Assembly: GCF_000025345.1 (NCBI RefSeq)
Contig: NC_013757.1
Location: 4,030,001 to 4,094,000, forward strand
DNA length: 64,000 bases
Source: Geodermatophilus obscurus DSM 43160
GTDB lineage: Bacteria > Actinomycetota > Actinomycetes > Mycobacteriales > Geodermatophilaceae
Reading direction: 5' to 3'
In this document: positions 1-64,000 of the stretch, piece by piece
How positions within the stretch are numbered: position 1 is the first letter of the stretch
Layout of the letters: every line of letters begins with the position of its first letter
Made by a program: the position numbers and the translations under genes
The notes under the pieces: generated by a model
What the model saw: the letters and a program-made list of their open reading frames with translations, nothing else
Told to the model about the DNA's origin: nothing
Databases searched by the model: none

Positions 1-2
1 AG

Positions 3-356
3 GTGGGGGACATCGGTACGGCGGCGACCCGCGCCTGGGCCGTCGAGCGGCTGGGCGAGCCGCTGACGCTGGCCGACCTCGCCGCGCACGCGCGGATGAG
101 CGTGCGGACCTTCACCCGCCGCTTCCGCGACGAGACCGGTCTGTCGCCGTTGCGCTGGTTGGCCGGGCAGCGGCTGGCGCTCGCCCGCCAGCTGCTGGAG
201 TCCACCGACGCGCCGATCAACCGGGTCGCCGACGAAGCGGGCTTCGGCACGCCGGCGTCCCTGCGCCAGCACCTGCGGGCCACCATCGGGGTGGCGCCGG
301 GCACCTACCGGCGCAGCTACCGCGGCCGCGGTGTGACCGGCCCCTCCCCCGTCTGA
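3..356 (+). CDS. AraC-family (GlxA-like) transcriptional regulator, C-terminal part
   Basis: The gene starts upstream of the window; only about 117 C-terminal residues are present. They form a full AraC-type double helix-turn-helix, with a first helix pair around LTLADLAAHARMSVRTFTRRF and a second around INRVADEAGFGTPASLRQHL. The wording (RTFTRRFRDETGLSP) matches the C-terminus of GlxA-type regulators, which carry a DJ-1/PfpI-like domain in front; that domain would lie outside the window. The GTG at position 3 is unlikely to be the real start. Target genes cannot be told. Confidence 0.85.
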   Translation: MGDIGTAATRAWAVERLGEPLTLADLAAHARMSVRTFTRRFRDETGLSPLRWLAGQRLALARQLLESTDAPINRVADEAGFGTPASLRQHLRATIGVAPGTYRRSYRGRGVTGPSPV

Positions 357-579
357 CGGCACAGGCCGGCGCCGCGTCTGGTTGAGTAGCAGTACCGGCG
401 TTGCCCTGCTGCCCATCCGGGGCGCAGGAACGGACGTCGGGCTGCGGCAGCGCCACCCCGGCGCGCCCGGCTGTCCGACGTCCCGCCGACGACGCGGTAC
501 CCGGCCCTGCCCCGTGCAGGGCCGCTGGTGCGCTCGTGCCGGGTCGCCCGACGGCGAACCGAGCACCGAGGAACACCCC

Positions 580-2175
580 ATGACCCCGCACGACCGGTCC
601 ACTCCTGCCCCCGAGGGCACCCGCCGCCGCCGTGGCGGCCGCGGCCGGGGCAGCCGCCCCGACACCGCCCAGCAGGCCGCGCAGCAGCGGCCGGCGCCGA
701 CCGCCGCGGCGGTTCCGGCCGCGGTCGTCCCGGCCGGCGCGCCCGCCACCGTGCTGCCCACCGACGCCACCTTCGCCGACCTCGGCGTCCCCGCCCCGCT
801 GGTCGAGGTGCTGACCGCCAGCGGCATCACCGCACCGTTCCCGATCCAGGTCGCGACGCTGCCCGACAGCCTCGCCGGCCGTGACGTGCTCGGGCGCGGA
901 CGCACCGGCTCGGGCAAGACGCTGGCCTTCAGCCTGCCGCTGGTCGCTCGCCTCGCCGCCTCGGTCAGCCGGCGGCAGCCGAAGCGGCCCCGCTCGCTGA
1001 TCCTCGTCCCCACCCGCGAGCTGGCCAACCAGGTCGCCGCCGTCGTCGACCCGATGGCCCGCGCCCTGGGCATGAAGACGACGACGATCTTCGGTGGTGT
1101 CGGCCAGAACCCGCAGGTGCAGGCGCTGGCCGGTGGCATAGACGTCCTGATCGCCTGCCCCGGCCGGCTCGAGGACCTCATCGGCCAGGGCCACTGCGAC
1201 CTCGGCGCCGTCGAGATCACCATCCTCGACGAGGCCGATCACATGGCCGATCTGGGCTTCCTGCCCGGCGTCAAGCGCCTCATGGACCGCACCCCGGAGG
1301 TCGGCCAGCGGCTGCTCTTCTCGGCCACGCTGGACAACGGCGTCGACGTGCTGGTCAAGCGCTACCTGAGCAACCCGGTCACGCACTCGGTCGACCCGGC
1401 CGTGGCCCCGGTCAGCACCATGACCCACCACGTCCTGCAGGTGCAGACCGCAGACAAGGCCGAGGTCGTCCGCCAGCTGGCGTCCGGGCTGGGCCGCAGC
1501 GTGCTGTTCACCCGCACCAAGCACCAGGCCAAGAAGCTGGCCAAGCAGCTGACCGCGTCGGGCATCCCGGCCGTCGACCTGCACGGCAACCTCAGCCAGA
1601 ACGCCCGTGAGCGCAACCTCGAGGCGTTCACCACGGGTGCCAGCCGGGTGCTGTGCGCCACCGACATCGCGGCGCGTGGCATCCACGTCGACGACGTCGC
1701 ACTCGTCGTGCACGTCGACCCGCCGGCAGAGCACAAGGCCTACCTGCACCGCTCGGGCCGCACCGCCCGCGCCGGTGCCGAGGGCGCCGTCGTCACCGTG
1801 TCGACGCCCGACCAGGCCGGCGAGGTCCGCACCCTGGCCCGCCAGGCCGGCATCGCCCCGAAGGTCAGCGTCGTCCGCCCGGGCGCGGCGGAGATCACCG
1901 AGCTGACCGGGCCGGCCGCCCCGCACGTCGAGCCGGCGCCCGCGCCGGAGCCCCAGCCGCAGGGCCAGGGCGGCGGCCGGCGCCGCCGTCCGGCGGGCGG
2001 GTCCGGTCGCTCCGGCGGCCAGCCGGGCACCGCGTCCGGCGGCGGGACGACGTCCTCTTCCCGCGGCTCGGGCCGCGCATCGGGTCCGGCGCGCACCCGG
2101 GCCGAGCTCGCGGCGCGCGCCGGAACGCACACGGCGGCGTCGTTCAGCGGCCGGTCCCGCCGCGGGGGCCGCTGA
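580..2175 (+). CDS. DEAD-box ATP-dependent RNA helicase
   Basis: A 531-residue helicase. Visible motifs in order: Q-motif region (FADLG..., PFPIQ), Walker A GRGRTGSGKT, PTRELA, DEAD within ILDEADHMADLGF, SAT, and the C-terminal HRSGRTARAG. The start is ATG 580 after a GAG-GA purine stretch; the frame is open back to 382, but those residues do not look coding. Both ends are low-complexity: a basic RRRRGGRGRG head and an Arg/Gly/Ser tail, as in actinobacterial RhlE/DeaD-type proteins, where the tails bind RNA. Probable role is ribosome assembly or RNA turnover, including in the cold (family knowledge). Confidence 0.93.
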   Translation: MTPHDRSTPAPEGTRRRRGGRGRGSRPDTAQQAAQQRPAPTAAAVPAAVVPAGAPATVLPTDATFADLGVPAPLVEVLTASGITAPFPIQVATLPDSLAGRDVLGRGRTGSGKTLAFSLPLVARLAASVSRRQPKRPRSLILVPTRELANQVAAVVDPMARALGMKTTTIFGGVGQNPQVQALAGGIDVLIACPGRLEDLIGQGHCDLGAVEITILDEADHMADLGFLPGVKRLMDRTPEVGQRLLFSATLDNGVDVLVKRYLSNPVTHSVDPAVAPVSTMTHHVLQVQTADKAEVVRQLASGLGRSVLFTRTKHQAKKLAKQLTASGIPAVDLHGNLSQNARERNLEAFTTGASRVLCATDIAARGIHVDDVALVVHVDPPAEHKAYLHRSGRTARAGAEGAVVTVSTPDQAGEVRTLARQAGIAPKVSVVRPGAAEITELTGPAAPHVEPAPAPEPQPQGQGGGRRRRPAGGSGRSGGQPGTASGGGTTSSSRGSGRASGPARTRAELAARAGTHTAASFSGRSRRGGR

Positions 2176-2270
2176 CCGGCGGTCAGGATTGACCCCCGGG
2201 GTGGTGGGCACTGCAGTCCTCGACCAGGGCCAGGCCAGGCCCTGACCGTCTGCGACCAGCGAGGAGCACC

Positions 2271-2771
2271 ATGGCACTGCCCATCACCCTGTCCGAGATC
2301 GCGCCCCGCATCTCGGCCGGCGCCTTCATCCTCAACAGCGGCCTGGGCAAGCGCGGCGCCGACGAGGGCACCGCGGCCGGACTGCACGGCTTCGCCTCCG
2401 GCACCTACCCGTTCCTCAAGAGCGTCGACCCGGCGACGTTCGCCAAGGCGCTGGCGTACGGCGAGATCGCCGTCGGGACGGCGCTGCTGACGCCGTTCGT
2501 GCCCACCGCCGTGGCCGGCGCGGCGCTGACCGCCTTCTCCGGCGGGCTGCTCGGCCTCTACCTGAACACCCCCGGGATGCGGAAGCCGGGCAGCCTGGCC
2601 CCGACCCAGGAGGGGCTGTCAGTGGCCAAGGACGTGTGGCTGCTCGGCATCGGCGTCGGCCTGCTCACCCGCGGCACCATCGACCGGGAGCCGCGCCGGG
2701 TGCGCAAGGCCGCCAAGACGCTGGCCAAGGCCAACAAGAAGGTCGCGAAGGCCGCCGCCCGCGCCGAGTGA
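2271..2771 (+). CDS. Small membrane protein, DoxX-like
   Basis: 166 residues with an ATG start preceded by GAGGAG. Three or four hydrophobic stretches are visible (around residues 10-25, 60-85, 87-102 and 120-135). They are followed by a basic, Lys/Ala-rich tail (VRKAAKTLAKANKKVAKAAA) that looks cytoplasmic. The layout resembles short DoxX-like membrane proteins of actinobacteria, but no catalytic motif is seen, so the function is unknown. A strong terminator hairpin follows immediately. Confidence 0.75.
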   Translation: MALPITLSEIAPRISAGAFILNSGLGKRGADEGTAAGLHGFASGTYPFLKSVDPATFAKALAYGEIAVGTALLTPFVPTAVAGAALTAFSGGLLGLYLNTPGMRKPGSLAPTQEGLSVAKDVWLLGIGVGLLTRGTIDREPRRVRKAAKTLAKANKKVAKAAARAE

Positions 2772-2777
2772 CACGAC

Positions 2778-2808
2778 GCGGGGCCGGGGAGGACTCCCCC
2801 GGCCCCGC
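2778..2808 (+). terminator. Terminator hairpin after the membrane protein
   Basis: A perfect 12-bp stem (GCGGGGCCGGGG with CCCCGGCCCCGC) around a 7-nt loop starts six bases after the stop codon. There is no U-tract, as is usual in high-GC actinobacteria. The 277 bases from here to the next gene hold no convincing ORF. Confidence 0.7.
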
Positions 2809-3085
2809 CTCACCTCGACAGGAACAGCCGGCCGACGATCCGGCATCGACGCACGCCCTGGCCGAGGGCCGCCCCGCCTCGTGCGCCGCGGCGAGCGCGG
2901 ACGAGCGGCAGCCCCGGCGACGTGTACACCACCGTCATCGCCTGGTTCCGGACAGTGACGGAGAGCCCGCGCCGTCCTGCTCCCCGCGTCAGGGGGTTCC
3001 GCGCGGGTGCGTGAGCGTTGCAGCATCCCCGGCTACGGGGAGCCGCCGTCGGGGTGGGGTCCCGTCGGCTCCCAGGAGGTCCCGC

Positions 3086-3577
3086 GTGCCCCACGCGATC
3101 GGTCCCGCCCGCTCTGCCCGCCGCGTCGCGCCACTCGTCCTGGCCCTCGGGATCGGCCTGGTGAGCGGCTGCTCAGCGGAGGACGACGCCGCCGACGCCG
3201 CGCCCACGAGCAGCGCACCCTCGAGCAGCGCGGAGGCGAGCACCTCGGCCGCGGCTCCGACCTCCTCCTCGTCGAGCGCTCCGGCGGAGGCCGAGAGCGA
3301 GACGGTCTCGGTCAGCGAGGGCGAGATGTTCATCGAGCTCTCCGAGGACTCCTTCTCGGCGGGCACGTACTCCTTCGAGGTCACCAACAACGGCCGCATG
3401 CCGCACGACTTCGTCGTCGAGCAGGGCGGCAGCGACGTGGCCGGCACCGAGGTGCTGCAGCCGGGCGAGTCGGCCACGCTCGAGGTCGAGCTCGCGCCCG
3501 GCGACTACGTCTTCTACTGCTCCGTCGGCGCGCACCGCGCGGCCGGCATGGAGCTCCCGGTCACGGTCGCGGCCTGA
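3086..3577 (+). CDS. Cupredoxin-domain lipoprotein
   Basis: 163 residues from a GTG start with AGGAGG six bases upstream. The signal sequence ends in the lipobox LVSGC, so the protein should be lipid-anchored outside the membrane. A Ser/Ala/Glu-rich linker follows (about residues 32-75), then a roughly 85-residue beta domain with cupredoxin-like features: MPHDFVVE, and near the end YVFYCSVGAHRAAGM, where H, C, H and M are spaced like a type-1 copper site. Likely an extracellular blue-copper electron carrier or copper binder. It is encoded alone and followed by a bidirectional terminator. Confidence 0.8.
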   Translation: MPHAIGPARSARRVAPLVLALGIGLVSGCSAEDDAADAAPTSSAPSSSAEASTSAAAPTSSSSSAPAEAESETVSVSEGEMFIELSEDSFSAGTYSFEVTNNGRMPHDFVVEQGGSDVAGTEVLQPGESATLEVELAPGDYVFYCSVGAHRAAGMELPVTVAA

Positions 3578-3579
3578 CG

Positions 3580-3626
3580 AAGGACCCCCTGCTCCCCGCC
3601 GCTCGGTGGAGGAGCAGGGGGTCCTT
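3580..3626. terminator. Bidirectional terminator between convergent genes
   Basis: A perfect 16-bp inverted repeat (AAGGACCCCCTGCTCC and its complement, 15-nt loop) lies between the stop codons of two convergent genes. Its left arm begins with the same AAGGACCCC word as the dispersed repeats found elsewhere in the window. Confidence 0.85.
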
Positions 3627-3628
3627 CC

Positions 3629-4636
3629 TCAGTTGCCGCTGGCGAAGGCCGCGTCGAAGGCGGCCGCCGGCGGGTCGAAGGCCAGCCGGCGCACGAACGC
3701 CAGCGCCTCGGGGGCGCCCACCAGGCGGTCCATGCCGGCGTCCTCCCACTCGACCGAGATCGGCCCGTCGTAGCCGATGGTGTTGAGCATCCGGAAGCAG
3801 GCCTCCCACGGGACGTCGCCGTGGCCGGTGGAGACGAAGTCCCAGCCGCGCCGCGGGTCGGCCCAGGGCAGGTGCGAACCCATCCGGCCGTTGCGCCCGT
3901 TGCCGACCTGCTTCTTCGCGTCCTTGCAGTCGACGTGGTAGATCCGGTCCTTGAAGTCCCAGATGAACGAGACGGGGTCGAGGTCCTGCCACACGAAGTG
4001 GCTGGGGTCCCAGTTCAGCCCGAAGGCCTCCCGGTGGCCGATGGCCTCCATCGTGCGGACCGTCGTCCAGTAGTCGTAGGCGATCTCCGACGGGTGCACC
4101 TCGTGCGCGAACCGCACTCCGACCTCGTCGAAGACGTCGAGGATCGGGTTCCACCGGTCGGCGAAGTCGCGGTAGCCGTCCTCGACCATCGACCCGGGGA
4201 CCGGCGGGAACATCGCCACGGTCTTCCAGATCTTCGACCCGGTGAAGCCGACGACGGTGTTCACGCCGAGCCTGGCCGCCGCGCGGGCGGTCGTCTTCAT
4301 CTCCTCGGCGGCCCGCTGCCGGACGCCCTCGGGGTCGCCGTCACCCCACACGCGGGGGTGCACCATGCCGCGGTGCCGCTCGTCGATCGGGTCGTCGCAG
4401 ACGGCCTGGCCGTTGAGGTGGTTGGAGATGGCCCAGACCTTCAGGCCGTACTTGTCGAGCAGGGCGAGGCGCTCCTGCACGTACGCGTCGTCGATCGCGG
4501 CGCGCTCGACGTCGAGGTGGTCGCCCCAGCAGGCGATCTCCAGGCCGTCGTAGCCCCACTCGGAGGCGAGCCGGGCCACCTCCTCGAACGGCAGGTCGGC
4601 CCACTGGCCGGTGAACAGGGTGACGGGACGGGGCAT
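3629..4636 (-). CDS. Sugar phosphate isomerase/epimerase (TIM barrel)
   Basis: 335 residues of the xylose-isomerase-like TIM-barrel family. Likely metal ligands lie in [26 protein letters not shown] and the C-terminal SVEWEDAG. The ATG at 4636 is preceded by GAGGAGA; the frame is open further upstream, but into repeat DNA. It is the last gene of the sugar ABC/dehydrogenase cluster, separated from it by a tandem intergenic repeat. With the neighbouring Gfo/Idh/MocA dehydrogenase it probably processes the imported sugar or polyol. The substrate cannot be fixed from sequence. Confidence 0.9.
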
Positions 4637-4663
4637 CGTGGTCTCCTCTCGGTCGGCCTCGTC

Positions 4664-4806
4664 CCGGGCCCCGGCCCCCTGCGGGGTCCCGCGGCGGGCT
4701 TGCCAGCCGTGGGGGCAGGGGGTCCTCTTGCGAGGGGTGGGGAGGACGAGCGGCCCCCTGCAGGGGCCCGCCGCGAGCTTGCGAGTGGTGGGGGGTGGGG
4801 GGTCCT
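4664..4806 (-). repeat. Two tandem copies of a dispersed hairpin repeat
   Basis: The gap between the isomerase and dehydrogenase genes holds two related units of about 60 bp (roughly 4664-4728 and 4740-4806). Read on the minus strand, each goes AGGACCCC..., a pyrimidine run, GCAAGC flanked by CGCC/GGCG words, then CCCTGCAGGGG or a variant. The same pattern recurs near 13766, 24264, 57818 and 60402. The units can fold into hairpins and may terminate or weaken transcription inside the operon. Confidence 0.75.
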
Positions 4807-4809
4807 GTC

Positions 4810-5973
4810 TCAGATCTCGGTCCACACGGAGCGCGCGGCGGCGCTGCGCTCGACGGCGTCGAGCACCCGCTGCACCTGCAGCCCGTCGGCGAAGGACGGC
4901 GTGGGGTCCTCGCCCTTGGCGATGGCGGTGACCAGGTCGACGACCTGGTGGGTGAAGCCATGCTCGTAGCCCAGGCCGTGCCCGGCCGGCCACCAGGCGC
5001 CGACGTAGGGGTGCTCGGGCTCGGTGACGAGGATGCGCCGGAAGCCCGCGGTGGCGGCCGGCTCGTCGCCGTCGAAGAACTGCAGGACGTTCATGTCCTC
5101 GAAGTCGAAGGCCAGGCTGCCGCGCGAGCCGTTGACCTCGATCCGGATGGCGTTCTTCCGGCCGAGCGCGAAGCGGGTCGCCTCGAAGGTGGCCAGCGCC
5201 CCGCCGTCGAACCGGCCGAGGAAGATCGCGGCGTCGTCCACCGTGACCGTGCCGGTGCCCTGGCCGGCGACGCCGGACAGCGACCCCTCGGCCGCCGGCA
5301 GCGGCCGCTCCTCGACGAAGGTCTCCAGCAGCGCGCTGACCCCGGTGAGCCGCTGCCCGGTGACGTGCTGGGTGAGGTCGACGATGTGCGCGCCGATGTC
5401 GCCGAGCGCGCCGGACCCGGCCCGCTCCTTCTGCAGCCGCCACGACATCGGCGCCTGGGGGTCGGCGATCCAGTCCTGCAGGTACTGCGCGCGGACGTGC
5501 CGGATCTCGCCGAGCCGGCCCTGCGCGACCAGCTCGCGCGCCAGGCCGATCGCGGGCACCCGGCGGTAGGTGAAGCCGACCATCGACCGCACGCCGCGGG
5601 CGGCGGCACGGGCGGCGGCGTCGGCCATCGCCTCGGCCTCGGCGACCGTGTTGGCCAGTGGCTTCTCGCAGAGCACGTGCTTGCCCGCCTCGAGCGCGGC
5701 GATCGCGATCTCGGCGTGGGTGTCGCCGGGCGTGCAGACGTCCACGAGGCCGACGTCGTCACGCTCGAGCACGCGGTGCCAGTCGGTCTCGGTCGACGTC
5801 CAGCCCAGCCGTCCGGCGGCGTCGGCGACGCGGACGGCGTCCCGGCCGGCCAGCACGGTGAGCTCGGGACGCAGCGGCAGGTCGAAGAAGTGGGGGGCGG
5901 TGCGCCAGGCCTGGGAGTGCGCAGCGCCCATGAAGGCGTAGCCGATCAGGCCGACGCCGAGGGTCGGGGTCAT
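4810..5973 (-). CDS. Gfo/Idh/MocA family NAD(P)-dependent oxidoreductase
   Basis: 387 residues with an N-terminal Rossmann motif ([13 protein letters not shown]), the family's CEKPLANT motif near residue 108, and a C-terminal alpha/beta substrate domain. The ATG is preceded by CGAGGAGA. Family members oxidise sugars or inositols at a ring hydroxyl using NAD(P). Its place directly downstream of a ribose/inositol-type ABC transporter suggests the first oxidative step on the imported substrate. A myo-inositol-like substrate is possible but unproven. Confidence 0.9.
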
Positions 5974-6039
5974 GCGGTCTCCTCGGTCGGGTCGCCGGGT
6001 GCCGCTCGTCGCGGCACCCGGCGACTCCGCATCAGCGGG

Positions 6040-7104
6040 TCAGGACTCGAACGCGGCGTCGATGTACTGGTCGACGTTGTCGGCGGTGACGACCGGGGCG
6101 TCGAGCACGATCCGCTGCGGCACCCCCTGGGAGGAGAGGTCGGACAGGCTCTTGCCCTGCGCGATCAGCCGGGCGAGCGCGATCCCGTCCGCGGCCTGGG
6201 TGTGCGGGTAGATGACCGTCGCGTCGAGCACCGACTGGCCGCCCTGGATCTCGCGCATCGCGTTGGCCGACCCGGCACCACCGACCATGAAGAACTCGTC
6301 CCGGCCGGCGTTGGTGATGGCGGCCAGGACACCGACGCCCTGGTCGTCGTCGTGGTTCCAGATGGCGTCGATCTGCGGCGCGGCCTGCAGCAGGTTGGCC
6401 GCGGTCCGCTCCCCGCCCTCGACGGTGAAGTCCGCCGCCACGCGGTTGTCCACGTTGAGGCCGCACTCGGACAGCGCGTCGGCGAAGCCCTGGCTGCGGT
6501 CCTGCGTCAGGGGCAGCGAGTCGATGCCGGCGATCTCCGCGACGACCGCGTCGGGCTGGTCGCCCAGCTGCGTGCAGATGTACTGGCCGGCCGAGACGCC
6601 CATGCCGTAGTTGTCGCCGAGGACGGTGGCCCGGGCGGCGAAGGGGCTGTTGAACTCGCGGTCGACGTTGACGACGGTGATGCCGGCCTCCATGGCCCGC
6701 AGTGCGACCGGGGTGAGCGCGGCGCCGTCGAAGGGGAGCAGCACGATCGCGTCGACGCCCTCGTTGATGAAGGTCTCGACCTGGCTGATCTGGGTGCTGA
6801 CGTCGTTGGTGCCCTCGGCGACGCTCAGCTCGACGTCCCCGTAGCGCTCGGCCTCGGCCTGCGCGGCCTGGCTGATGCCGGCCATCCAGCCGTGGTCGGC
6901 GGCCGGGGCGGAGAACCCGATGCGCACCGTCTCGCCGGCCTCGTCGTTGGGGCTGGCGGCCTCGCCTCCGCCCCCGCCCCCGCCCCCGCCGCCGGAGGCC
7001 TCGGGGGTGTTGCTCGTGCAGCCGGCGACCAGGACGCCGGCGCCGAGAACGGCGAGCGCGGTCGACGTGACACGACGGAACGGGCGCTGCCTCGCTGCAG
7101 ACAT
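6040..7104 (-). CDS. Sugar ABC transporter substrate-binding lipoprotein
   Basis: 354 residues of the periplasmic-binding-protein type I family that binds sugars. The ATG follows GAGGAGAG. The signal peptide ends in the lipobox VLVAGC, followed by a ten-glycine linker that tethers the binding domain to the membrane. The body begins VRIGFSAPAADHGW and contains the typical QISQVETFINEGVDAIVLLP segment. It is co-transcribed behind its permease (95-bp gap) and delivers the sugar to the two genes upstream. Confidence 0.93.
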   Translation of the reverse strand: MSAARQRPFRRVTSTALAVLGAGVLVAGCTSNTPEASGGGGGGGGGGEAASPNDEAGETVRIGFSAPAADHGWMAGISQAAQAEAERYGDVELSVAEGTNDVSTQISQVETFINEGVDAIVLLPFDGAALTPVALRAMEAGITVVNVDREFNSPFAARATVLGDNYGMGVSAGQYICTQLGDQPDAVVAEIAGIDSLPLTQDRSQGFADALSECGLNVDNRVAADFTVEGGERTAANLLQAAPQIDAIWNHDDDQGVGVLAAITNAGRDEFFMVGGAGSANAMREIQGGQSVLDATVIYPHTQAADGIALARLIAQGKSLSDLSSQGVPQRIVLDAPVVTADNVDQYIDAAFES

Positions 7105-7199
7105 TTTCTCTCCTCGGGAATCGCCTCCCTGGCTGTCGTCGGCCAGGTGGTGGGTCGTGCGGGTGGTGCCGGTCCGGGACGGGTGCGCCCCGGACCTCG

Positions 7200-8362
7200 T
7201 CAGGGGCGGTCGGTCGTCGCGCCGGGCGCGAGGCCGCCGGGGCCGCCGGGGGTCGCGCCGCCGGAGACCGTGCCGGCCGCGCCGGCCGGGGCGGGCGGGC
7301 TGCCGGTGCCGGAGCCGCGGCCGAGCCGGCCGAGGCTGAAGGAGCCGGTCGCCAGCCGCATCTGCAGCAGGACGGCGACGACGATGATCACGCCGCGGGC
7401 GACCGCCTGGGCGGAGCTGGACAGGTTGTTCAGCGTGAAGACGTTGCCGAGCGTGGTGAAGATCAGCACGCCCAGGACGGTGCCGACGATGGTGCCGCGG
7501 CCGCCGATGAGCAGCGTGCCGCCGATGACCACCGCGGCGATCGCGTCGAGCTCGTAGAGCGTGCCGTGGGTGGAGCTGCCGGTCGTCGTCCGGGCCATGA
7601 GCATGACCGCGGCGATGCCGCAGGTGACGCCGGAGAGCACGTAGAGCCACATGGTGTGCCGCTGCACCCGGATGCCGGCCAACCGCGCGGCCTCGGCGTT
7701 GCCGCCGACGGCGAAGGTGCGCCGGCCGAACGTCGTGCGGTTGAGCAGCACCCACCCGGCGATCGCGACCAGCGCGAAGATCACCACGAGCGTGGGGACG
7801 CCGAGGACGTCGCCGGAGAAGAAGGCCAGGAAGTCGCGGTCCTGCACGATCTGGGTGCGCCGGTTGGCGATGATCTCCGCCAGGCCGCGGGCGGCCGCCA
7901 GCATGGCCAGGGTGGCGATGAAGGCGACGAGCTTGCCGTAGGCGATGACGATCCCGTTGACCAGCCCGCACCCGGCGCCCACCAGGAGCGCGGTGACCAC
8001 CATGACGATCCAGTGGAAGTCCGCCGCCATCGCCTGGGTGGCCAGCGTCGTCGCCCACACCGAGGACAGCGCCACGATCGCGCCCACCGAGAGGTCGATG
8101 CCGCCGCCGATGATCACGAACGTCATCCCGATGCTCACCACGCCGATCACGGCGGCCAGCCGCAGGATGGTGAGCACGTTGTCGACGGCGAGGAACCGGT
8201 CGGGGGCGGTGGCGGTGCCGACGATGCAGAGCACCGCCAGGGCGACGACCAGGCCGAGGTTGCGGCCCACGGGACCGGCGAGGAACCCTGCCCCGCTGCG
8301 GCGCCCCGCCGTGCCGGAGGGCTGCCGGGGAGCGTCCGTCCCCGTCGCCACGGTCGTGCTGC

Positions 8363-8366
<4 letters not shown>
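7200..8366 (-). CDS. Sugar ABC transporter permease (RbsC type)
   Basis: 388 residues with about ten hydrophobic segments and the RbsC/XylH-type motif GGGIDLSVGAIVALSS. A conserved loop IGGTLLIGGRGT lies near the C-terminal third. The start ATG overlaps the stop of the ATPase gene (ATGA), showing translational coupling. The last 40 residues are a Gly/Pro/Ala-rich tail without a predicted role. Inner-membrane channel of the sugar importer. Confidence 0.93.
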
Positions 8367-9988
<1,622 letters not shown>

Positions 9989-10013
9989 TGACCATTAGTC
10001 GGCTGAGGCGAGA

Positions 10014-10042
10014 ACATAAGGGGCGGTGCCGGACGTGGTCAA
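10014..10042 (-). promoter_or_regulatory. Predicted sigma-70-type promoter of the sugar ABC operon
   Basis: On the minus strand TTGACC (10042-10037) is followed after exactly 17 bases by TTATGT (10019-10014), about 26 bases before the first start codon. The match to a housekeeping promoter is unusually good for this GC-rich DNA. The rest of the 315-base gap (9989-10303) shows nothing else I can name. It should also hold the operator of the ROK regulator, but no clear palindrome was found. Confidence 0.6.
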
Positions 10043-10303
10043 GGCCACTGAACGGGGGGTTGCCGAAATGAGACCCGATGGCATGGCGGACCTCCCGGAC
10101 CGCACCGAGGGGTCCGCGCAGGCGCGACGCAACGTTTCCGCGAGCGAGCGGGGCTCGGCGCCTGGCGCGGTGTCCAGGTGAGCCGCCCTGCGAGGCGGCG
10201 CGAGGAGTGGGGGCCGCAGGCTCCCCGCGATCGAGTGCCGGGAGGGCTCAGCGACGGCCGGGGACGGCACCTGGCCGCGGTGTCGGCCGGTGGGCCGACC
10301 GTG

Positions 10304-11476
10304 TCACCGCGCGAGGGCCTGCTCGACCGACTCCTCGTCGAGGAAGCCCTCGATGGCCATGAGGGCGGCGCCGACCCGGCCGGAGAGCTCGGGCGCCTCG
10401 CTGACGGTGATCTCCAGGGCGCGGGCGGCCAGCGGCATCGACCGCCGGTACACCGACTCCCGGATGCCGGCGAGCAGCGGGACGCCGGCCTGGGCCACGC
10501 CGCCGGTCACGACGATGCGGTGCGGGTTGAAGAAGTTGACCAGCGCCGCGAGCACCGTGCCGATCGTCCGCCCGGCCTCGCGGACCAGCTCGATCGCCGC
10601 GCCGTCACCCTGGGCGGCGCGCTCCACGACCTCGCGGGTGGTGCTGACCGGGAGCCCCGCCGCGACGGCGTCGCGGAGCAGCGCGCCACCGCCGGCGAGC
10701 GCCTCCAGGCAGTTCTCCTGGCCGCAGCGGCAGGTCACCAGCCGCCCGTCGGGCGTCGTCACGTGGATGTGCCCGATGTCCCCGGCGCTGCCCTGCGCCC
10801 CGCGGTAGACCCGCCCGTCGACGATGACGCCGCAGCCGATGCCGGTGCCGACCTTGACGACCAGCACGTCCTGCACCGACCCGGCGGCGCCCATCTCCCC
10901 CAGCGCCATGACGTTCACGTCGTTGTCGACGTAGACCGGGCACTCGTAGCGGCCGAAGGCGCTGGGGATCGGGAAGTCGTGCCAGCCGGGCATGATCGGC
11001 GGGTGGGACGGGCGCCCGCTGGAGTGCTCCACCGGGCCCGGGACGCCGATCCCCACGGCGCACACGTCGGCCGGCTCCAGGCCGGCGTCGGCGAGGACCA
11101 GCTGGGCCAGCCGGTCGACCTCGGCGAGCACCGGCCGGGGCCCGTCGGCGATGTCGATGGGGTGGCCGACCGTGGCCAGGACCTGCGCCGAGAGGTCGGT
11201 GACGGCGACGTCGACGCTCGTGACGCCCAGGTCGACCGCGAGCACGCAGCCGGCCCGGCTGTTGAACTGCAGGAGTGTCGGCGGGCGCCCGCCGGTGCTC
11301 CAGCCGCGTCCGCCCTCGGCGAGGAGGTTGGCCGCGATCAGCTGGTCGACCCGGGCGCTGACGGTGTTCCGCGAGGCGCCGGTCAGCGCCACCAGCTCGG
11401 CCCGGCTGCGCGCGCGGCCGGTGCGGACGTGCCGCAGCAGCGCGCCGGCCGAGGCGGAGGAGGAGGCCACGAGCAC
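10304..11476 (-). CDS. ROK family transcriptional regulator
   Basis: 390 residues: an N-terminal winged helix (residues about 15-65, RSRAELVALTGASRNTVSARV) followed by a ROK domain. The ROK domain has a phosphate-binding start (VLAVDLGVTSVDVAV), the VDNDVNVMALGE segment and the zinc motif CRCGQENCLEA. Such proteins usually repress sugar-use operons and release DNA when the sugar binds. Its position directly before the sugar ABC operon on the same strand suggests it controls that operon. Start GTG 11476; GTG 11470 is also possible. Confidence 0.9.
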   Translation of the reverse strand: MLVASSSASAGALLRHVRTGRARSRAELVALTGASRNTVSARVDQLIAANLLAEGGRGWSTGGRPPTLLQFNSRAGCVLAVDLGVTSVDVAVTDLSAQVLATVGHPIDIADGPRPVLAEVDRLAQLVLADAGLEPADVCAVGIGVPGPVEHSSGRPSHPPIMPGWHDFPIPSAFGRYECPVYVDNDVNVMALGEMGAAGSVQDVLVVKVGTGIGCGVIVDGRVYRGAQGSAGDIGHIHVTTPDGRLVTCRCGQENCLEALAGGGALLRDAVAAGLPVSTTREVVERAAQGDGAAIELVREAGRTIGTVLAALVNFFNPHRIVVTGGVAQAGVPLLAGIRESVYRRSMPLAARALEITVSEAPELSGRVGAALMAIEGFLDEESVEQALAR

Positions 11477-11533
11477 ATCGTGTCACGCAGCGGCCACCCA
11501 TCCGAGTGCTCGGGCCACCTGCGCTCCCCGTCG

Positions 11534-12193
11534 TCAGGCGCCCGGGAGCTGCTGCGCCGCGGCCTCGCGCACGAGGGCCGCGACCTCCCCCGGGTGGGTC
11601 ATCGGGGTCAGGTGCGCCGCGCCCGGCAGCTCGACCAGCCGGCCGGAGGGCGCGGCCGCGGCCACGGCGGCGGCCCAGTCGTGCGCGCAGAGCCGGTCGC
11701 GGGTGCCGCGGACGACGGTCACCGGGACGCCGACCGTCCGAAGCCGGACGTCGATCCGGTCGGGCGAGGCCACGGCCCACAGCTGCCGCATGGCCCGCGG
11801 CCCGGTGTGCAGCCACTGCGGCAGCGCCAGCAGCGCGTGCGGCCACCGCTCGCGGACGGCCGTGGCCAGCCACCGCCGGACGAGCCTCGCGGCAGAGCGC
11901 AGCCGCGGGTCGGTGGTCGGCCCCAGCAGCACCAGCCCGGTGACGCACGGGTCACCGGCCAGGGCGGCGACCACCTGACAGCTCTGGGAGTGGCCGACCA
12001 GCAGCACCGGCCCTCCGCCGAGCCGGTCCCGCAGCAGGACGGCGAGCTCCTCGAGCGACGGCACGGGGCCGGGCAGCCCCATCCCCGGCAGCAGGATGAC
12101 GTCGGCCGGCAGCAGCTCCCGGAGCCGGGCCGACGAGCGCCCGTCGAGCCCGAGCCCGGGGACGAGGACGGGCCGGGTCGCGGGATTCGGCAC
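11534..12193 (-). CDS. Alpha/beta hydrolase
   Basis: 219 residues, GTG start. The nucleophile elbow is GHSQSC, with a likely acid in RGTRDRL and a histidine in GAAHLTP, in the correct order for an alpha/beta hydrolase triad. There is no signal peptide, so it is probably cytoplasmic. The substrate is unknown. It lies between the ROK regulator and a divergent NADH dehydrogenase and seems independent of both. Confidence 0.8.
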   Translation of the reverse strand: MPNPATRPVLVPGLGLDGRSSARLRELLPADVILLPGMGLPGPVPSLEELAVLLRDRLGGGPVLLVGHSQSCQVVAALAGDPCVTGLVLLGPTTDPRLRSAARLVRRWLATAVRERWPHALLALPQWLHTGPRAMRQLWAVASPDRIDVRLRTVGVPVTVVRGTRDRLCAHDWAAAVAAAAPSGRLVELPGAAHLTPMTHPGEVAALVREAAAQQLPGA

Positions 12194-12311
12194 CGAAGCG
12201 GTCTACCGCGCCGGCGTGAGGCGCTCACCAGCGGGTAGGACGGCGCACTGTGACCTGGATCGCTCCGGAGCGTCAGGCCCCGGGGACCCCGAGGTGGGAG
12301 ACTTATTCATC

Positions 12312-13736
12312 ATGACGACATCACCTGTGGCCGGCCCCGTCGGCGCCTCCCCGTCCGGTCGGCCCAGGGTCGTCATCGTCGGCTCCGGCTTCGGCGGGCT
12401 GTTCGCCGCCAAGGCGCTCAAGCGGGCCCCGGTCGACGTCACCGTCATCGGCAAGACCAGCCACCACCTGTTCCAGCCGCTGCTGTACCAGGTGGCCACC
12501 GGCATCCTGTCCGAGGGCGAGATCGCACCGGCCACCCGCGAGATCCTGCGGCACCAGAAGAACGCCCGGGTCGCGCTCGGCGAGGTCACCGATGTCGACC
12601 TGGCCGCCCGCACGGTCACCTCGACCATCCTGGGCCGCACCACGGTGCACCCCTACGACGAGCTGATCGTCGCCGCCGGCGCCGGGCAGTCCTACTTCGG
12701 CAACGACCGCTTCGCCGTGTTCGCGCCCGGCATGAAGAGCATCGACGACGCCCTGGAGCTGCGCGGGCGCATCTTCGGCGCCTTCGAGCTGGCCGAGCTC
12801 GCCACGGACCCGGCCGAGCGCGACCGGTTGCTCACCTTCGTGGTGGTGGGCGCCGGTCCGACCGGTGTGGAGATGGCCGGACAGATCGCCGAGCTGGCCC
12901 ACCGCACCCTGCGCCGCGACTTCCGCAGCATCGACCCGACCCAGGCCCGGGTCATCCTGCTCGACGCCGCCCCGCAGGTCCTGCCGCCGTTCGGCGAGAA
13001 GCTCGGCGAGCGCGCCCGCCGGCACCTCAACGAGATCGGCGTCGAGGTCCAGCTCGGCGCGATGGTCACCGACCTCGATGCCGACGGCCTGGAGGTCAAG
13101 GACCGCGACGGGCAGGTCCGCCGCATCCAGGCGGCCACCAAGGTGTGGGCGGCGGGCGTGCAGGCCAGTCCGCTCGGGCGGCTGCTCGCCGAGCAGTCCG
13201 GCGCCGAGATCGACCGCGCCGGCCGCATCAACGTGCTGCCCGACCTCACCCTGCCCGGGCACCCCGAGGTGCACGTCGTCGGCGACATGATGGCGCTGGA
13301 CAAGCTGCCCGGCGTGGCCCAGGTCGCCATCCAGGGTGGGCGGTACGCCGCCGACCAGATCACGCGGCGGATCGCCGGGCGCGAGGCGCGCGGCCCGTTC
13401 CACTACCGCGACAAGGGCAACATGGCGACGATCTCCCGGTTCTCCGCCGTCGCCGACATCAAGAACCTCAAGTTCGAGGGTTTCTTCGCCTGGGTGCTCT
13501 GGCTGGTCGTGCACCTGATGTACATCGTGGGCTTCAAGAGCCGGGTCACCGCGGTGCTGCACTGGATGGTCAGCTTCCTGGGCCGCAGTCGCGCCGAGCG
13601 GGTGGCCACCCAGCAGCAGGTGTACGGACGGCTGGCCCTGGAGGAGCTCGGCCCGGGGTTCGCGGTCGGCAAGACCGGCGGCCGGAAGGACCCGCAGGCA
13701 CCTCCGACGGACATCACCGAGCGCAGGTCCGCCTGA
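12312..13736 (+). CDS. Type II NADH dehydrogenase (NDH-2)
   Basis: 474 residues with two dinucleotide folds: the FAD site VVIVGSGFGGLFAAKAL near the N-terminus and the NADH site VVVGAGPTGVEMAGQ near residue 180. A hydrophobic stretch near residue 395 (FFAWVLWLVVHLMYIV) probably anchors the enzyme to the inner face of the membrane. It passes electrons from NADH to quinone without pumping protons. ATG 12312 lies 11 bases after a GGTGGGAG site. The frame is open upstream but looks non-coding. A repeat-hairpin block follows the stop. Confidence 0.9.
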   Translation: MTTSPVAGPVGASPSGRPRVVIVGSGFGGLFAAKALKRAPVDVTVIGKTSHHLFQPLLYQVATGILSEGEIAPATREILRHQKNARVALGEVTDVDLAARTVTSTILGRTTVHPYDELIVAAGAGQSYFGNDRFAVFAPGMKSIDDALELRGRIFGAFELAELATDPAERDRLLTFVVVGAGPTGVEMAGQIAELAHRTLRRDFRSIDPTQARVILLDAAPQVLPPFGEKLGERARRHLNEIGVEVQLGAMVTDLDADGLEVKDRDGQVRRIQAATKVWAAGVQASPLGRLLAEQSGAEIDRAGRINVLPDLTLPGHPEVHVVGDMMALDKLPGVAQVAIQGGRYAADQITRRIAGREARGPFHYRDKGNMATISRFSAVADIKNLKFEGFFAWVLWLVVHLMYIVGFKSRVTAVLHWMVSFLGRSRAERVATQQQVYGRLALEELGPGFAVGKTGGRKDPQAPPTDITERRSA

Positions 13737-13850
13737 AGAAGGACCCCGTCCTCCCCACCCTTCGGAGAAGGACCCCGTCCTCCTCACCGCTCGCAGGCTC
13801 GCGGCGAGCCTCTGGACGGGGCCAGCGGGGCCCGTGACGGGGCCATCGCG
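13737..13850 (+). repeat. Dispersed hairpin repeat, copy after the NADH dehydrogenase
   Basis: The block begins with a short copy of AAGGACCCCGTCC. From 13766 to 13823 it carries a 58-bp unit that is identical base for base to 60402-60459. Within it GGACCCCGTCC can pair with GGACGGGGCC, and the inner GCTCGC can pair with GCGAGC, giving a nested hairpin between convergent genes. It probably acts as a terminator. Confidence 0.85.
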
Positions 13851-13858
13851 CTCACGGC

Positions 13859-14539
13859 TCAACCGGGTCCGCCCAGCCAGGTGGTGAGGGCGGCGGTCAC
13901 GTCTCCGGGCCGGACGACGTGGCCGCCGTCGAACTCCTCGTAGGTGACCTCGTACCCGCTGGTGCCCAGCTCGCGGGCCAGCCGCCGTCCGCACCGCGCG
14001 ACGGGGAGCACGCGGTCGTCGGTGCCGTGGGAGATCCAGATCCGCGGCCGGCCCGCCAGCCGCGGCGGGACGGCGAACCCCGGGGAGAAGGCCAGGACCG
14101 CCTCGGCGAGGTCGCCGTTGGCCAGCCCGAGGCTGAGCGCGTACGAGGCGCCGTCGGAGAAGCCGCCGAGAGCCACGCGGCTGACCGGCTGGCGGGCGAA
14201 GACCTGCTCCAGGGCCGCGTCGAGCACCGCGACGTCCCGGCCGAGGCCGCCGGCGATGAGGTCCCAGGTCGAGGCGACCGACGACGGGGCCAGCACCAGG
14301 GCGTCCCGCGCGGTGGCCGGGTCGCCGACCAGGGCCACGGACTGCGCCGCCGTGCCCCCGGCGCCGTGGAAGAACACCAGCAGGGGTCGCGGCCGGGGCG
14401 GCCCGTCGGGGACGACGAGCTGCGCCTGCGCGTGCGGCCCCAGCTCCAGCGTGCGGATGCCCGGTGGGTACGGCACCGCGGCCGGTGTGGCCGGCGGACG
14501 GGCTGCGAGCCGTCCCTCCGCGGCGTGCGGGAGCGCCAT
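13859..14539 (-). CDS. Esterase/phospholipase-like alpha/beta hydrolase
   Basis: 226 residues. The oxyanion region LLVFFHGAGGT, nucleophile elbow GGFSDGASYA, acid region ISHGTDDRVLP and histidine DGGHVV are in the order of the carboxylesterase/phospholipase family. No signal peptide. It follows the erythromycin-esterase-like gene by 9 bases on the same strand, so they are probably co-transcribed. Natural substrate unknown. Confidence 0.85.
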   Translation of the reverse strand: MALPHAAEGRLAARPPATPAAVPYPPGIRTLELGPHAQAQLVVPDGPPRPRPLLVFFHGAGGTAAQSVALVGDPATARDALVLAPSSVASTWDLIAGGLGRDVAVLDAALEQVFARQPVSRVALGGFSDGASYALSLGLANGDLAEAVLAFSPGFAVPPRLAGRPRIWISHGTDDRVLPVARCGRRLARELGTSGYEVTYEEFDGGHVVRPGDVTAALTTWLGGPG

Positions 14540-14548
14540 GACCGGGCC

Positions 14549-15832
14549 CTAGACCGCGTGCGCCAGCGGCGGCACGTGCTCGTCGGCCCGCTCCAGGTGC
14601 AGCGGCTGCAGGGGCGCGGTGTCCTCCAGGTAGACGAAAGCGTCGTAGCGCTCCCCCAGCACGGTCGGCACGTAGTTGCCCCACTTCTCCCGCTCGGGCC
14701 GGTAGACCACGCCGATCGCCCGGTGGTCCAGCCGGCGCTCCAGCTCGGCCGGCTGGGAGCCGTCGCGGCTCCACACGAGCAGCGCGTCGCGGCCCAGCTC
14801 CTCGTGCAGCAGCGCCTCGAGGCTGCCGGGCCGGGCCTCGGGCACCGGCATCCGCTGCATCTGCGCGCCCCACTCGCTGCCGGCGATGACGCCGCCGCGG
14901 TACCCGCCGAAGCCGACCAGGACGACGTCGTCGAGGCCGTGCCGCTCGCGCAGCAGCTGCCCGACGTTGGTCATCCCGACGTCGGCCATGTCGGTGGCAC
15001 GGGCGTCCCCGATGTGCGTGTTGTGCTCCCAGATGACGGCCTTGTCCCCGGCATGGGCGAGCAGCCGGTCGAGGACGTCGACCATGTGGACGTCGCGGAC
15101 GTTCCACGACTCCGCCGAGCCCTGCACCATCGCCCGGTAGTAGCGCTCCGCGTCGACGACGACCGCGGCGTTCTGCTCGGCGGAGAAGCGGGCCTCGGGG
15201 TCCCCCTCGGACTCTTCGCGGCCGCGCTCCTCGCACAGGTGGTGCAGCAGGTCGACGGCGGCCTGCTCGCAGGAGGTCGGCGCGAAGCGGCTGGCGAAGG
15301 CGTACTCGGCGCCGTCCTCCCCGAACGGCTCGAAGCAGCGCAGCGCCCGGACCGCCGTGTCCACGTGCTCGGGCTCGTTGTCGCGCAGCCAGCCGACGAG
15401 CTCCTGCATGGAGTCCCAGAGGCTGTAGACGTCCAGGCCGTAGAAGCCGACCCGCTCGCCCTCGGCGCGCTCGGCGTTGACGTCACGCAGCCACCGGCAG
15501 AAGTCGACGACGTCGTCGTTGGCCCACATCCAGGTCGGCCAGCGGGAGAAGGCGTCCAGGGCGTCACGCGGGTCCGCGTCGGCACCGGGGCGGTGCTTGA
15601 CCGAGCGGTTGACCCGGTAGCAGTCCGGCCAGTCGCCCTCGACCGCGACGAGGCCGAAGCCACGCTCGGTGATCAGCCGGCGGGTCAGCGCGGCCCGCCA
15701 GGCGTAGTACTCGTGCGTGCCGTGGCTGGCCTCGCCGATCGCGACGATGCGCGCGTCGCCGACCCGCTCGAGCAACGGGTCGAGGTCGGCGGGGTCCCGC
15801 AGCGGCAGGGCCAGGTCGCGGACGCCTGCCAT
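14549..15832 (-). CDS. Erythromycin esterase-like protein
   Basis: 427 residues of the erythromycin esterase/succinoglycan biosynthesis family. The N-terminal motif IGEASHGTHEYYAWR carries the family's conserved glutamate and histidine, and a second conserved histidine lies in WEHNTHIGDARATDM. Start codon ATG 15832 follows the SDR stop by 4 bases. Some family members hydrolyse macrolide lactones, but most chromosomal copies have no proven resistance role. The neighbouring SDR and esterase suggest a small detoxification or lipid-side operon (inference). Confidence 0.88.
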   Translation of the reverse strand: MAGVRDLALPLRDPADLDPLLERVGDARIVAIGEASHGTHEYYAWRAALTRRLITERGFGLVAVEGDWPDCYRVNRSVKHRPGADADPRDALDAFSRWPTWMWANDDVVDFCRWLRDVNAERAEGERVGFYGLDVYSLWDSMQELVGWLRDNEPEHVDTAVRALRCFEPFGEDGAEYAFASRFAPTSCEQAAVDLLHHLCEERGREESEGDPEARFSAEQNAAVVVDAERYYRAMVQGSAESWNVRDVHMVDVLDRLLAHAGDKAVIWEHNTHIGDARATDMADVGMTNVGQLLRERHGLDDVVLVGFGGYRGGVIAGSEWGAQMQRMPVPEARPGSLEALLHEELGRDALLVWSRDGSQPAELERRLDHRAIGVVYRPEREKWGNYVPTVLGERYDAFVYLEDTAPLQPLHLERADEHVPPLAHAV

Positions 15833-15836
15833 GGCG

Positions 15837-16628
15837 CTACTCCGCGCTGCCGGGCTCGGCCATCTTCGCGTGCCCCTTGGCCTTGAGCCCGTCCGGCAGG
15901 ACCGAGTTGACCACCGCCTGCGCCTTGCTCATCGCCGAGCCGCCCAGCACCTTGCGCTCGCCCTTCATCAGGCCCGCGAAGCCCTGCTCCGCGACCTGCG
16001 CCGGATCGTCCTTCGGGCCCTGGCCGAGCGTGGTGTCCATGAGGTCGCCGCGTTCGAAGAACTCGGTGTCGGTCGGCCCCGGCATCAGCGAGGTGACCGT
16101 GACGCCGGCGTCCGCCAGCTCCTCGGCGACCGCCTCGGCGAAGGACTGGACGAACGACTTCGAGGCGTTGTAGACGGCCTGGTAGGGCCCGGGCATGGTC
16201 GAGGCGACCGATGAGGTGAACAGCACCCGCCCCTCGCCGCGGGCTGCCATGTGGCGCAGCACGTGCTTGGCGAGCAGGACCGTGGAGCGGACGTTCAGGT
16301 CGATGATCGCCAGCTCGTCCTCGATCAGGTTCTCGACGAAGGGGCCGCCCTTGCCGACCCCGGCGTTGAGGGCCGCGGCGGCGAGCGGCCGGCCGGCGGC
16401 CTGGACGGCGTCCCACAGGGCGTCGACCCCGGTGGCGGTGCTCAGGTCGGCCTGGAAGCCCGACACGGCGGTGCCCGAGCTGCGCAGCTTCGCCGCAGCG
16501 GTGTCGATGGTGGGGTCCTCGGCGGTGACGAGCAGGTCGAAGCCGTTCTCGGCGAACTGGCGGGCCAGCTCGAAGCCGATGCCGCTCGAGGCGCCGGTGA
16601 CGAGGGCGAGGGGTCGCGGTTCGGTCAT
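15837..16628 (-). CDS. Short-chain dehydrogenase/reductase
   Basis: 263 residues, classical SDR: cofactor motif TGASSGIGFELA, NAG variant LNAGVGKGG, catalytic serine in FTSSVAS and YNASK. The long C-terminal part (after residue 190) resembles actinobacterial SDRs annotated as acyl-CoA or acylglycerone-type reductases. Start ATG 16628. Heads the tight SDR-erythromycin esterase-esterase series. Confidence 0.88.
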   Translation of the reverse strand: MTEPRPLALVTGASSGIGFELARQFAENGFDLLVTAEDPTIDTAAAKLRSSGTAVSGFQADLSTATGVDALWDAVQAAGRPLAAAALNAGVGKGGPFVENLIEDELAIIDLNVRSTVLLAKHVLRHMAARGEGRVLFTSSVASTMPGPYQAVYNASKSFVQSFAEAVAEELADAGVTVTSLMPGPTDTEFFERGDLMDTTLGQGPKDDPAQVAEQGFAGLMKGERKVLGGSAMSKAQAVVNSVLPDGLKAKGHAKMAEPGSAE

Positions 16629-16657
16629 GCGCGTCCCCTACCCCGGCGGCCCGCGCG

Positions 16658-17786
16658 TCACCCCGCCCCGGCGGCCCCGTCCCGCACCACCTCGGCGGCC
16701 ACCGCCCGCGGGTCGCCGGTGCGCGCCCAGATGGCCCGCTGCCGCGCGGCCGAGGTGCCGCGCTCCCAGAGCCGGTCGAGCAGCGCGGCGACGTCGTCCT
16801 CCTCGCCGTGCGCGCGCAGGTCGTCGGCGAGCTCGGCGACCAGCGCGCCCACGGCGCCCCGCGCGGGCACCGGCTCGCCGCGCACCGGGTCGAACAGCTC
16901 CCCGCCGAGGCCGTCGCGGGCGGCCCGCCAGCGGGCGGCTCGCAACAGCTCCGGACGCGGCCCGTCGAACGGTTCACCGCGCTCGGCGGCCGGCCAGCAC
17001 CCGCACCAGCGAGCGGGCCAGCGCGGCGTGCAGGACGGCGGCGTCGAGGTCGGTGCAGACGTCGGCCAGCCGGAACTCCAGCGTCGGCCAGCGCGCCGAG
17101 GGCCGCACGTCCCAGTACAGGTGCCGGCCGTCCTGCACCACCCCGGAGCGGACCAGCCCGTCGACGACCTCGCGGAACCGCTGTTCGCTGCCCATGGGCT
17201 CGGGCGGCCCGGCGTTGGGCCAGTGCGACCACCACACCGTGCGCCAGGACTCGTAGCCGGTGTCCGCGCCGTCGTGGAACGGCGAGCTGCCGGTCATCGC
17301 CAGCAGCACCGGCAGGTACGCGCGCACGCGGTCCAGGACCGCGACCGCCGTCCCGACGTCGGGGACGCCGACGTGCACGTGGCAGCCGCAGATGTCCTGC
17401 CGGAGGGCCAGCGCGCCTCACCGCTGTGCCCTGTCCCGGTACCGCGGTGCGGCGGTGAGCCGCTGCTCGCGCCAGGTGCCGAACGGGTGGGTGGAGGCGG
17501 CCAGCAGGGCCAGCCCGTCACGGGCCGCGGCGGCCGCGGCCTCCGCACGGGTGGCGCTCAGCTCGGTGCGCAGCTCGGGGAGGGTGGCGCAGACGCCGGT
17601 GGAGGTCTCCAGCTGCGTGCTGACGATCTCCGGGTGCACGTGCTCCCCGGCGTCGCCGGCCAGGGCGGCCGCCACGACCGTGGTGCCCGGGGTGAGCACG
17701 AGGGTGTCGGGGTCGACCAGGTGGAACTCCTCCTCGACGCCGACCGTGACCCCCGGCTCCGTCCCCGGGCCGCCTCCCCGGCTCAC
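16658..17786 (-). pseudogene. Carboxylate-amine ligase (GCS2/YbdK family), broken by an in-frame stop and a frameshift
   Basis: Three pieces in order match one GCS2 protein of about 375 residues. The head starts at GTG 17786 (VTVGVEEEFHLVDPDTL ... STHPFGTWREQ ... RYRDRAQR). An in-frame TGA at 17418-17420 replaces one residue, and the same frame continues GALALRQDICGCHVHVGVPD. Near 16977-16997 the reading moves to another frame, where LLRAARWRAARDGLGGEL and the rest of the C-terminus appear. The start overlaps the amylosucrase stop (GTGA), so it was once translationally coupled. Two independent lesions argue for a true pseudogene, although sequencing error cannot be excluded. Confidence 0.85.
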
Positions 17787-19756
17787 GGCTCGGCGAACCA
17801 GGCGAAGCCGAGGCCCGGGACGACGACCTGCCCCTCCCGCACCGGGAGGACGCCGTCGCTGCCGTGCACCTGCTCGAAGCCGCCGAAGCCGGTGACGGTG
17901 TCGGCGTCCACCGCCTGCGGGAACGCCGAGAAGTTCGCCAGCCCGACGAAGGTGCCGCTGCGCGGGTGCTTGCGCCGCCACACCAGGACCGCGTCGCTGC
18001 CGGCGTCCACCACTGTGGACTCCACCCCGCCGCGCAGCGCCAACTGCGCGCGGCGCACCTCGCCCAGCCGGTGGAGCTCCCGCCACACCCGGCCCTCGAG
18101 GGTCGCCGGGTCGCTCCGGCGGGCGGCGGCCTCCCAGTCCATCGGCGGGCGGTGCATCCAGCGGTTGTCCGGGGCCAGCGCGGGGTCGGCCAGGTAGCCC
18201 GAGTCGTTGCGCAGCGCCAGCTCGTCGCCCATGTAGAGCAGCGGGATGCCGCCGTACGCGTAGGCGACCGAGTACAGCAGCACCAGCCGGCGGACCCCGG
18301 CGTCCAGCGCGGCGTCGTCGCCCGCCTCGAGCGCGGCCTCGATGCCGCACAGCGACGCCGCCGAGCCGGAGACCCGCGCGTCGCCGGTGACCTCGTTCTC
18401 CTGGAACAGCGCGCCGCGGGCGAAGGAGCCCGGGAAGCGGCCGGAGTAGAAGTCGTTGAGGAAGCGGCGGTGGGCGAAGCCGTCGAGGCCCACCGCTGCG
18501 GCGTCCTCGTCGGCGACCGCCCATCCGATGTCGTCGTGGCCGCGCACGTAGGTGCACCAGGTGGCGGTCGGCGGCACCGGCCGCATCCGGCGCAGCGCCT
18601 GCCGGGCCAGCCGCACGTCCTGGGTGGCCAGGCTGCTCCACAGCAGCACCATGAGCTGGTTGTGGTAGGCCAGCTCGCACTCGGGCCGGTAGCGGTCGTG
18701 CCCGCCGAGGTACCCCACCAGGTCGTCGGGCGAGACGATCGCCTCCGCCTTGAAGATGACGCCGGGGGCGGCCAGCCGGGTCAGCGCGTGCAGCAGCTGC
18801 AGCAGGCTGTGGCCCTCGGGCTGGTTCTGGCAGCTGGTGCCCAGCCGCTTCCACATGAACGGGACGGCGTCCATGCGGAACACGTCGACGCCGCGGTTGG
18901 CCAGCCAGGTGATCTCCCCGAGCATCGCCAGGGTGACCTCGGGGTTCGAGTAGTCCAGGTCCCACTGGTACGGCCAGAACGTCGTCCACACCCAGCCGCC
19001 GGCGCCGCCGCAGGCCTCCGGTACCCAGCTGAACGAGCCCGGCGCCCGGTCGGGGAAGACCTCGGGGATCGTCGCGTCGTAGGCGTCGGGCAGCGTGCGG
19101 TCGGGGAAGGCGGTGTAGAAGCCGGCGTAGGCCGGGTCGCCGGCCAGCCAGCCCTGCGCCCAGGCGTGCTCCCGGGCGGTGTGGTTGAGCACCAGGTCGA
19201 TGCACAGCGCCATGCCGCGGTCGTGCAGTGCGCCGGCGACGTCCTCGAGGTCGCTCATCGTGCCCAGCCGCGGGTCGACCGCGCGGTAGTCCAGCACCGC
19301 GTAACCGCCGTCGTTCTCCCCCGGCCGCGGCCGCAGCAGCGGCATGAGGTGCAGGTAGGTCGTACCGAGCTCGGCCAGGTGGTCCAGCCGGCCGGGGAGC
19401 CGGTCGAGGGTGCCGCAGAACCGGTCGACGTAGCAGACGTAGCCCTGCACCCGGGACCGTTGGAACCACCCCGGGTCGACCTCCCGGCGCCGGTCGATGC
19501 GCCGCAGGGCCTCCGGGCGCTCGACGGCGGCGGCCAGTGCGCTGCGCAGCGCGCGGGCGAAGAGCTCGTCGGCGGCCTCCGCGTAGAGGGTGGCCAGCGG
19601 CTCGTGGACGTCGTAGAGCGCGAGGTCGGCGCGGGCGAGGAAGGCGTCGCCCTCCGCCGGGCCGAGCGCGGCGACCGCCTCGGCCTCCAGCTCCGGCCGC
19701 AGCTGCGTCCACGCCTGTTCCGCCGCAGCTCGACGGGCGGTCGCCGGGATCGTCAC
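17783..19756 (-). CDS. Amylosucrase-like GH13 alpha-glucosidase/glucosyltransferase
   Basis: About 657 residues. Amylosucrase signatures are visible: YVCYVDRFCGTL, LTYLHLMPL-like TTYLHLMPLL, catalytic nucleophile in FRMDAVPFMWK, acid/base in FKAEAIVSPDDL, and transition-state aspartate in RGHDDIGWAVADEDAA. Enzymes of this type split sucrose and build alpha-1,4-glucan, or hydrolyse it. GTG 19756 is where similarity begins; longer in-frame starts (19786, 19825) exist and none has a clear ribosome site. Divergent from the htrA-like gene and overlapping the broken GCS2 gene. Confidence 0.88.
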   Translation of the reverse strand: MTIPATARRAAAEQAWTQLRPELEAEAVAALGPAEGDAFLARADLALYDVHEPLATLYAEAADELFARALRSALAAAVERPEALRRIDRRREVDPGWFQRSRVQGYVCYVDRFCGTLDRLPGRLDHLAELGTTYLHLMPLLRPRPGENDGGYAVLDYRAVDPRLGTMSDLEDVAGALHDRGMALCIDLVLNHTAREHAWAQGWLAGDPAYAGFYTAFPDRTLPDAYDATIPEVFPDRAPGSFSWVPEACGGAGGWVWTTFWPYQWDLDYSNPEVTLAMLGEITWLANRGVDVFRMDAVPFMWKRLGTSCQNQPEGHSLLQLLHALTRLAAPGVIFKAEAIVSPDDLVGYLGGHDRYRPECELAYHNQLMVLLWSSLATQDVRLARQALRRMRPVPPTATWCTYVRGHDDIGWAVADEDAAAVGLDGFAHRRFLNDFYSGRFPGSFARGALFQENEVTGDARVSGSAASLCGIEAALEAGDDAALDAGVRRLVLLYSVAYAYGGIPLLYMGDELALRNDSGYLADPALAPDNRWMHRPPMDWEAAARRSDPATLEGRVWRELHRLGEVRRAQLALRGGVESTVVDAGSDAVLVWRRKHPRSGTFVGLANFSAFPQAVDADTVTGFGGFEQVHGSDGVLPVREGQVVVPGLGFAWFAEP

Positions 19757-19853
19757 GGCGTCAGTATCGGGCCGCTGTTCGCCCACGGCATGACCGCTCC
19801 CCCAGCGCCCGGAGGAGGCGTTCACTGTGTAAGCGAGTAATCAGGAGGTTGCC

Positions 19854-20807
19854 ATGGGCCCGTCCCCGGAGCCGGACACGGCGTCCGCCCTGGACGCCTA
19901 CTCGCAGGTCGTCACCGCCGTCGCGGCCGAGCTCACCCCGCACGTCGCGGCCCTCCAGGTGACCGCTCCCGACGGCCGCGGCGGCGCCGGATCGGCGGTC
20001 GTCGTCCCGGGTGAGGGGCTGATGCTCACCAACGCCCACGTGGTCGGGCGATCCCGGTCGGGGAGGGCGGTGTTCGCCGACGGCAGCGAGACCGCGGTCG
20101 ACGTCGTGGGCGCCGACCCGCTGTCCGACCTCGCCGTCGTCCGGGCGCGGGGTGCCACTCCCCCGCCGGCCCGGCTCGGCGACGCGTCGACGCTCCGGGT
20201 GGGCCAGCTGGTGGTCGCCGTCGGCAACCCGCTGGGGTTGGCCGGCTCGGTGACCGCCGGGGTGGTCAGCGGCCTGGGCCGGTCGCTGCCCACGCGCGAC
20301 GGCCGCACCGCACGGGTGGTCGAGGACGTCATCCAGACCGACGCCGCGCTCAACCCGGGCAACTCCGGCGGGGCGCTGGCCGACTCCGCCGGCCGGGTGG
20401 TCGGGGTCAACACCGCGGTCGCCGGCTGGGGGCTCGGCCTCGCGGTGCCGGTCAACGACACGACCCGGCGGATCGTCGACGCGCTTGTCCGCGACGGCCG
20501 CGTCTGCCGCGCCTTCCTCGGCCTGGTCAGCACGCCGGCACCGCTGCCCGCGGCGCTGGCCGAGCGCACCGGGCGCCGCCGGGGACTGCGCATCGTCGAC
20601 GTCGTCCCCGGGTCGCCGGCCGACCGGGCCGGGCTCAAGGCCGGCGACCTGGTGCTCGAGGCCGGACGCCGGCCGGTCGCCGAGGCGCAGAGCCTGCAGC
20701 GGCTGCTGTTCGACGAGGCGATCGGCCGGCCGCTGCCGGTGACCGTGCACCGTCGCGGCGCGATGGTCGACGTCATCACCGTGCCGACCGAGCTCACCGG
20801 CGGATGA
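19854..20807 (+). CDS. HtrA/DegP-like trypsin-fold serine protease with PDZ domain
   Basis: 317 residues, start ATG 19854 after AGGAGG. Catalytic triad visible as H62 (TNAHVV), D92 (LSDLAVV) and S171 (NPGNSGGAL). A single PDZ domain occupies about residues 215-310 (LRIVDVVPGSPADRAGLKAGD). Unlike most actinobacterial HtrA proteins it has neither signal peptide nor membrane segment before the protease domain, so it may work in the cytoplasm. Probable role: protein quality control. Confidence 0.9.
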   Translation: MGPSPEPDTASALDAYSQVVTAVAAELTPHVAALQVTAPDGRGGAGSAVVVPGEGLMLTNAHVVGRSRSGRAVFADGSETAVDVVGADPLSDLAVVRARGATPPPARLGDASTLRVGQLVVAVGNPLGLAGSVTAGVVSGLGRSLPTRDGRTARVVEDVIQTDAALNPGNSGGALADSAGRVVGVNTAVAGWGLGLAVPVNDTTRRIVDALVRDGRVCRAFLGLVSTPAPLPAALAERTGRRRGLRIVDVVPGSPADRAGLKAGDLVLEAGRRPVAEAQSLQRLLFDEAIGRPLPVTVHRRGAMVDVITVPTELTGG

Positions 20808-20952
20808 CGGCCGACACCGGCGGGTGACACGGAGTGAGCCCGGCCTCCCCCGGTCGGGCGGCGGGGGCTCCCCCCATCGGGTCGGGTCGGTTCCGCAACG
20901 CTGCAGAGCGTCGCCGGGGCGGCTGATGCTGGCCCGGACGGACGGGGGGTCC

Positions 20953-21882
20953 ATGCACACGCTGCGGCCAGGTGGCTTCGCGCTGCTCGCACTGCTGTAC
21001 GCGGTGAGCGCGGTGCTGTGCGCCGTGGGGGCGCTGGTGCCGGTGTCCGACCGGTCGCCGGTCGCGCTGCTGTGGGGCCTGGCCGCGCTGACCGCCGCCG
21101 GGTCGGTCGTGCTCTGGCTGGGTCGCGACCGGCTGGGGCCGTGGGCGCTGCACGCAGCGGTCCTGGTGGCCTCCGCGGCACTGGGCCTGCTCACCTGGCG
21201 CGCGGCGACCGCGGTGGGGATCGTCGGGCTGGGGCCGGCGATGGTGTCGGTCGGCGTCTTCAGCGGGCACTTCTTCTCCCGCCGGGCGGCGCGGGTCCAC
21301 GTCGGGGTGCTGCTCGTGCTCACCACGGCCGGTGCCGTCGCCGCGGCGCCCACCGGGTACCTGCCCCTGTGGCTGACCACGGTGGTCACCGTCGTCGTCC
21401 TCACCGAGGTGCAGTTGCGCATCTCCGGTGACCTGCGCCGCGCCGCGGCCACCGACCCGCTGACCGGGCTGGCCAACCGGCGCGCCTGGCAGGCGGCGGC
21501 CGACCGCGGCCTGGCGCACGCGCAGCGCGGCGACGAACCGTTCACGGTGGTGCTCATCGACCTCGACGACTTCAAGGCCGTCAACGACCAGGCGGGTCAC
21601 CGCGCCGGCGACGCCCTGCTGCAGGAACTGGCCACCGCGTGGAGCGCGCGGCTGCGGCTGTCGGACCTGCTGGGCCGCTACGGCGGCGACGAGTTCGTGC
21701 TCAGCCTGCCCGCCACCGACGCCGCCCGCGTCGAGGACCTGCTGGCCCGGCTGCGGGCGGCCCACCCGGCGCCCTGGTCGGCGGGGACGGCGACCGCCCG
21801 GCCCGGCGACACCCTCGCCGAGCTGCTCGTGCGCGCCGACACCGACCTCTACCGCAACAAGCGCCGCAAGCGCGGCGGCTGA
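20953..21882 (+). CDS. Membrane-bound diguanylate cyclase (GGDEF)
   Basis: 309 residues from ATG 20953 (GGGGGG just upstream); ATG 20926 and an earlier ATG are possible. Four to six membrane segments fill residues 8-155, then a GGDEF domain with the intact active site GGDEF at 244-248. An inhibitory I-site R-L-S-D (235-238) sits the canonical five residues before it. It should make cyclic di-GMP and be feedback-inhibited. No known sensor domain is recognisable in the membrane part. Confidence 0.9.
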   Translation: MHTLRPGGFALLALLYAVSAVLCAVGALVPVSDRSPVALLWGLAALTAAGSVVLWLGRDRLGPWALHAAVLVASAALGLLTWRAATAVGIVGLGPAMVSVGVFSGHFFSRRAARVHVGVLLVLTTAGAVAAAPTGYLPLWLTTVVTVVVLTEVQLRISGDLRRAAATDPLTGLANRRAWQAAADRGLAHAQRGDEPFTVVLIDLDDFKAVNDQAGHRAGDALLQELATAWSARLRLSDLLGRYGGDEFVLSLPATDAARVEDLLARLRAAHPAPWSAGTATARPGDTLAELLVRADTDLYRNKRRKRGG

Positions 21883-21939
21883 CGACGCCGGGACGGCCCC
21901 CTCCCACCCGCCGACCGCCCCGGACGTCGTCCCGCCGGT

Positions 21940-22005
21940 GATCATGGGGCTGTTGCCGACGACACGCGCCGGCACGCCGGCCGAGGCCGGAACAAGTCCA
22001 TGATC
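21940..22005. repeat. Imperfect inverted repeat in the cyclase-oxidoreductase gap
   Basis: GATCATGGGGCTGTTGCCG on the left faces CCGGAACAAGTCCATGATC on the right, a 19-base imperfect inverted repeat whose outer eight bases (GATCATGG/CCATGATC) match exactly. The spacing is about 28 bases and is itself GC-palindromic. It may be a REP-like element or a structured leader. The rest of the 235-base gap shows no gene. Confidence 0.5.
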
Positions 22006-22117
22006 GACATGGTGGGAGCCGGACCGAGCGCCGGGACGGCGACGGGACCGCGGGGCTTCCGGCACTGTCCGGTCCCCCGGCGCGGTGGCAGCGTCCCCGG
22101 CGGACCCGGGAGGCGGC

Positions 22118-23431
22118 ATGGCGACGATCGTGGTGTGCGGCGGCGGGGTGGTCGGCCTGTGCGCGGGGCTGATGCTGGCCGAGGACGGGCACGAGGTCAC
22201 CGTCCTGGAACCCGACCCGGCCGACCCTCCCGGGACGTCCCGCCAGGCGTGGGACGGCTGGCGGCGCGCCGGCGTGGCCCAGTTCCGCCAGCCGCACACC
22301 CTCCTCCCCCGCTTCCGTCAGGTAGTCGACCGGGAGCTGCCCGGGCTGACCGAGCGGCTCGCCGATGGCGGGTGCGTCCGGGTCGACTACCTCGAGTCCC
22401 TGCCGCCGTCGATCGCAGACCGCGCGCCCCGGCCGGGCGACGACCGCTTCCGCTTCGTCACCGGGCGTCGTCCGGTCACCGAGGCGGTCGTGGCGGCCGC
22501 CGCGGAGGAGCACCCGCGGCTCTCGGTCCGCCGCGGGGTGCGGGTCGCGGGGCTCGTACCCGGCCCCTCGGCGCTGCCCGGCGTCCCGCACGTCGCGGGG
22601 GTGCGCACCGTCACCGGCGAGGAGGTCGCCGCCGACCTGGTCGTCGACGCGACGGGACGCCGGTCGCCGAGCGCGGACTGGCTGGCCGAGCTGGACGCCC
22701 GCCCCGCCCGGGTGGAGAGCTCGACCAGCGGCTTCGTCTACTACACCCGTTACTCCACCGGCCCCGAGCAGCCGCGGCGGATCGGTCCGCAGCTGGCGCC
22801 CGTGGGCAGCATCTCGCTGATCACGCTGGGCGGGGACAACGACACCTGGTCGGTGACCGTCTTCGGGCCGGCTCGCGACGCCCCGCTCAAGGCGCTGCGC
22901 GAGGCGGAGGTGTTCGACCGGGTCGTGGCCGCCTGCCCGCGGCATGCGCACTGGCTGGACGGCCGGCCGATCACCGGTGTGCTCGCGATGGCCGGGGCGC
23001 TGGACCGCTACCGGCGCCTGGTGGTGGACGGCGTCCCCGTGGTGACCGGCTTCGTCGCGGCGGGCGACGCCTGGGCGTGCACCAACCCCTCGGCCGGGCG
23101 CGGCATCTCGGTCGGGGCGCTGCACGCGCAGCTGCTGCGGGCCGCGGTGCGCTCGTCGCTCGACGACCCGGGTGAGCTGGCACGGGTCTTCGACGAGGCC
23201 ACCGAGCGGGAGGTCACGTCGTTCCACCGCGGCCAGCTGGCCGCCGACCGGGCGCGGATCACGGAGATGGACGCCCTCCGTGCCGGCCGCGAGCCCCCGC
23301 CGCCCGACCCGGTGCGCGCCGGGCTGCTGGCCGCCGCGGTGGCCGAGCGGCTGGCGGCCCACGCCGGCGAGCCACCGCCGGGAACGCCCGGCCCGGACCG
23401 GAGGCAGCTGTTGGACCTGCTCGCCGGCTGA
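22118..23431 (+). CDS. FAD-dependent oxidoreductase (monooxygenase-like)
   Basis: 437 residues; ATG 22118 is preceded by GGGAGG. N-terminal FAD fold VCGGGVVGLCAGLMLAEDGHEV. A GD motif with the flavin-ribityl region appears near residue 320 (GDAWACTNPSAGRGIS). General similarity is to squalene-epoxidase/geranylgeranyl-reductase-type flavoproteins. It is followed after 10 bases by a convergent SDR. No pathway can be named from context. Confidence 0.8.
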   Translation: MATIVVCGGGVVGLCAGLMLAEDGHEVTVLEPDPADPPGTSRQAWDGWRRAGVAQFRQPHTLLPRFRQVVDRELPGLTERLADGGCVRVDYLESLPPSIADRAPRPGDDRFRFVTGRRPVTEAVVAAAAEEHPRLSVRRGVRVAGLVPGPSALPGVPHVAGVRTVTGEEVAADLVVDATGRRSPSADWLAELDARPARVESSTSGFVYYTRYSTGPEQPRRIGPQLAPVGSISLITLGGDNDTWSVTVFGPARDAPLKALREAEVFDRVVAACPRHAHWLDGRPITGVLAMAGALDRYRRLVVDGVPVVTGFVAAGDAWACTNPSAGRGISVGALHAQLLRAAVRSSLDDPGELARVFDEATEREVTSFHRGQLAADRARITEMDALRAGREPPPPDPVRAGLLAAAVAERLAAHAGEPPPGTPGPDRRQLLDLLAG

Positions 23432-23441
23432 CCGGCTCCGG

Positions 23442-24248
23442 TCAGGGACGCCGCCAGTCGTCGGAGGTCAGGTGGGACCCGGCCATCGGGCCCATCTGCA
23501 GCATCCCGCCGTCGACGGCGTAAGAGGACCCGGTCACGTAGCCGGCCTCCGGGGAGGCGAGGAAGGCGACCACGGCGGCCACCTCGCGGGCGTCCCCGGG
23601 ACGGCGCAGCGGGACGCCGGGCCGCTCGTGCCCGGGAGCGGCCGGGTCCTCGTCCTCCTGGCCGGTCATCGGGGTGGCGATCTCGCCGGGCGCGACGGCG
23701 TTGACCGTGATGCCGTGCTCGGCCAGCTCGATCGCGGCGACCCGGGTGAGCAGGCCCAGGCCGCCCTTGGCCGCGCAGTAGGCGGCGGCACCGACCCGCG
23801 GCTGGTGCTCGTGCACGCTGGTGATGTTGACGATCCGCCCGCCGCGGCCGGCGGCGACCATCCGCCGGGCGGCCCGCTGCAGGCACAGGAACGCGGCGTC
23901 GAGGTCGGTGGCCAGCACCTCCCGCCAGGTGGCGAAGTCCGTCTCGAGGACCGTCGACATGTGCCCGGTGCCGGCGTCGTTGACCAGGACGTCGACCCCG
24001 CCGAGGGCCTCGGCCAGCTCGTCGACGACGTCGGCGGCCTCGGGCAGCCGCGTCAGGTCGACGTGCCGGACCTCGGCGCGGCGCCCCACCCCGCGCACCT
24101 CCTCGGCGGTGGCCTCCGCGGCCTCGCGCTGCCGGTACCAGGTGATGCCGACGTCGCAGCCCTGCCCGGCCAGCGCGACGGCGGTGGCCCGGCCGATGCC
24201 CGACTCGGAGCCGGTGATGATGGCGACGCGGCGTGCGGGGTCTGTCAT
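23442..24248 (-). CDS. Short-chain dehydrogenase/reductase
   Basis: 268 residues. Cofactor motif TGSESGIGRATAV, NDAG motif VNDAGTGHM, catalytic Ser in NITSVHE and YCAAKGG for the YxxxK pair. Closest in style to glucose-1-dehydrogenase/3-oxoacyl reductases. On its strand a TAGCGT word (24257-24252 region) lies only about eight bases before the ATG, so the message may be leaderless (inference). Confidence 0.88.
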   Translation of the reverse strand: MTDPARRVAIITGSESGIGRATAVALAGQGCDVGITWYRQREAAEATAEEVRGVGRRAEVRHVDLTRLPEAADVVDELAEALGGVDVLVNDAGTGHMSTVLETDFATWREVLATDLDAAFLCLQRAARRMVAAGRGGRIVNITSVHEHQPRVGAAAYCAAKGGLGLLTRVAAIELAEHGITVNAVAPGEIATPMTGQEDEDPAAPGHERPGVPLRRPGDAREVAAVVAFLASPEAGYVTGSSYAVDGGMLQMGPMAGSHLTSDDWRRP

Positions 24249-24263
24249 GGCCCGACGCTAGGT

Positions 24264-24322
24264 GAAGGACCCCTCCGCCCCCCACCGCTCGCAAGCTCGC
24301 GGCGGGACCCTGCAGAGGGGCC
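24264..24322 (+). repeat. Dispersed hairpin repeat, copy near the SDR start
   Basis: Shows the family pattern: AAGGACCCCTCC, a C-run, CACCGCTCGCAAGCTCGCGG, CGGGACCCTGCAGAGGGGCC. AGGACCCCTC can pair imperfectly with GAGGGGCCT, and CTCGC pairs inside. It lies upstream of the SDR promoter rather than at a gene end, unlike most other copies. Confidence 0.75.
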
Positions 24323-24392
24323 TCCCGAGACCGACACCCGATCGCAATGCGCTCCCCATCCGGCCGGGACCCGGACGGGGTAACGACGGAGC

Positions 24393-25016
24393 ATGACAGC
24401 CGGCCGCCGTTCCGCACTCGTGACCGTCGCGGCGCTGCTCACGGTGCTGCTCGGTGGGTGCGTGGCGGTGGAGGTCCCGGTGTCCGGACCGGCCCCCGGG
24501 CCAGACGCGCCGACCTCCACCCCGCCGCCCGCGGAGGCCTCCGCCGCGGAGCAGGAGATGGCGCGGGACGTCCTCGACCGGGTCAACGACGAGCGCGCCG
24601 AACGCGGGCTGGCACCAGTGGAGTGGGACGAGGAGCTCGCGGCGGTGGCCCGCAGCTGGAGCGCCGAGATGGCGCGCACCGAGCAGCTGAGGCACCAGGA
24701 CATGGGTGCGCTGCTCGCGCGGGAGGAGCTCTCCGACCTGCAGGGGATCGGCGAGAACGTCTTCCAGTCGACCGGTCCGGTCCCGGCGGGCACCATGCAC
24801 GCGGGCTGGATGCGCTCCGACGACCACCGGGTCAACGTGGTCAACCCGGGCTGGGACCGGTTGGGCGTCGGCGTGCACTGCGCGGAGGACGGGTCGGTGT
24901 GGGCCACCCAGCAGTTCGGGCGGACGACGGGCTCCGACCTGCCTGCCATCGCCACCACGACGCCGCCACCAGAGCCCCTCGTCCACCCCGAGGACGACGG
25001 ACCCGGCTGTGGCTGA
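24393..25016 (+). CDS. CAP/SCP-domain lipoprotein
   Basis: 207 residues. Signal peptide with lipobox LLGGC, a Pro/Ala-rich linker to about residue 50, then a CAP domain: DVLDRVNDERAERGLAPV, the histidine in QLRHQDMG, GENVFQS, and WMRSDDHRVNVVNPGWDRLGVGV. Secreted and lipid-anchored. CAP proteins of bacteria have mostly unknown roles at the cell surface. Confidence 0.88.
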   Translation: MTAGRRSALVTVAALLTVLLGGCVAVEVPVSGPAPGPDAPTSTPPPAEASAAEQEMARDVLDRVNDERAERGLAPVEWDEELAAVARSWSAEMARTEQLRHQDMGALLAREELSDLQGIGENVFQSTGPVPAGTMHAGWMRSDDHRVNVVNPGWDRLGVGVHCAEDGSVWATQQFGRTTGSDLPAIATTTPPPEPLVHPEDDGPGCG

Positions 25017-25025
25017 CGGCGGCGG

Positions 25026-25205
25026 TCAGGCGGCCGCGAGGCGTTCGTCGAGCAGGGCGTCGACGTCGGCCTCGGCGTCGGCGACCCGCCGCGCGTTCTC
25101 GGCCGACGGACTGTGGGCCGCCGCGCTGCGGGCGACGCCGAGCGCGATGTAGGCGACGGCGATCTCCAGGTCGAGGGCCTCGATGCTGGTGACGGTGCGG
25201 GTCAT
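25026..25205 (-). CDS. Small protein coupled to a WYL regulator
   Basis: 59 residues, MTRTVTSIEALDLEIAVAY..., mostly helical, acidic C-terminus. The ATG overlaps the stop of the WYL regulator gene (ATGA) and has a strong GGGGAGG site inside that gene, so it is very likely real and co-translated. No family recognised; no membrane segment. Could be a small partner of the regulator or an unrelated passenger. Confidence 0.7.
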   Translation of the reverse strand: MTRTVTSIEALDLEIAVAYIALGVARSAAAHSPSAENARRVADAEADVDALLDERLAAA

Positions 25206-26209
25206 GGCGACCTCCCCTCGGTGGGACGGTCCCCATGCTCGTCCGGGGGTACGACGGAACCGGCCCTGCTGAACCGATGCCCCCACTCGTGCAGCAGATA
25301 CAGCAACTCCGGCGGTGAGACGACGGTGACCTCGACGCCCAGGGTGCCGATGGCGAACGCCGGCCAGTCCAGGCCGTCGGCCTCCATGTGCACCCTGCTG
25401 CGGCCTGGGCCGTCCTCCTCGACGCGCGCCCACCGCCCGATCCGCGCCCGCACCCGGTCGGCGGGGGCGTCGACGAGGAACTCGACGGCGGTGGGGGTGC
25501 TCAGCGCCGCCGTCCCGGCCCGGACGAACGCGACGGCGTCCTCCGCCGGCAGCCGCCGCGGTGCGAACCGCGCCCCGGTCGGCTGCGGCCGGGCCAACCG
25601 GTCGAGGCGGAAGCTGCGCCAGTCGCCGCGGTCGAGGTCGTAGCCGACCAGGTACCAGCGCCGACCGAGGGTGACCAGCCGGTGCGGCTCGACCCTCCGG
25701 TCCGACGGGGTGGCGTCGGCGGCGGTGTAGGCGAAGTGCAGTCGTTCGCGGTCGCGGCAGGCCTGGGCCACGACGGCCAGCGCCTCCGGGTCGACGAGCT
25801 GCCGAGGGGCGGCCCAGGGCGCGGGGTCGGTCACCGCGCGCAGCGCCTCGACCCGGCGCCGCAGCCGCGCGGGCATCACCTGCACGACCTTGGCCAGCGC
25901 CCGCACCGACGACTCCGCCGTCCCGGCGACGGCGCTCTGCGCGGCGGTCTGCAGGCCGACGGTCAGGGCCACCGCCTCCTCGTCGTCGAGGACCAGCGGC
26001 GGGAGCGCGGCGCCGGGGGCCAGTTGGTAGCCGCCGTCGACGCCGCGCTGCGCCTCCACCGGATAGCCGAGCTCGCGCAGCCGGTCGACGTCCCGGCGCA
26101 GCGTGCGCACCGAGACGCCGAGCCGGTCGGCGAGGTCGGCGCCGGCCCAGTAGCGGCGCTGCTGCAGCAACGAGAGCAGCCGGAGGGTGCGGGCGCCCGG
26201 ATCGGTCAT
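25202..26209 (-). CDS. WYL-domain transcriptional regulator (DeoR-type HTH)
   Basis: 335 residues: N-terminal DeoR-like winged helix (residues 8-60, ADLADRLGVSVRTLRRDVDRLRELGYPV), then a WYL domain with the RRWYLVGYDLDRGDWRSFRLDRL segment and a C-terminal extension. WYL regulators sense an unknown ligand, often linked to DNA damage or stress. It is divergent from a DinB-like gene with a perfect palindrome between them that is probably its operator. Confidence 0.92.
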   Translation of the reverse strand: MTDPGARTLRLLSLLQQRRYWAGADLADRLGVSVRTLRRDVDRLRELGYPVEAQRGVDGGYQLAPGAALPPLVLDDEEAVALTVGLQTAAQSAVAGTAESSVRALAKVVQVMPARLRRRVEALRAVTDPAPWAAPRQLVDPEALAVVAQACRDRERLHFAYTAADATPSDRRVEPHRLVTLGRRWYLVGYDLDRGDWRSFRLDRLARPQPTGARFAPRRLPAEDAVAFVRAGTAALSTPTAVEFLVDAPADRVRARIGRWARVEEDGPGRSRVHMEADGLDWPAFAIGTLGVEVTVVSPPELLYLLHEWGHRFSRAGSVVPPDEHGDRPTEGRSP

Positions 26210-26215
26210 GCCGTC

Positions 26216-26240
26216 ATCCTGACCGGATTGCGGTCAGGAT
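26216..26240. promoter_or_regulatory. Probable operator of the WYL regulator
   Basis: Perfect inverted repeat ATCCTGACCG-GATTG-CGGTCAGGAT, ten-base arms around a five-base spacer. It starts six bases before the regulator's start codon and covers the region between the divergent regulator and DinB-like genes. A TAGCGT word (26258-26263) downstream on the + strand could be the -10 of the DinB-like gene. Confidence 0.75.
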
Positions 26241-26301
26241 CTGGCACTTGTGCGCCCTAGCGTCGTCCTCGACAGGAACCGGACCGGAAAAGGCGGACAC
26301 C

Positions 26302-26820
26302 ATGGACACGACGACCCTCACCGGCGAGCGGGCCGACCTGCTGGAGGCGCTGGCCGCGCACCGGCACTTCCTCCGCTACACCGTCCAGGGCCTCACCGAG
26401 GAGCAGGCCCGGCTGCAGCCGACGGCCAGCGAGCTGACCCTCGGCGGGCTGGTCAAGCACGTCGCCTCCCAGGAGGCCGGCTGGGTGGACTTCGTCCTGA
26501 ACGGCCCGGGCGCCATGGCCTCGGCCACCGACCCGGAGCAGATGGCGAGGTGGGCCGAGGAGTTCCGGCTGGGCCCCGACGAGACGCTGGACGGCGTGCT
26601 GGCCTCCTACGAGGAGGTCGCTCGGCGCACCGACGACGTGGTGCGCACCCTCCCCGACCTCGACGCGTCGCACCCGCTGCCGGAGGCGCCGTGGTTCGAG
26701 CCGGGCGCGCACCGCTCGGCCCGCCGGGTGTTCCTGCACGTCATCGCCGAGACCGCCCAGCACGCCGGTCACGCCGACATCCTGCGGGAGACCATCGACG
26801 GCCAGAAGTCGATGGGCTGA
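26302..26820 (+). CDS. DinB-family protein
   Basis: 172 residues from ATG 26302 with an AAAAGGCGG site. Four-helix-bundle DinB/DfsB-like fold, with the likely metal histidines in LVKHVASQE and AQHAGHADILRE at the usual spacing. Such proteins include mycothiol- or bacillithiol-dependent transferases and uncharacterised stress proteins. Mycothiol dependence would fit an actinobacterium, but this is inference. Probably controlled by the divergent WYL regulator. Confidence 0.88.
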   Translation: MDTTTLTGERADLLEALAAHRHFLRYTVQGLTEEQARLQPTASELTLGGLVKHVASQEAGWVDFVLNGPGAMASATDPEQMARWAEEFRLGPDETLDGVLASYEEVARRTDDVVRTLPDLDASHPLPEAPWFEPGAHRSARRVFLHVIAETAQHAGHADILRETIDGQKSMG

Positions 26821-26829
26821 GCAGGCGGG

Positions 26830-27786
26830 TCAGCCCTCCTCGAGCGCGCGGAGCGCGGCCAGCGCGTGGTCGCGGGCCGCGGCGGCCTCGGTGGCGTGCC
26901 GCTCGGCGGTGCGCCGGTGCAGCTCGGCCCGCTGGAGCTCCTCGGCGGTCCGCGCGGCCTCCTCCTCGGTGCGGGCGAGCTCGTCGGCCAGCTCCTCGAC
27001 GCGCGCCTGCAGGTCGGCCCGGCGCGCGTCGAGGTCGTCGACGCGGTGCCGCTCCTCCTCGGCCGCGGCGACGGCCTCGGCGGCCAGCGCGGTGGCCTCC
27101 TCCGCCGCGGCGCGCGCCTCCTCGAGCTCACGCCGGCGGCGCTCCTCGGCAGCCCGCCGCGCCTCTCCCTCGCGGCGCCGGGCCTCCTCCTCGGCAGCCC
27201 GGCGGGCGTCCTCGGCGGAACGCCGGCGGGGAGCCGCGGTGCCGCCACGCGTCGCGGGGGCCTCGCGCTGCTCCGGTCGCGGCCGCACCAGCCGCAGCGC
27301 CGGCCGGATGCCGGTCGTCCCCAGGCCGCTGTAGGACATCGCCCCGGTGAGCCGACCGGACAGCAGCGCCTGGCCGGCCTCCGGATCGGCCAGCGCAGCA
27401 CGCAGCGTGTCCGCCACCTGGGTCTCCACCGTGCTGCCGACCCGCACGCCGTGCTCCCGGGCCAGCGCGGTCGCCTGTCTCGTGAGCGCGGTCAGCAGCT
27501 GGGAGCGCTGGCGGTCCAGGGCCCGCAACTGGTCCCCGGCCAGGCTCTCCTGCGCCTGCCGCAGCAGGTCGCCGAGCTCGACGAGGCCCTCGATCTCCGC
27601 ACGCTGCTCGCGCACCAGCAGGTTGCACACCCAGGCCGCGGCGGTCGGCTTGGGCACCGCGCCGATCTCGCGGGCCAGGGTCCGGTTGCCCGCGGCCCGG
27701 GCGTCGTCCTGGCGCTGCCCGCGCACCGCGACGAACTGGTCGGGCGGCACCGCGTAGAGCTCGTCGGCCACCTCGTCGAGGTCCAC
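26830..27786 (-). CDS. Coiled-coil protein of unknown function
   Basis: 318 residues, GTG start. The N-terminal 150 residues are globular (DELYAVPPDQFVAVRGQR, AAAWVCNLLVREQ). The C-terminal half is one long Arg/Glu/Ala coiled coil (about residues 185-315). Similar proteins occur across actinobacteria without assigned function. The stop is 10 bases from the convergent DinB-like gene. Confidence 0.75.
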   Translation of the reverse strand: MDLDEVADELYAVPPDQFVAVRGQRQDDARAAGNRTLAREIGAVPKPTAAAWVCNLLVREQRAEIEGLVELGDLLRQAQESLAGDQLRALDRQRSQLLTALTRQATALAREHGVRVGSTVETQVADTLRAALADPEAGQALLSGRLTGAMSYSGLGTTGIRPALRLVRPRPEQREAPATRGGTAAPRRRSAEDARRAAEEEARRREGEARRAAEERRRRELEEARAAAEEATALAAEAVAAAEEERHRVDDLDARRADLQARVEELADELARTEEEAARTAEELQRAELHRRTAERHATEAAAARDHALAALRALEEG

Positions 27787-27803
27787 GGGCGCCTCCTCGC
27801 TGC

Positions 27804-27860
27804 CGAGTGCTGCGAACTCGTGGTGATCGCGGCGCGATCACCACGAGTTCGTAGCACTCG
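27804..27860. repeat. 57-bp near-perfect hairpin between divergent genes
   Basis: Two 27-base arms (left begins CGAGTGCTGCGAACTCGTGG) differ at a single base and surround the loop GGC. It occupies most of the 96-base gap between divergent start codons, ending 23 bases before the SRPBCC gene. It could be a mobile REP/MITE-like element, a cruciform or a paired operator. Confidence 0.8.
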
Positions 27861-27882
27861 ACGGGTCAGGCGGCGCGGCACC

Positions 27883-28356
27883 ATGGCGGCCGTGACCACC
27901 ACCCGGGTGAGCCGGCACGTCGACGCGCCGCGCGCCGCCGTCTACCGCGCCCTGCTCGACCCGGCCGCCGTCGCCCGGTGGAAGGTGCCCGAGGGCATGA
28001 CGTGCGCCGTGCACGAGTTCGACGCCCGCGAGGGCGGCACGCTGCGCGTCTCGCTCACCTATGACGAGCCGGGACCGCAGGGGAAGACGACCGCGCACAC
28101 CGACACCTATCGCGGCCGCTTCGTCCGCCTGGTGCCCGACGAGCTGGTCGTGGAGGTCGACGTCTTCGAGACCGCCGACCCGACGCTCGGGGGCGAGATG
28201 ACCAGCACCATCACCCTGGCCGACGGCGGCGACGGCGGCACCGAGCTGACCGCGGTGCACGACGGCGTGCCCGACGGCGTCGCACCCGCGGACAACGAGC
28301 TCGGCTGGCGGATGGCGCTGGACCGGCTGGCGGCCCTGGTCGAGCGCGGGACCTGA
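27883..28356 (+). CDS. SRPBCC-family protein (AHSA1/polyketide cyclase-like)
   Basis: 157 residues from ATG 27883. Begins TTRVSRHVDAPRAAVYRALLDPAAVARWKVPEGM, the typical START/AHSA1 opening. Ends with the long helix GWRMALDRLAALV. A small hydrophobic-ligand-binding fold; some relatives modulate stress responses. The ligand is unknown. The long open frame upstream belongs to another strand's gene and is not coding. Confidence 0.88.
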   Translation: MAAVTTTRVSRHVDAPRAAVYRALLDPAAVARWKVPEGMTCAVHEFDAREGGTLRVSLTYDEPGPQGKTTAHTDTYRGRFVRLVPDELVVEVDVFETADPTLGGEMTSTITLADGGDGGTELTAVHDGVPDGVAPADNELGWRMALDRLAALVERGT

Positions 28357-28362
28357 TCCTCC

Positions 28363-29394
28363 TCAGGCCGTCCGCGGGGCCTCCCAGAGGTCGATGCCGG
28401 AGTCGACGGCGTGCTGCTCGATCGCGGCCAGCTCGTCGTCGGAGAAGTCCAGCCGCTCCAGCGCACCGACGTTCTGCTCCAGCTGGCCGACGCTGCTGGC
28501 GCCGGCGAGCACGCTGGTCACCCGCGGGTCGCGCAGCGCCCAGGCCAGCGCCATCTGGGCCAGGCTCTGCCCGCGCTTCCCGGCGATGTCGTTGAGCGCG
28601 CGGACGTGCCCGAGGGCCTCCTCGGTGAGCAGGTCGGCCGACAGCGACTTGCCCTGGCTGGCGCGCGAGCCCTCCGGGACGCCGTCCAGGTACTTGCTGG
28701 TGAGCATCCCCTGGGCCAGCGGGGAAAAGGCGATGCAGCCGGCGCCCACGTCCTCCAGCGTGTCGAGCAGCCCCTCGGTCTCGATCCAGCGGTTGAGCAT
28801 CGAGTACGACGGCTGGTGGATCAGCAGCGGCGCCCCCAGGTCGGCGAGGATCTCCGCCGCCTTGGCGGTGTCCTCGGGCGAGTACGACGAGATGCCGACG
28901 TAGAGCGCCTTGCCGGCCCGGACGGCGCTGTGCAGGGCGCCCATCGTCTCCTCGAGCGGCGTGGTCGGGTCGGGCCGGTGGGAGTAGAAGACGTCGACGT
29001 ACTCCAGGCCCATCCGGGCCAGCGACTGGTCGAGGCTGGACAGCACGTACTTGCGCCCGCCGCCGCCCTGGCCGTACGGGCCGGGCCACATGTCGTAACC
29101 GGCCTTGGTGGAGATGACCAGCTCGTCGCGGTAGGGGCGGAAGTCGTCGGCGAGGTGCCGGCCGAAGTTGACCTCGGCGCTGCCGTACGGGGGTCCGTAG
29201 TTGTTGGCCAGGTCGAAGTGGGTGACGCCGAGGTCGAAGGCGCGGCGCAGGATGGCGCGCTGCCGGTCGAACGGGACGTCGTCACCAAAGTTGTGCCACA
29301 GACCCAGGCTGACCGCCGGGAGGTCCAGGCCGCTGCGGCCGGTGCGCCGGTAGGTCATCGAGTCGTAGCGGTCCTGCGCTGCGGTGTAGGCCAT
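28363..29394 (-). CDS. Aldo/keto reductase, YghZ/GPR type
   Basis: 343 residues. Catalytic tetrad regions are visible: D in FDLANNYGPPYGSAE with its tyrosine, K in ISTKAGYD and H in YSHRPDP. The GPPYGSAE and KAGYDMWPGPYG wording is typical of the E. coli YghZ (L-glyceraldehyde-3-phosphate reductase) group. NADPH-dependent detoxification of aldehydes is the likely role. Confidence 0.92.
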   Translation of the reverse strand: MAYTAAQDRYDSMTYRRTGRSGLDLPAVSLGLWHNFGDDVPFDRQRAILRRAFDLGVTHFDLANNYGPPYGSAEVNFGRHLADDFRPYRDELVISTKAGYDMWPGPYGQGGGGRKYVLSSLDQSLARMGLEYVDVFYSHRPDPTTPLEETMGALHSAVRAGKALYVGISSYSPEDTAKAAEILADLGAPLLIHQPSYSMLNRWIETEGLLDTLEDVGAGCIAFSPLAQGMLTSKYLDGVPEGSRASQGKSLSADLLTEEALGHVRALNDIAGKRGQSLAQMALAWALRDPRVTSVLAGASSVGQLEQNVGALERLDFSDDELAAIEQHAVDSGIDLWEAPRTA

Positions 29395-29486
29395 GGTCGC
29401 GATCCTGCCCGGGGCGCGGACGCCCGAACCGGGCTCCCCCGGACCTACGCTCGACGGACCGGATCCGACTGCACCGGAGGTGCGCC

Positions 29487-29642
29487 GTGCTGCGACTCAT
29501 CGGCATCCTGCTGGTCGTGTGGCTGGTGGTCACCGTCGTCGGCGCGGTCCTCGAGGGGCTGTTCTGGCTGGCCGTGGTGGGCCTGCTGCTCTTCGTCGTC
29601 ACCGCCGTCATCGGCTGGAACAAGCGGGACACACGGGTCTGA
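29487..29642 (+). CDS. Small hydrophobic membrane protein
   Basis: 51 residues from GTG 29487, preceded by a GGAGG site eight bases upstream. Two membrane segments (LIGILLVVWLVVTVVGAV and FWLAVVGLLLFVVTAVI) and a short charged tail WNKRDTRV. This two-helix arrangement is common among short actinobacterial membrane proteins of unknown role. A TACGCT word near 29449 may be part of its promoter. Confidence 0.7.
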   Translation: MLRLIGILLVVWLVVTVVGAVLEGLFWLAVVGLLLFVVTAVIGWNKRDTRV

Positions 29643-29664
29643 GCACGGTCCCACGCGGCGCTGA

Positions 29665-29838
29665 CCGGCAGCGGGATCGGCGACCTCGCCGGGGAGGAAC
29701 CGGGTCGTCGCCGGGTCGACGAGCCGTGACACCGACGGCTCGTACCGGTTCGTCACCGCGGCCGCCGAGCACGACGGGACGGTGGTCGCGGCGGGCCTGC
29801 ACGAGGACGACGTCGTCGTCCTGGTGGTGCCCGCGTGA
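29665..29838 (+). pseudogene. C-terminal stub of an SMP-30/strictosidine-synthase-like protein
   Basis: The frame ending in TGA 29836-29838 reads DTDGSYRFVTAAAEHDGTVV then AAGLHEDDVVVLVVPA, like the last beta-propeller blade of SMP-30/strictosidine-synthase family proteins. It has no start codon and is cut off by a stop at 29662. The downstream GTG overlaps its stop (GTGA), which fits the end of a once-intact operon gene whose front was deleted. Confidence 0.6.
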
Positions 29839-30176
29839 GCCTGCAGATGCGGCTCGTCGCGGCGGTGCTGCGGCTGACCCGCAAGCCCCGGATGGCGACG
29901 CCCGAGCGGGCACGGCGGCGGATGGCCGAGCCGAAGACGCCGGCGCGGCCGCCCGCGCGGCTGGTGCGGCGGCACGACGTCAGCTCCCGGGACCCGTGGC
30001 TGAGCAGCGCCGGTCTGCGCGAGGCCGGGCGTGCGTGGGTCGGCGGCGACGACCCGACCGGTCCCCGGCTCAGCCCGGGCAACGGGCCGCTGGCCGGGCT
30101 CGCCCCGATGCCGCTTGTGCCGGCGCCGGAGGGCCGGGCGGCGGCCGCCGCGATCGTGCGGGAGATCGCCGGCTGA
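29835..30176 (+). pseudogene. Alpha/beta hydrolase with large internal deletions
   Basis: 113 residues in an intact frame. The first 47 (MSLQMRLVAAVLRLTRKPRM... RRHDV) match the N-terminus of an alpha/beta hydrolase-3 type esterase. The text then jumps to SRDPWLSSAGLREAGRAW...NGPLAGLAP, normally near the C-terminus, and jumps again to EGRAAAAAIVREIAG, the usual end. The nucleophile GDSAGG region and the catalytic histidine are missing, so it cannot be an active hydrolase. Recognition of the missing parts is from family knowledge. Confidence 0.65.
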
Positions 30177-30180
30177 GCGC

Positions 30181-31374
30181 CTACCCGGCCGCGGCGGGAC
30201 GCAGCGGCCGGGTGGCCCCGGCGGCGAGCAGCCCGACAGCGAGGACGACGAGCACCACGAGCAGCGCCTGCAGCACACCGGTCACCTCCGCGACGAACCC
30301 GATCAACGGCGGCCCGGCGAGGAACGCGGTGTAGGCGATCGAGCTGACCACCGACACCCGGGCGGCGGCCCGCGCCGGGTCGTCGGCGGCCGCGCTCATG
30401 CCGACCGGGAAGCCGAGCGCGGCGCCGGCGCCCCACAGCACCGCCCCGGTGAGGGCGAACGGCAGCCCGGGAGCGGTGACGAACAGCAGCAGCCCGAGCA
30501 GCGCGGTGACCCCGCCCGCGCGCAGGACGGCCACCCGCCCGAACCGGTCCAGCAGGGCGCCGCCGACCATCCGGAAGGCGGTCATCGCGGCGACGAAGAC
30601 GGCGAAGCCCACGGCGGCGGTCGACTCGGCGATGCCGTGCCCGTCGACGAGGGCGACCGCCAGCCAGTCGTTGGCGCTGCCCTCGGTGAAGGCGAACGCG
30701 AGGGTGAGGACGCCGACCAGCAGCGTGCGCGGCTCCCGCCAGGCCCGCCCGACGCCGGACCCGCCCCGGTGCGCGTCCTCCGCGGCCGGCTCGACGGGTA
30801 GGAACGAGCGAGTGGCGACCGCGACCGCGGCCAACGCGAGGACCGCCGTCAGCACCAGCTGGGCCGGCAGCGGGAAGCCCAGCGCGGCGGCGCCGGCCCC
30901 CAGCAGCGCGCCCGCAACCGTGCCGAGGCTGAAGCCGGCGTGCAGCCGTGGCATCAGGACCCGACCCAGCCGCTGCTCCACCGCCGCACCCTCGATGTTC
31001 ATCGCGACGTCCCAGCCGCCGACGCCCATGCCCACGAGGGTCAGCCCCGCTCCGGCCGCGACGACCTGACCGGCGCTCACGCCGAGGGCCAGCAGGAGCA
31101 GCCCCGCCAGCACCAGCGTCGCTCCACCGAGCACGCCGCGGGCCGGGCCGGTGCGGTGCACCACCGGCCCGGTCAGCGGCAGCGCGACCACCGAGCCGAC
31201 GGCCAGGCAGAGCAGGAGCAGGCCGAGCCCGGCCGACGACAGCCCGAGGGCGTCGCGGGCGGCCGGGACCCGGGAGATCCACGACGCGAAGGCGAACCCG
31301 TTGACCACGAAGGCCACGGCGACGGCGACGCGCGCCCGCTCGGTGGAAACGGCGGTCGAGGTCGGGCGCACCAT
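30181..31374 (-). CDS. MFS transporter
   Basis: 397 residues with about twelve membrane segments and no large loops. Features such as GVGGWDVAMNIEGAAVEQRLGR are characteristic of a family of bacterial MFS proteins related to fucose/YbjJ-type permeases. Start GTG or ATG at 31374 (MVRPTSTAV). Substrate unknown. It sits between decayed genes on both sides. Confidence 0.85.
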   Translation of the reverse strand: MVRPTSTAVSTERARVAVAVAFVVNGFAFASWISRVPAARDALGLSSAGLGLLLLCLAVGSVVALPLTGPVVHRTGPARGVLGGATLVLAGLLLLALGVSAGQVVAAGAGLTLVGMGVGGWDVAMNIEGAAVEQRLGRVLMPRLHAGFSLGTVAGALLGAGAAALGFPLPAQLVLTAVLALAAVAVATRSFLPVEPAAEDAHRGGSGVGRAWREPRTLLVGVLTLAFAFTEGSANDWLAVALVDGHGIAESTAAVGFAVFVAAMTAFRMVGGALLDRFGRVAVLRAGGVTALLGLLLFVTAPGLPFALTGAVLWGAGAALGFPVGMSAAADDPARAAARVSVVSSIAYTAFLAGPPLIGFVAEVTGVLQALLVVLVVLAVGLLAAGATRPLRPAAAG

Positions 31375-31386
31375 CAGGTCCTCTCG

Positions 31387-31773
31387 TCACGGGCGGTACC
31401 CCACTGTCCCGGAACGGTTGGACGGCCCTCCCCCCGGGGAGCCCCTCCTCCGGCCGGGCGATCCCGACCACGGGGCGGCGAGCGCCGAGCGGCTGCGCGG
31501 GCGGCGGCAGCACCTGGACTGCACACGGGTCCGGCCACGGCCGACCGAGCCGCCCGGCGAGTTGATGTACAGGTGGACGTCCCGGTGCGGGTCGTCGGCC
31601 GAGAGCAGCATCTGCGCGCAGATCTGGTTGGCGATGTCGTCGTCGACCTGGCTGCCCAGGGACACGATGCGTTCCCGCAGCAGGCAGTGGAAGACGGCGT
31701 CGTGCAGTGACGCGTGCCCGTTCCCTGCCTGCAGGTACGGGGTGTGCGCGCTGGTGGGTGTGGGAACGTCCAC
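31387..31773 (-). pseudogene. Truncated ClpP protease subunit
   Basis: From GTG 31773 (GGAAGGGG site upstream) the first 77 codons read as Clp[48 protein letters not shown]. Similarity stops abruptly at about 31543, just before the AGMAIYDTM segment, and no catalytic serine, histidine or aspartate region follows. The remaining residues to 31387 are Arg/Gly/Pro-rich and unrelated. A gene remnant, probably left by a deletion. Confidence 0.8.
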
Positions 31774-31999
31774 GGGCGACCCCTTCCGTGGACCGGTGAC
31801 CGGAGTCGAGCAACGCAAACGGCGGAAGGCGCGACCGGAATGGCGCATCCAGCTGGTCGCGCAGTTCTTGTGCTCTGGGCGAAGTGGTCCTGACCGCGCC
31901 GCTCACGCCGTCGGCAGCGCAGTGGGCAGGAACCGGTGGGCTGCTCGGCGCCGGTGGTGCAGGCTGCGGACCTGTTCCGGCACCGCGGAGGAGGACCTC

Positions 32000-32749
32000 G
32001 TGACGACCCCGCCCACCGTCCTCGTGCACGGCAACCCCGAGACCCCGGCGCTGTGGGACCCGCTCGTCGCCTCCCTGCAGCGGGACGTCGTCCGAACGGT
32101 CCCGCCCGGGTTCGGGGCACCGCTGCCCGCGGGCTTCGGCGCGACGATGTCCGACTACCGCGACTGGCTGGTCGGCGAGCTCGAGCGGATCGGCGAGCCG
32201 GTCGACCTCGTCGGCCACGACTGGGGCGGCGCCCACGTGGTCAACGTGGCGATGGCCCGTCCGGACCTGCTGCGCAGCTGGGTCAGCGACGCGATCGGCG
32301 TCTTCGACGCGGACTACGTCTGGCACGACCTGGCGCAGGGGTTGCAGCAGCCGGGCGTCGGGGAGGAGTCGGTCACGCGGATGCTGGGTGGCAGCACCGC
32401 CGACAAGGCCGCGCGGCTGGTCTCGTCCGGCTTCCCGCCGGACACCGCGGAGCAGGTGGCCGCCGGCCAGGACGAGGACATGGGCCGGGCCGTCCTGGCG
32501 CTCTACCGCTCGGCCGCCCAGCCGGCCGTGGCGGAGGCGGGCCGGTCGCTGGAGGCCGCCGCCGCCCGCCCGGGGCTGGCGCTGCTCCCCTCCGAGGACA
32601 CCTTCGTCGGCACCGACGCGCAGCGGCGTCGCGCGGCCGAGCGCGCCGGTGCCCGCGTCGAGGTGCTCGACGGTCTCGGGCACTGGTGGATGGTCGAGGA
32701 CCCGCAGCGCTCGGCCGCCGTGCTCGAGCGGTTCTGGGCCTCGCTCTGA
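32000..32749 (+). CDS. Alpha/beta hydrolase of the epoxide hydrolase/dehalogenase type
   Basis: 249 residues from GTG 32000 after GAGGAGGA. HGNPETPALW forms the oxyanion region. The nucleophile position is an aspartate, VGHDWGGAHVV, as in epoxide hydrolases and haloalkane dehalogenases. Catalytic histidine in GLGHWWMVED. The long open frame in front is non-coding. Substrate unknown. Confidence 0.88.
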   Translation: MTTPPTVLVHGNPETPALWDPLVASLQRDVVRTVPPGFGAPLPAGFGATMSDYRDWLVGELERIGEPVDLVGHDWGGAHVVNVAMARPDLLRSWVSDAIGVFDADYVWHDLAQGLQQPGVGEESVTRMLGGSTADKAARLVSSGFPPDTAEQVAAGQDEDMGRAVLALYRSAAQPAVAEAGRSLEAAAARPGLALLPSEDTFVGTDAQRRRAAERAGARVEVLDGLGHWWMVEDPQRSAAVLERFWASL

Positions 32750-32755
32750 CGCCGG

Positions 32756-33304
32756 TCAGCGCACCACGCGGAACCGCAGGCTGGTGCGTGCGCCGGCCTC
32801 CTCGACGCCGAGCTCCTCCAGCAGCAGCGGCGTGCCGTCGAACAGCCGGAGCCCGGAACCGAGGAGGACGGGCATGACGTCGACGTGCAGCTCGTCGACC
32901 AACCCCGCCGCGAGCAGCTGACGGTTCAGGTCGACGCCGCCGACCACGGTCACGTCGCGCTCCCCCGCCGCCTCGGCCGCCTGCGCGACGGCGGACTCGA
33001 CACCCTCGGTGGCGAACGTGAAGAACAGCCGCTCGTTGCGCTTGGGCTCGACCGGGGGCGGCGTGTGGGTGACGACGAGGATCGGCACCTGCAGCTCGTA
33101 GCCGTCGGCGTAACCGTCCGGATCGCCGGCCATGTCGAAGGTCCGGCGGCCCATCAGCACCGCACCGGTCCGCTCCTGCATCGCCTTCATGTAGGGCGAG
33201 TCCTGCAGCTCCGCCAGGTCCGGGTAGAGCGCGTCCGCGCTGCCGTTCGCGTCCTGCACGAAGCCGTCCAGCGACACCGTCATCCCCGCGATCACCCTGG
33301 CCAT
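32756..33304 (-). CDS. Dihydrofolate reductase-family protein (RibD C-terminal-like)
   Basis: 182 residues from ATG 33304 with a GGGAGGGG site. Starts ARVIAGMTVSLDGFVQDANG, has MGRRTFDMAGDP and VVGGVDLNRQLLAAGLVDELHVDVMPVLLG, all typical of the YwjB/RibD-like group that is common in actinobacteria. A NADPH-dependent reductase fold; the substrate is not known. Convergent with the hydrolase gene by 6 bases. The 215-base gap to the TetR gene is empty as far as I can see. Confidence 0.9.
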   Translation of the reverse strand: MARVIAGMTVSLDGFVQDANGSADALYPDLAELQDSPYMKAMQERTGAVLMGRRTFDMAGDPDGYADGYELQVPILVVTHTPPPVEPKRNERLFFTFATEGVESAVAQAAEAAGERDVTVVGGVDLNRQLLAAGLVDELHVDVMPVLLGSGLRLFDGTPLLLEELGVEEAGARTSLRFRVVR

Positions 33305-33519
33305 CGGCCCCTCCCGTCCTCGTCGTCTGCACCTGGGACCGGCCGGCCGGCCCGAACTCATCGCCCGTGGGCGGAGGAGGACGCGGGCATGCGTGCCTGC
33401 GACCGGGCCGGCCCCCCGGCCGTTCCCGCGTCTGGAGCACGGCAGGCGTGGAGCTGGTGCCCGAGGAGGTCCGGCGACCCGGCCGCGTCGTCGGACCCTC
33501 GGCCGGTGGCCGCCCGGCG

Positions 33520-34122
33520 TCAGTGCCGCTCGGGGGCATGGACCGCCAGGAGCGAGGCCGCGAGAGAGCGGGCCTGGTCCAGCGGGTTGCCCCGTGCGAG
33601 GTCGGCGATGGTCGCGTTGCGCGCCTCCCGTGCCAGCGCCCCGTCGTAGAGGAGCAGCAGTCCGGCGGCGACCTCGTCGGCGTCCTCGATGCCGGCGGCG
33701 ACAGCCAGTTCCCGCAGCCGATCGGCGAGCAGGCGGGAGTCGGCCTCCAGCCACCGCTGACCCGGGTGCCCGACCGGCAGTTCGGTGGCCGCGGCGAGGA
33801 ACGCACACCCCCGCCGGTTCCCCTCCCGGGCGCGGTGGAGCGCCACGGCGTCGAAGACCGACAGCAGGCGCTCGACGGGGTCCGTGAGCTCGGCGAGCAC
33901 CTCGTCCCATGTCTCCACCCACGCCTGGTGCCGGTCCTCCAGGTAGGCCGCCACCAGCGCGTCCTTGCCTGGGAAGTGCGCGTACAGCGTGGACGGCGAG
34001 ACGCCGGCACGGGCCAGCACGGCGTCGACCCCCGTCGCGGCGATCCCCTGCTCGTAGAACAGCTCGGCGGCCGCGGCGAGGAGCCGCTCGCGCGCCGGAC
34101 GACTCGCGGGCTGCCTGGGCAC
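33520..34122 (-). CDS. TetR-family transcriptional regulator
   Basis: 200 residues, GTG start. N-terminal TetR helix-turn-helix (residues 10-55, AAELFYEQGIAATGVDAVLARAGVSPSTLYAHFPGK). The C-terminal domain carries RGCAFLAAATELP, as in regulators of the AcrR/YxaF group. Divergent from an MFS transporter, with a double palindromic operator in the 21-base gap and transporter start region. It most likely represses itself and the transporter until a drug-like ligand binds. Confidence 0.92.
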   Translation of the reverse strand: MPRQPASRPARERLLAAAAELFYEQGIAATGVDAVLARAGVSPSTLYAHFPGKDALVAAYLEDRHQAWVETWDEVLAELTDPVERLLSVFDAVALHRAREGNRRGCAFLAAATELPVGHPGQRWLEADSRLLADRLRELAVAAGIEDADEVAAGLLLLYDGALAREARNATIADLARGNPLDQARSLAASLLAVHAPERH

Positions 34123-34132
34123 AGCGCTAGTG

Positions 34133-34162
34133 TAACGATCGTTATGTCGAAACGATCGTTAC
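34133..34162. promoter_or_regulatory. Double TetR operator
   Basis: Two copies of the palindrome AACGATCGTT at 34134-34143 and 34151-34160, 17 bases apart centre to centre, extended outward to GTAACGATCGTT and AACGATCGTTAC so the whole block is itself symmetric. It spans the gap and the first codons of the MFS gene. The arrangement fits binding of two TetR dimers on neighbouring faces. Confidence 0.85.
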
Positions 34163-35406
34163 AGTCACTCCTTCCCCATGCGCCGGCCGTACCGCTGCTC
34201 GTCCCGGCCGGGTTGTCGGTCATCGGGGCGACGTACGGCCTCGCCCGCTACGGCTACGGGCTGTACCTGCCCGAGTTCCGCAGCGCCTTCCCGCTCTCGA
34301 CCACGGGGGCCGGCGGCATCGCGTCGGGCAGCTTCGTGGCCTACTGCCTGACCGCGGCCCTCGCCGGACGCCTCGTCGTCCGCGGACGTGCCCGTCGGGC
34401 GCTGTGGCTGGCCGGCGGCAGCGCGGCGCTCGGCTCGGCGGTGGTGGCGACCGCCTGGTCGTGGCAGGTGCTCGCCGTGGGGGCCCTCGTCGCCGGGAGC
34501 GGAGCCGGCTTCGCCACCCCGGCCCTGGTGGAAGCGGTCGCGGCCACGGTGCCGGCCGAGGCCGAGCCGCGGGCGCAGGGCGTCGTCAACAGCGGGACCG
34601 GAGCCGGCATCGTCCTCGGGGGGCTGGTCGTCCTCGCGGCGCCGGGGACGTGGCGGGAGGCCTGGGCCGGCTTCGCGGTGGTGGCGCTGCTGGCCACGTG
34701 GTGGGCCGACCGCTCCACGGCGTGGCCGTCAGGACACCACCGGCCCGCACCCGGACCCGGGGGTTCCCCGGTGCGGACCCTCCGGCGTCCCCTGGCGGCT
34801 GCCGCGGTCGCGGGGGCCGGGTCGGCCTCGGTGTGGACGTTCGGCCGCGACCTGCTGACCGACGCCGGGCTCCCCTCCGCGGTCACCGGTCTGTTGTGGT
34901 GCCTGCTCGGGGCGGCCGGGCTCGTGGGTGGGCTCAGCGGCCACCTCGTGGACCGGGTCGGTGTGCGCGTCGCCTGGCCGGTGAGCGTCGGCCTCTGCGC
35001 TGCCGCGGTGCTGCTGCTCGCCGCCGCGCCCGGCTCCCTGCCGGCCTCGGCCGTGGCGCTCGCCTGCTTCGGCGCGGCCTTCGTCGCGCTCAGCGGAGTG
35101 CTCATCGCCTGGGGCGCCGACACGGCGCCGCACGCGGCAGGACAGGCAGCGGCCGTGGTCTTCATCGGGTTGACCGCAGGGCAGGCGATCGGGGCCGGCG
35201 TCCTCGGGGCGCTCGCCGGGGTCACCGGCGTCCCGGTGACGTTCGTGGTCGCGGCGGGTCTCCTCGCGGTGGCGGCCACGGCGACGTGCAGCCGCGGCGA
35301 TGGGGCAGCCCGCCGTCCCAGGGGCGGTCGAGCGGCACCGCCGGGTCCCGTACTCGAGGTGGGGATGGCCGATCCGTCCGGTCGACCGCGCGCGTCCGAC
35401 CCGTAG
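34144..35406 (+). CDS. MFS transporter (YbfB/YjiJ-like)
   Basis: 420 residues with twelve membrane segments; YGLARYGYGLYLPEFRSAF is typical of the YbfB/YjiJ group of MFS proteins. The annotated ATG 34144 lies inside the double operator and has no ribosome site, so the transcript may be leaderless or the real start lies further in. The tail after about residue 385 is Arg/Pro-rich. Probably an efflux pump controlled by the divergent TetR regulator. Confidence 0.88.
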   Translation: MSKRSLQSLLPHAPAVPLLVPAGLSVIGATYGLARYGYGLYLPEFRSAFPLSTTGAGGIASGSFVAYCLTAALAGRLVVRGRARRALWLAGGSAALGSAVVATAWSWQVLAVGALVAGSGAGFATPALVEAVAATVPAEAEPRAQGVVNSGTGAGIVLGGLVVLAAPGTWREAWAGFAVVALLATWWADRSTAWPSGHHRPAPGPGGSPVRTLRRPLAAAAVAGAGSASVWTFGRDLLTDAGLPSAVTGLLWCLLGAAGLVGGLSGHLVDRVGVRVAWPVSVGLCAAAVLLLAAAPGSLPASAVALACFGAAFVALSGVLIAWGADTAPHAAGQAAAVVFIGLTAGQAIGAGVLGALAGVTGVPVTFVVAAGLLAVAATATCSRGDGAARRPRGGRAAPPGPVLEVGMADPSGRPRASDP

Positions 35407-35633
35407 GACCTCGCCGGGTCGAGGAGGGAGAGCGGGATGCGGACCGTGGCCGGGAGGCGGCCCTCGTCGGAGCGGCCGCGGAGGGCGAGCGCGAGGCGGG
35501 GGCGTTCGTCGAGTCGGCGGGCGACCTCGTAGCAGGTGGCCAGGGCGTGCACGCAGCGCCCGCCGGAGCGAGCGCAGCCGGCCCGGTCCGGTCCGCGGGA
35601 CGCCGCCGGGAGTCGGGCGCGAGACTGCACACC

Positions 35634-36083
35634 GTGACGGACGAACGGTGGACGACGACCGAGGAGATCGCGGCCGCGCGCGAGCGGCTGGAGAACGCGA
35701 TCGAGGGCTACGAGCGACCGGCGGCCTACGCGGTCGGCCTGACCGTGGACGGCGACGCCTCGGCCGAGGAGGTCTTCCCGCGCGTCAACCGCGGCGAGAA
35801 CTTCCTGCCCGCGGTCGTGCTGGCGACGGTGTGCGGTCACGTCCGCGGGACGGCGACGTACCTCCTCGACGAGCAGCGCCTGCAGGAGGCCATCGACCTG
35901 CTGAGCCCGGCCGAGGCGTGCACCGCCTACGACCACCCCAACCTCGCCGTCTGGCGTCGGGTCCGCGCCGAGGCCGCGGACCGGCCGGGCGCACGGGTCG
36001 TCGCGGTCTTCCTCGGCGACCTGGAACCGTCACCGACGGAGGGGCGCTACGAGCGGCTGCTGCGGGAGGCCGCTGCCGGCTGA
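35634..36083 (+). CDS. Hypothetical protein
   Basis: 149 residues from GTG 35634 (TDERWTTTEEIAAARERLEN...). Soluble alpha/beta protein with no motif I recognise and a conserved-looking core (GENFLPAVVLATVCGHVRGT, YDHPNLAVWRRV). Codon use and frame look genuinely coding. The 227 bases before it (35407-35633) contain only weak open frames on both strands. Confidence 0.6.
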   Translation: MTDERWTTTEEIAAARERLENAIEGYERPAAYAVGLTVDGDASAEEVFPRVNRGENFLPAVVLATVCGHVRGTATYLLDEQRLQEAIDLLSPAEACTAYDHPNLAVWRRVRAEAADRPGARVVAVFLGDLEPSPTEGRYERLLREAAAG

Positions 36084-36108
36084 GGGTGCGTCGGGACGCT
36101 GCGAGGCG

Positions 36109-37044
36109 ATGATGTCGGCCGTGACGGACGAACAGGACGCCCTGACCGGACTGCGCGTGGCGGTGCTCGGCCCCGGCGGGGTCGGCGGCCTGCTGGCGGC
36201 CCTGCTGGCCCGCGCCGGCGCGTCGGTGACGTGCCTGGCGAGCGCGGGGACGGCGGAGCGGCTGCGGACGGCGGGCGTGCGCGTGGAGAGCGGGCACTTC
36301 GGCGACTTCACCACCCCGGTGGACGCCGCCGAACGGCTGACCACCCCGGTCGACGTCGTCCTCGTGTGCGTCAAGGCCACCCACCTGGACGACGCCCTGG
36401 AGCGCGTGCCCGCCGACGTCCTGGGCGACGCGCTGGTCGTGCCGCTGCTCAACGGCGTCGAGCACGTCGGCCTGCTGCGCCGTCGCTACCCGGAGGCCGG
36501 CGTCGTCCCGGCGACGATCCGCGTCGAGAGCACCCGCACCGAGCCGGGCGTCGTCCGGCACGGGAGTCCGTTCGTGACCGTCGACCTCGTCGCCGTGGAC
36601 GGGCTCGGGCAGCGGGTCCGGCGGCTGGCCGACGCCCTGCAGCAGGCCGGCGTCACCACGCGGGTCGGGGACGACGAGCAGGCCGCGCTGTGGGGCAAGC
36701 TGAACTTCCTGGCACCCCTGGCCCTCCTCACCACCGCGGCGCAGGCGACCGCCGGCGAGGTCCGCGAGTCCCGGCGGGAGGACCTGGTCGCGATCGTCGG
36801 CGAGGTCGCCGCCGTCGCCCGCGCCGAGGGTGCGCCCGCCGACGAGGAGCAGGTCGTCGACTTCTTCGACGGCGTCCCTGCGGGCATGCGCTCGTCGATG
36901 CAGCGGGACGCCGCCGCCGGCCGGCCGATCGAGCTCGACGCGATCGGCGGCGCGGTGGTCCGCGCGGCCACCCGGCACGGGGTCGCCGTCCCGGTCACCG
37001 CCCGCTACGTCGACGAGCTGCGGGAGCGCCACCCGGGCAGCTGA
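36109..37044 (+). CDS. 2-dehydropantoate 2-reductase-family protein (ApbA/PanE)
   Basis: 311 residues. NADP-binding start LRVAVLGPGGVGGLLAALLARAG, catalytic lysine region WGKLNFLAPLALL, and the C-terminal helical domain with SSMQRDAAAGRPIELDAIGG. The last piece is the family's substrate-binding signature. Catalyses reduction of ketopantoate (pantothenate pathway) or a related keto acid. Start could be ATG 36109, ATG 36112 or GTG 36121. The 3' end overlaps the convergent GNAT gene by 40 bases. Confidence 0.9.
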   Translation: MMSAVTDEQDALTGLRVAVLGPGGVGGLLAALLARAGASVTCLASAGTAERLRTAGVRVESGHFGDFTTPVDAAERLTTPVDVVLVCVKATHLDDALERVPADVLGDALVVPLLNGVEHVGLLRRRYPEAGVVPATIRVESTRTEPGVVRHGSPFVTVDLVAVDGLGQRVRRLADALQQAGVTTRVGDDEQAALWGKLNFLAPLALLTTAAQATAGEVRESRREDLVAIVGEVAAVARAEGAPADEEQVVDFFDGVPAGMRSSMQRDAAAGRPIELDAIGGAVVRAATRHGVAVPVTARYVDELRERHPGS

Positions 37045-37567
37045 CCGTCCTCCAGGGTCAGTGCGAACAGCACCCGGTGCAGGCCGGGCCCGTCGTGGTC
37101 GCGGTGCACCGGGACGCCGTCCACGACGCCGTCGCCGGGGACGACGGTGGAGCCGAGACCGCGGTGGAGGCGCAGCGAGGTCGTGTTGCCCGGGCTGGTC
37201 ATGCAGGACAGCCGACGGGCGCCCCGCTCCGTGACGTGCTCGGCGAAGCGGCGGTACAGCGCACCGGCCAGCCCCTGACGCTGCAGGACCGGGTCGACTC
37301 CCGCGAAGTGCACGTACCCGACCTCCGGCCGGGCCGGGGACAGGAACCCGACGAGGAAGGCGCGCAGGTCCCCGTCGGCGTCCTCGACCACCCAGCTGCT
37401 GTCGGCGAAGTGCTCGAAGAACAGCCGCGGGAGCAGCAGCGCCCGCTGACGGCTGCCGTCCGGACCGCCGAAGTCGCCCCACCAGGCGTCGAGCACCGCG
37501 AGGACGCGGCCGTGGTCGTCGGGTGCGGGTGGCGGGCCGACAGGCCCAGCGGGAGCTCCTCGGTCAC
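37005..37567 (-). pseudogene. GNAT acetyltransferase with a single-base frameshift near the start
   Basis: The body (DDHGRVLAVLDAWWGDFGG, GYVHFAGVDPVLQRQGLAGALYRRF, SPGNTTSLRLHRGLGS) is a GNAT domain. Its only good start, GTG 37567, overlaps the stop of the upstream gene but is in another frame (TEELPLGLSARHPH...). One missing C at the run 37521-37523 would join both into one protein. Alternatively translation starts at GTG 37496, losing the first strand. A real mutation or a base-calling error. Confidence 0.7.
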
Positions 37568-38183
37568 GGGACCCCCGGGGACGACGGCGCGACGTGCGCG
37601 GCCAGCCAGCGCAGGAGCGCCGGCTCGACGAGTGCGGCCAGACGGGCGTAGCCGCGGGTGGACGGGTGGTACGCGTCGCCGGCCGCGACCTCGGCGACCC
37701 ACACCGCGTCGTCCGCCAGGCCGGTGGTGTCGACGAACGGCACCGCCCGCCCGGCGCACACCCCCGCCATGCCGGCGGAGAGGTCCACGGCCCTCGCGCT
37801 TCCCCCCGCCTCCGACACCGGCGGCGGTCCGACGACCAGCGCTGCCCACCCCCGCGCGGCCGCGCCGTCGAGGACCTCGGCCAGCGCGGCCAGCGACCGT
37901 TCCCGCGAGACCCGCCGGCGCCCGTCCTCCAGCACGACGTCGTTGAGACCGACGGCGACGACCACGCCGTACCGCTCGCCGTCCTTGAGCCGCCGCTCCG
38001 TCTCGGCCGGCCAGCGCCGGGCGACGTCGACCGAGGTGTCCCGGCGCACGCCCAGGGGTAGGCGGTCAGGTCCCAGCCTGCGCCACGCGCCGCGGTCGCG
38101 ACCGGACCCACCCAGCCCGCACCGGTCGGGTCACCGACGCCCGCGGTGAACGAGTCACCGAGGACGCACACCCGGACGTCCAT
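37564..38183 (-). pseudogene. SGNH/GDSL-type hydrolase with a single-base frameshift
   Basis: From ATG 38183 the frame reads DVRVCVLGDSFTAGVGDPTGAGWVGP..., with the GDS nucleophile motif. At the C-run 38055-38058 the frame must shift by one base to continue RRDTSVDVARRWPAETERRL..., GLNDVVLE and the C-terminal catalytic AGDAYHPSTRGYARL. One extra C would restore a protein of about 206 residues. Every catalytic motif is present on one side or the other, so the lesion is recent or an error in the sequence. Confidence 0.8.
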
Positions 38184-38376
38184 CACGCCACCAGGGGACG
38201 TCGCCCTCCGGGACGGCCGCCGCGGCGTCGCGTCGCGAGGGGGCTCGCGGCGGCGCGACGGACGACGGTGGCCTCGTGGTCGTCGAGGACGACGTCCGGC
38301 CCGAACCGCAGCACACCCGGGCCGGCGCGGCGGACGCCGCGGTGCGCAGCCGACACCGCGCCGGGACCGACGGGGT

Positions 38377-39066
38377 TCAGGCCGCGGCCGCCAGCACCCT
38401 GCGCGGGGCTGCTGCCGGGCGCAGCGGGACGACCGGAGCGGCAGGAGGCGCCGGCCGCCGGGTGCGCAGGACGGCGCAGGTGGTGACGGCGCAGACCAGG
38501 CCGAAGCCGGCCGACAGCCAGACCGTCGGCTGACCGAGGAGCCAGCCGTAGGCGGTCCAGGAGGCGCAGGAGCCGGCGCCGAGGTACCAGCGCGCCGGGG
38601 ACATGCCGGACAGGTCCTGGGCGCGGTCGAACAGGATGCCCAGCAGCTGGGGCAGCGCGGCGACGATGCCGACGACGGTGGTGACCGAGGCGAGCACGGA
38701 CGTGACCTGCGTCGTGTCCGCCCCGAGGACGACGGCGGCGACGCCGCCCGCGGCGAGCGCGGCGAGGCCCGCGGCTCCGGCGGCGGTGCGCAGCAGGACC
38801 TGCGCCGAGCGCGCGTGCGGCTGGGTGAGGAGGAGGGCGGCGAGGACGGCGGTGTTGCCGGCGCCGACGACGGCGTGGGTGGCGATCTGCGGGGTGTCGC
38901 CGACGAGGAGGCCGGAGGTCAGCCAGCACAGGTTGAGGCCGACGGCGAGCCAGCTGCCCGTCGGGGAGAGGCCGAGGGTGCGGCCGTGCCGGCAGGAGAG
39001 CCACACCTGAGGCCAGACGACGGTGATGCTGAGGGCGGCCGCGAGGGAGCCGAGGGCGGCGATCAT
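38377..39066 (-). CDS. PQ-loop (SemiSWEET-like) membrane protein
   Basis: 229 residues with about seven hydrophobic segments. Two PQ-loop motifs are visible, TVVWPQVWLSCRHGRTLGLSP near the N-terminus and AALPQLLGILFDRAQDLSGMSP in the second half, each followed by a loop that introduces the next helix. This is the SWEET/PQ-loop repeat pattern. Probably transports a sugar or small metabolite. ATG 39066 chosen; ATG 39198 would add a hydrophilic 44-residue head. The 190 bases downstream (38187-38376) hold nothing I can identify. Confidence 0.78.
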   Translation of the reverse strand: MIAALGSLAAALSITVVWPQVWLSCRHGRTLGLSPTGSWLAVGLNLCWLTSGLLVGDTPQIATHAVVGAGNTAVLAALLLTQPHARSAQVLLRTAAGAAGLAALAAGGVAAVVLGADTTQVTSVLASVTTVVGIVAALPQLLGILFDRAQDLSGMSPARWYLGAGSCASWTAYGWLLGQPTVWLSAGFGLVCAVTTCAVLRTRRPAPPAAPVVPLRPAAAPRRVLAAAA

Positions 39067-39311
39067 GGTGGAGCGGGGTTCCGTTCGGGTGGACTGCGAT
39101 GGGTGCGGCCACCGGCGGGCTGGACAGCCACACGCCGGCTCCGGGCGCTCGTCGGTGAGCGGCAGCGCGACCGCTGCAGGGATGACCGGAGAGGTCATCG
39201 GCGTCCTCGTCCCGTGACGGGAGGCGATCCGGCGTGATCGTCCTGTGACCTCGCTCATCGCCGTGGCCGGGGCCACGCGACCCCGCCGACGCTGCGCGGA
39301 GCCGGTCCGGC

Positions 39312-40523
39312 CTAGCCCCGGACGGGCGCGCCGGCTGTCCGCGGGAGCGCGAGGGCGGCGCCGAGCCCGGCGGCCAGCACGGCCGTGGTGACGGCGAAGG
39401 CCGCCTGGTAGGAGACGACGTCGGTCAGCCAGCCGGCCACGAGCGGTCCCACGATGGCGCCGAGGTCGGCCGACATCTGGAACACCGCCACCACCCGGCC
39501 GCCACGGGCCGGGCTGACGTCGGCGACCAGTGCCGCCGGCACGCTGGCGAGGAAGGAGGCGGCCAGCCCGAAGACGGCCATCGACAGCAGGAAGACCCAC
39601 AGCACCGGAGGCAGGACCAGGGCCGCCGTCGAGATCGTGGCCAGCGCGGCGCCGAGGACGAGCGCGGGACGCCGTCCCCAGGTGTCGGCCAGCCGACCCG
39701 ACCGCAGCAGGCCCAGCGCCTGCGCCACCGAGCCGGCCAGCAGCCCGGCGCCGGCCCAGGCCACGGTCCGGCCCAGTTCCTCGGTGACGTACAGGGGCAC
39801 CAGCGAGTTGCGGACGCCGAACAGCACCCAGCCCACGCCGAGGTTGGCCACCAGCGCGGTCAGGTAGACGCGGGAGCGCAGGGCCGTCCGCAGCCCGACC
39901 GGGTCGGTGGCGAGGTCGGGTCCGGTTCCCGCGGGTTCCGCCGAGCGCTGCATCGTCACGGACGGGCGCAGCAGCACCATGGCGACCGAGCCGGCGAGCA
40001 GCAGGAAACCGGCGTAGAGGAAGAAGGGCAGGCGCGGGGACAGCTCGGCGAGCAGCCCGCCGGCCGCCGGACCGGCGATCCCGCCGAGGATGAACCCGCC
40101 CTGCCACGTCGCCGCGGCACGACCGCGGTGCGAGGGCGGGGCGACCCGCAGCAGCAGCGACAGAGCGGCGACGGTGAACATGGCGCTGCCCACGCCACCG
40201 GCCGCCCGGAGGGCGAGGAACAGCGGGAAGGACGCCGCCAGACCCGCCAGGCCGGTGGTGACGGCGACGACGGCGAGGCCGGCGGACAGGACGGTCCGCT
40301 CGCCGAACCGCTCGACCAGGGAACCGCCGCCGAAGGCGGAGACGAAGCGGAAGAACGCGAAAGCGCTGACGGCGAGCCCGACGGCCGTCGTCCCGACGCC
40401 GAAGGACCGGGCGAACAGCGGGATGGCCGGTGCGACGATGCCGAAACCGAGCGCGACGACGAAGGCGACGACGGCGAGGATGCCGACCTCACGGGGCAGC
40501 TCCCCCCGCCCCCGCCACAGCAC
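39312..40523 (-). CDS. MFS transporter
   Basis: 403 residues with twelve membrane segments and MFS loop motifs (SLVERFGERTVL after helix 2, SGRLADTWGRRPALV in the middle). The type resembles multidrug or sugar-efflux MFS proteins. GTG start at 40523 overlaps the run-on frame of the truncated membrane gene upstream. Substrate unknown. Confidence 0.88.
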   Translation of the reverse strand: MLWRGRGELPREVGILAVVAFVVALGFGIVAPAIPLFARSFGVGTTAVGLAVSAFAFFRFVSAFGGGSLVERFGERTVLSAGLAVVAVTTGLAGLAASFPLFLALRAAGGVGSAMFTVAALSLLLRVAPPSHRGRAAATWQGGFILGGIAGPAAGGLLAELSPRLPFFLYAGFLLLAGSVAMVLLRPSVTMQRSAEPAGTGPDLATDPVGLRTALRSRVYLTALVANLGVGWVLFGVRNSLVPLYVTEELGRTVAWAGAGLLAGSVAQALGLLRSGRLADTWGRRPALVLGAALATISTAALVLPPVLWVFLLSMAVFGLAASFLASVPAALVADVSPARGGRVVAVFQMSADLGAIVGPLVAGWLTDVVSYQAAFAVTTAVLAAGLGAALALPRTAGAPVRG

Positions 40524-40626
40524 GTCCTGGATGCTCGCACGGCGGTGGCCCAGGCCCGTCGAGGGCCCGGGCGTCCGCTCGAACCCGAGGAACGCCCGCG
40601 GCCACCCGGTCCTGCTACGGGACCGG

Positions 40627-40978
40627 ACGCCACCGGCGCGGTGCCAGCCCGGGCCACACGCCCGTACCGGGGTGGCCGCTCGGGTGGCGGGCCATCAGCG
40701 AAGCGGTGGGCGAAGCGCTGGTCGGCCCACCGCGGGGTGGTGGAGCCGAACCCGATGTAGGAGGCGGCCAGTCCGTGGGCGGCGCCGGCCGCGCTCCCCG
40801 AGCGGAGGTCCAGGACCGAGGCGATCAAGAGGACGAGGTCGAGGACCGGGGCGCCGGCCAGCAGGACCGCGCTCGTGCGAGGCAGGCGCATCACGTAGCG
40901 GGCCACCAGGCCGGCGCCGAGCAGGCACCAGAACCCGACCTCACAGGCCACGATGAGAGCGATCAGGACCGCGTTCAC
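40627..40978 (-). pseudogene. Small membrane protein that lost its 3' end
   Basis: GTG 40978 overlaps the stop of the upstream GNAT gene (GTGA). About 85 residues look intact: two helices (AVLIALIVACEVGFWCLLGA, SAVLLAGAPVLDLVLLIASV), then RWADQRFAHRFADGPPPERP. Homologues I know continue with two more helices, but here the text becomes Gly/Arg/Ser-rich and the frame has no stop until 39956, deep inside the MFS gene. I read it as a truncated gene; the end given is where resemblance fades. Confidence 0.6.
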
Positions 40979-41631
40979 GGGGCGCTCTCCGCCCGGCGCC
41001 CGACCGCCGCGGTCGCCGTCCGATCGGCGGTCGTCGTTCCAGGCTCGCGGAGCATCAACCAGGTGCGCGGGCCACCGCGGGGCAGGTCGACGACGTCGGT
41101 CACCGCGAAGCCGAGGCGGCGGTAGAACCGCACGTTCGGCTCGGCACTCGTCTCCAGCCACACCGGCAGCTCGTCCTGATCGGCGCGATCCAGCCCGGGG
41201 GCCAGCAGCGCGGCACCGAAACCCCGCCCTTGCCTGTGCTGCACGACCCCCAGGCTGGCCAGGGTCAGGTGCGGCTTCCTCGGTCGGCGGTCGGTCAGCC
41301 GCTCCTCGGCCTCGGCGGCGGCTGCCGCCCGGTGCCCCGCCAGCTCGGCGGCAGCTGGGCCGACGTGCGCCCACACCTCGTCGGGGACCCCGGTGCTGGG
41401 CACCCAGACCGCGATGCCCACGAGTTCCTGCCCCGCCTCCCCGAGGTCGACGCGACCGAAGGGCACTGCGACGGCGGACAGGTAGAGGTGGTGCAGCGCC
41501 CGCAGCCGATCGCCGTGGCCGTCGGCGTCGACCGTCCACCGGGTCCACGGGTACTCGGCGAAGGCGTCGGCGAGCGCCTCGGCGGCGGCCGGGACGTCGT
41601 CGAGCGCCGCCGCGCGCACATGCAGGTTCAT
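40975..41631 (-). CDS. GNAT-family N-acetyltransferase
   Basis: 218 residues, ATG 41631. N-terminal VRAAALDDVPAAAEALADAFAEYPWTRW, acetyl-CoA loop VVQHRQGRGFGAALL, and ETSAEPNVRFYRRLGFAVTD near the C-terminus. This pattern is typical of actinobacterial GNATs of unknown substrate. Translationally coupled to the small membrane gene that follows. Confidence 0.85.
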   Translation of the reverse strand: MNLHVRAAALDDVPAAAEALADAFAEYPWTRWTVDADGHGDRLRALHHLYLSAVAVPFGRVDLGEAGQELVGIAVWVPSTGVPDEVWAHVGPAAAELAGHRAAAAAEAEERLTDRRPRKPHLTLASLGVVQHRQGRGFGAALLAPGLDRADQDELPVWLETSAEPNVRFYRRLGFAVTDVVDLPRGGPRTWLMLREPGTTTADRTATAAVGRRAESAP

Positions 41632-41689
41632 TCGTTCCTCGATCAGTTCTCGGGGACGTCTACGGCCGGCGAATCCGGTGGTCGAGCAG

Positions 41690-41725
41690 CGGCCCCCGCA
41701 GACTGATCGCAGCCTGCGGGGGCCG
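41690..41725. terminator. Terminator hairpin after the P-type ATPase gene
   Basis: CGGCCCCCGCAG pairs perfectly with CTGCGGGGGCCG around a 12-base loop, with an outer GAGCAGCGG/CCGCTGCTC extension. It lies 12 bases beyond the ATPase stop codon and closes the metal island on its left. Confidence 0.75.
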
Positions 41726-41737
41726 CCGGTCCGCTGC

Positions 41738-45001
<3,264 letters not shown>

Positions 45002-45069
45002 CGCGGTCTCCTGGTGGACGGGCGGATCGGGCTACGGCTCGATCGTCGGTGGCGGTGGCCGGGCTCGGA

Positions 45070-45086
45070 CCGGGGAAATCGCCAGG
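45070..45086 (-). promoter_or_regulatory. Shared regulon box A (P-type ATPase)
   Basis: In the direction of transcription CCTGGCGATTTCCCCGG, a near-palindrome centred 77 bp before the ATPase start. 22 bases after it comes GACGAT as a possible -10. One of five related boxes in the island. Confidence 0.7.
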
Positions 45087-45123
45087 ATCGGCCGGCTCGG
45101 TGGCCGGAGCGGGGCTGGTCGAG

Positions 45124-45603
45124 TCAGTTGTCGGCAGCCGGCACGGTGTACGCGGCGGGCGGCCAGGCGGCGAGGATCTTGGGCCGCAGGGTGGCGCCGA
45201 GGCGGCGGTAGAACCGCTGGGCGTCGACGTTGTCGACCTCCATGCCCCACCGGATGAGCAGCTGCTCGGGTGTGGCCACGGTGGCGAGGGCAGCCATCAG
45301 CCGTCGGCCGACGCCGGCGTCGCGGTGCCCGGGCCGGACGTAGAGGTCGTCGAGGTTGACCACGTCGCCGCCGGTCCACAGGTGCAGCTGCCGGATCGCG
45401 GAGACGTAGCCGACGGCCGCGCCGTCGCGCTCGGCCAGCAGCACGATCACCTCGGCCCGCTCGAGCAGCCCGTGCCACTGTGCGTCGGGCACGTGCACGT
45501 GCGCGGTCTGGTCCTCGTGTGCGGCGATCTCGCGGACCATCGCGGCGACGGTCGCGGCGTCCGCGGGGGTCGCGCGGCGGATCGTGGTGGCGGCAGCGGT
45601 CAT
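45124..45603 (-). CDS. GNAT-family N-acetyltransferase
   Basis: 159 residues from ATG 45603. TIRRATPADAATVAAMVREI opening, LDDLYVRPGHRDAGVGRRLM acetyl-CoA loop and NVDAQRFYRRLGATL at the C-terminus: a complete small GNAT. It lies inside the metal island, between a terminator and box A, without a box of its own. Substrate unknown. Confidence 0.88.
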   Translation of the reverse strand: MTAAATTIRRATPADAATVAAMVREIAAHEDQTAHVHVPDAQWHGLLERAEVIVLLAERDGAAVGYVSAIRQLHLWTGGDVVNLDDLYVRPGHRDAGVGRRLMAALATVATPEQLLIRWGMEVDNVDAQRFYRRLGATLRPKILAAWPPAAYTVPAADN

Positions 45604-45631
45604 GGCGGGCTCTGGTGGAGGTCGTGGCGGT

Positions 45632-45668
45632 GGCGCGGCGGGAGCGGGAGGGCCGCTCCCGCCGCGCC
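45632..45668. terminator. Terminator hairpin
   Basis: Perfect 16-bp stem GGCGCGGCGGGAGCGG/CCGCTCCCGCCGCGCC with loop GAGGG, 36 bases beyond the stop of the island's small membrane protein. Ends the CopZ-membrane protein unit. Confidence 0.8.
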
Positions 45669-45703
45669 GGCGGGGACGGGACGGTGAGCCGGTCGTCCTG
45701 GTG

Positions 45704-46195
45704 TCAGCAGTGGGCGTACTCGTGGGGGCGCAGCAGCATCGCCGCGGCCATCGCCGGGAGCATGAGCACGTGGCCCCAGAGCATCAGGGCGCCCTCGCCG
45801 ATGAGCCCGAGTGCGAGCGGGACGAAGAGCACCAGGAACGGCAGGTACATGGCCGCGCCCATCTCGACGATGGGCCGCCAGCGGTGGCCGCGGACCTTCA
45901 TCCACGCGGACATGGCGACGGTCATGTTCGTCGCCATGATCAGCGCGCCGGTGTAGGGGTCGTGCATCAGCCCGGGGGCGCCGACGGCGTCGAGGACGAG
46001 GGTCCACACCGGGTGCAGGGCCACCATGCCGACGGCCATCGCGACGACCATCTCGAGGAAGTGGAGCGTCAACTTCTTGGCGCTCAGGTGGTGCGTGGTG
46101 TGCGCGGGCTCGGCGTGCGCGGTGGCGGCGCTCGGCGTGTGGGTCGGGGTGGGCACGGCGGGTCTCCCGTGAGGCTCGAGGTGGGCGGGGGTCAC
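45704..46195 (-). CDS. Histidine-rich-headed membrane protein
   Basis: 163 residues. Its GTG 46195 overlaps the stop of the CopZ-like gene (GTGA); GTG 46156 is an alternative with a GGGAGA site. The first 40 residues contain many histidines (HLEPHG, HTPS, HAEPAHTTHH), then four membrane helices with methionines in and near them (MHDPYTGALIMATNMTVAMSAWM). No named family. Linkage to a CopZ-like carrier suggests handling of copper or a related metal at the membrane. Confidence 0.75.
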   Translation of the reverse strand: MTPAHLEPHGRPAVPTPTHTPSAATAHAEPAHTTHHLSAKKLTLHFLEMVVAMAVGMVALHPVWTLVLDAVGAPGLMHDPYTGALIMATNMTVAMSAWMKVRGHRWRPIVEMGAAMYLPFLVLFVPLALGLIGEGALMLWGHVLMLPAMAAAMLLRPHEYAHC

Positions 46196-46425
46196 GGGAC
46201 GAGGGCGTAGCCGGCCTCGTCGACGGCGGCAGCGATGTCGGCCCGGTCCACGGGGCGGTCGGCGGTGACGGTGACGGTGCCGCTGGCCGGGTCGACGGTG
46301 ACCGACTCGACGCCGTCGACGGCGGAGATCTCCTCGGCAACGGCGCGCTGGCAGTGCCCGCAGGTCATGCCGGTGACGGTGAAGGTGGTCGAGCCGATGA
46401 AGGTGCGCGGCGTGCTGGACAGCAT
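46192..46425 (-). CDS. CopZ-like heavy-metal-associated domain protein
   Basis: 77 residues, a single HMA domain with the metal motif GMTCGHC at about 19-25 and the usual beta-alpha-beta pattern ending DEAGYALVP. Such proteins carry Cu+ in the cytoplasm to the P-type ATPase. ATG 46425 follows GAGGAG. First gene of a two-gene unit driven from box B. Confidence 0.93.
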   Translation of the reverse strand: MLSSTPRTFIGSTTFTVTGMTCGHCQRAVAEEISAVDGVESVTVDPASGTVTVTADRPVDRADIAAAVDEAGYALVP

Positions 46426-46495
46426 GGGAACTCCTCGGGGTGCGGGTGGTGGTGCGGTCGGGAAGGAGCGTCGGCGCCAGGCCGGGGCCGTCTCA

Positions 46496-46512
46496 CCGGC
46501 GAAATCGCCGGG
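46496..46512 (-). promoter_or_regulatory. Shared regulon box B (CopZ-like unit)
   Basis: CCCGGCGATTTCGCCGG in the direction of transcription, the most symmetric of the five boxes (CCGGCGA/TCGCCGG around two bases). Centred 79 bp before the CopZ-like start. GACGCT follows after 23 bases. Confidence 0.7.
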
Positions 46513-46530
46513 ATTCCGCCGGGAGGCAGG

Positions 46531-48066
46531 TCAGTGGCCGTGGCCGTGCCCACCGTGGACGGGGGTACCGGTGGCGGCCTTGCCGCCGGGAACGGCGAGG
46601 GCGGTGAGGACGAACAGCGCGCCGAGGACGCCGGCGGTGACGGCGAAAGCCCGGCCGTAGCCGTCGATGAGGCCGGCGGAGGTCGCCAGGTCGCCGGCGA
46701 CGGCGCTCAGCGCGGCGACGCCGAGGGCGGCGCCGATCTCGTGGCCGGTCATCATCAGCCCCGACGCCAGCCCGGACTCGTCGGCCGGCACGTCGCTCAT
46801 CGCGGCGACCGCGATGGCGACGAACATCGGTCCGACACCGGCGCCGACGAGCAGGAAGCCGGGCAGCACGTCGGCGGCGTAGGCGGTGCCGCCGGCACCC
46901 GCGGCAAGCAGCAGCACGCCGGCGGCCATGACGACGAGCCCGCCGAGGATCAACGGGCGGGGGCCGAGCCGGCCGATGACCTTCGACGCGGCTGCGGCGG
47001 CCAGGGTGATCGCGGCGGCCAGCGGCAGGAACTGCAGGCCCGCGACGACCGGGGAGGCACCGACGATCGCCTGCAGGTACAGCGAGGACAGGAAGATCGC
47101 GCCGACCACGACGCCGGTCACGCCGGCCATCACCGCTGAGGCTGAGACCAGCGACCGCATCCGCCACGTCGCCGGCGGCACCAGCGGGTCGGCGGCGCGC
47201 CGCTCGAGGCGGGCGAACACGGCCAGCAGGATGGCGGCGGCGGCCAGCGCCAGCCACGTGCGGGGTGCGGTCCAGCCGGCCGAGCGGGTGGCCTCGATGC
47301 CGAACACCAGCGCCAGTAGCCCGGCCACCAGGGTGAGGGCGCCGGGCACGTCCAGCCGGCGCAGCGCGCCGGGCTGCGAGCCGCCGTGAGCGACGGCCCG
47401 CAGCGTGCCGAGGACGACGGCGGCGCCGATCGGCACGTTGATGACGAACACCGCCCGCCAGCCCAGCGCGCTGGTGAGCGCCCCACCGAAGAGCACGCCG
47501 GCGGCGATGCCGAGGCTGCCGACGGTGCCCCAGACGGCCAGCGCGGTCTGCCGCTGCCGGCCGGCGTACGCGGTCATGATGATCGACAGCGCGGCCGGGG
47601 TGAGCAGCGCCGCACCGGCGCCCTGCCCCGCGCGGGCGAGGATGAGCGTCAGCGGGGTCTGCGCCAGCCCGCTGACCAGCGAGGCGGCGGTGAACAGGGC
47701 GACGCCGGCGAGGAACGCGCGGCGCCGGTTGAGCAGGTCGGCGATCCGCCCGCCCAGTAGCAGCAGGCCGCCCGAGAGCAGCACGTAGGCGCTGATCGTC
47801 CATTGGTGGTCCGCCGCCGACAGGTGCAGGGCGTCGCTGATGGACGGCAGCGCGACGTTCACCACCGACACGTCGAGGATGACCATGAACTGGGCGGCAA
47901 TCATCAGCGCGAAAACGGTCCACGGTCGGCGTGGCTCGTCCGCGGTCGTCGACGGGCCGGCGATGTGGTGGGCCGGGTGCTCGTGGGCGTGGGGCGCTCC
48001 GTGGCCGGGGGCGTGCTGGTGCCCGTGGGCGCGGGCCGCCGGTTCGGCGGTCGGGTGGGCCGACAT
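46531..48066 (-). CDS. DHA2-type MFS efflux protein with histidine-rich ends
   Basis: 511 residues, ATG 48066 after GAGGAGG. Fourteen-helix EmrB/QacA-type transporter: helix 1 motif VILDVSVVNVALPSIS, GGRIADLLNRRRAF and ARAGQGAGAALLTPAALS. Unusual for the family, the N-terminal 35 residues hold about ten histidines (HGHQHAPGHG, HAHEHPAHH) and the C-terminus ends GGHGHGH. These tails look metal-binding. Probably a proton-driven exporter; the tails and neighbours suggest a metal or metal-complex link. Driven from box C. Confidence 0.9.
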   Translation of the reverse strand: MSAHPTAEPAARAHGHQHAPGHGAPHAHEHPAHHIAGPSTTADEPRRPWTVFALMIAAQFMVILDVSVVNVALPSISDALHLSAADHQWTISAYVLLSGGLLLLGGRIADLLNRRRAFLAGVALFTAASLVSGLAQTPLTLILARAGQGAGAALLTPAALSIIMTAYAGRQRQTALAVWGTVGSLGIAAGVLFGGALTSALGWRAVFVINVPIGAAVVLGTLRAVAHGGSQPGALRRLDVPGALTLVAGLLALVFGIEATRSAGWTAPRTWLALAAAAILLAVFARLERRAADPLVPPATWRMRSLVSASAVMAGVTGVVVGAIFLSSLYLQAIVGASPVVAGLQFLPLAAAITLAAAAASKVIGRLGPRPLILGGLVVMAAGVLLLAAGAGGTAYAADVLPGFLLVGAGVGPMFVAIAVAAMSDVPADESGLASGLMMTGHEIGAALGVAALSAVAGDLATSAGLIDGYGRAFAVTAGVLGALFVLTALAVPGGKAATGTPVHGGHGHGH

Positions 48067-48132
48067 GGCTCCTCCTCGGGGTGGGGACTGCGGGACTGAC
48101 GCCCACGCTCGCCGCCGCCGGGACCGATCACG

Positions 48133-48149
48133 CCGGTGATCTCACCAGG
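48133..48149 (-). promoter_or_regulatory. Shared regulon box C (MFS gene, also facing the LAL regulator)
   Basis: CCTGGTGAGATCACCGG read leftwards, centred 75 bp before the MFS start, with GAGCGT exactly 22 bases after it. An overlapping palindrome GATCACGCCGGTGATC covers 48126-48141. The box is about 54 bp from the divergent regulator's start, so it could serve both genes. Confidence 0.7.
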
Positions 48150-48194
48150 TTTGATCTTCTGGACCTGTCCGCGGCGGACGGTACGGTTCCGCTC

Positions 48195-50909
48195 GTGCTG
48201 GCCGGACGGGACCGCGAACGCGCGGCGATCGCCGCACTGCTCGACGCCGCCCGCACCGGGACCGGCGGGGCGCTGGTGATCCGCGGCGTGGCCGGGTCCG
48301 GCAAGTCGACGCTGCTGGCCGACGCCGTCTCCGCCGCCTCCGGGATGCGCGTACTGCGCACGTCGGGCGTGGAGTCGGAGTCCCCGCTGGCATTCGCCGC
48401 CCTGCAGCGGCTGCTGTGGCCGCTGCGTGCCCGCCTCGATGCGCTGCCGGCGCCGCAGGCCGCGGCGCTGGGCGCGGCGCTGGGCGAAGCGGCCGGCGAC
48501 GGCGACCGGTTCCTGGCCTTCCTGGGCACGCTGAGCCTGCTCGCCGACGCCGCCGAGGAGGCACCGGTGCTCGCCGTCATCGACGACGCACACTGGCTCG
48601 ACGACGCCTCGGCCGCCGCGCTGCTGTTCGTCGCCCGCCGGCTGCAGGCTGAGCGGGTCGCGCTGCTGTTCGCTGCCCGCGATGGCGAGGCCCACGACTT
48701 CGACGTCCCCGACCTGCCCACCGCCGTCCTCGGGGGCGTGACCGGGCCCGACGCCGACACGATTCTGTCCGCGCGGGCCGACGACGCGGTGGACCCGGCG
48801 GTGCGCGACCGGCTGGTGGCCGCCACCGGCGGCAACCCGCTCGCGCTCGGCGAGCTCGCCGATGCCCTCACCGGCGACCAGCTGGCCGGCCGGGCGTCGC
48901 TGCCGACGCCGCTGCCGCTGACCGGCGGCGTCGAACGCGGGTTCCTGGACCGGTACCGCCGCCTGTCGACGAACGCGCAGCGGTTCCTGCTGCTCGCCGC
49001 GGCCGACGACACCGGCCGACTGACCGTCGTCCGCGACGCCGCCGCACGTCTCGACGTCGACGACGACGCCCTGGACGAGGCCGAGCGGGTCGGGCTGCTC
49101 CGCGTCGACGGCGACAGCCTGGCGCTGTACCACCCGCTGGTGCGCTCGGCGGTGTACCGCGCGGCCACCAGCACGCAGCGCCGTGCCGTGCACCGGGCGC
49201 TGGCCGACGTCCTCGCCGCCGACCCCGATCGGCACGCCTGGCACCTGGCTGCCGCCGCCGACCGCCCCGACGAGTCCGTGGTCGCAGCGCTGGACGGGGT
49301 GGCCGACCGCGCCGCCGCCCGCGGCGGGCACGAGGCCGCCTCCGCCGCCTGGGCCCGCGCCGCCGAGCTCACCGTCGACAGCAAGGCCCGCGGCCGCCGG
49401 CTGTTCTCCGCCGCGTCCTCGGCGTGGCTCGGCGCCCATCCGTCGCGGGCCGCCGGGCTCGCGGCCGCCGCCGGGGCCGAAGTGACCGACCCGGTCCAGC
49501 GCGCGCGGCTGCTGCTGCTGCAGGGCCAGATCGAGTGGAACACCCACTCCCTCAACGAGGGCTACGACCTCGTCCTGCAGGCCGCCCAGCTGGCCGCCGA
49601 GGTCGATGAGGCGACGGCGCGGCCGCTGGCGATGCTGGCCGCGGCGCTGTCGGCGTTCGGGGCGCGCTCGCCCCGTCCGGTCGATCCGGCGGCGCTGGTG
49701 ACCGAGCCGGCCGCCGACGCACCGCCCACCGCCCGTGCCGCATGGGCGCTGCTACAGGGGTTCGCCGCCGTCGGCCGCCGCGACTGGGCGACCGCCGCGG
49801 CATCCTTCCGGCGCGCGTTCGACCTCACCGACCCCGACCCGCTCGAGGGCGACCACGTCCTGCAGCCCAACCTCGGCATCGCCGCCTGGCTCATCGACGA
49901 GGACGAGCGCAGCCTGCGGCTGCACGAGGAGCAGCTGACCGCCGCCCGCCGCGCCGGGGCACTGAACATGGTCGAGCACGCCCTCACCCGGGGATTCCAC
50001 TCCCAGCTGGCGACCGGCGCGTGGACGACGGCCGCCGGCGCCGCCGCCGAGGCGCTGCCACTGACCGCCAGCACCGGCTCCACCGGGCTGACCGCGCTGC
50101 CCACCGCCCAGCTGGCCGTGGTCGCGGCCCTGCGCGGCGACGAGGCCACCGACCGGCACCTCGCCGACGTCGCCGCGATCCGCGCGGCGCATCCGGTCGG
50201 CATCACCGACAGCCTCGTGGCCGACCTCGCGCACTGGGCGCGGGCGCTGCGGACCGCCGGGCAGCCCGCGCCCGCGCTGCACCACCTGGAGCAGCTGCAG
50301 AACCCGGTGCGGCGCCGCATGGCCGCCCTCGACGTGTTCGACATCGCCGTCCGGGCCGGCCGGGAGGACGTCGCCCGTACCTGGCTGACCGAGGTCGAGC
50401 AGTTCGCCGCGGCCACCGGCACCGCCGGCGCGGTCGCCGTCACCGAGCACGGCCGCGCCGTGCTCGCCGACCGCCCCGACGCCGAGAAGCACTTCCTCGC
50501 CGCGCTGGACGCGCACGCCGCCTCCCCGCGGCTGCCCGACCGGGCCCGCACCCACCTGGCCTACGGCGAGCACCTGCGGCGCGCCCGGCGGCGGGTCGAC
50601 GCCCGCGAGCACCTGCGGGCTGCGCTCACCCTCTTCGAGGAGCTGGGCGCGGCGCCCCACGCCGAACGCGCTGCCCAGGAGCTGCGTGCCTCCGGGGAGA
50701 CCGCCCGCCGCCGCGACGTCACCACGACGACGGAGCTCACCGCGCAGGAACGCCAGGTCGCCGGGCTGGTCCGGCAGGGCCTGTCCAACCGGGACGTCGC
50801 CGCCCGGCTGTTCGTCAGTCCCCGCACCGTCGACTTCCACCTGCGCAACGTGTTCAGCAAGCTCGGCGTGGCCTCCCGCGCCGAGCTCACCGCGCTGGCC
50901 CTGGACTAG
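48195..50909 (+). CDS. Large LuxR-family (LAL) transcriptional regulator
   Basis: 904 residues from GTG 48195; no strong ribosome site, and the frame is open upstream. N-terminal AAA-type ATPase: opening LAGRDRERAAIAALLDAA, Walker A GVAGSGKSTLL, Walker B VLAVIDDAHWLD. A long helical TPR-like middle (about 270-820) follows. The C-terminal LuxR helix-turn-helix is LTAQERQVAGLVRQGLSNRD with VSPRTVDFHLRNVFSKLGV. LAL proteins are usually ATP-dependent activators that respond to a ligand. It sits in the middle of five promoters sharing one palindrome, so it is the best candidate to bind it. Confidence 0.92.
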   Translation: MLAGRDRERAAIAALLDAARTGTGGALVIRGVAGSGKSTLLADAVSAASGMRVLRTSGVESESPLAFAALQRLLWPLRARLDALPAPQAAALGAALGEAAGDGDRFLAFLGTLSLLADAAEEAPVLAVIDDAHWLDDASAAALLFVARRLQAERVALLFAARDGEAHDFDVPDLPTAVLGGVTGPDADTILSARADDAVDPAVRDRLVAATGGNPLALGELADALTGDQLAGRASLPTPLPLTGGVERGFLDRYRRLSTNAQRFLLLAAADDTGRLTVVRDAAARLDVDDDALDEAERVGLLRVDGDSLALYHPLVRSAVYRAATSTQRRAVHRALADVLAADPDRHAWHLAAAADRPDESVVAALDGVADRAAARGGHEAASAAWARAAELTVDSKARGRRLFSAASSAWLGAHPSRAAGLAAAAGAEVTDPVQRARLLLLQGQIEWNTHSLNEGYDLVLQAAQLAAEVDEATARPLAMLAAALSAFGARSPRPVDPAALVTEPAADAPPTARAAWALLQGFAAVGRRDWATAAASFRRAFDLTDPDPLEGDHVLQPNLGIAAWLIDEDERSLRLHEEQLTAARRAGALNMVEHALTRGFHSQLATGAWTTAAGAAAEALPLTASTGSTGLTALPTAQLAVVAALRGDEATDRHLADVAAIRAAHPVGITDSLVADLAHWARALRTAGQPAPALHHLEQLQNPVRRRMAALDVFDIAVRAGREDVARTWLTEVEQFAAATGTAGAVAVTEHGRAVLADRPDAEKHFLAALDAHAASPRLPDRARTHLAYGEHLRRARRRVDAREHLRAALTLFEELGAAPHAERAAQELRASGETARRRDVTTTTELTAQERQVAGLVRQGLSNRDVAARLFVSPRTVDFHLRNVFSKLGVASRAELTALALD

Positions 50910-50953
50910 CCGCAGGCCCCCGGGCCGCTCCGGCCACGTCGGCCCGACCGCAA

Positions 50954-50998
50954 CCTGGCGGTTCTCCCGGCGTGACGCCGCGGGCCCGCTCCTAGCGT
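50954..50998 (+). promoter_or_regulatory. Shared regulon box D with -10 element
   Basis: Box CCTGGCGGTTCTCCCGG at 50954-50970, then CGTGACGCCG, and TAGCGT at 50993-50998, exactly 22 bases after the box. The box centre lies 72 bp before the start codon. If TAGCGT is the -10, the box is centred near -43, the classic place of a LuxR-type activator site. Confidence 0.7.
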
Positions 50999-51033
50999 CC
51001 GAGGTAGACCCAGCCCGGACCGAGGAGCCTCCG

Positions 51034-51507
51034 ATGACCACGGCCACTGCAGCGACCACGGAGACCATGACCGGCCGCGCCGGCGGCCCGCGCGGCGCGC
51101 TCGCTCGCCGCTGGCCGGCCGCGCTCGGCGCCGTCGCCGCCGTCAACAGCTTCGCGCTCGTCGCGCGGCTGCCGGAGCACGCGCAGACCTGGGTCAGCGC
51201 CTGGTGCGTGCTGCTCGCCGCGGTCATCTACCTGACCTGGGGCACCGCCCGCGGCGACCTCGGCAACCGGCGGCTGCTGACCGCGCAGACCGCGGCGGTG
51301 CTCGGCTTCGGCGCGGTGGCGATGACGGCGGTCGCCGTTGACGTCGACGCGGCCCGCTACGTGCTAGCCGCCGGCTGGCTCGCCCACGCCGCCTGGGACG
51401 TCGTCCACCACCGCATCGGCCGGGTGGTGCCCCGCTGGTACGCCGAGACCTGCCTGGTCGCCGACCTCACCATCGCCACCGCGCTGCTCACCGTCGGCAT
51501 CGGCTGA
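51034..51507 (+). CDS. Five-helix membrane protein of the island
   Basis: 157 residues, ATG 51034 after GAGGAG. Short polar head, then about five membrane segments. AAGWLAHAAWDVVHHRIGRVVPRW, with three histidines between helices 4 and 5, is the only striking motif. No family named. Sixty bases before the CzcO-like gene, so probably co-transcribed from box D. Confidence 0.75.
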   Translation: MTTATAATTETMTGRAGGPRGALARRWPAALGAVAAVNSFALVARLPEHAQTWVSAWCVLLAAVIYLTWGTARGDLGNRRLLTAQTAAVLGFGAVAMTAVAVDVDAARYVLAAGWLAHAAWDVVHHRIGRVVPRWYAETCLVADLTIATALLTVGIG

Positions 51508-51566
51508 CCGCACCCGCGGCCGCTCCCGTCCACTTCTTCGCCGACCACGCCCTGCCAGGAGGCACC

Positions 51567-52700
51567 ATGCCCATCCCCGTCTCCGCCGCCGACCAGCCCC
51601 TCGAGGTGCTCGTCGTCGGCGCCGGCCAGGCCGGCCTCGCACTGGGCCAGCACCTCGCCCGCCGCGGCGCGAACTTCCTGCTGCTCGACGCCGGCCCCCA
51701 GATCGGCCACTCCTGGCGCTCCCGCTGGGACTCGCTGCGGCTGTTCAGCCCCGCCCAGTACGACTCGCTGCCCGGCCTGCCGTTCCCGGCTCCGGCCGAC
51801 ACCCACCCCAGCAAGGACGACGTCGCCGACTACCTGCAGTCCTACGCCGCCCACTTCGCGCTGCCGGTGCGGTGCAACTCCCCGGTGCTGCGGCTGCACC
51901 CCGACGCGGACGGCAGCTTCACGGCCACCACCCCAACTGGCACGCTGCGCGCCGAGCAGGTCGTCGTCGCCACCGGCCCGTTCCAGATCCCGCACATCCC
52001 CGCCCTCGCCGAGCAGCTCGACCCGCTGGTGACGCAGCTGCACAGCGCCGCGTACCGCAACCCGACCCAGCTGCCCGGCGCCGGCCGGGTGCTCGTCGTC
52101 GGCGCAGCCAACTCCGGCCTGCAGATCGCTGCCGAACTCGCCGCCACCCGACCGGTCACCGTCGCCGTCGGCAGCCGGCCGACCGAGCTGCCCCAGCGCA
52201 TCGCCGGCCGCGACCTGTTCTTCTGGCTGACGGAGTCCGGGTTCTTCACCGTGCCCGCGCACACCCGCATCGCCCGCCGGCTGCGCGCCCGCGGCGACAT
52301 CGTCATCGGCACCCGCAGCAGCACCCTGCGCCGCCGCGGGATCGACTTCCGGCCGCGGCTGACCGGCATCACCGGCCGCACCGCCCGCTTCGCCGACGGC
52401 ACCACCGTCGGCGTCGACGCCGTCGTGTGGGCCACCGGCTACCGACCCGACTACTCCTGGCTGCACGTTCCTGGCGCCGTCGTCGACGGGCGGGTCCGCC
52501 ACACCGGCGGGGTCACCGACGTGCCCGGCCTGTACTTCCTCGGGCTGCCCTGGCAGACCTGCCGCGGTTCGGCGCTGCTCGGGTTCGTCGGCGCCGACGC
52601 TGCGGCGCTCTCCGCCCGCATGGCCGTCGACGCCACCGCGCCAGCGGCGCGCGCCGAGCCCGGCCGCGGGCCGGCGATCCCGGCGGTCTTCCCGGCGTGA
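51567..52700 (+). CDS. CzcO-like flavin-containing monooxygenase
   Basis: 377 residues, ATG 51567 after AGGAGG. FAD fold VLVVGAGQAGLALGQHLARRG, the region GHSWRSRWDSLRLFSPAQYDSLPGLPFP and a second nucleotide fold VLVVGAANSGLQIAAEL, where GAANSG replaces the more usual GxGNSG. A C-terminal VVWATGYRPDYSWL closes the flavoprotein core. The type is found as CzcO or TrkA-like protein near heavy-metal efflux genes. The enzymatic substrate is unknown. Box E lies inside its last codons. Confidence 0.9.
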   Translation: MPIPVSAADQPLEVLVVGAGQAGLALGQHLARRGANFLLLDAGPQIGHSWRSRWDSLRLFSPAQYDSLPGLPFPAPADTHPSKDDVADYLQSYAAHFALPVRCNSPVLRLHPDADGSFTATTPTGTLRAEQVVVATGPFQIPHIPALAEQLDPLVTQLHSAAYRNPTQLPGAGRVLVVGAANSGLQIAAELAATRPVTVAVGSRPTELPQRIAGRDLFFWLTESGFFTVPAHTRIARRLRARGDIVIGTRSSTLRRRGIDFRPRLTGITGRTARFADGTTVGVDAVVWATGYRPDYSWLHVPGAVVDGRVRHTGGVTDVPGLYFLGLPWQTCRGSALLGFVGADAAALSARMAVDATAPAARAEPGRGPAIPAVFPA

Positions 52701-52723
52701 CGCCGCCGCGGCGTTCCCAGCGT
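52679..52723 (+). promoter_or_regulatory. Shared regulon box E with -10 element
   Basis: Box CCCGGCGGTCTTCCCGG at 52679-52695 overlaps the 3' end of the CzcO-like gene. The next ten bases CGTGACGCCG are identical to those after box D, and CAGCGT follows exactly 22 bases after the box (52718-52723). Centred 76 bp before the next start codon. Confidence 0.7.
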
Positions 52724-52762
52724 CAACCTCAGCCCGTCGCAGTCCCCGTGAAGGAGGCGCCG

Positions 52763-53239
52763 ATGTCCACCGCGACCCTGCTCCCCACCTCCGTGCACGA
52801 CGCCGACGTGGCGGCGGCCACGCTGCCCGCCCGGCACGGTCGGCCCGCGGGGACCGGGGGCTCCGCGGCGGTCCGGGCGTTCCTCGCCCACTACAGCGGC
52901 ACGCTGCTGCCGCTGCTCGCCGCCGTGACCGGCCTCGAGGTCGGATGGCAGATGTACGCCGCGGACACCGGGCCGGCCGCCGCCGCGGTCGTCACCGGCT
53001 GGGCGCTGGTCACCGCTGCCTGGCTGCACCGCCGCGGCTGGCAGCCGGGCACCGTGCGGGCGGTCATCGCCGCTCCGGCGGCCGTGCTGGCCGGCCTCGG
53101 CGCGCTCGGCTGGCTGGCCCCGGCCGGGCTGGTGGTGTGGGGGCCGGTGGCCACCGTGCTGGCCGCGGCGCCGGCGATGGCCGCGCAGCCGCCGGCACCC
53201 GAGCGGCCCGCGCTCCGCCGGGCCTCCGCTCGCGACTGA
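52763..53239 (+). CDS. Membrane protein of the island
   Basis: 158 residues, ATG 52763 after AAGGAGG. A polar 45-residue head, then about four membrane segments (LLPLLAAVTGLEVGWQMYAA, AAAVVTGWALVTAAWLH, a hydrophobic run to residue 140). No family recognised. Its own box E, although only 62 bases separate it from the preceding gene, shows it is a separate transcription unit. Confidence 0.72.
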   Translation: MSTATLLPTSVHDADVAAATLPARHGRPAGTGGSAAVRAFLAHYSGTLLPLLAAVTGLEVGWQMYAADTGPAAAAVVTGWALVTAAWLHRRGWQPGTVRAVIAAPAAVLAGLGALGWLAPAGLVVWGPVATVLAAAPAMAAQPPAPERPALRRASARD

Positions 53240-53273
53240 CCGCCCGACCGTCCAAGCCCCGAAGGAGCTCTTC

Positions 53274-53456
53274 GTGACCGCCTCCCGCACCGGCCTGCTC
53301 GCCGGGCTTGTGGCCGCCGCGGCCGGCGAGATCACCGCCTCCGCCACCCGCCGTGGCCGGTCACCGTCCTCCAGGCTGGCCCGCGGTCTGGTCGACGCCT
53401 CCCCGGCGATGCTCGTCGACGGCGGCGTCGCGCTCGTCGGCCGGGCCGACAAGCCT
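53274..53456 (+). pseudogene. N-terminal remnant of a membrane-anchored molybdopterin oxidoreductase
   Basis: GTG 53274 with a GAAGGAG site. About 61 residues (SRTGLLAGLVAAAAGEITAS ... RLARGLVDASPAMLVDGGVALVGRADKP) resemble the membrane N-terminus of actinobacterial sulfite-oxidase-like molybdopterin proteins, ending at the ADKP that normally precedes the next helix. Beyond 53456 the sequence belongs to another gene on the other strand. Identification rests on a short stretch. Confidence 0.55.
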
Positions 53457-53652
53457 CGAAGATGCGTCCGAGCTGGGCCTCGCTGCGGGTGACCTCGGCG
53501 CGGGCGGTCGACAGGGCCGTGAGCAGCCGCTGGCGCAGCCGGCCGTCTGTGATGACGCTCTCCGGCTGCAACCGGGGCGCGTCGTCGTTTCGTCGTCCTC
53601 CGGTTGGAGGACGACGCTCGTACGTGTCGGCACCGGACAAGAGGACCGACAC
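53454..53652 (-). pseudogene. N-terminal remnant of a PAS-type signalling protein
   Basis: Reading leftwards, ESVITDGRLRQRLLTALSTA then RAEVTRSEAQLGRIFEA looks like the coiled lead-in and first strand of a PAS domain (...SEAQLxxIFEAAP). It is cut at the same point where the molybdopterin remnant ends. A perfect 11-bp hairpin (53591-53616, loop GGTT) lies near its beginning. Start codon uncertain; GTG 53652 is one choice. Confidence 0.5.
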
Positions 53653-53812
53653 CGACTACGCCGCGTGGACGTAGACGACTGATGGCGCACGGCGGCGCAT
53701 TGCGACGACCTCAGCCGGAGCGTCGATCGACCGCTCCGCCCGTTGGACCTCGCCGCAGGACGGGCACGGGTGCGGTAAGCCGCAACCCCTGCCCTCCGCC
53801 GCATCCGTCAGA

Positions 53813-53853
53813 CGTCACCGGCCCGGCCCCCCAGAGGAGCCGGGCCGGTGACG
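53813..53853. terminator. Strong hairpin, probable terminator
   Basis: Perfect 15-bp stem (CGTCACCGGCCCGGC and its complement) with an 11-base loop, in the 300 bases between the scar and the end of nrdJ. It probably insulates nrdJ from the island. Confidence 0.75.
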
Positions 53854-53871
53854 ACCTCAGTGGTCAGGAGT

Positions 53872-53925
53872 GTCCTGCTGGCCGACCACAGGACATTGCT
53901 GTCCAGAGCCGCGACATTGCTGTCC
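53872..53925. repeat. Two direct repeats of a small palindrome
   Basis: GGACATTGCTGTCC and GCGACATTGCTGTCC occur about 22 bases apart (near 53891-53922). Each contains GACA-TTGC-TGTC symmetry, and a related AGTGTCCTGCTGGCC lies before them. This could be the worn end of an insertion sequence or a binding-site array. No transposase gene is near. Confidence 0.4.
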
Positions 53926-53956
53926 GCGCCGGCAGGGACATCCCTGGCCGTTCACA

Positions 53957-56812
53957 TCAGCTGCAGCCGCTGGTCGAGCCGCAGCCCTCGCAGACGTAGC
54001 AGCTGCCGGCCGGGCGCATCTTCGTGCCGCAGGTCATGCACAGCGGCGCGTCGGTGGCGGTGCCGGTGACCAGCTCGAGCAGCTCGGCCGAGGAGTGGGC
54101 CTCCTTGACCGGCTCCGCCTTGGGCTCCGGCTTGGCAGGCGCCTCGGTCGGCGCCGAGCTGCGCAGCGCCTCGAGGTCGACCTCCTCCTCGACCACCGCA
54201 GCGGTCGACGCGGAGGAGCCGTAGCCGGACACCTGCGCAGCCCGCTCCTCGGCGCTGAAGATGCCGAGGGTGGCGCGGGTCTCCACCGGCAGGTGGTCGA
54301 GCGCCAGGCGGCGGAAGATGTAGTCCATCACCGACTGGGCGATCCGGATGTCCGGGTCGTCGGTCATGCCGGCCGGCTCGAACCGCATGTTGGTGAACTT
54401 CTGGATGTAGGTCTCCAGCGGCACACCGTGCTGCAGCGCGATCGACAGCGAGATCGAGAAGGCGTCCATGACGCCGGCCAGGGTCGAGCCCTGCTTGCCC
54501 AGCTTGAGGAAGACCTCGCCGAGGCTGCCGTCCTCGTACATCCCGGCGGTCATGTAGCCCTCGGCACCGGCGACGCTGAACGACGTCGTCATGCTCTGCC
54601 GCTTCTTGGGCAGCCGCTTGCGCACCGGGTGCGACAGCGCGGTCGCCGGAGCAGCGGCCTCGACCTTGGTGTCGGCCTTCTTCGCCTTGGCATCCGACAG
54701 CGGCTGGCCGACCTTGCAGTTGTCGCGGTAGATCGCCAGCGCCTTGAGGCCGAGCTTCCAACCCTGGAAGTAGATGTTCTCGACGTCCTCGACGGTCGCC
54801 GTCTCCGGCATGTTGACCGTCTTGCTGATCGCGCCGGAGATGAACGGCTGCACCGCGGCCATCATCCGGACGTGGCCCATCGGGGAGATGGCCCGCTCGC
54901 CCATCGCGCAGTCGAAGACCTCGTAGTGCTCCGGGCGCAGGCTCGGGGCGTCGACGACGTGGCCGTGCTCGGAGATGTACTCGACGATCGCCTCGATCTG
55001 CTCGTCCTGGTAGCCGAGGCTGCGCAGGGCCCGCGGGACCGTCTGGTTGACGATCTGCATGGAGCCGCCGCCGACCAGCTTCTTGTACTTGACCAGCGAG
55101 AAGTCCGGCTCGATGCCGGTCGTGTCGCAGTCCATCATGAAGCCGATCGTGCCGGTGGGGGCCAGCACCGAGGCCTGCGCGTTGCGCCAGCCGAAGTCGG
55201 CGCCGAGCTCCAGGCACTCCTGCCACTGGGCGGTCGCGGCCTTGAGCACGTCGGCGTCGTCGGCGCCGACCGGGCGGATGGCGTCGTTGGCCGCGGCGTG
55301 CTTGCGCATGACCCGGGCATGGGCGTCGGCGTTGCGGGCGAAGCCCTCGTAGGCGCCCACGATGCCGGCGAGCTCCGCCGAGCGGCGGTAGGCGGTGCCG
55401 GTCATCAGCGAGGTGATCGCCGCGGCGAGGGTCTGGCCGCCGCGCGAGTCATACGCGTGGCCGGTGGCCATGAGCAGCGCGCCGAGGTTGGCGTATCCGA
55501 TGCCCAGCTGCCGGTAGGCGCGGGTGGTCTCACCGATCGGGTCGGTCGGGAAGTCGGCGAAGCAGATCGAGATGTCCATCGCGGTGATGACCAGCTCGAC
55601 GGCCTTGACGAAGTTCCGGCTGTCGAACGTGCCGTCGTCCTCGAGGAACTTCATGAGGTTCAGCGACGCCAGGTTGCACGAGCTGTTGTCCAGGCTCATG
55701 TACTCCGAGCAGGGGTTGGACGCGTTGATCCGCCCGGTCTCGGGGTTGGTGTGCCAGTCGTTGATCGTGTCGTCGTACTGGATGCCCGGGTCGGCGCACT
55801 CCCAGGCGGCCCGGGTGACCTTGCGGAACAGCGTCTTGGCGTCGACGGTCTCGATGACCGAGCCGTCGAGCCGGGCGCGCAGACCGAACTCGTCGCCGTC
55901 CTCGACCGCGCGCATGAACTCGTCGGAGACCCGGACGGAGTTGTTGGCGTTCTGGTACTGGACGCTGGTGATGTCCTTCCCGCCGAGGTCCATGTCGTAC
56001 CCGGCGTCGCGCAGCGCGCGGATCTTGTCCTCCTCGCGCGCCTTGGTCTCGATGAACTCCTCGATGTCGGGGTGGTCGATGTCGAGGACGACCATCTTCG
56101 CCGCGCGGCGGGTGGCGCCACCGGACTTGATGGTCCCGGCGGAGGCGTCGGCGCCGCGCATGAAGCTGACCGGGCCGGAGGCGGTGCCGCCGGAGGAGAG
56201 CAGCTCCTTGGAGGAACGGATGCGGGACAGGTTCAGGCCGGCACCCGAGCCGCCCTTGAAGATCAGGCCCTCCTCGCGGTACCAGTTGAGGATCGAGTCC
56301 ATCTCGTCGTCGACGGCGAGGATGAAGCAGGCGCTGACCTGCTGCGGCGCGTTGGTGCCGACGTTGAACCAGACGGGCGAGTTGAAGCTGAAGTACTGGT
56401 GCATGAGCATCCAGGTCAGCTCGTGCTCGAAGACCTCGGCGTCGCCCTCGGAGGCGAAGTAGCCGTGCTCGCGGCCGGCCGCACCGTAGGTCAGCACGAC
56501 CCGGTCGATGAGCTGACGCAGGCTGGTCTCGCGCTGCGGGGTGCCGACGGCGCCGCGGAAGTACTTCGTGGTGACGATGTTGGTGGCGTTGATGCTCCAC
56601 TCGGCGGGGAACTCCACGCCGCGCTGCTCGAAGTTGATCGAGCCGTCCCGCCAGTTCGTCATGACGACGTCCCGGCGCTCCCAGGTCACCTCGTCGTACG
56701 GGTGCACCCCGGCGGTGGTGAAGACACGCTTGACCTTCAGGCCCTTCCCCCTGGTCGGCGCCTTGGCGGCGCGACGCGTACGACCCGACAAGCGATCCTC
56801 GGTCTCGGTCAC
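53957..56812 (-). CDS. nrdJ: Adenosylcobalamin-dependent (class II) ribonucleotide reductase
   Basis: 951 residues from GTG 56812 after GGGAGAG; the longer open frame belongs to nrdR in another frame. Class II features: FNSPVWFNVG, QVSACFIL with the first redox cysteine, NPCSEYMSLDNSSCNLASLNL around the catalytic site, and NAQASVLAPTGTIGF. The C-terminal tail has CMTCGTKM and CYVCEGCGS cysteine pairs for re-reduction and zinc. Makes deoxyribonucleotides using vitamin B12. 80 bases after nrdR and probably in one operon with it. Confidence 0.97.
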   Translation of the reverse strand: MTETEDRLSGRTRRAAKAPTRGKGLKVKRVFTTAGVHPYDEVTWERRDVVMTNWRDGSINFEQRGVEFPAEWSINATNIVTTKYFRGAVGTPQRETSLRQLIDRVVLTYGAAGREHGYFASEGDAEVFEHELTWMLMHQYFSFNSPVWFNVGTNAPQQVSACFILAVDDEMDSILNWYREEGLIFKGGSGAGLNLSRIRSSKELLSSGGTASGPVSFMRGADASAGTIKSGGATRRAAKMVVLDIDHPDIEEFIETKAREEDKIRALRDAGYDMDLGGKDITSVQYQNANNSVRVSDEFMRAVEDGDEFGLRARLDGSVIETVDAKTLFRKVTRAAWECADPGIQYDDTINDWHTNPETGRINASNPCSEYMSLDNSSCNLASLNLMKFLEDDGTFDSRNFVKAVELVITAMDISICFADFPTDPIGETTRAYRQLGIGYANLGALLMATGHAYDSRGGQTLAAAITSLMTGTAYRRSAELAGIVGAYEGFARNADAHARVMRKHAAANDAIRPVGADDADVLKAATAQWQECLELGADFGWRNAQASVLAPTGTIGFMMDCDTTGIEPDFSLVKYKKLVGGGSMQIVNQTVPRALRSLGYQDEQIEAIVEYISEHGHVVDAPSLRPEHYEVFDCAMGERAISPMGHVRMMAAVQPFISGAISKTVNMPETATVEDVENIYFQGWKLGLKALAIYRDNCKVGQPLSDAKAKKADTKVEAAAPATALSHPVRKRLPKKRQSMTTSFSVAGAEGYMTAGMYEDGSLGEVFLKLGKQGSTLAGVMDAFSISLSIALQHGVPLETYIQKFTNMRFEPAGMTDDPDIRIAQSVMDYIFRRLALDHLPVETRATLGIFSAEERAAQVSGYGSSASTAAVVEEEVDLEALRSSAPTEAPAKPEPKAEPVKEAHSSAELLELVTGTATDAPLCMTCGTKMRPAGSCYVCEGCGSTSGCS

Positions 56813-56892
56813 GGAGCTCTCCCTGTGTCGTGGGCTTGCGGCGGCTGGGGAAGAGAGCCGCCTGTTGTTGTAGCGGGTGGTGCTGACAGTTC

Positions 56893-57444
56893 TCAGGTGG
56901 CGGCGGCGCTGCCGCCGGAGGCGGCCTGACCGCGCCCCCCACCCCGCCGGCGGGCCGGCGGGTCCTGCATGCCAGGCAGCGGCGGGGTGCCGGCAGCGAC
57001 GTGCCGGGCCCGCAGCTCGGTGATCTCCTTCTCGAAGTCCTCGAGGGAGGTGAACGCGCGGTAGACGCTGGCGAAGCGCAGGTACGCGACCTCGTCCAGC
57101 TCCCGCAACGGCCGCAGGATGGCCAACCCCACCTCGTTGCTGGGGACCTCCGCGGCACCGGTGGCCCGGATGGCGTCCTCCACCTGCTGGGCGAGCTTCT
57201 GCAGCTGGTCCTCGTCGACCGGCCGCCCCTGGCACGCCCGGCGGACGCCGGCCACCACCTTGCTGCGGTTGAACGGCTCGCTCACGCCGCTGCGCTTGAC
57301 GACGGCGAGGACGGCCTCCTCCACGGTGGTGAAGCGACGTCCGCACGCGGGGCACGACCGGCGGCGACGGGTGGTCGCCCCCTCGTCGGCCTCGCGCGAG
57401 TCGATGACGCGACTGTCGGGGTTGTGGCAGAAGGGGCAGCGCAC
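56893..57444 (-). CDS. nrdR: Transcriptional repressor NrdR
   Basis: 183 residues from GTG 57444 (GGGGAGAGG upstream). N-terminal zinc ribbon with cysteines 3, 6, 31 and 34 ([34 protein letters not shown]), followed by the ATP-cone ([20 protein letters not shown]). The C-terminal 25 residues are a Gly/Arg-rich extension. Represses ribonucleotide reductase genes when dATP is high. Two NrdR boxes lie about 200 bases upstream, so it controls its own operon. Confidence 0.97.
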
Positions 57445-57618
57445 AGCCTCTCCCCTCCGGACACGCCCGCCGCGGACTCCGCCCGGGCGCCGCGGGGATC
57501 GCCGGAGCGGTCGGTGCGACGGAGCCGGGAGGCCGACTGCGGACCGCCCTGGGGACATCCGGTGGACGTCGTGGGGAGGACCTGAGGATCGGCCTGTGGA
57601 CGGACTTACAGCGGTGCA

Positions 57619-57666
57619 ACTACTAGATGTAGGGGAACCCTAGGCCGGGCCCCACTAGATCTGCAA
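57619..57666 (-). promoter_or_regulatory. Pair of NrdR boxes
   Basis: Two copies built around ACTAGAT: ACTACTAGATGTAGGG at 57619-57634 and CCCACTAGATCTGCAA at 57651-57666, 32 bases (three helical turns) apart. This is the normal pairing and spacing for NrdR. They lie about 175-220 bases before the nrdR start; the stretch between shows no gene and should be a long leader. Confidence 0.85.
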
Positions 57667-57817
57667 GCCGGAAGATATGGCGCGTCGTCCGTCGAGACGA
57701 CTTCGTGACCACCGGCGCGCAGTCGTCACACCAGCCCCGTCGACACGCCGCGGAAGGCGCCGCAGCGGTCGCGCGGCGTGCCGGAGGGGTGTAACAAGCG
57801 GCGGGCCCGGTGAGGAC

Positions 57818-57868
57818 GGCGGCCCCCTGCGGTCCCCCGCCGCTAGCCTGCGGGCGACGGGCCCGCTC
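57818..57868 (-). repeat. Degenerate copy of the dispersed hairpin repeat
   Basis: GCGGCCCCCTGCGGTCCCCCGCCGC and GCCTGCGGGC resemble the minus-orientation copies near 4740-4806, with several changes. It lies directly after the stop of the hypothetical gene at 57869. Confidence 0.45.
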
Positions 57869-58510
57869 TCAGGCGTGGAGGGCCGCGTCGGGGCGCGCCA
57901 GGCGAGGGCGGGGCGCGCGGTCACCGAGCCGCATGGGCCGGGTGAGGCAGTCGGCCTCCGTCGCGCGCGGCATGAGCACCGTCGCGTCGGCGGTCTCCGC
58001 GTGCGGCGTCTCCGCCGACTGCGCCGGCGCATTGGCTGCGCGGTGGCGGCCGGCCACGGCCGAGGCCCGGTGACGGCCGACCGGTTGGCCGCCGTGGACG
58101 GCGGGCATGTCGGCGGTCACGTCGCCGCCGTGCCGACGGCGCCGACGCACCGGAGCCGGCGTGGGGAGGACGCCGGCCACCCGCTGCTCACGGGCCGCGG
58201 CCTCGCCCAGGGACAGCATCGGGGCGGCCGAGGCCCCGGGGAGCAGCTCCTCGGCCGGAGCCGCGAAGGGGTCGGCACCGGCGTCCGGGAGCAGCGCCGG
58301 AGCGGGGCGGGCCTCCGGCAGCCGGACCTCGGCGAGGTCGGTCCAGGTCTGGCGATCGGCGCCGTCGACCGTCACCCGCACCCAGACCTCGCAGGTGCCT
58401 CCGCCGTCGTGCCGCCAACCCAGCAGCGACCCCGGCCACCAGGCGCCCTCGAGGTGCACCTCGACACTCTGCGACTGCTGCGTGAAGACGGCGGCCCGAC
58501 TGCCTGACAT
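57869..58510 (-). CDS. Hypothetical protein
   Basis: 213 residues from ATG 58510. The first 80 residues form a compact beta-type domain (AVFTQQSQSVEVHLEGAWWP, CEVWVRVTVDGADRQTWTDL). The rest is a long Ala/Pro/Arg/His-rich, probably disordered region (RRRRRHGGDV, GRHRASAVAGRH). The position between nrdR and the LysM gene is common for short uncharacterised actinobacterial genes. No function can be given. Confidence 0.65.
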   Translation of the reverse strand: MSGSRAAVFTQQSQSVEVHLEGAWWPGSLLGWRHDGGGTCEVWVRVTVDGADRQTWTDLAEVRLPEARPAPALLPDAGADPFAAPAEELLPGASAAPMLSLGEAAAREQRVAGVLPTPAPVRRRRRHGGDVTADMPAVHGGQPVGRHRASAVAGRHRAANAPAQSAETPHAETADATVLMPRATEADCLTRPMRLGDRAPRPRLARPDAALHA

Positions 58511-58649
58511 CGCTGACACGACCCCGACCGTAGATCCGCGGCTGGCCATAGAGCGTGAGCGACTCGGCACGACGTGTTGACGAACATCGGCACCGCGCCT
58601 TGTCGCTCCTCGACCTGGGGCGACGCTCCACGAGCCGGGAAGGGGCCGG

Positions 58650-59291
58650 TCAGGGCAGCTCGAGCACCTGCCCTGGCACGACGACGGAGCCCTCGAGGTC
58701 GTTGAGCTCCTCGATGGCGTCGACCACGACGCGCACGTCCCGGCCGTCCCCGGCGACCTCGCCCGCGATCGACCAGACCGTGTCGCCCGGCTGGACCACG
58801 ACACTGCTCTCACCGGCCAGCCGCAGCCCCGCGTCGCCCCCGTCGACCAGCGGGGCGATCGACGCCCCGAGGGCGACGGCGGCGCCCAGCGCGAGCGCGG
58901 CGACGAACCGGCGCCCCCGGCGGGTCAGCCGCACGTTGGCCGGAACCGGTGCACACCCGCCGCGGACGGCGCCTGCGGCTGGCGCGGACCGCAACGGCCG
59001 ACCACCCGGGCGGGCCAGGTCACGGCGGGTGCGGGGCGCCTCGGTGACCGGACCGGCACCACGCGCCTCGGGCGCGACAGGGCGGTCGGGGACCGGTCGC
59101 AGGTGCCCGGCCACCCGGAGGCCGGAGCCCGGCATGACGGACCGCGCCGCCGACCCCGCCGGACGAGCGGACCCGGCCGTCGCGCACCCGGGTCCCGGGG
59201 CCCCGCCGGCGGCCCCCGACCCGAGCAACGGCCGCCACGGGACCTGCACCTCCGCGTCGAACTCCAGCACGGCCTGCCGCACGCTCGCCAT
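58650..59291 (-). CDS. SOS-controlled LysM membrane protein
   Basis: 213 residues from ATG 59291 after GAGGAGGAG. A long basic cytoplasmic head, one membrane helix ([22 protein letters not shown], about residues 125-146), then an external LysM domain ([19 protein letters not shown]...[11 protein letters not shown]). Divergent from lexA with SOS boxes in between. This matches the location and layout of the SOS-induced LysM division inhibitors ChiZ (Mycobacterium) and DivS (Corynebacterium), so it may halt division during DNA damage. Confidence 0.85.
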
Positions 59292-59321
59292 GACCACTCC
59301 TCCTCGCCACCCGGGGCTGGA

Positions 59322-59337
59322 TCGAACAAGCGTTCGA
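59322..59337. promoter_or_regulatory. LexA-binding SOS box of the LysM gene
   Basis: TCGAACAAGCGTTCGA, a perfect match to the actinobacterial SOS palindrome TCGAAC-N4-GTTCGA, 31 bases before the LysM start codon. Confidence 0.93.
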
Positions 59338-59402
59338 TCGAACGTCCGTGCGATGTCTACCGCATCCGGCCGACGTGGTCGACCCGACACCTCCCGGCGG
59401 TT

Positions 59403-59418
59403 TCGAACACACGTTTGA
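59403..59418. promoter_or_regulatory. LexA-binding SOS box of lexA
   Basis: TCGAACACACGTTTGA, one mismatch from the SOS palindrome. It lies 168 bases before lexA and 81 bases from the first box, so LexA can control both divergent genes. Confidence 0.88.
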
Positions 59419-59585
59419 AGTCCCGGTGCCGAGGCGCTACCGTCCGGACCAGCACCCGTCCGCCGTCGCCGCAGGGCGCCGGCGGGGCCGGGCCGGGCGC
59501 TCCGTCGAGGGCCACGCCCGGCCGCGGTGCCTCCGGCGGGCGCAGGACACGAGGGCCGTGGGGACACGGCCGGCGAGGAGGAGAC

Positions 59586-60377
59586 GTGGCGGGCACGAGC
59601 GGAACGTCGGGCGGCGGGGTCCGGGGCGGCGGCAGCTCGTCGCGGCGTACGTCCGGGAGCCGGGCCGGCGCGCCGGAGCCGGCCGAGGCGGCGTCGGTGC
59701 GCACCTTCCCCGACCGCGGCGAGGCCGGCGACGGGCTCACCCAGCGGCAGCGGCGGGTCCTCGAGGTGATCCGTGACTCCATCGAGCGGCGCGGCTACCC
59801 GCCCTCGGTGCGGGAGATCGGCGAGGCCGTCGGGCTGTCGTCGGCCTCCTCGGTGGCCCACCAGCTGAGCGTGCTGCAGAAGAAGGGCTGGCTGCGCCGC
59901 GACCCGAACCGGCCCCGTGCGCTCGATGTGCGCCTGCCCGGCGACAGCGCCGGCGCCTCCGCGCCCACCGTGGTCGCCCCGGTCGGCGCCGAGGAGACCC
60001 CCGCGCCCACCTACGTGCCGCTCGTCGGCCGGATCGCCGCCGGTGGTCCGGTGCTGGCCGAGCAGGCCGTGGAGGACGTCTTCCCCCTCCCCCGCGAGCT
60101 GGTCGGCGAGGGCACGCTGTTCATGCTCAAGGTCACCGGTGACTCGATGGTCGAGGCGGCCATCTGCGACGGCGACTGGGTCGTCGTGCGGCAGCAGCCG
60201 ACCGCGGAGAACGGCGAGATCGTCGCCGCCATGATCGACGGCGAGGCGACGGTGAAGACCTACAAGCGGCGCGACGGGCACGTGTGGCTGCTGCCGCACA
60301 ACCCCGCGTACGAGCCCATCCCCGGCGACGACGCCACCGTGCTGGGCCGCGTCGTCACGGTGCTGCGCCGGGTCTGA
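59586..60377 (+). CDS. lexA: SOS repressor LexA
   Basis: 263 residues from GTG 59586 after GAGGAGGAG. A 50-residue Gly/Ser-rich head precedes the winged helix ([40 protein letters not shown]). Self-cleavage site A152-G153 in RIAAGGPV, catalytic S187 in [13 protein letters not shown] and K224 in EATVKTYKR. Represses DNA repair genes until RecA filaments trigger cleavage. A long head before the HTH is seen in other actinobacterial LexA proteins. Confidence 0.98.
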
Positions 60378-60500
60378 AGAAGGACCCCCTCCCCACCCCG
60401 TAGAAGGACCCCGTCCTCCTCACCGCTCGCAGGCTCGCGGCGAGCCTCTGGACGGGGCCGGCGCGGGCCCCGGAACGGGGCCACCGGGCCGCCGGCGCGG
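60378..60500 (+). repeat. Dispersed hairpin repeat, copy after lexA
   Basis: Starts with a short AAGGACCCCC unit. From 60402 to 60459 it contains the 58-bp sequence identical to 13766-13823, and ends with a further GGGCCCC/GGGGCC hairpin. Lies between convergent lexA and the gene at 60503 and probably terminates both. Confidence 0.85.
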
Positions 60501-60502
60501 CG

Positions 60503-61558
60503 TCAGTCGCGCCGGCGGACGAGCTTGCCGCCGAGCCAGACGACGACGCCGGCCACGACGGCGGCGGCCACCGCGGCCGCGACCGGGGGCGGCCCGTCGT
60601 CGGCGGAGAGCAGGCCGGAGACCGAGCCGTCCGCCGGCGCCGCGTCCGTGGCAGGGGCCGGCGCGGCCGGCAGCGGGACCACGGTGACGTCGCTGGGCAG
60701 CCCCTCCCCCGCGACGACGAGCGCCGAGGAGTCACCGGTGAAGCTCAGCGCCTCACCCTGGGCCGCCTCGGGCAGGGCCACCCGGCGGGGCTCGCCCGCC
60801 AGCGCCGCCGCGACGTCGGACCCGGTCAGCGGCCAGACGTAGGCGTCGGTGTAGGTGCGCAGTGCGACCCACCGCTCGTCGGGCGACACGGCGCCGCCGG
60901 TGACCATGAGCTGCCCGGCGCGGCCGGCGGGTCCGCCCGGCGTCCCGGTGAGCACGAGGTCGACCCTCCCCACCTCGGTGAGCCCGACCGTGCCGTCCTC
61001 GACGAGCGGCGACACCGGCCGGTACACCGCGCTGGCCCCCAGGACCTCCTTGGTCACCAGGTGGGGCGTTCCGTCGGGGGCGAGCAGCAGCGCCTCGACG
61101 TCCCGCGGACCGTCGGGGTAGGCCAGCCGGAAGACCGAGCTGCTGCCGTCGGCGTGCAGGGCCAGCAGGGCCACCGTCGACCGGGTCCCGGTGTTGTCGC
61201 CGGTGTCGGCGAGCCAGACCGTCCCGTCGACGGCCAGCGCCAGGTCCTCCGGGTCGTAGGGGTCGACCGCCGCGGAGTGCACCGTGACCACCGCGCAGGT
61301 GCTGTCGAGCACGTACACGTCGAGCGAGTCGCCGCCGTCGTTGTGCACGAGCATCCGGTCGCCGACCTCGACCAGCCCGGAGACCTCGGGCAGCCGCGGG
61401 TCGGTGAGCTGGCAGCGGGTCTGCGGCGCGGCGGCGTCGGCCGCCTGGGCGGACGCCGGCAGGGCGGCGCCGAGGACGAGCGTCAGCGCGAGACCCGTCC
61501 CCGCCACCAGACGCCGCCCCCCGACGTCGCTACGCGGACGACCGGCCTGCTCGGGCAC
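60503..61558 (-). CDS. Secreted, membrane-anchored beta-propeller-like protein
   Basis: 351 residues from GTG 61558, overlapping the upstream PAP2 gene by 29 bases. N-terminal signal peptide (LVAGTGLALTLVLGAALPASAQA). The body has repeated blade-like strands (PEVSGLVEVGDRMLVHNDGG, DPEDLALAVDGTVWLADTGD, LLLAPDGTPHLVTKE). A C-terminal helix is followed by GGKLVRRRD. So it is outside the cell, held by its tail. Role unknown. Confidence 0.75.
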   Translation of the reverse strand: MPEQAGRPRSDVGGRRLVAGTGLALTLVLGAALPASAQAADAAAPQTRCQLTDPRLPEVSGLVEVGDRMLVHNDGGDSLDVYVLDSTCAVVTVHSAAVDPYDPEDLALAVDGTVWLADTGDNTGTRSTVALLALHADGSSSVFRLAYPDGPRDVEALLLAPDGTPHLVTKEVLGASAVYRPVSPLVEDGTVGLTEVGRVDLVLTGTPGGPAGRAGQLMVTGGAVSPDERWVALRTYTDAYVWPLTGSDVAAALAGEPRRVALPEAAQGEALSFTGDSSALVVAGEGLPSDVTVVPLPAAPAPATDAAPADGSVSGLLSADDGPPPVAAAVAAAVVAGVVVWLGGKLVRRRD

Positions 61559-62264
61559 CGAGCCAGCGTGACACCACGACGTCGTCCAGGACGTGAACCA
61601 CGCCCAGCAGCAGGATGCCGACGGCCGCCCCGACGACCGCGTCGGTGATCCAGTGGAAGTCCAGGGAGACCATGGCGATGCCGGTCGCCACCGGGCCGGC
61701 GACACTCAGCACCCAGGTCGTGCGCTGCAGCCAGGGCGCCAGCCGGTACTCCACGACCTGCCAGCGGGCAACCCCCCACATCAGCACGGCGTTGGCGACG
61801 TGCCCGGAGGGGTAGGAGGCGCCGTCGCGGTGGAAGAAGGACCCGGGGTAAGCCGGGGCGGTGCGTCCGGTCCCGTACTTGAACGAGTAAACGACGACGG
61901 TCAGCAACACCAGCGCGAGGAGCACCCGCACCAGCGGCACGACCGTGCGCAACCGCCACCCGAGGTAGCCGACCAGGCCGGCGAGCACGATCAGGATGAA
62001 GCCGCGCCCGCCGAGCTGGGTCACCGCCCACACCGGCCAGTAGGCGCCCGAGTTCTCGAGCTCCCAGGCGCTGACCACCTCGGAGACCCGCAGGTCCATC
62101 CGCTCGAGCACGCCCCGGGTGAGCAGGTCGACGGTCACCGCGACCGTGACGACCCCCGACAGCAGCACCAGCCACCGCGGCGGGCGGCCCACGGAGACCC
62201 CCGGCCCGGCGGCGGCGTCCGCGGGACTCGCCCCGGGACGCCGCCGTACCGCGCCACTGGTCAC
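61530..62264 (-). CDS. PAP2-family phosphatase
   Basis: 244 residues with about six membrane segments. Phosphatase motifs: KYGTGRTAPAYP (motif 1), YPSGH (motif 2) and SLDFHWITDAVVG (motif 3, with the catalytic His and Asp). Acts on lipid phosphates such as undecaprenyl pyrophosphate or phosphatidate at the outer membrane face (family knowledge). Start ATG 62264. Confidence 0.9.
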   Translation of the reverse strand: MTSGAVRRRPGASPADAAAGPGVSVGRPPRWLVLLSGVVTVAVTVDLLTRGVLERMDLRVSEVVSAWELENSGAYWPVWAVTQLGGRGFILIVLAGLVGYLGWRLRTVVPLVRVLLALVLLTVVVYSFKYGTGRTAPAYPGSFFHRDGASYPSGHVANAVLMWGVARWQVVEYRLAPWLQRTTWVLSVAGPVATGIAMVSLDFHWITDAVVGAAVGILLLGVVHVLDDVVVSRWLGARAGRSSA

Positions 62265-62321
62265 GCGGCCACGGTACCGGGCCGTGACCTGACCGTGACC
62301 TCGCTCGACCGGGCGAGCGTG

Positions 62322-63812
62322 TCAGGCGACCGGCGCCGTGAACCCATCGAGCGCGGCGGCCAGCGCGCCGTCCACCCGCGCGCTGAGCCGGGTGCCACCG
62401 ACCTCGTGGGTCTCGTTCAGCACCTCGCCGTCCCGGTGCACCCGGGCGACCAGGTCGCCGCGGTCGTAGGGCACCAGCACGTCGACCTCGACGTCGGGGT
62501 GCGGCAGCCGGGCCGCGACGATCTCGCGGAGCTGCTCGATGCCGACGCCCGTGCGGGCCGACACCCAGATCGCGCCCGGCAGGGCCCGGCGCAGGGTGAG
62601 GACGTCCTCCTCGCCCATCGCGTCCACCTTGTTGACGACGATGAGCTCCGGGACGGCCGCGGCCTCGATCTCACCGAGGACCACGCGCACCGCCTCGATC
62701 TGCCCCAGGGGGTCGGGATCGGAGCCGTCGACGACGTGCAGCAGCAGGTCGGCGGCGGCCACCTCCTCCAGCGTCGAGCGGAACGCGTCGACCAGCTGGT
62801 GCGGCAGGTGCCGCACGAACCCGACGGTGTCGGTGAGCGTGTACTCGCGGCCGTCCGGGGACTGCGCCCGGCGCACCGTCGGATCCAGGGTCGCGAACAG
62901 CGCGTTCTCGACCAGCACGCCGGCGCCGGTCAGCCGGTTGAGCAGGCTGGACTTGCCGGCGTTGGTGTACCCGGCGATCGCCACGCTGGGGACGGCGTTG
63001 CGCCCGCGGGACGAGCGCTGCGTCGCCCGGGCGGTCGCCATGCCGGCGATCTCCCGGCGCAGCTTGCTCACCCGCGCGCGGATCCGTCGCCGGTCGGTCT
63101 CGATCTTGGTCTCACCGGGGCCGCGGGTACCGATGCCGCCACCACCGGCCACGCGGCCACCGGCCTGCCGGGACAGGGACTCACCCCAGCCGCGCAGCCG
63201 CGGCAGCATGTACTGCATCTGCGCCAGCTCGACCTGCGCCTTGCCCTCCCGGCTGGAGGCGTGCTGGGCGAAGATGTCGAGGATCAGCGCGGTCCGGTCG
63301 ACCACCTTGACCTTGAGGATCTTCTCCAGCGCGTTGAGCTGGCCCGGGGTCAGCTCGCCGTCGCAGATCACGGTGTCGGCGCCGGCGGCCGCGACGATGT
63401 CGCGGATCTCGGCGGCCTTGCCCGACCCGACGTAGGTGCCGGCGTCGGGCTTGTCCCGCCGCTGGCTCACCGCCTCCAGGACCTCCGAGCCCGCGGTCTC
63501 GGCCAGCGCGGCCAGCTCCCCGAGCGAGCGGTCGGCGTCGGCCTGGGTGCCCTCGGTCCAGACCCCCACCAGCACGACACGCTCGAGGCGCAGCTGGCGG
63601 TACTCGACCTCGGTGACGTCGGCGAGCTCGGTGGACAGGCCGGCGACGCGGCGCAGCGCACCGCGCGCCTCGAGCGCGTAGGAGCCGGTCGTGTCGTCCG
63701 GCTCGTCCGATGCCGCGTCGGGACGGGGCGCCTCCTCGGTGGGCTCCGGCGCGGCCCGCAGGGCGCGCTCCTCGGCGTCGGCGAGCACGGCGCGGTTCTG
63801 TGCTGTCGTCAT
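62322..63812 (-). CDS. hflX: Ribosome-associated GTPase HflX
   Basis: 496 residues from ATG 63812 (GGAGA site); a longer frame exists but looks non-coding. HflX N-terminal domain with GTYVGSGKAAEIRD, GWGESLSRQAGGR and the Gly-rich GGGGIGTRGPGETKIE linker. G domain with GYTNAGKSSLLN (G1), DTVGFVRHLP (G3) and NKVD (G4). Splits stalled or hibernating ribosomes under stress. The lexA-hflX neighbourhood is typical of actinobacteria. Confidence 0.96.
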   Translation of the reverse strand: MTTAQNRAVLADAEERALRAAPEPTEEAPRPDAASDEPDDTTGSYALEARGALRRVAGLSTELADVTEVEYRQLRLERVVLVGVWTEGTQADADRSLGELAALAETAGSEVLEAVSQRRDKPDAGTYVGSGKAAEIRDIVAAAGADTVICDGELTPGQLNALEKILKVKVVDRTALILDIFAQHASSREGKAQVELAQMQYMLPRLRGWGESLSRQAGGRVAGGGGIGTRGPGETKIETDRRRIRARVSKLRREIAGMATARATQRSSRGRNAVPSVAIAGYTNAGKSSLLNRLTGAGVLVENALFATLDPTVRRAQSPDGREYTLTDTVGFVRHLPHQLVDAFRSTLEEVAAADLLLHVVDGSDPDPLGQIEAVRVVLGEIEAAAVPELIVVNKVDAMGEEDVLTLRRALPGAIWVSARTGVGIEQLREIVAARLPHPDVEVDVLVPYDRGDLVARVHRDGEVLNETHEVGGTRLSARVDGALAAALDGFTAPVA

Positions 63813-63966
63813 CGTCTCCAGCGTCGCAGACCCCAGCACCTGGGGCATCTGAATTGTCATCGACGAGAACAACACCGCGGCCGCGGCGGACCATCCCGGC
63901 ACGCGTGGCCGGGTTCCGACCGGGTACGGCGGAGGGCGACGACCTGAACTCCTGAGGAGGCTCGAC

Positions 63967-64000
63967 ATGAGCGAGACGGGCAGCAGCGCCGCCGGGACGA
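63967..64000 (+). CDS. Start of an unidentified gene, cut by the window edge
   Basis: ATG 63967 follows a GAGGAGG site. Only eleven residues (MSETGSSAAGT) are visible. Divergent from hflX. Nothing can be said about its product. Confidence 0.5.
   Translation, partial: MSETGSSAAGT

Follow-up and report, generated by a model that had tools for sequence, protein, structure and literature searches.

The locus lies in a window of 64,000 nucleotides from Geodermatophilus obscurus DSM 43160 (contig NC_013757.1, positions 4,030,001 to 4,094,000 of the forward strand), the whole stretch of DNA that was analysed. It forms an island with five transcription units, each of which has one 16-bp box ahead of it (Table 1).

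Table 1. Genes, boxes and -10 elements of the island, in window positions.
Feature	Position	Strand	Remark
P1B-type copper-transporter-like ATPase	41738..45001	-	C-terminal YtkA-like extension
-10 of promoter B, GACGAT	45042..45047	-	22 bp past box
Box B CTGGCGATTTCCCCGG	45070..45085	-	5' of P1B ATPase
GNAT acetyltransferase	45124..45603	-	between boxes A and B, without own box
Small membrane-like protein, no family match	45704..46159	-	probably in HMA unit
HMA-domain (CopZ-like) metallochaperone	46192..46425	-	Pfam HMA 1.8e-17
-10 of promoter A, GACGCT	46467..46472	-	23 bp past box
Box A CCGGCGATTTCGCCGG	46496..46511	-	5' of CopZ-like HMA gene
DHA2-type MFS exporter, both ends His-rich	46531..48066	-	
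-10 of promoter C, GAGCGT	48105..48110	-	22 bp past box
Box C CTGGTGAGATCACCGG	48133..48148	-	between divergent LAL and MFS genes, facing MFS gene
LAL regulator gene	48195 (GTG)..50909	+	904 aa
Box E CTGGCGGTTCTCCCGG	50955..50970	+	5' of DUF6010 membrane protein and CzcO/ArsO-like gene
-10 of promoter E, TAGCGT	50993..50998	+	22 bp past box; kept in orthologues
DUF6010 membrane protein	51034..51507	+	
CzcO/ArsO-like flavin monooxygenase	51567..52700	+	
Box D CCGGCGGTCTTCCCGG	52680..52695	+	overlapping 3' end of CzcO-like gene
-10 of promoter D, CAGCGT	52718..52723	+	22 bp past box
Membrane-like protein, family not assigned	52763..53239	+	behind box D
Molybdopterin oxidoreductase (Oxidored_molyb), truncated remnant	53274..53492	+	

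The island ATPase carries the Cu(I)-pump motifs CPC, YN and MxxSSx5N. In TM7 it has G in place of the N of the CsoR-linked paralogue, and so do the relatives of the island ATPase. The His-rich C-terminus of the MFS exporter recurs in those orthologues for which this end of the protein was inspected. The molybdopterin oxidoreductase is long or whole in the relatives L039, L040, L041, L054 and L109; in G056 (L104 8785) a molybdopterin oxidoreductase was seen with its own box.

Among the nine island ORFs tested, the only regulator gene is that of the LAL, which diverges from box C, in agreement with the earlier note made from the sequence. The note's statement that no CsoR, MerR or CueR gene is present is correct within the island; it does not extend to the genome, where two CsoR-family genes were found outside the island. 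The two CsoR copies are nearly identical (G000:C1:3783861 and G000:C1:1753144; loci L098 and L099). At L098, the neighbours of CsoR are an HMA protein and another CopA-like ATPase. With this CsoR-HMA-CopA locus elsewhere in the genome, the island counts as a second metal set under separate control. Ordinary copper control, with CsoR acting in trans on the island promoters and the boxes being secondary, might be suggested by the presence of two CsoR-family genes, one of them beside another HMA/CopA pair. We nevertheless regard it as very improbable, given that the island boxes by themselves carry promoter grammar and that the CsoR locus L098 has no LAL-type box.

The consensus of the box, rWC CYGGYGRTTYYCCCGG YSNGA, was derived from 57 distinct boxes of orthologous loci, picked by box score alone without use of the -10. 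The outer CGG/CCG arms are almost invariant, and GA is found at bases 4-5 downstream of the box in nearly all of them. Of the 57 boxes, 30 have NAnnnT 22 bp downstream and 26 have it 23 bp downstream (either distance, 56/57), and at any other offset tested it occurs in at most one. Among the five island -10 elements, only that of E is TAnnnT; those of A-D all lack the first T, which is the sole departure in C and D, and this tells against the activator reading. The hexamers that the earlier note had read for promoters C, D and E were recovered at the distance it gave, and the -10 of promoter E ends at position 50998, the end coordinate given in that note. Its wording "exactly 22 bp" is accurate for these three promoters and also for B, but fails as a rule, since A has 23 bp and the 57-box set 22-23 bp.

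A search of the 5.3-Mb genome of G. obscurus with the extended pattern, followed by scoring of the matches, returned seven sites: boxes A-E with 26-36 bits and two others with 7 and 10 bits. Two simpler queries were discarded. The box alone (CYGGYGRNNTYNCCGG) gave 74 matches against 22 in the reversed control and is therefore too loose to define the regulon, and the box with AGCGT only was specific, yet it missed the A, B and E sites.

Counted from predicted start sites, the boxes would be centred at about -42.5/-43.5, which upholds the earlier estimate of near -43, as the spacing in the 57 boxes and in the held-out sites described below is 22-23 bp throughout with one exception in each set. 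This architecture fits promoters that depend on an activator, since the -35 is poor, with only GA conserved, and the spacer of 15-16 bp is short. The same features, together with the position at about -43, the classic site of a class II activator, speak against a LAL that binds the boxes as a repressor over a weak -35 and is freed by a signal. The box does abut the -35 region, and in most loci the nearest box lies about 50-70 bp from the LAL gene start, from where it could serve autorepression; on balance we consider repression improbable.

A matrix built from boxes A-E detected the same box ahead of the same genes in about 20 orthologous Geodermatophilaceae loci. Scanning 84,980 species genomes yielded 41 loci, 22 of them outside Geodermatophilaceae. 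The latter belong to Nocardioides, Sphaerisporangium, Micromonospora, Intrasporangium, Phycicoccus, Pedococcus and Streptomyces, in each of which LAL and boxes stand beside the same genes, as well as to Actinomycetospora and others. Loci of the same clade had served to train the motif score, so that only the test on held-out loci, which come from other actinobacterial families, were absent from motif building and were scored with the unchanged matrix, is independent. A box of at least 20 bits was present in 19 of the 22 held-out loci. The held-out LAL loci (373 kb) gave 40 matches that reached 20 bits, whereas neither three dinucleotide shuffles nor 264 kb of control loci gave any. Of the 44 held-out matches of at least 18 bits, 43 had NAnnnT at 22 bp (13) or 23 bp (30). 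As all three recur in the held-out loci, the combination of box, spacing and gene set has been preserved in several actinobacterial orders. The LAL shares 79% identity with a LAL of Nocardioides, which belongs to another order than Geodermatophilus, and this points to horizontal transfer. The plasmid search for the LAL gave no match, so that no plasmid carrier was seen for it.

The boxes, their distance to the -10, the gene set and the co-occurrence with the LAL were established by computation. A close LAL, defined by at least 56% identity, is encoded in 23 of the 115 family genomes. High-scoring boxes (at least 21 bits, among matches to the extended pattern) were detected in 19 of these 23 genomes and in none of the 92 others (p about 4e-18). 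Boxes are mostly present with LALs having the recognition helix RTVDFHLRN, and none were found with LALs of about 50% identity that have the helix RTVEYHLSN and no metal genes nearby. L135 and L137 (RTVG/AFHLRN) have no boxes and L143 (RTVAFHLRN) has one weak variant box; L065, with the same helix as the box-linked LALs, has no box in reach. In G053, G054 and G114, ATPases of the 71-73% type of divergence have an adjacent LAL and the box is present. A box followed by TAGCGT at 22 bp was also seen in G051 (L066 8507), beside a LAL of only 45% identity; this case and that of L065 tell against the link between LAL and box.

Co-occurrence and HTH variation thus support the link between LAL and box. 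Given this co-occurrence, the rigid -10 spacing and the helix differences that track the absence of boxes, the LAL is very probably the reader of the boxes, acting as class II activator at about -42.5/-43.5; this is the role that the earlier note had assigned to it, and the likeness to a PAS-LuxR operator (see below) is a further argument for it. It is hard to believe that the boxes have a different LuxR-type reader, with its gene elsewhere, and that the LAL is merely linked to them. Such genomes do hold many LuxR-type genes, and variant boxes occur in SARP-type loci without a close LAL; against this stand the genome-wide lack of high-scoring boxes in the 92 family genomes without a close LAL, the joint presence of box and LAL in several families, and a LAL HTH that varies with the box.

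The SARP-type loci harbour sister ATPases (71-73%), which in six loci adjoin a SARP/AfsR-type STAND regulator, so called from Pfam in L092 and, in the other five, from visual inspection of the divergent reading frame. This regulator is divergent from HMA (L092 3330-6782 and L093-L097), and the HMA promoter shows 11-bp spaced repeats (GCTGTCCggacGCTGTCC) like SARP sites. The canonical box is absent at the HMA and ATPase promoters of all six loci, in contrast to G053, G054 and G114, which favours the LAL as reader. L092, L093 (as CCGGCCATCTCGCCGG), L095 and L096 have a variant box CCGGCCATATCGCCGG, with CACAGT 22-23 bp behind it, 5' of a small ORF that precedes the sister ATPase. As one of the SARP-type loci with a variant box is in G110, a genome without a LAL match above the search cut-off, similar boxes may have a second reader.

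The LAL protein begins with an AAA_16/STAND ATPase (Pfam, residues 2-156, E = 2.8e-20) with the motifs GVAGSGKS and VLAVIDD and ends with a LuxR/GerE HTH (Pfam, residues 847-902 of 904, E = 8.8e-17), with a TPR arm between them; Pfam found no PAS domain. The AlphaFold2 model has a mean pLDDT of 88.9, and its closest PDB entry is the STAND-TPR protein 6mfv, with low whole-length TM-scores. Assignment as a MalT equivalog was rejected, with 45 bits, from the HTH only, against the cut-off of 537 of NCBIfam NF003420. In four loci of one genus (L043, L045, L048 and L049) a tandem second LAL of about 60% identity adjoins the orthologue.

None of the 904 residues of the window LAL is a cysteine, and no Cys is conserved across 29 LAL orthologues. 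Thiolate sensing of Cu(I) by the LAL is unlikely for this reason, and the LAL was dismissed as a thiolate copper sensor like CsoR or CueR, as the conserved Cys ligands are not present. The term copper-type efflux set, used in the earlier note, is partly supported, by the Cu-type motifs of the ATPase; this support does not extend to copper as the signal. It is quite conceivable, if somewhat short of an even chance, that the regulon answers a non-metal stress, for instance a small toxic compound or reactive species of chlorine or sulfur, with metal export as one arm and the LAL still as reader. In addition to the lack of a conserved cysteine, the flavin monooxygenase, the DHA2 drug-type exporter and, in relatives, the molybdopterin oxidoreductase would agree with such a signal, and known LALs answer metabolites. 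The recurrence of the CopA-like ATPase, the CopZ-like chaperone and the His-rich MFS tail across the family argues for metal. More tentatively, STAND ATPases, the LAL and the SARP/AfsR-type regulator by the sister ATPase, might be an overlooked class of metal-efflux activators whose sensing of metal stress is indirect and free of thiolates, via a ligand or a partner protein, for example the metallochaperone.

From these sequences we infer the binding, the activation, the ATP switch and the metal cargo of the following model. Two GerE HTH domains would bind each 16-bp palindromic box at the five promoters, where a degenerate -35 (NNGA) adjoins the box downstream and the NAnnnT -10 follows after 22-23 bp, and the LAL, centred 42.5-43.5 bp ahead of the start, would recruit RNA polymerase as a class II activator. 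A change from a resting monomer to an ATP-bound oligomer, on contact of a ligand or partner with the TPR arm, is probable because other STAND regulators, of which MalT is the type case, behave in this way. The set switched on would export metal by means of the CopA-like ATPase, the CopZ-like chaperone and the His-tailed MFS exporter, to which the regulon would add redox enzymes, namely the flavin monooxygenase and, in relatives, the molybdopterin oxidoreductase. We have high confidence in the account as a whole, that is, in a LAL that locally activates a five-unit metal-export set via the boxes from a class II position.

Bacteria usually control metal efflux through small proteins that sense the metal directly. 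The predicted control of copper-type export by a LAL would thus give to a LAL a task usual for small copper-sensing proteins. If a cysteine-free ATP switch rules this conserved and mobile regulon, cells can couple the export of metal to a different signal. The rigid promoter grammar offers a ready test and a route to further members of the regulon.

CsoR, CueR and RicR, which control copA/copZ, bind Cu(I) via conserved Cys/His, and CsoR is a repressor. The type of target gene is alike in the island; the protein family is unrelated, and Cys is absent from the LAL. SARP/AfsR-type STAND regulators share the STAND ATPase with TPR, but they read direct repeats by an OmpR-type winged helix with BTAD, whereas the LAL has a GerE HTH and a palindrome. 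Among the titles and abstracts on copper, LAL and metal found in an open-access library, none describes a LAL ruling metal efflux; the accessible text of a Kineococcus copper study reports two LuxR homologues and no regulon for them, and that of a Frankia metal study names CsoR, MerR and ArsR and not LuxR. With the LAL regulators of the MalT type, including SCO0877 and SCO7173 of Streptomyces, the island LAL has in common a length of about 900 aa, the N-terminal ATPase, the TPR arm, the C-terminal LuxR HTH and the predicted role as activator of a local gene set. Known LAL regulators act on maltose genes, on secondary metabolism and on the phosphate response (PMC3282765; PMC9774167), while the targets predicted here are metal-efflux genes. 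The operator of the PAS-LuxR regulator PimM is a 16-bp palindrome, CTVGGGAWWTCCCBAG, in the -35 region (PMC9774167); it is compatible with the box consensus at 14 of 16 positions and differs at positions 5 and 15, and the LAL, without a PAS hit, is about four to six times longer than PAS-LuxR proteins. The predicted box centre agrees with that of the lux box at -42.5 (PMC3376562), the position of a class II activator.
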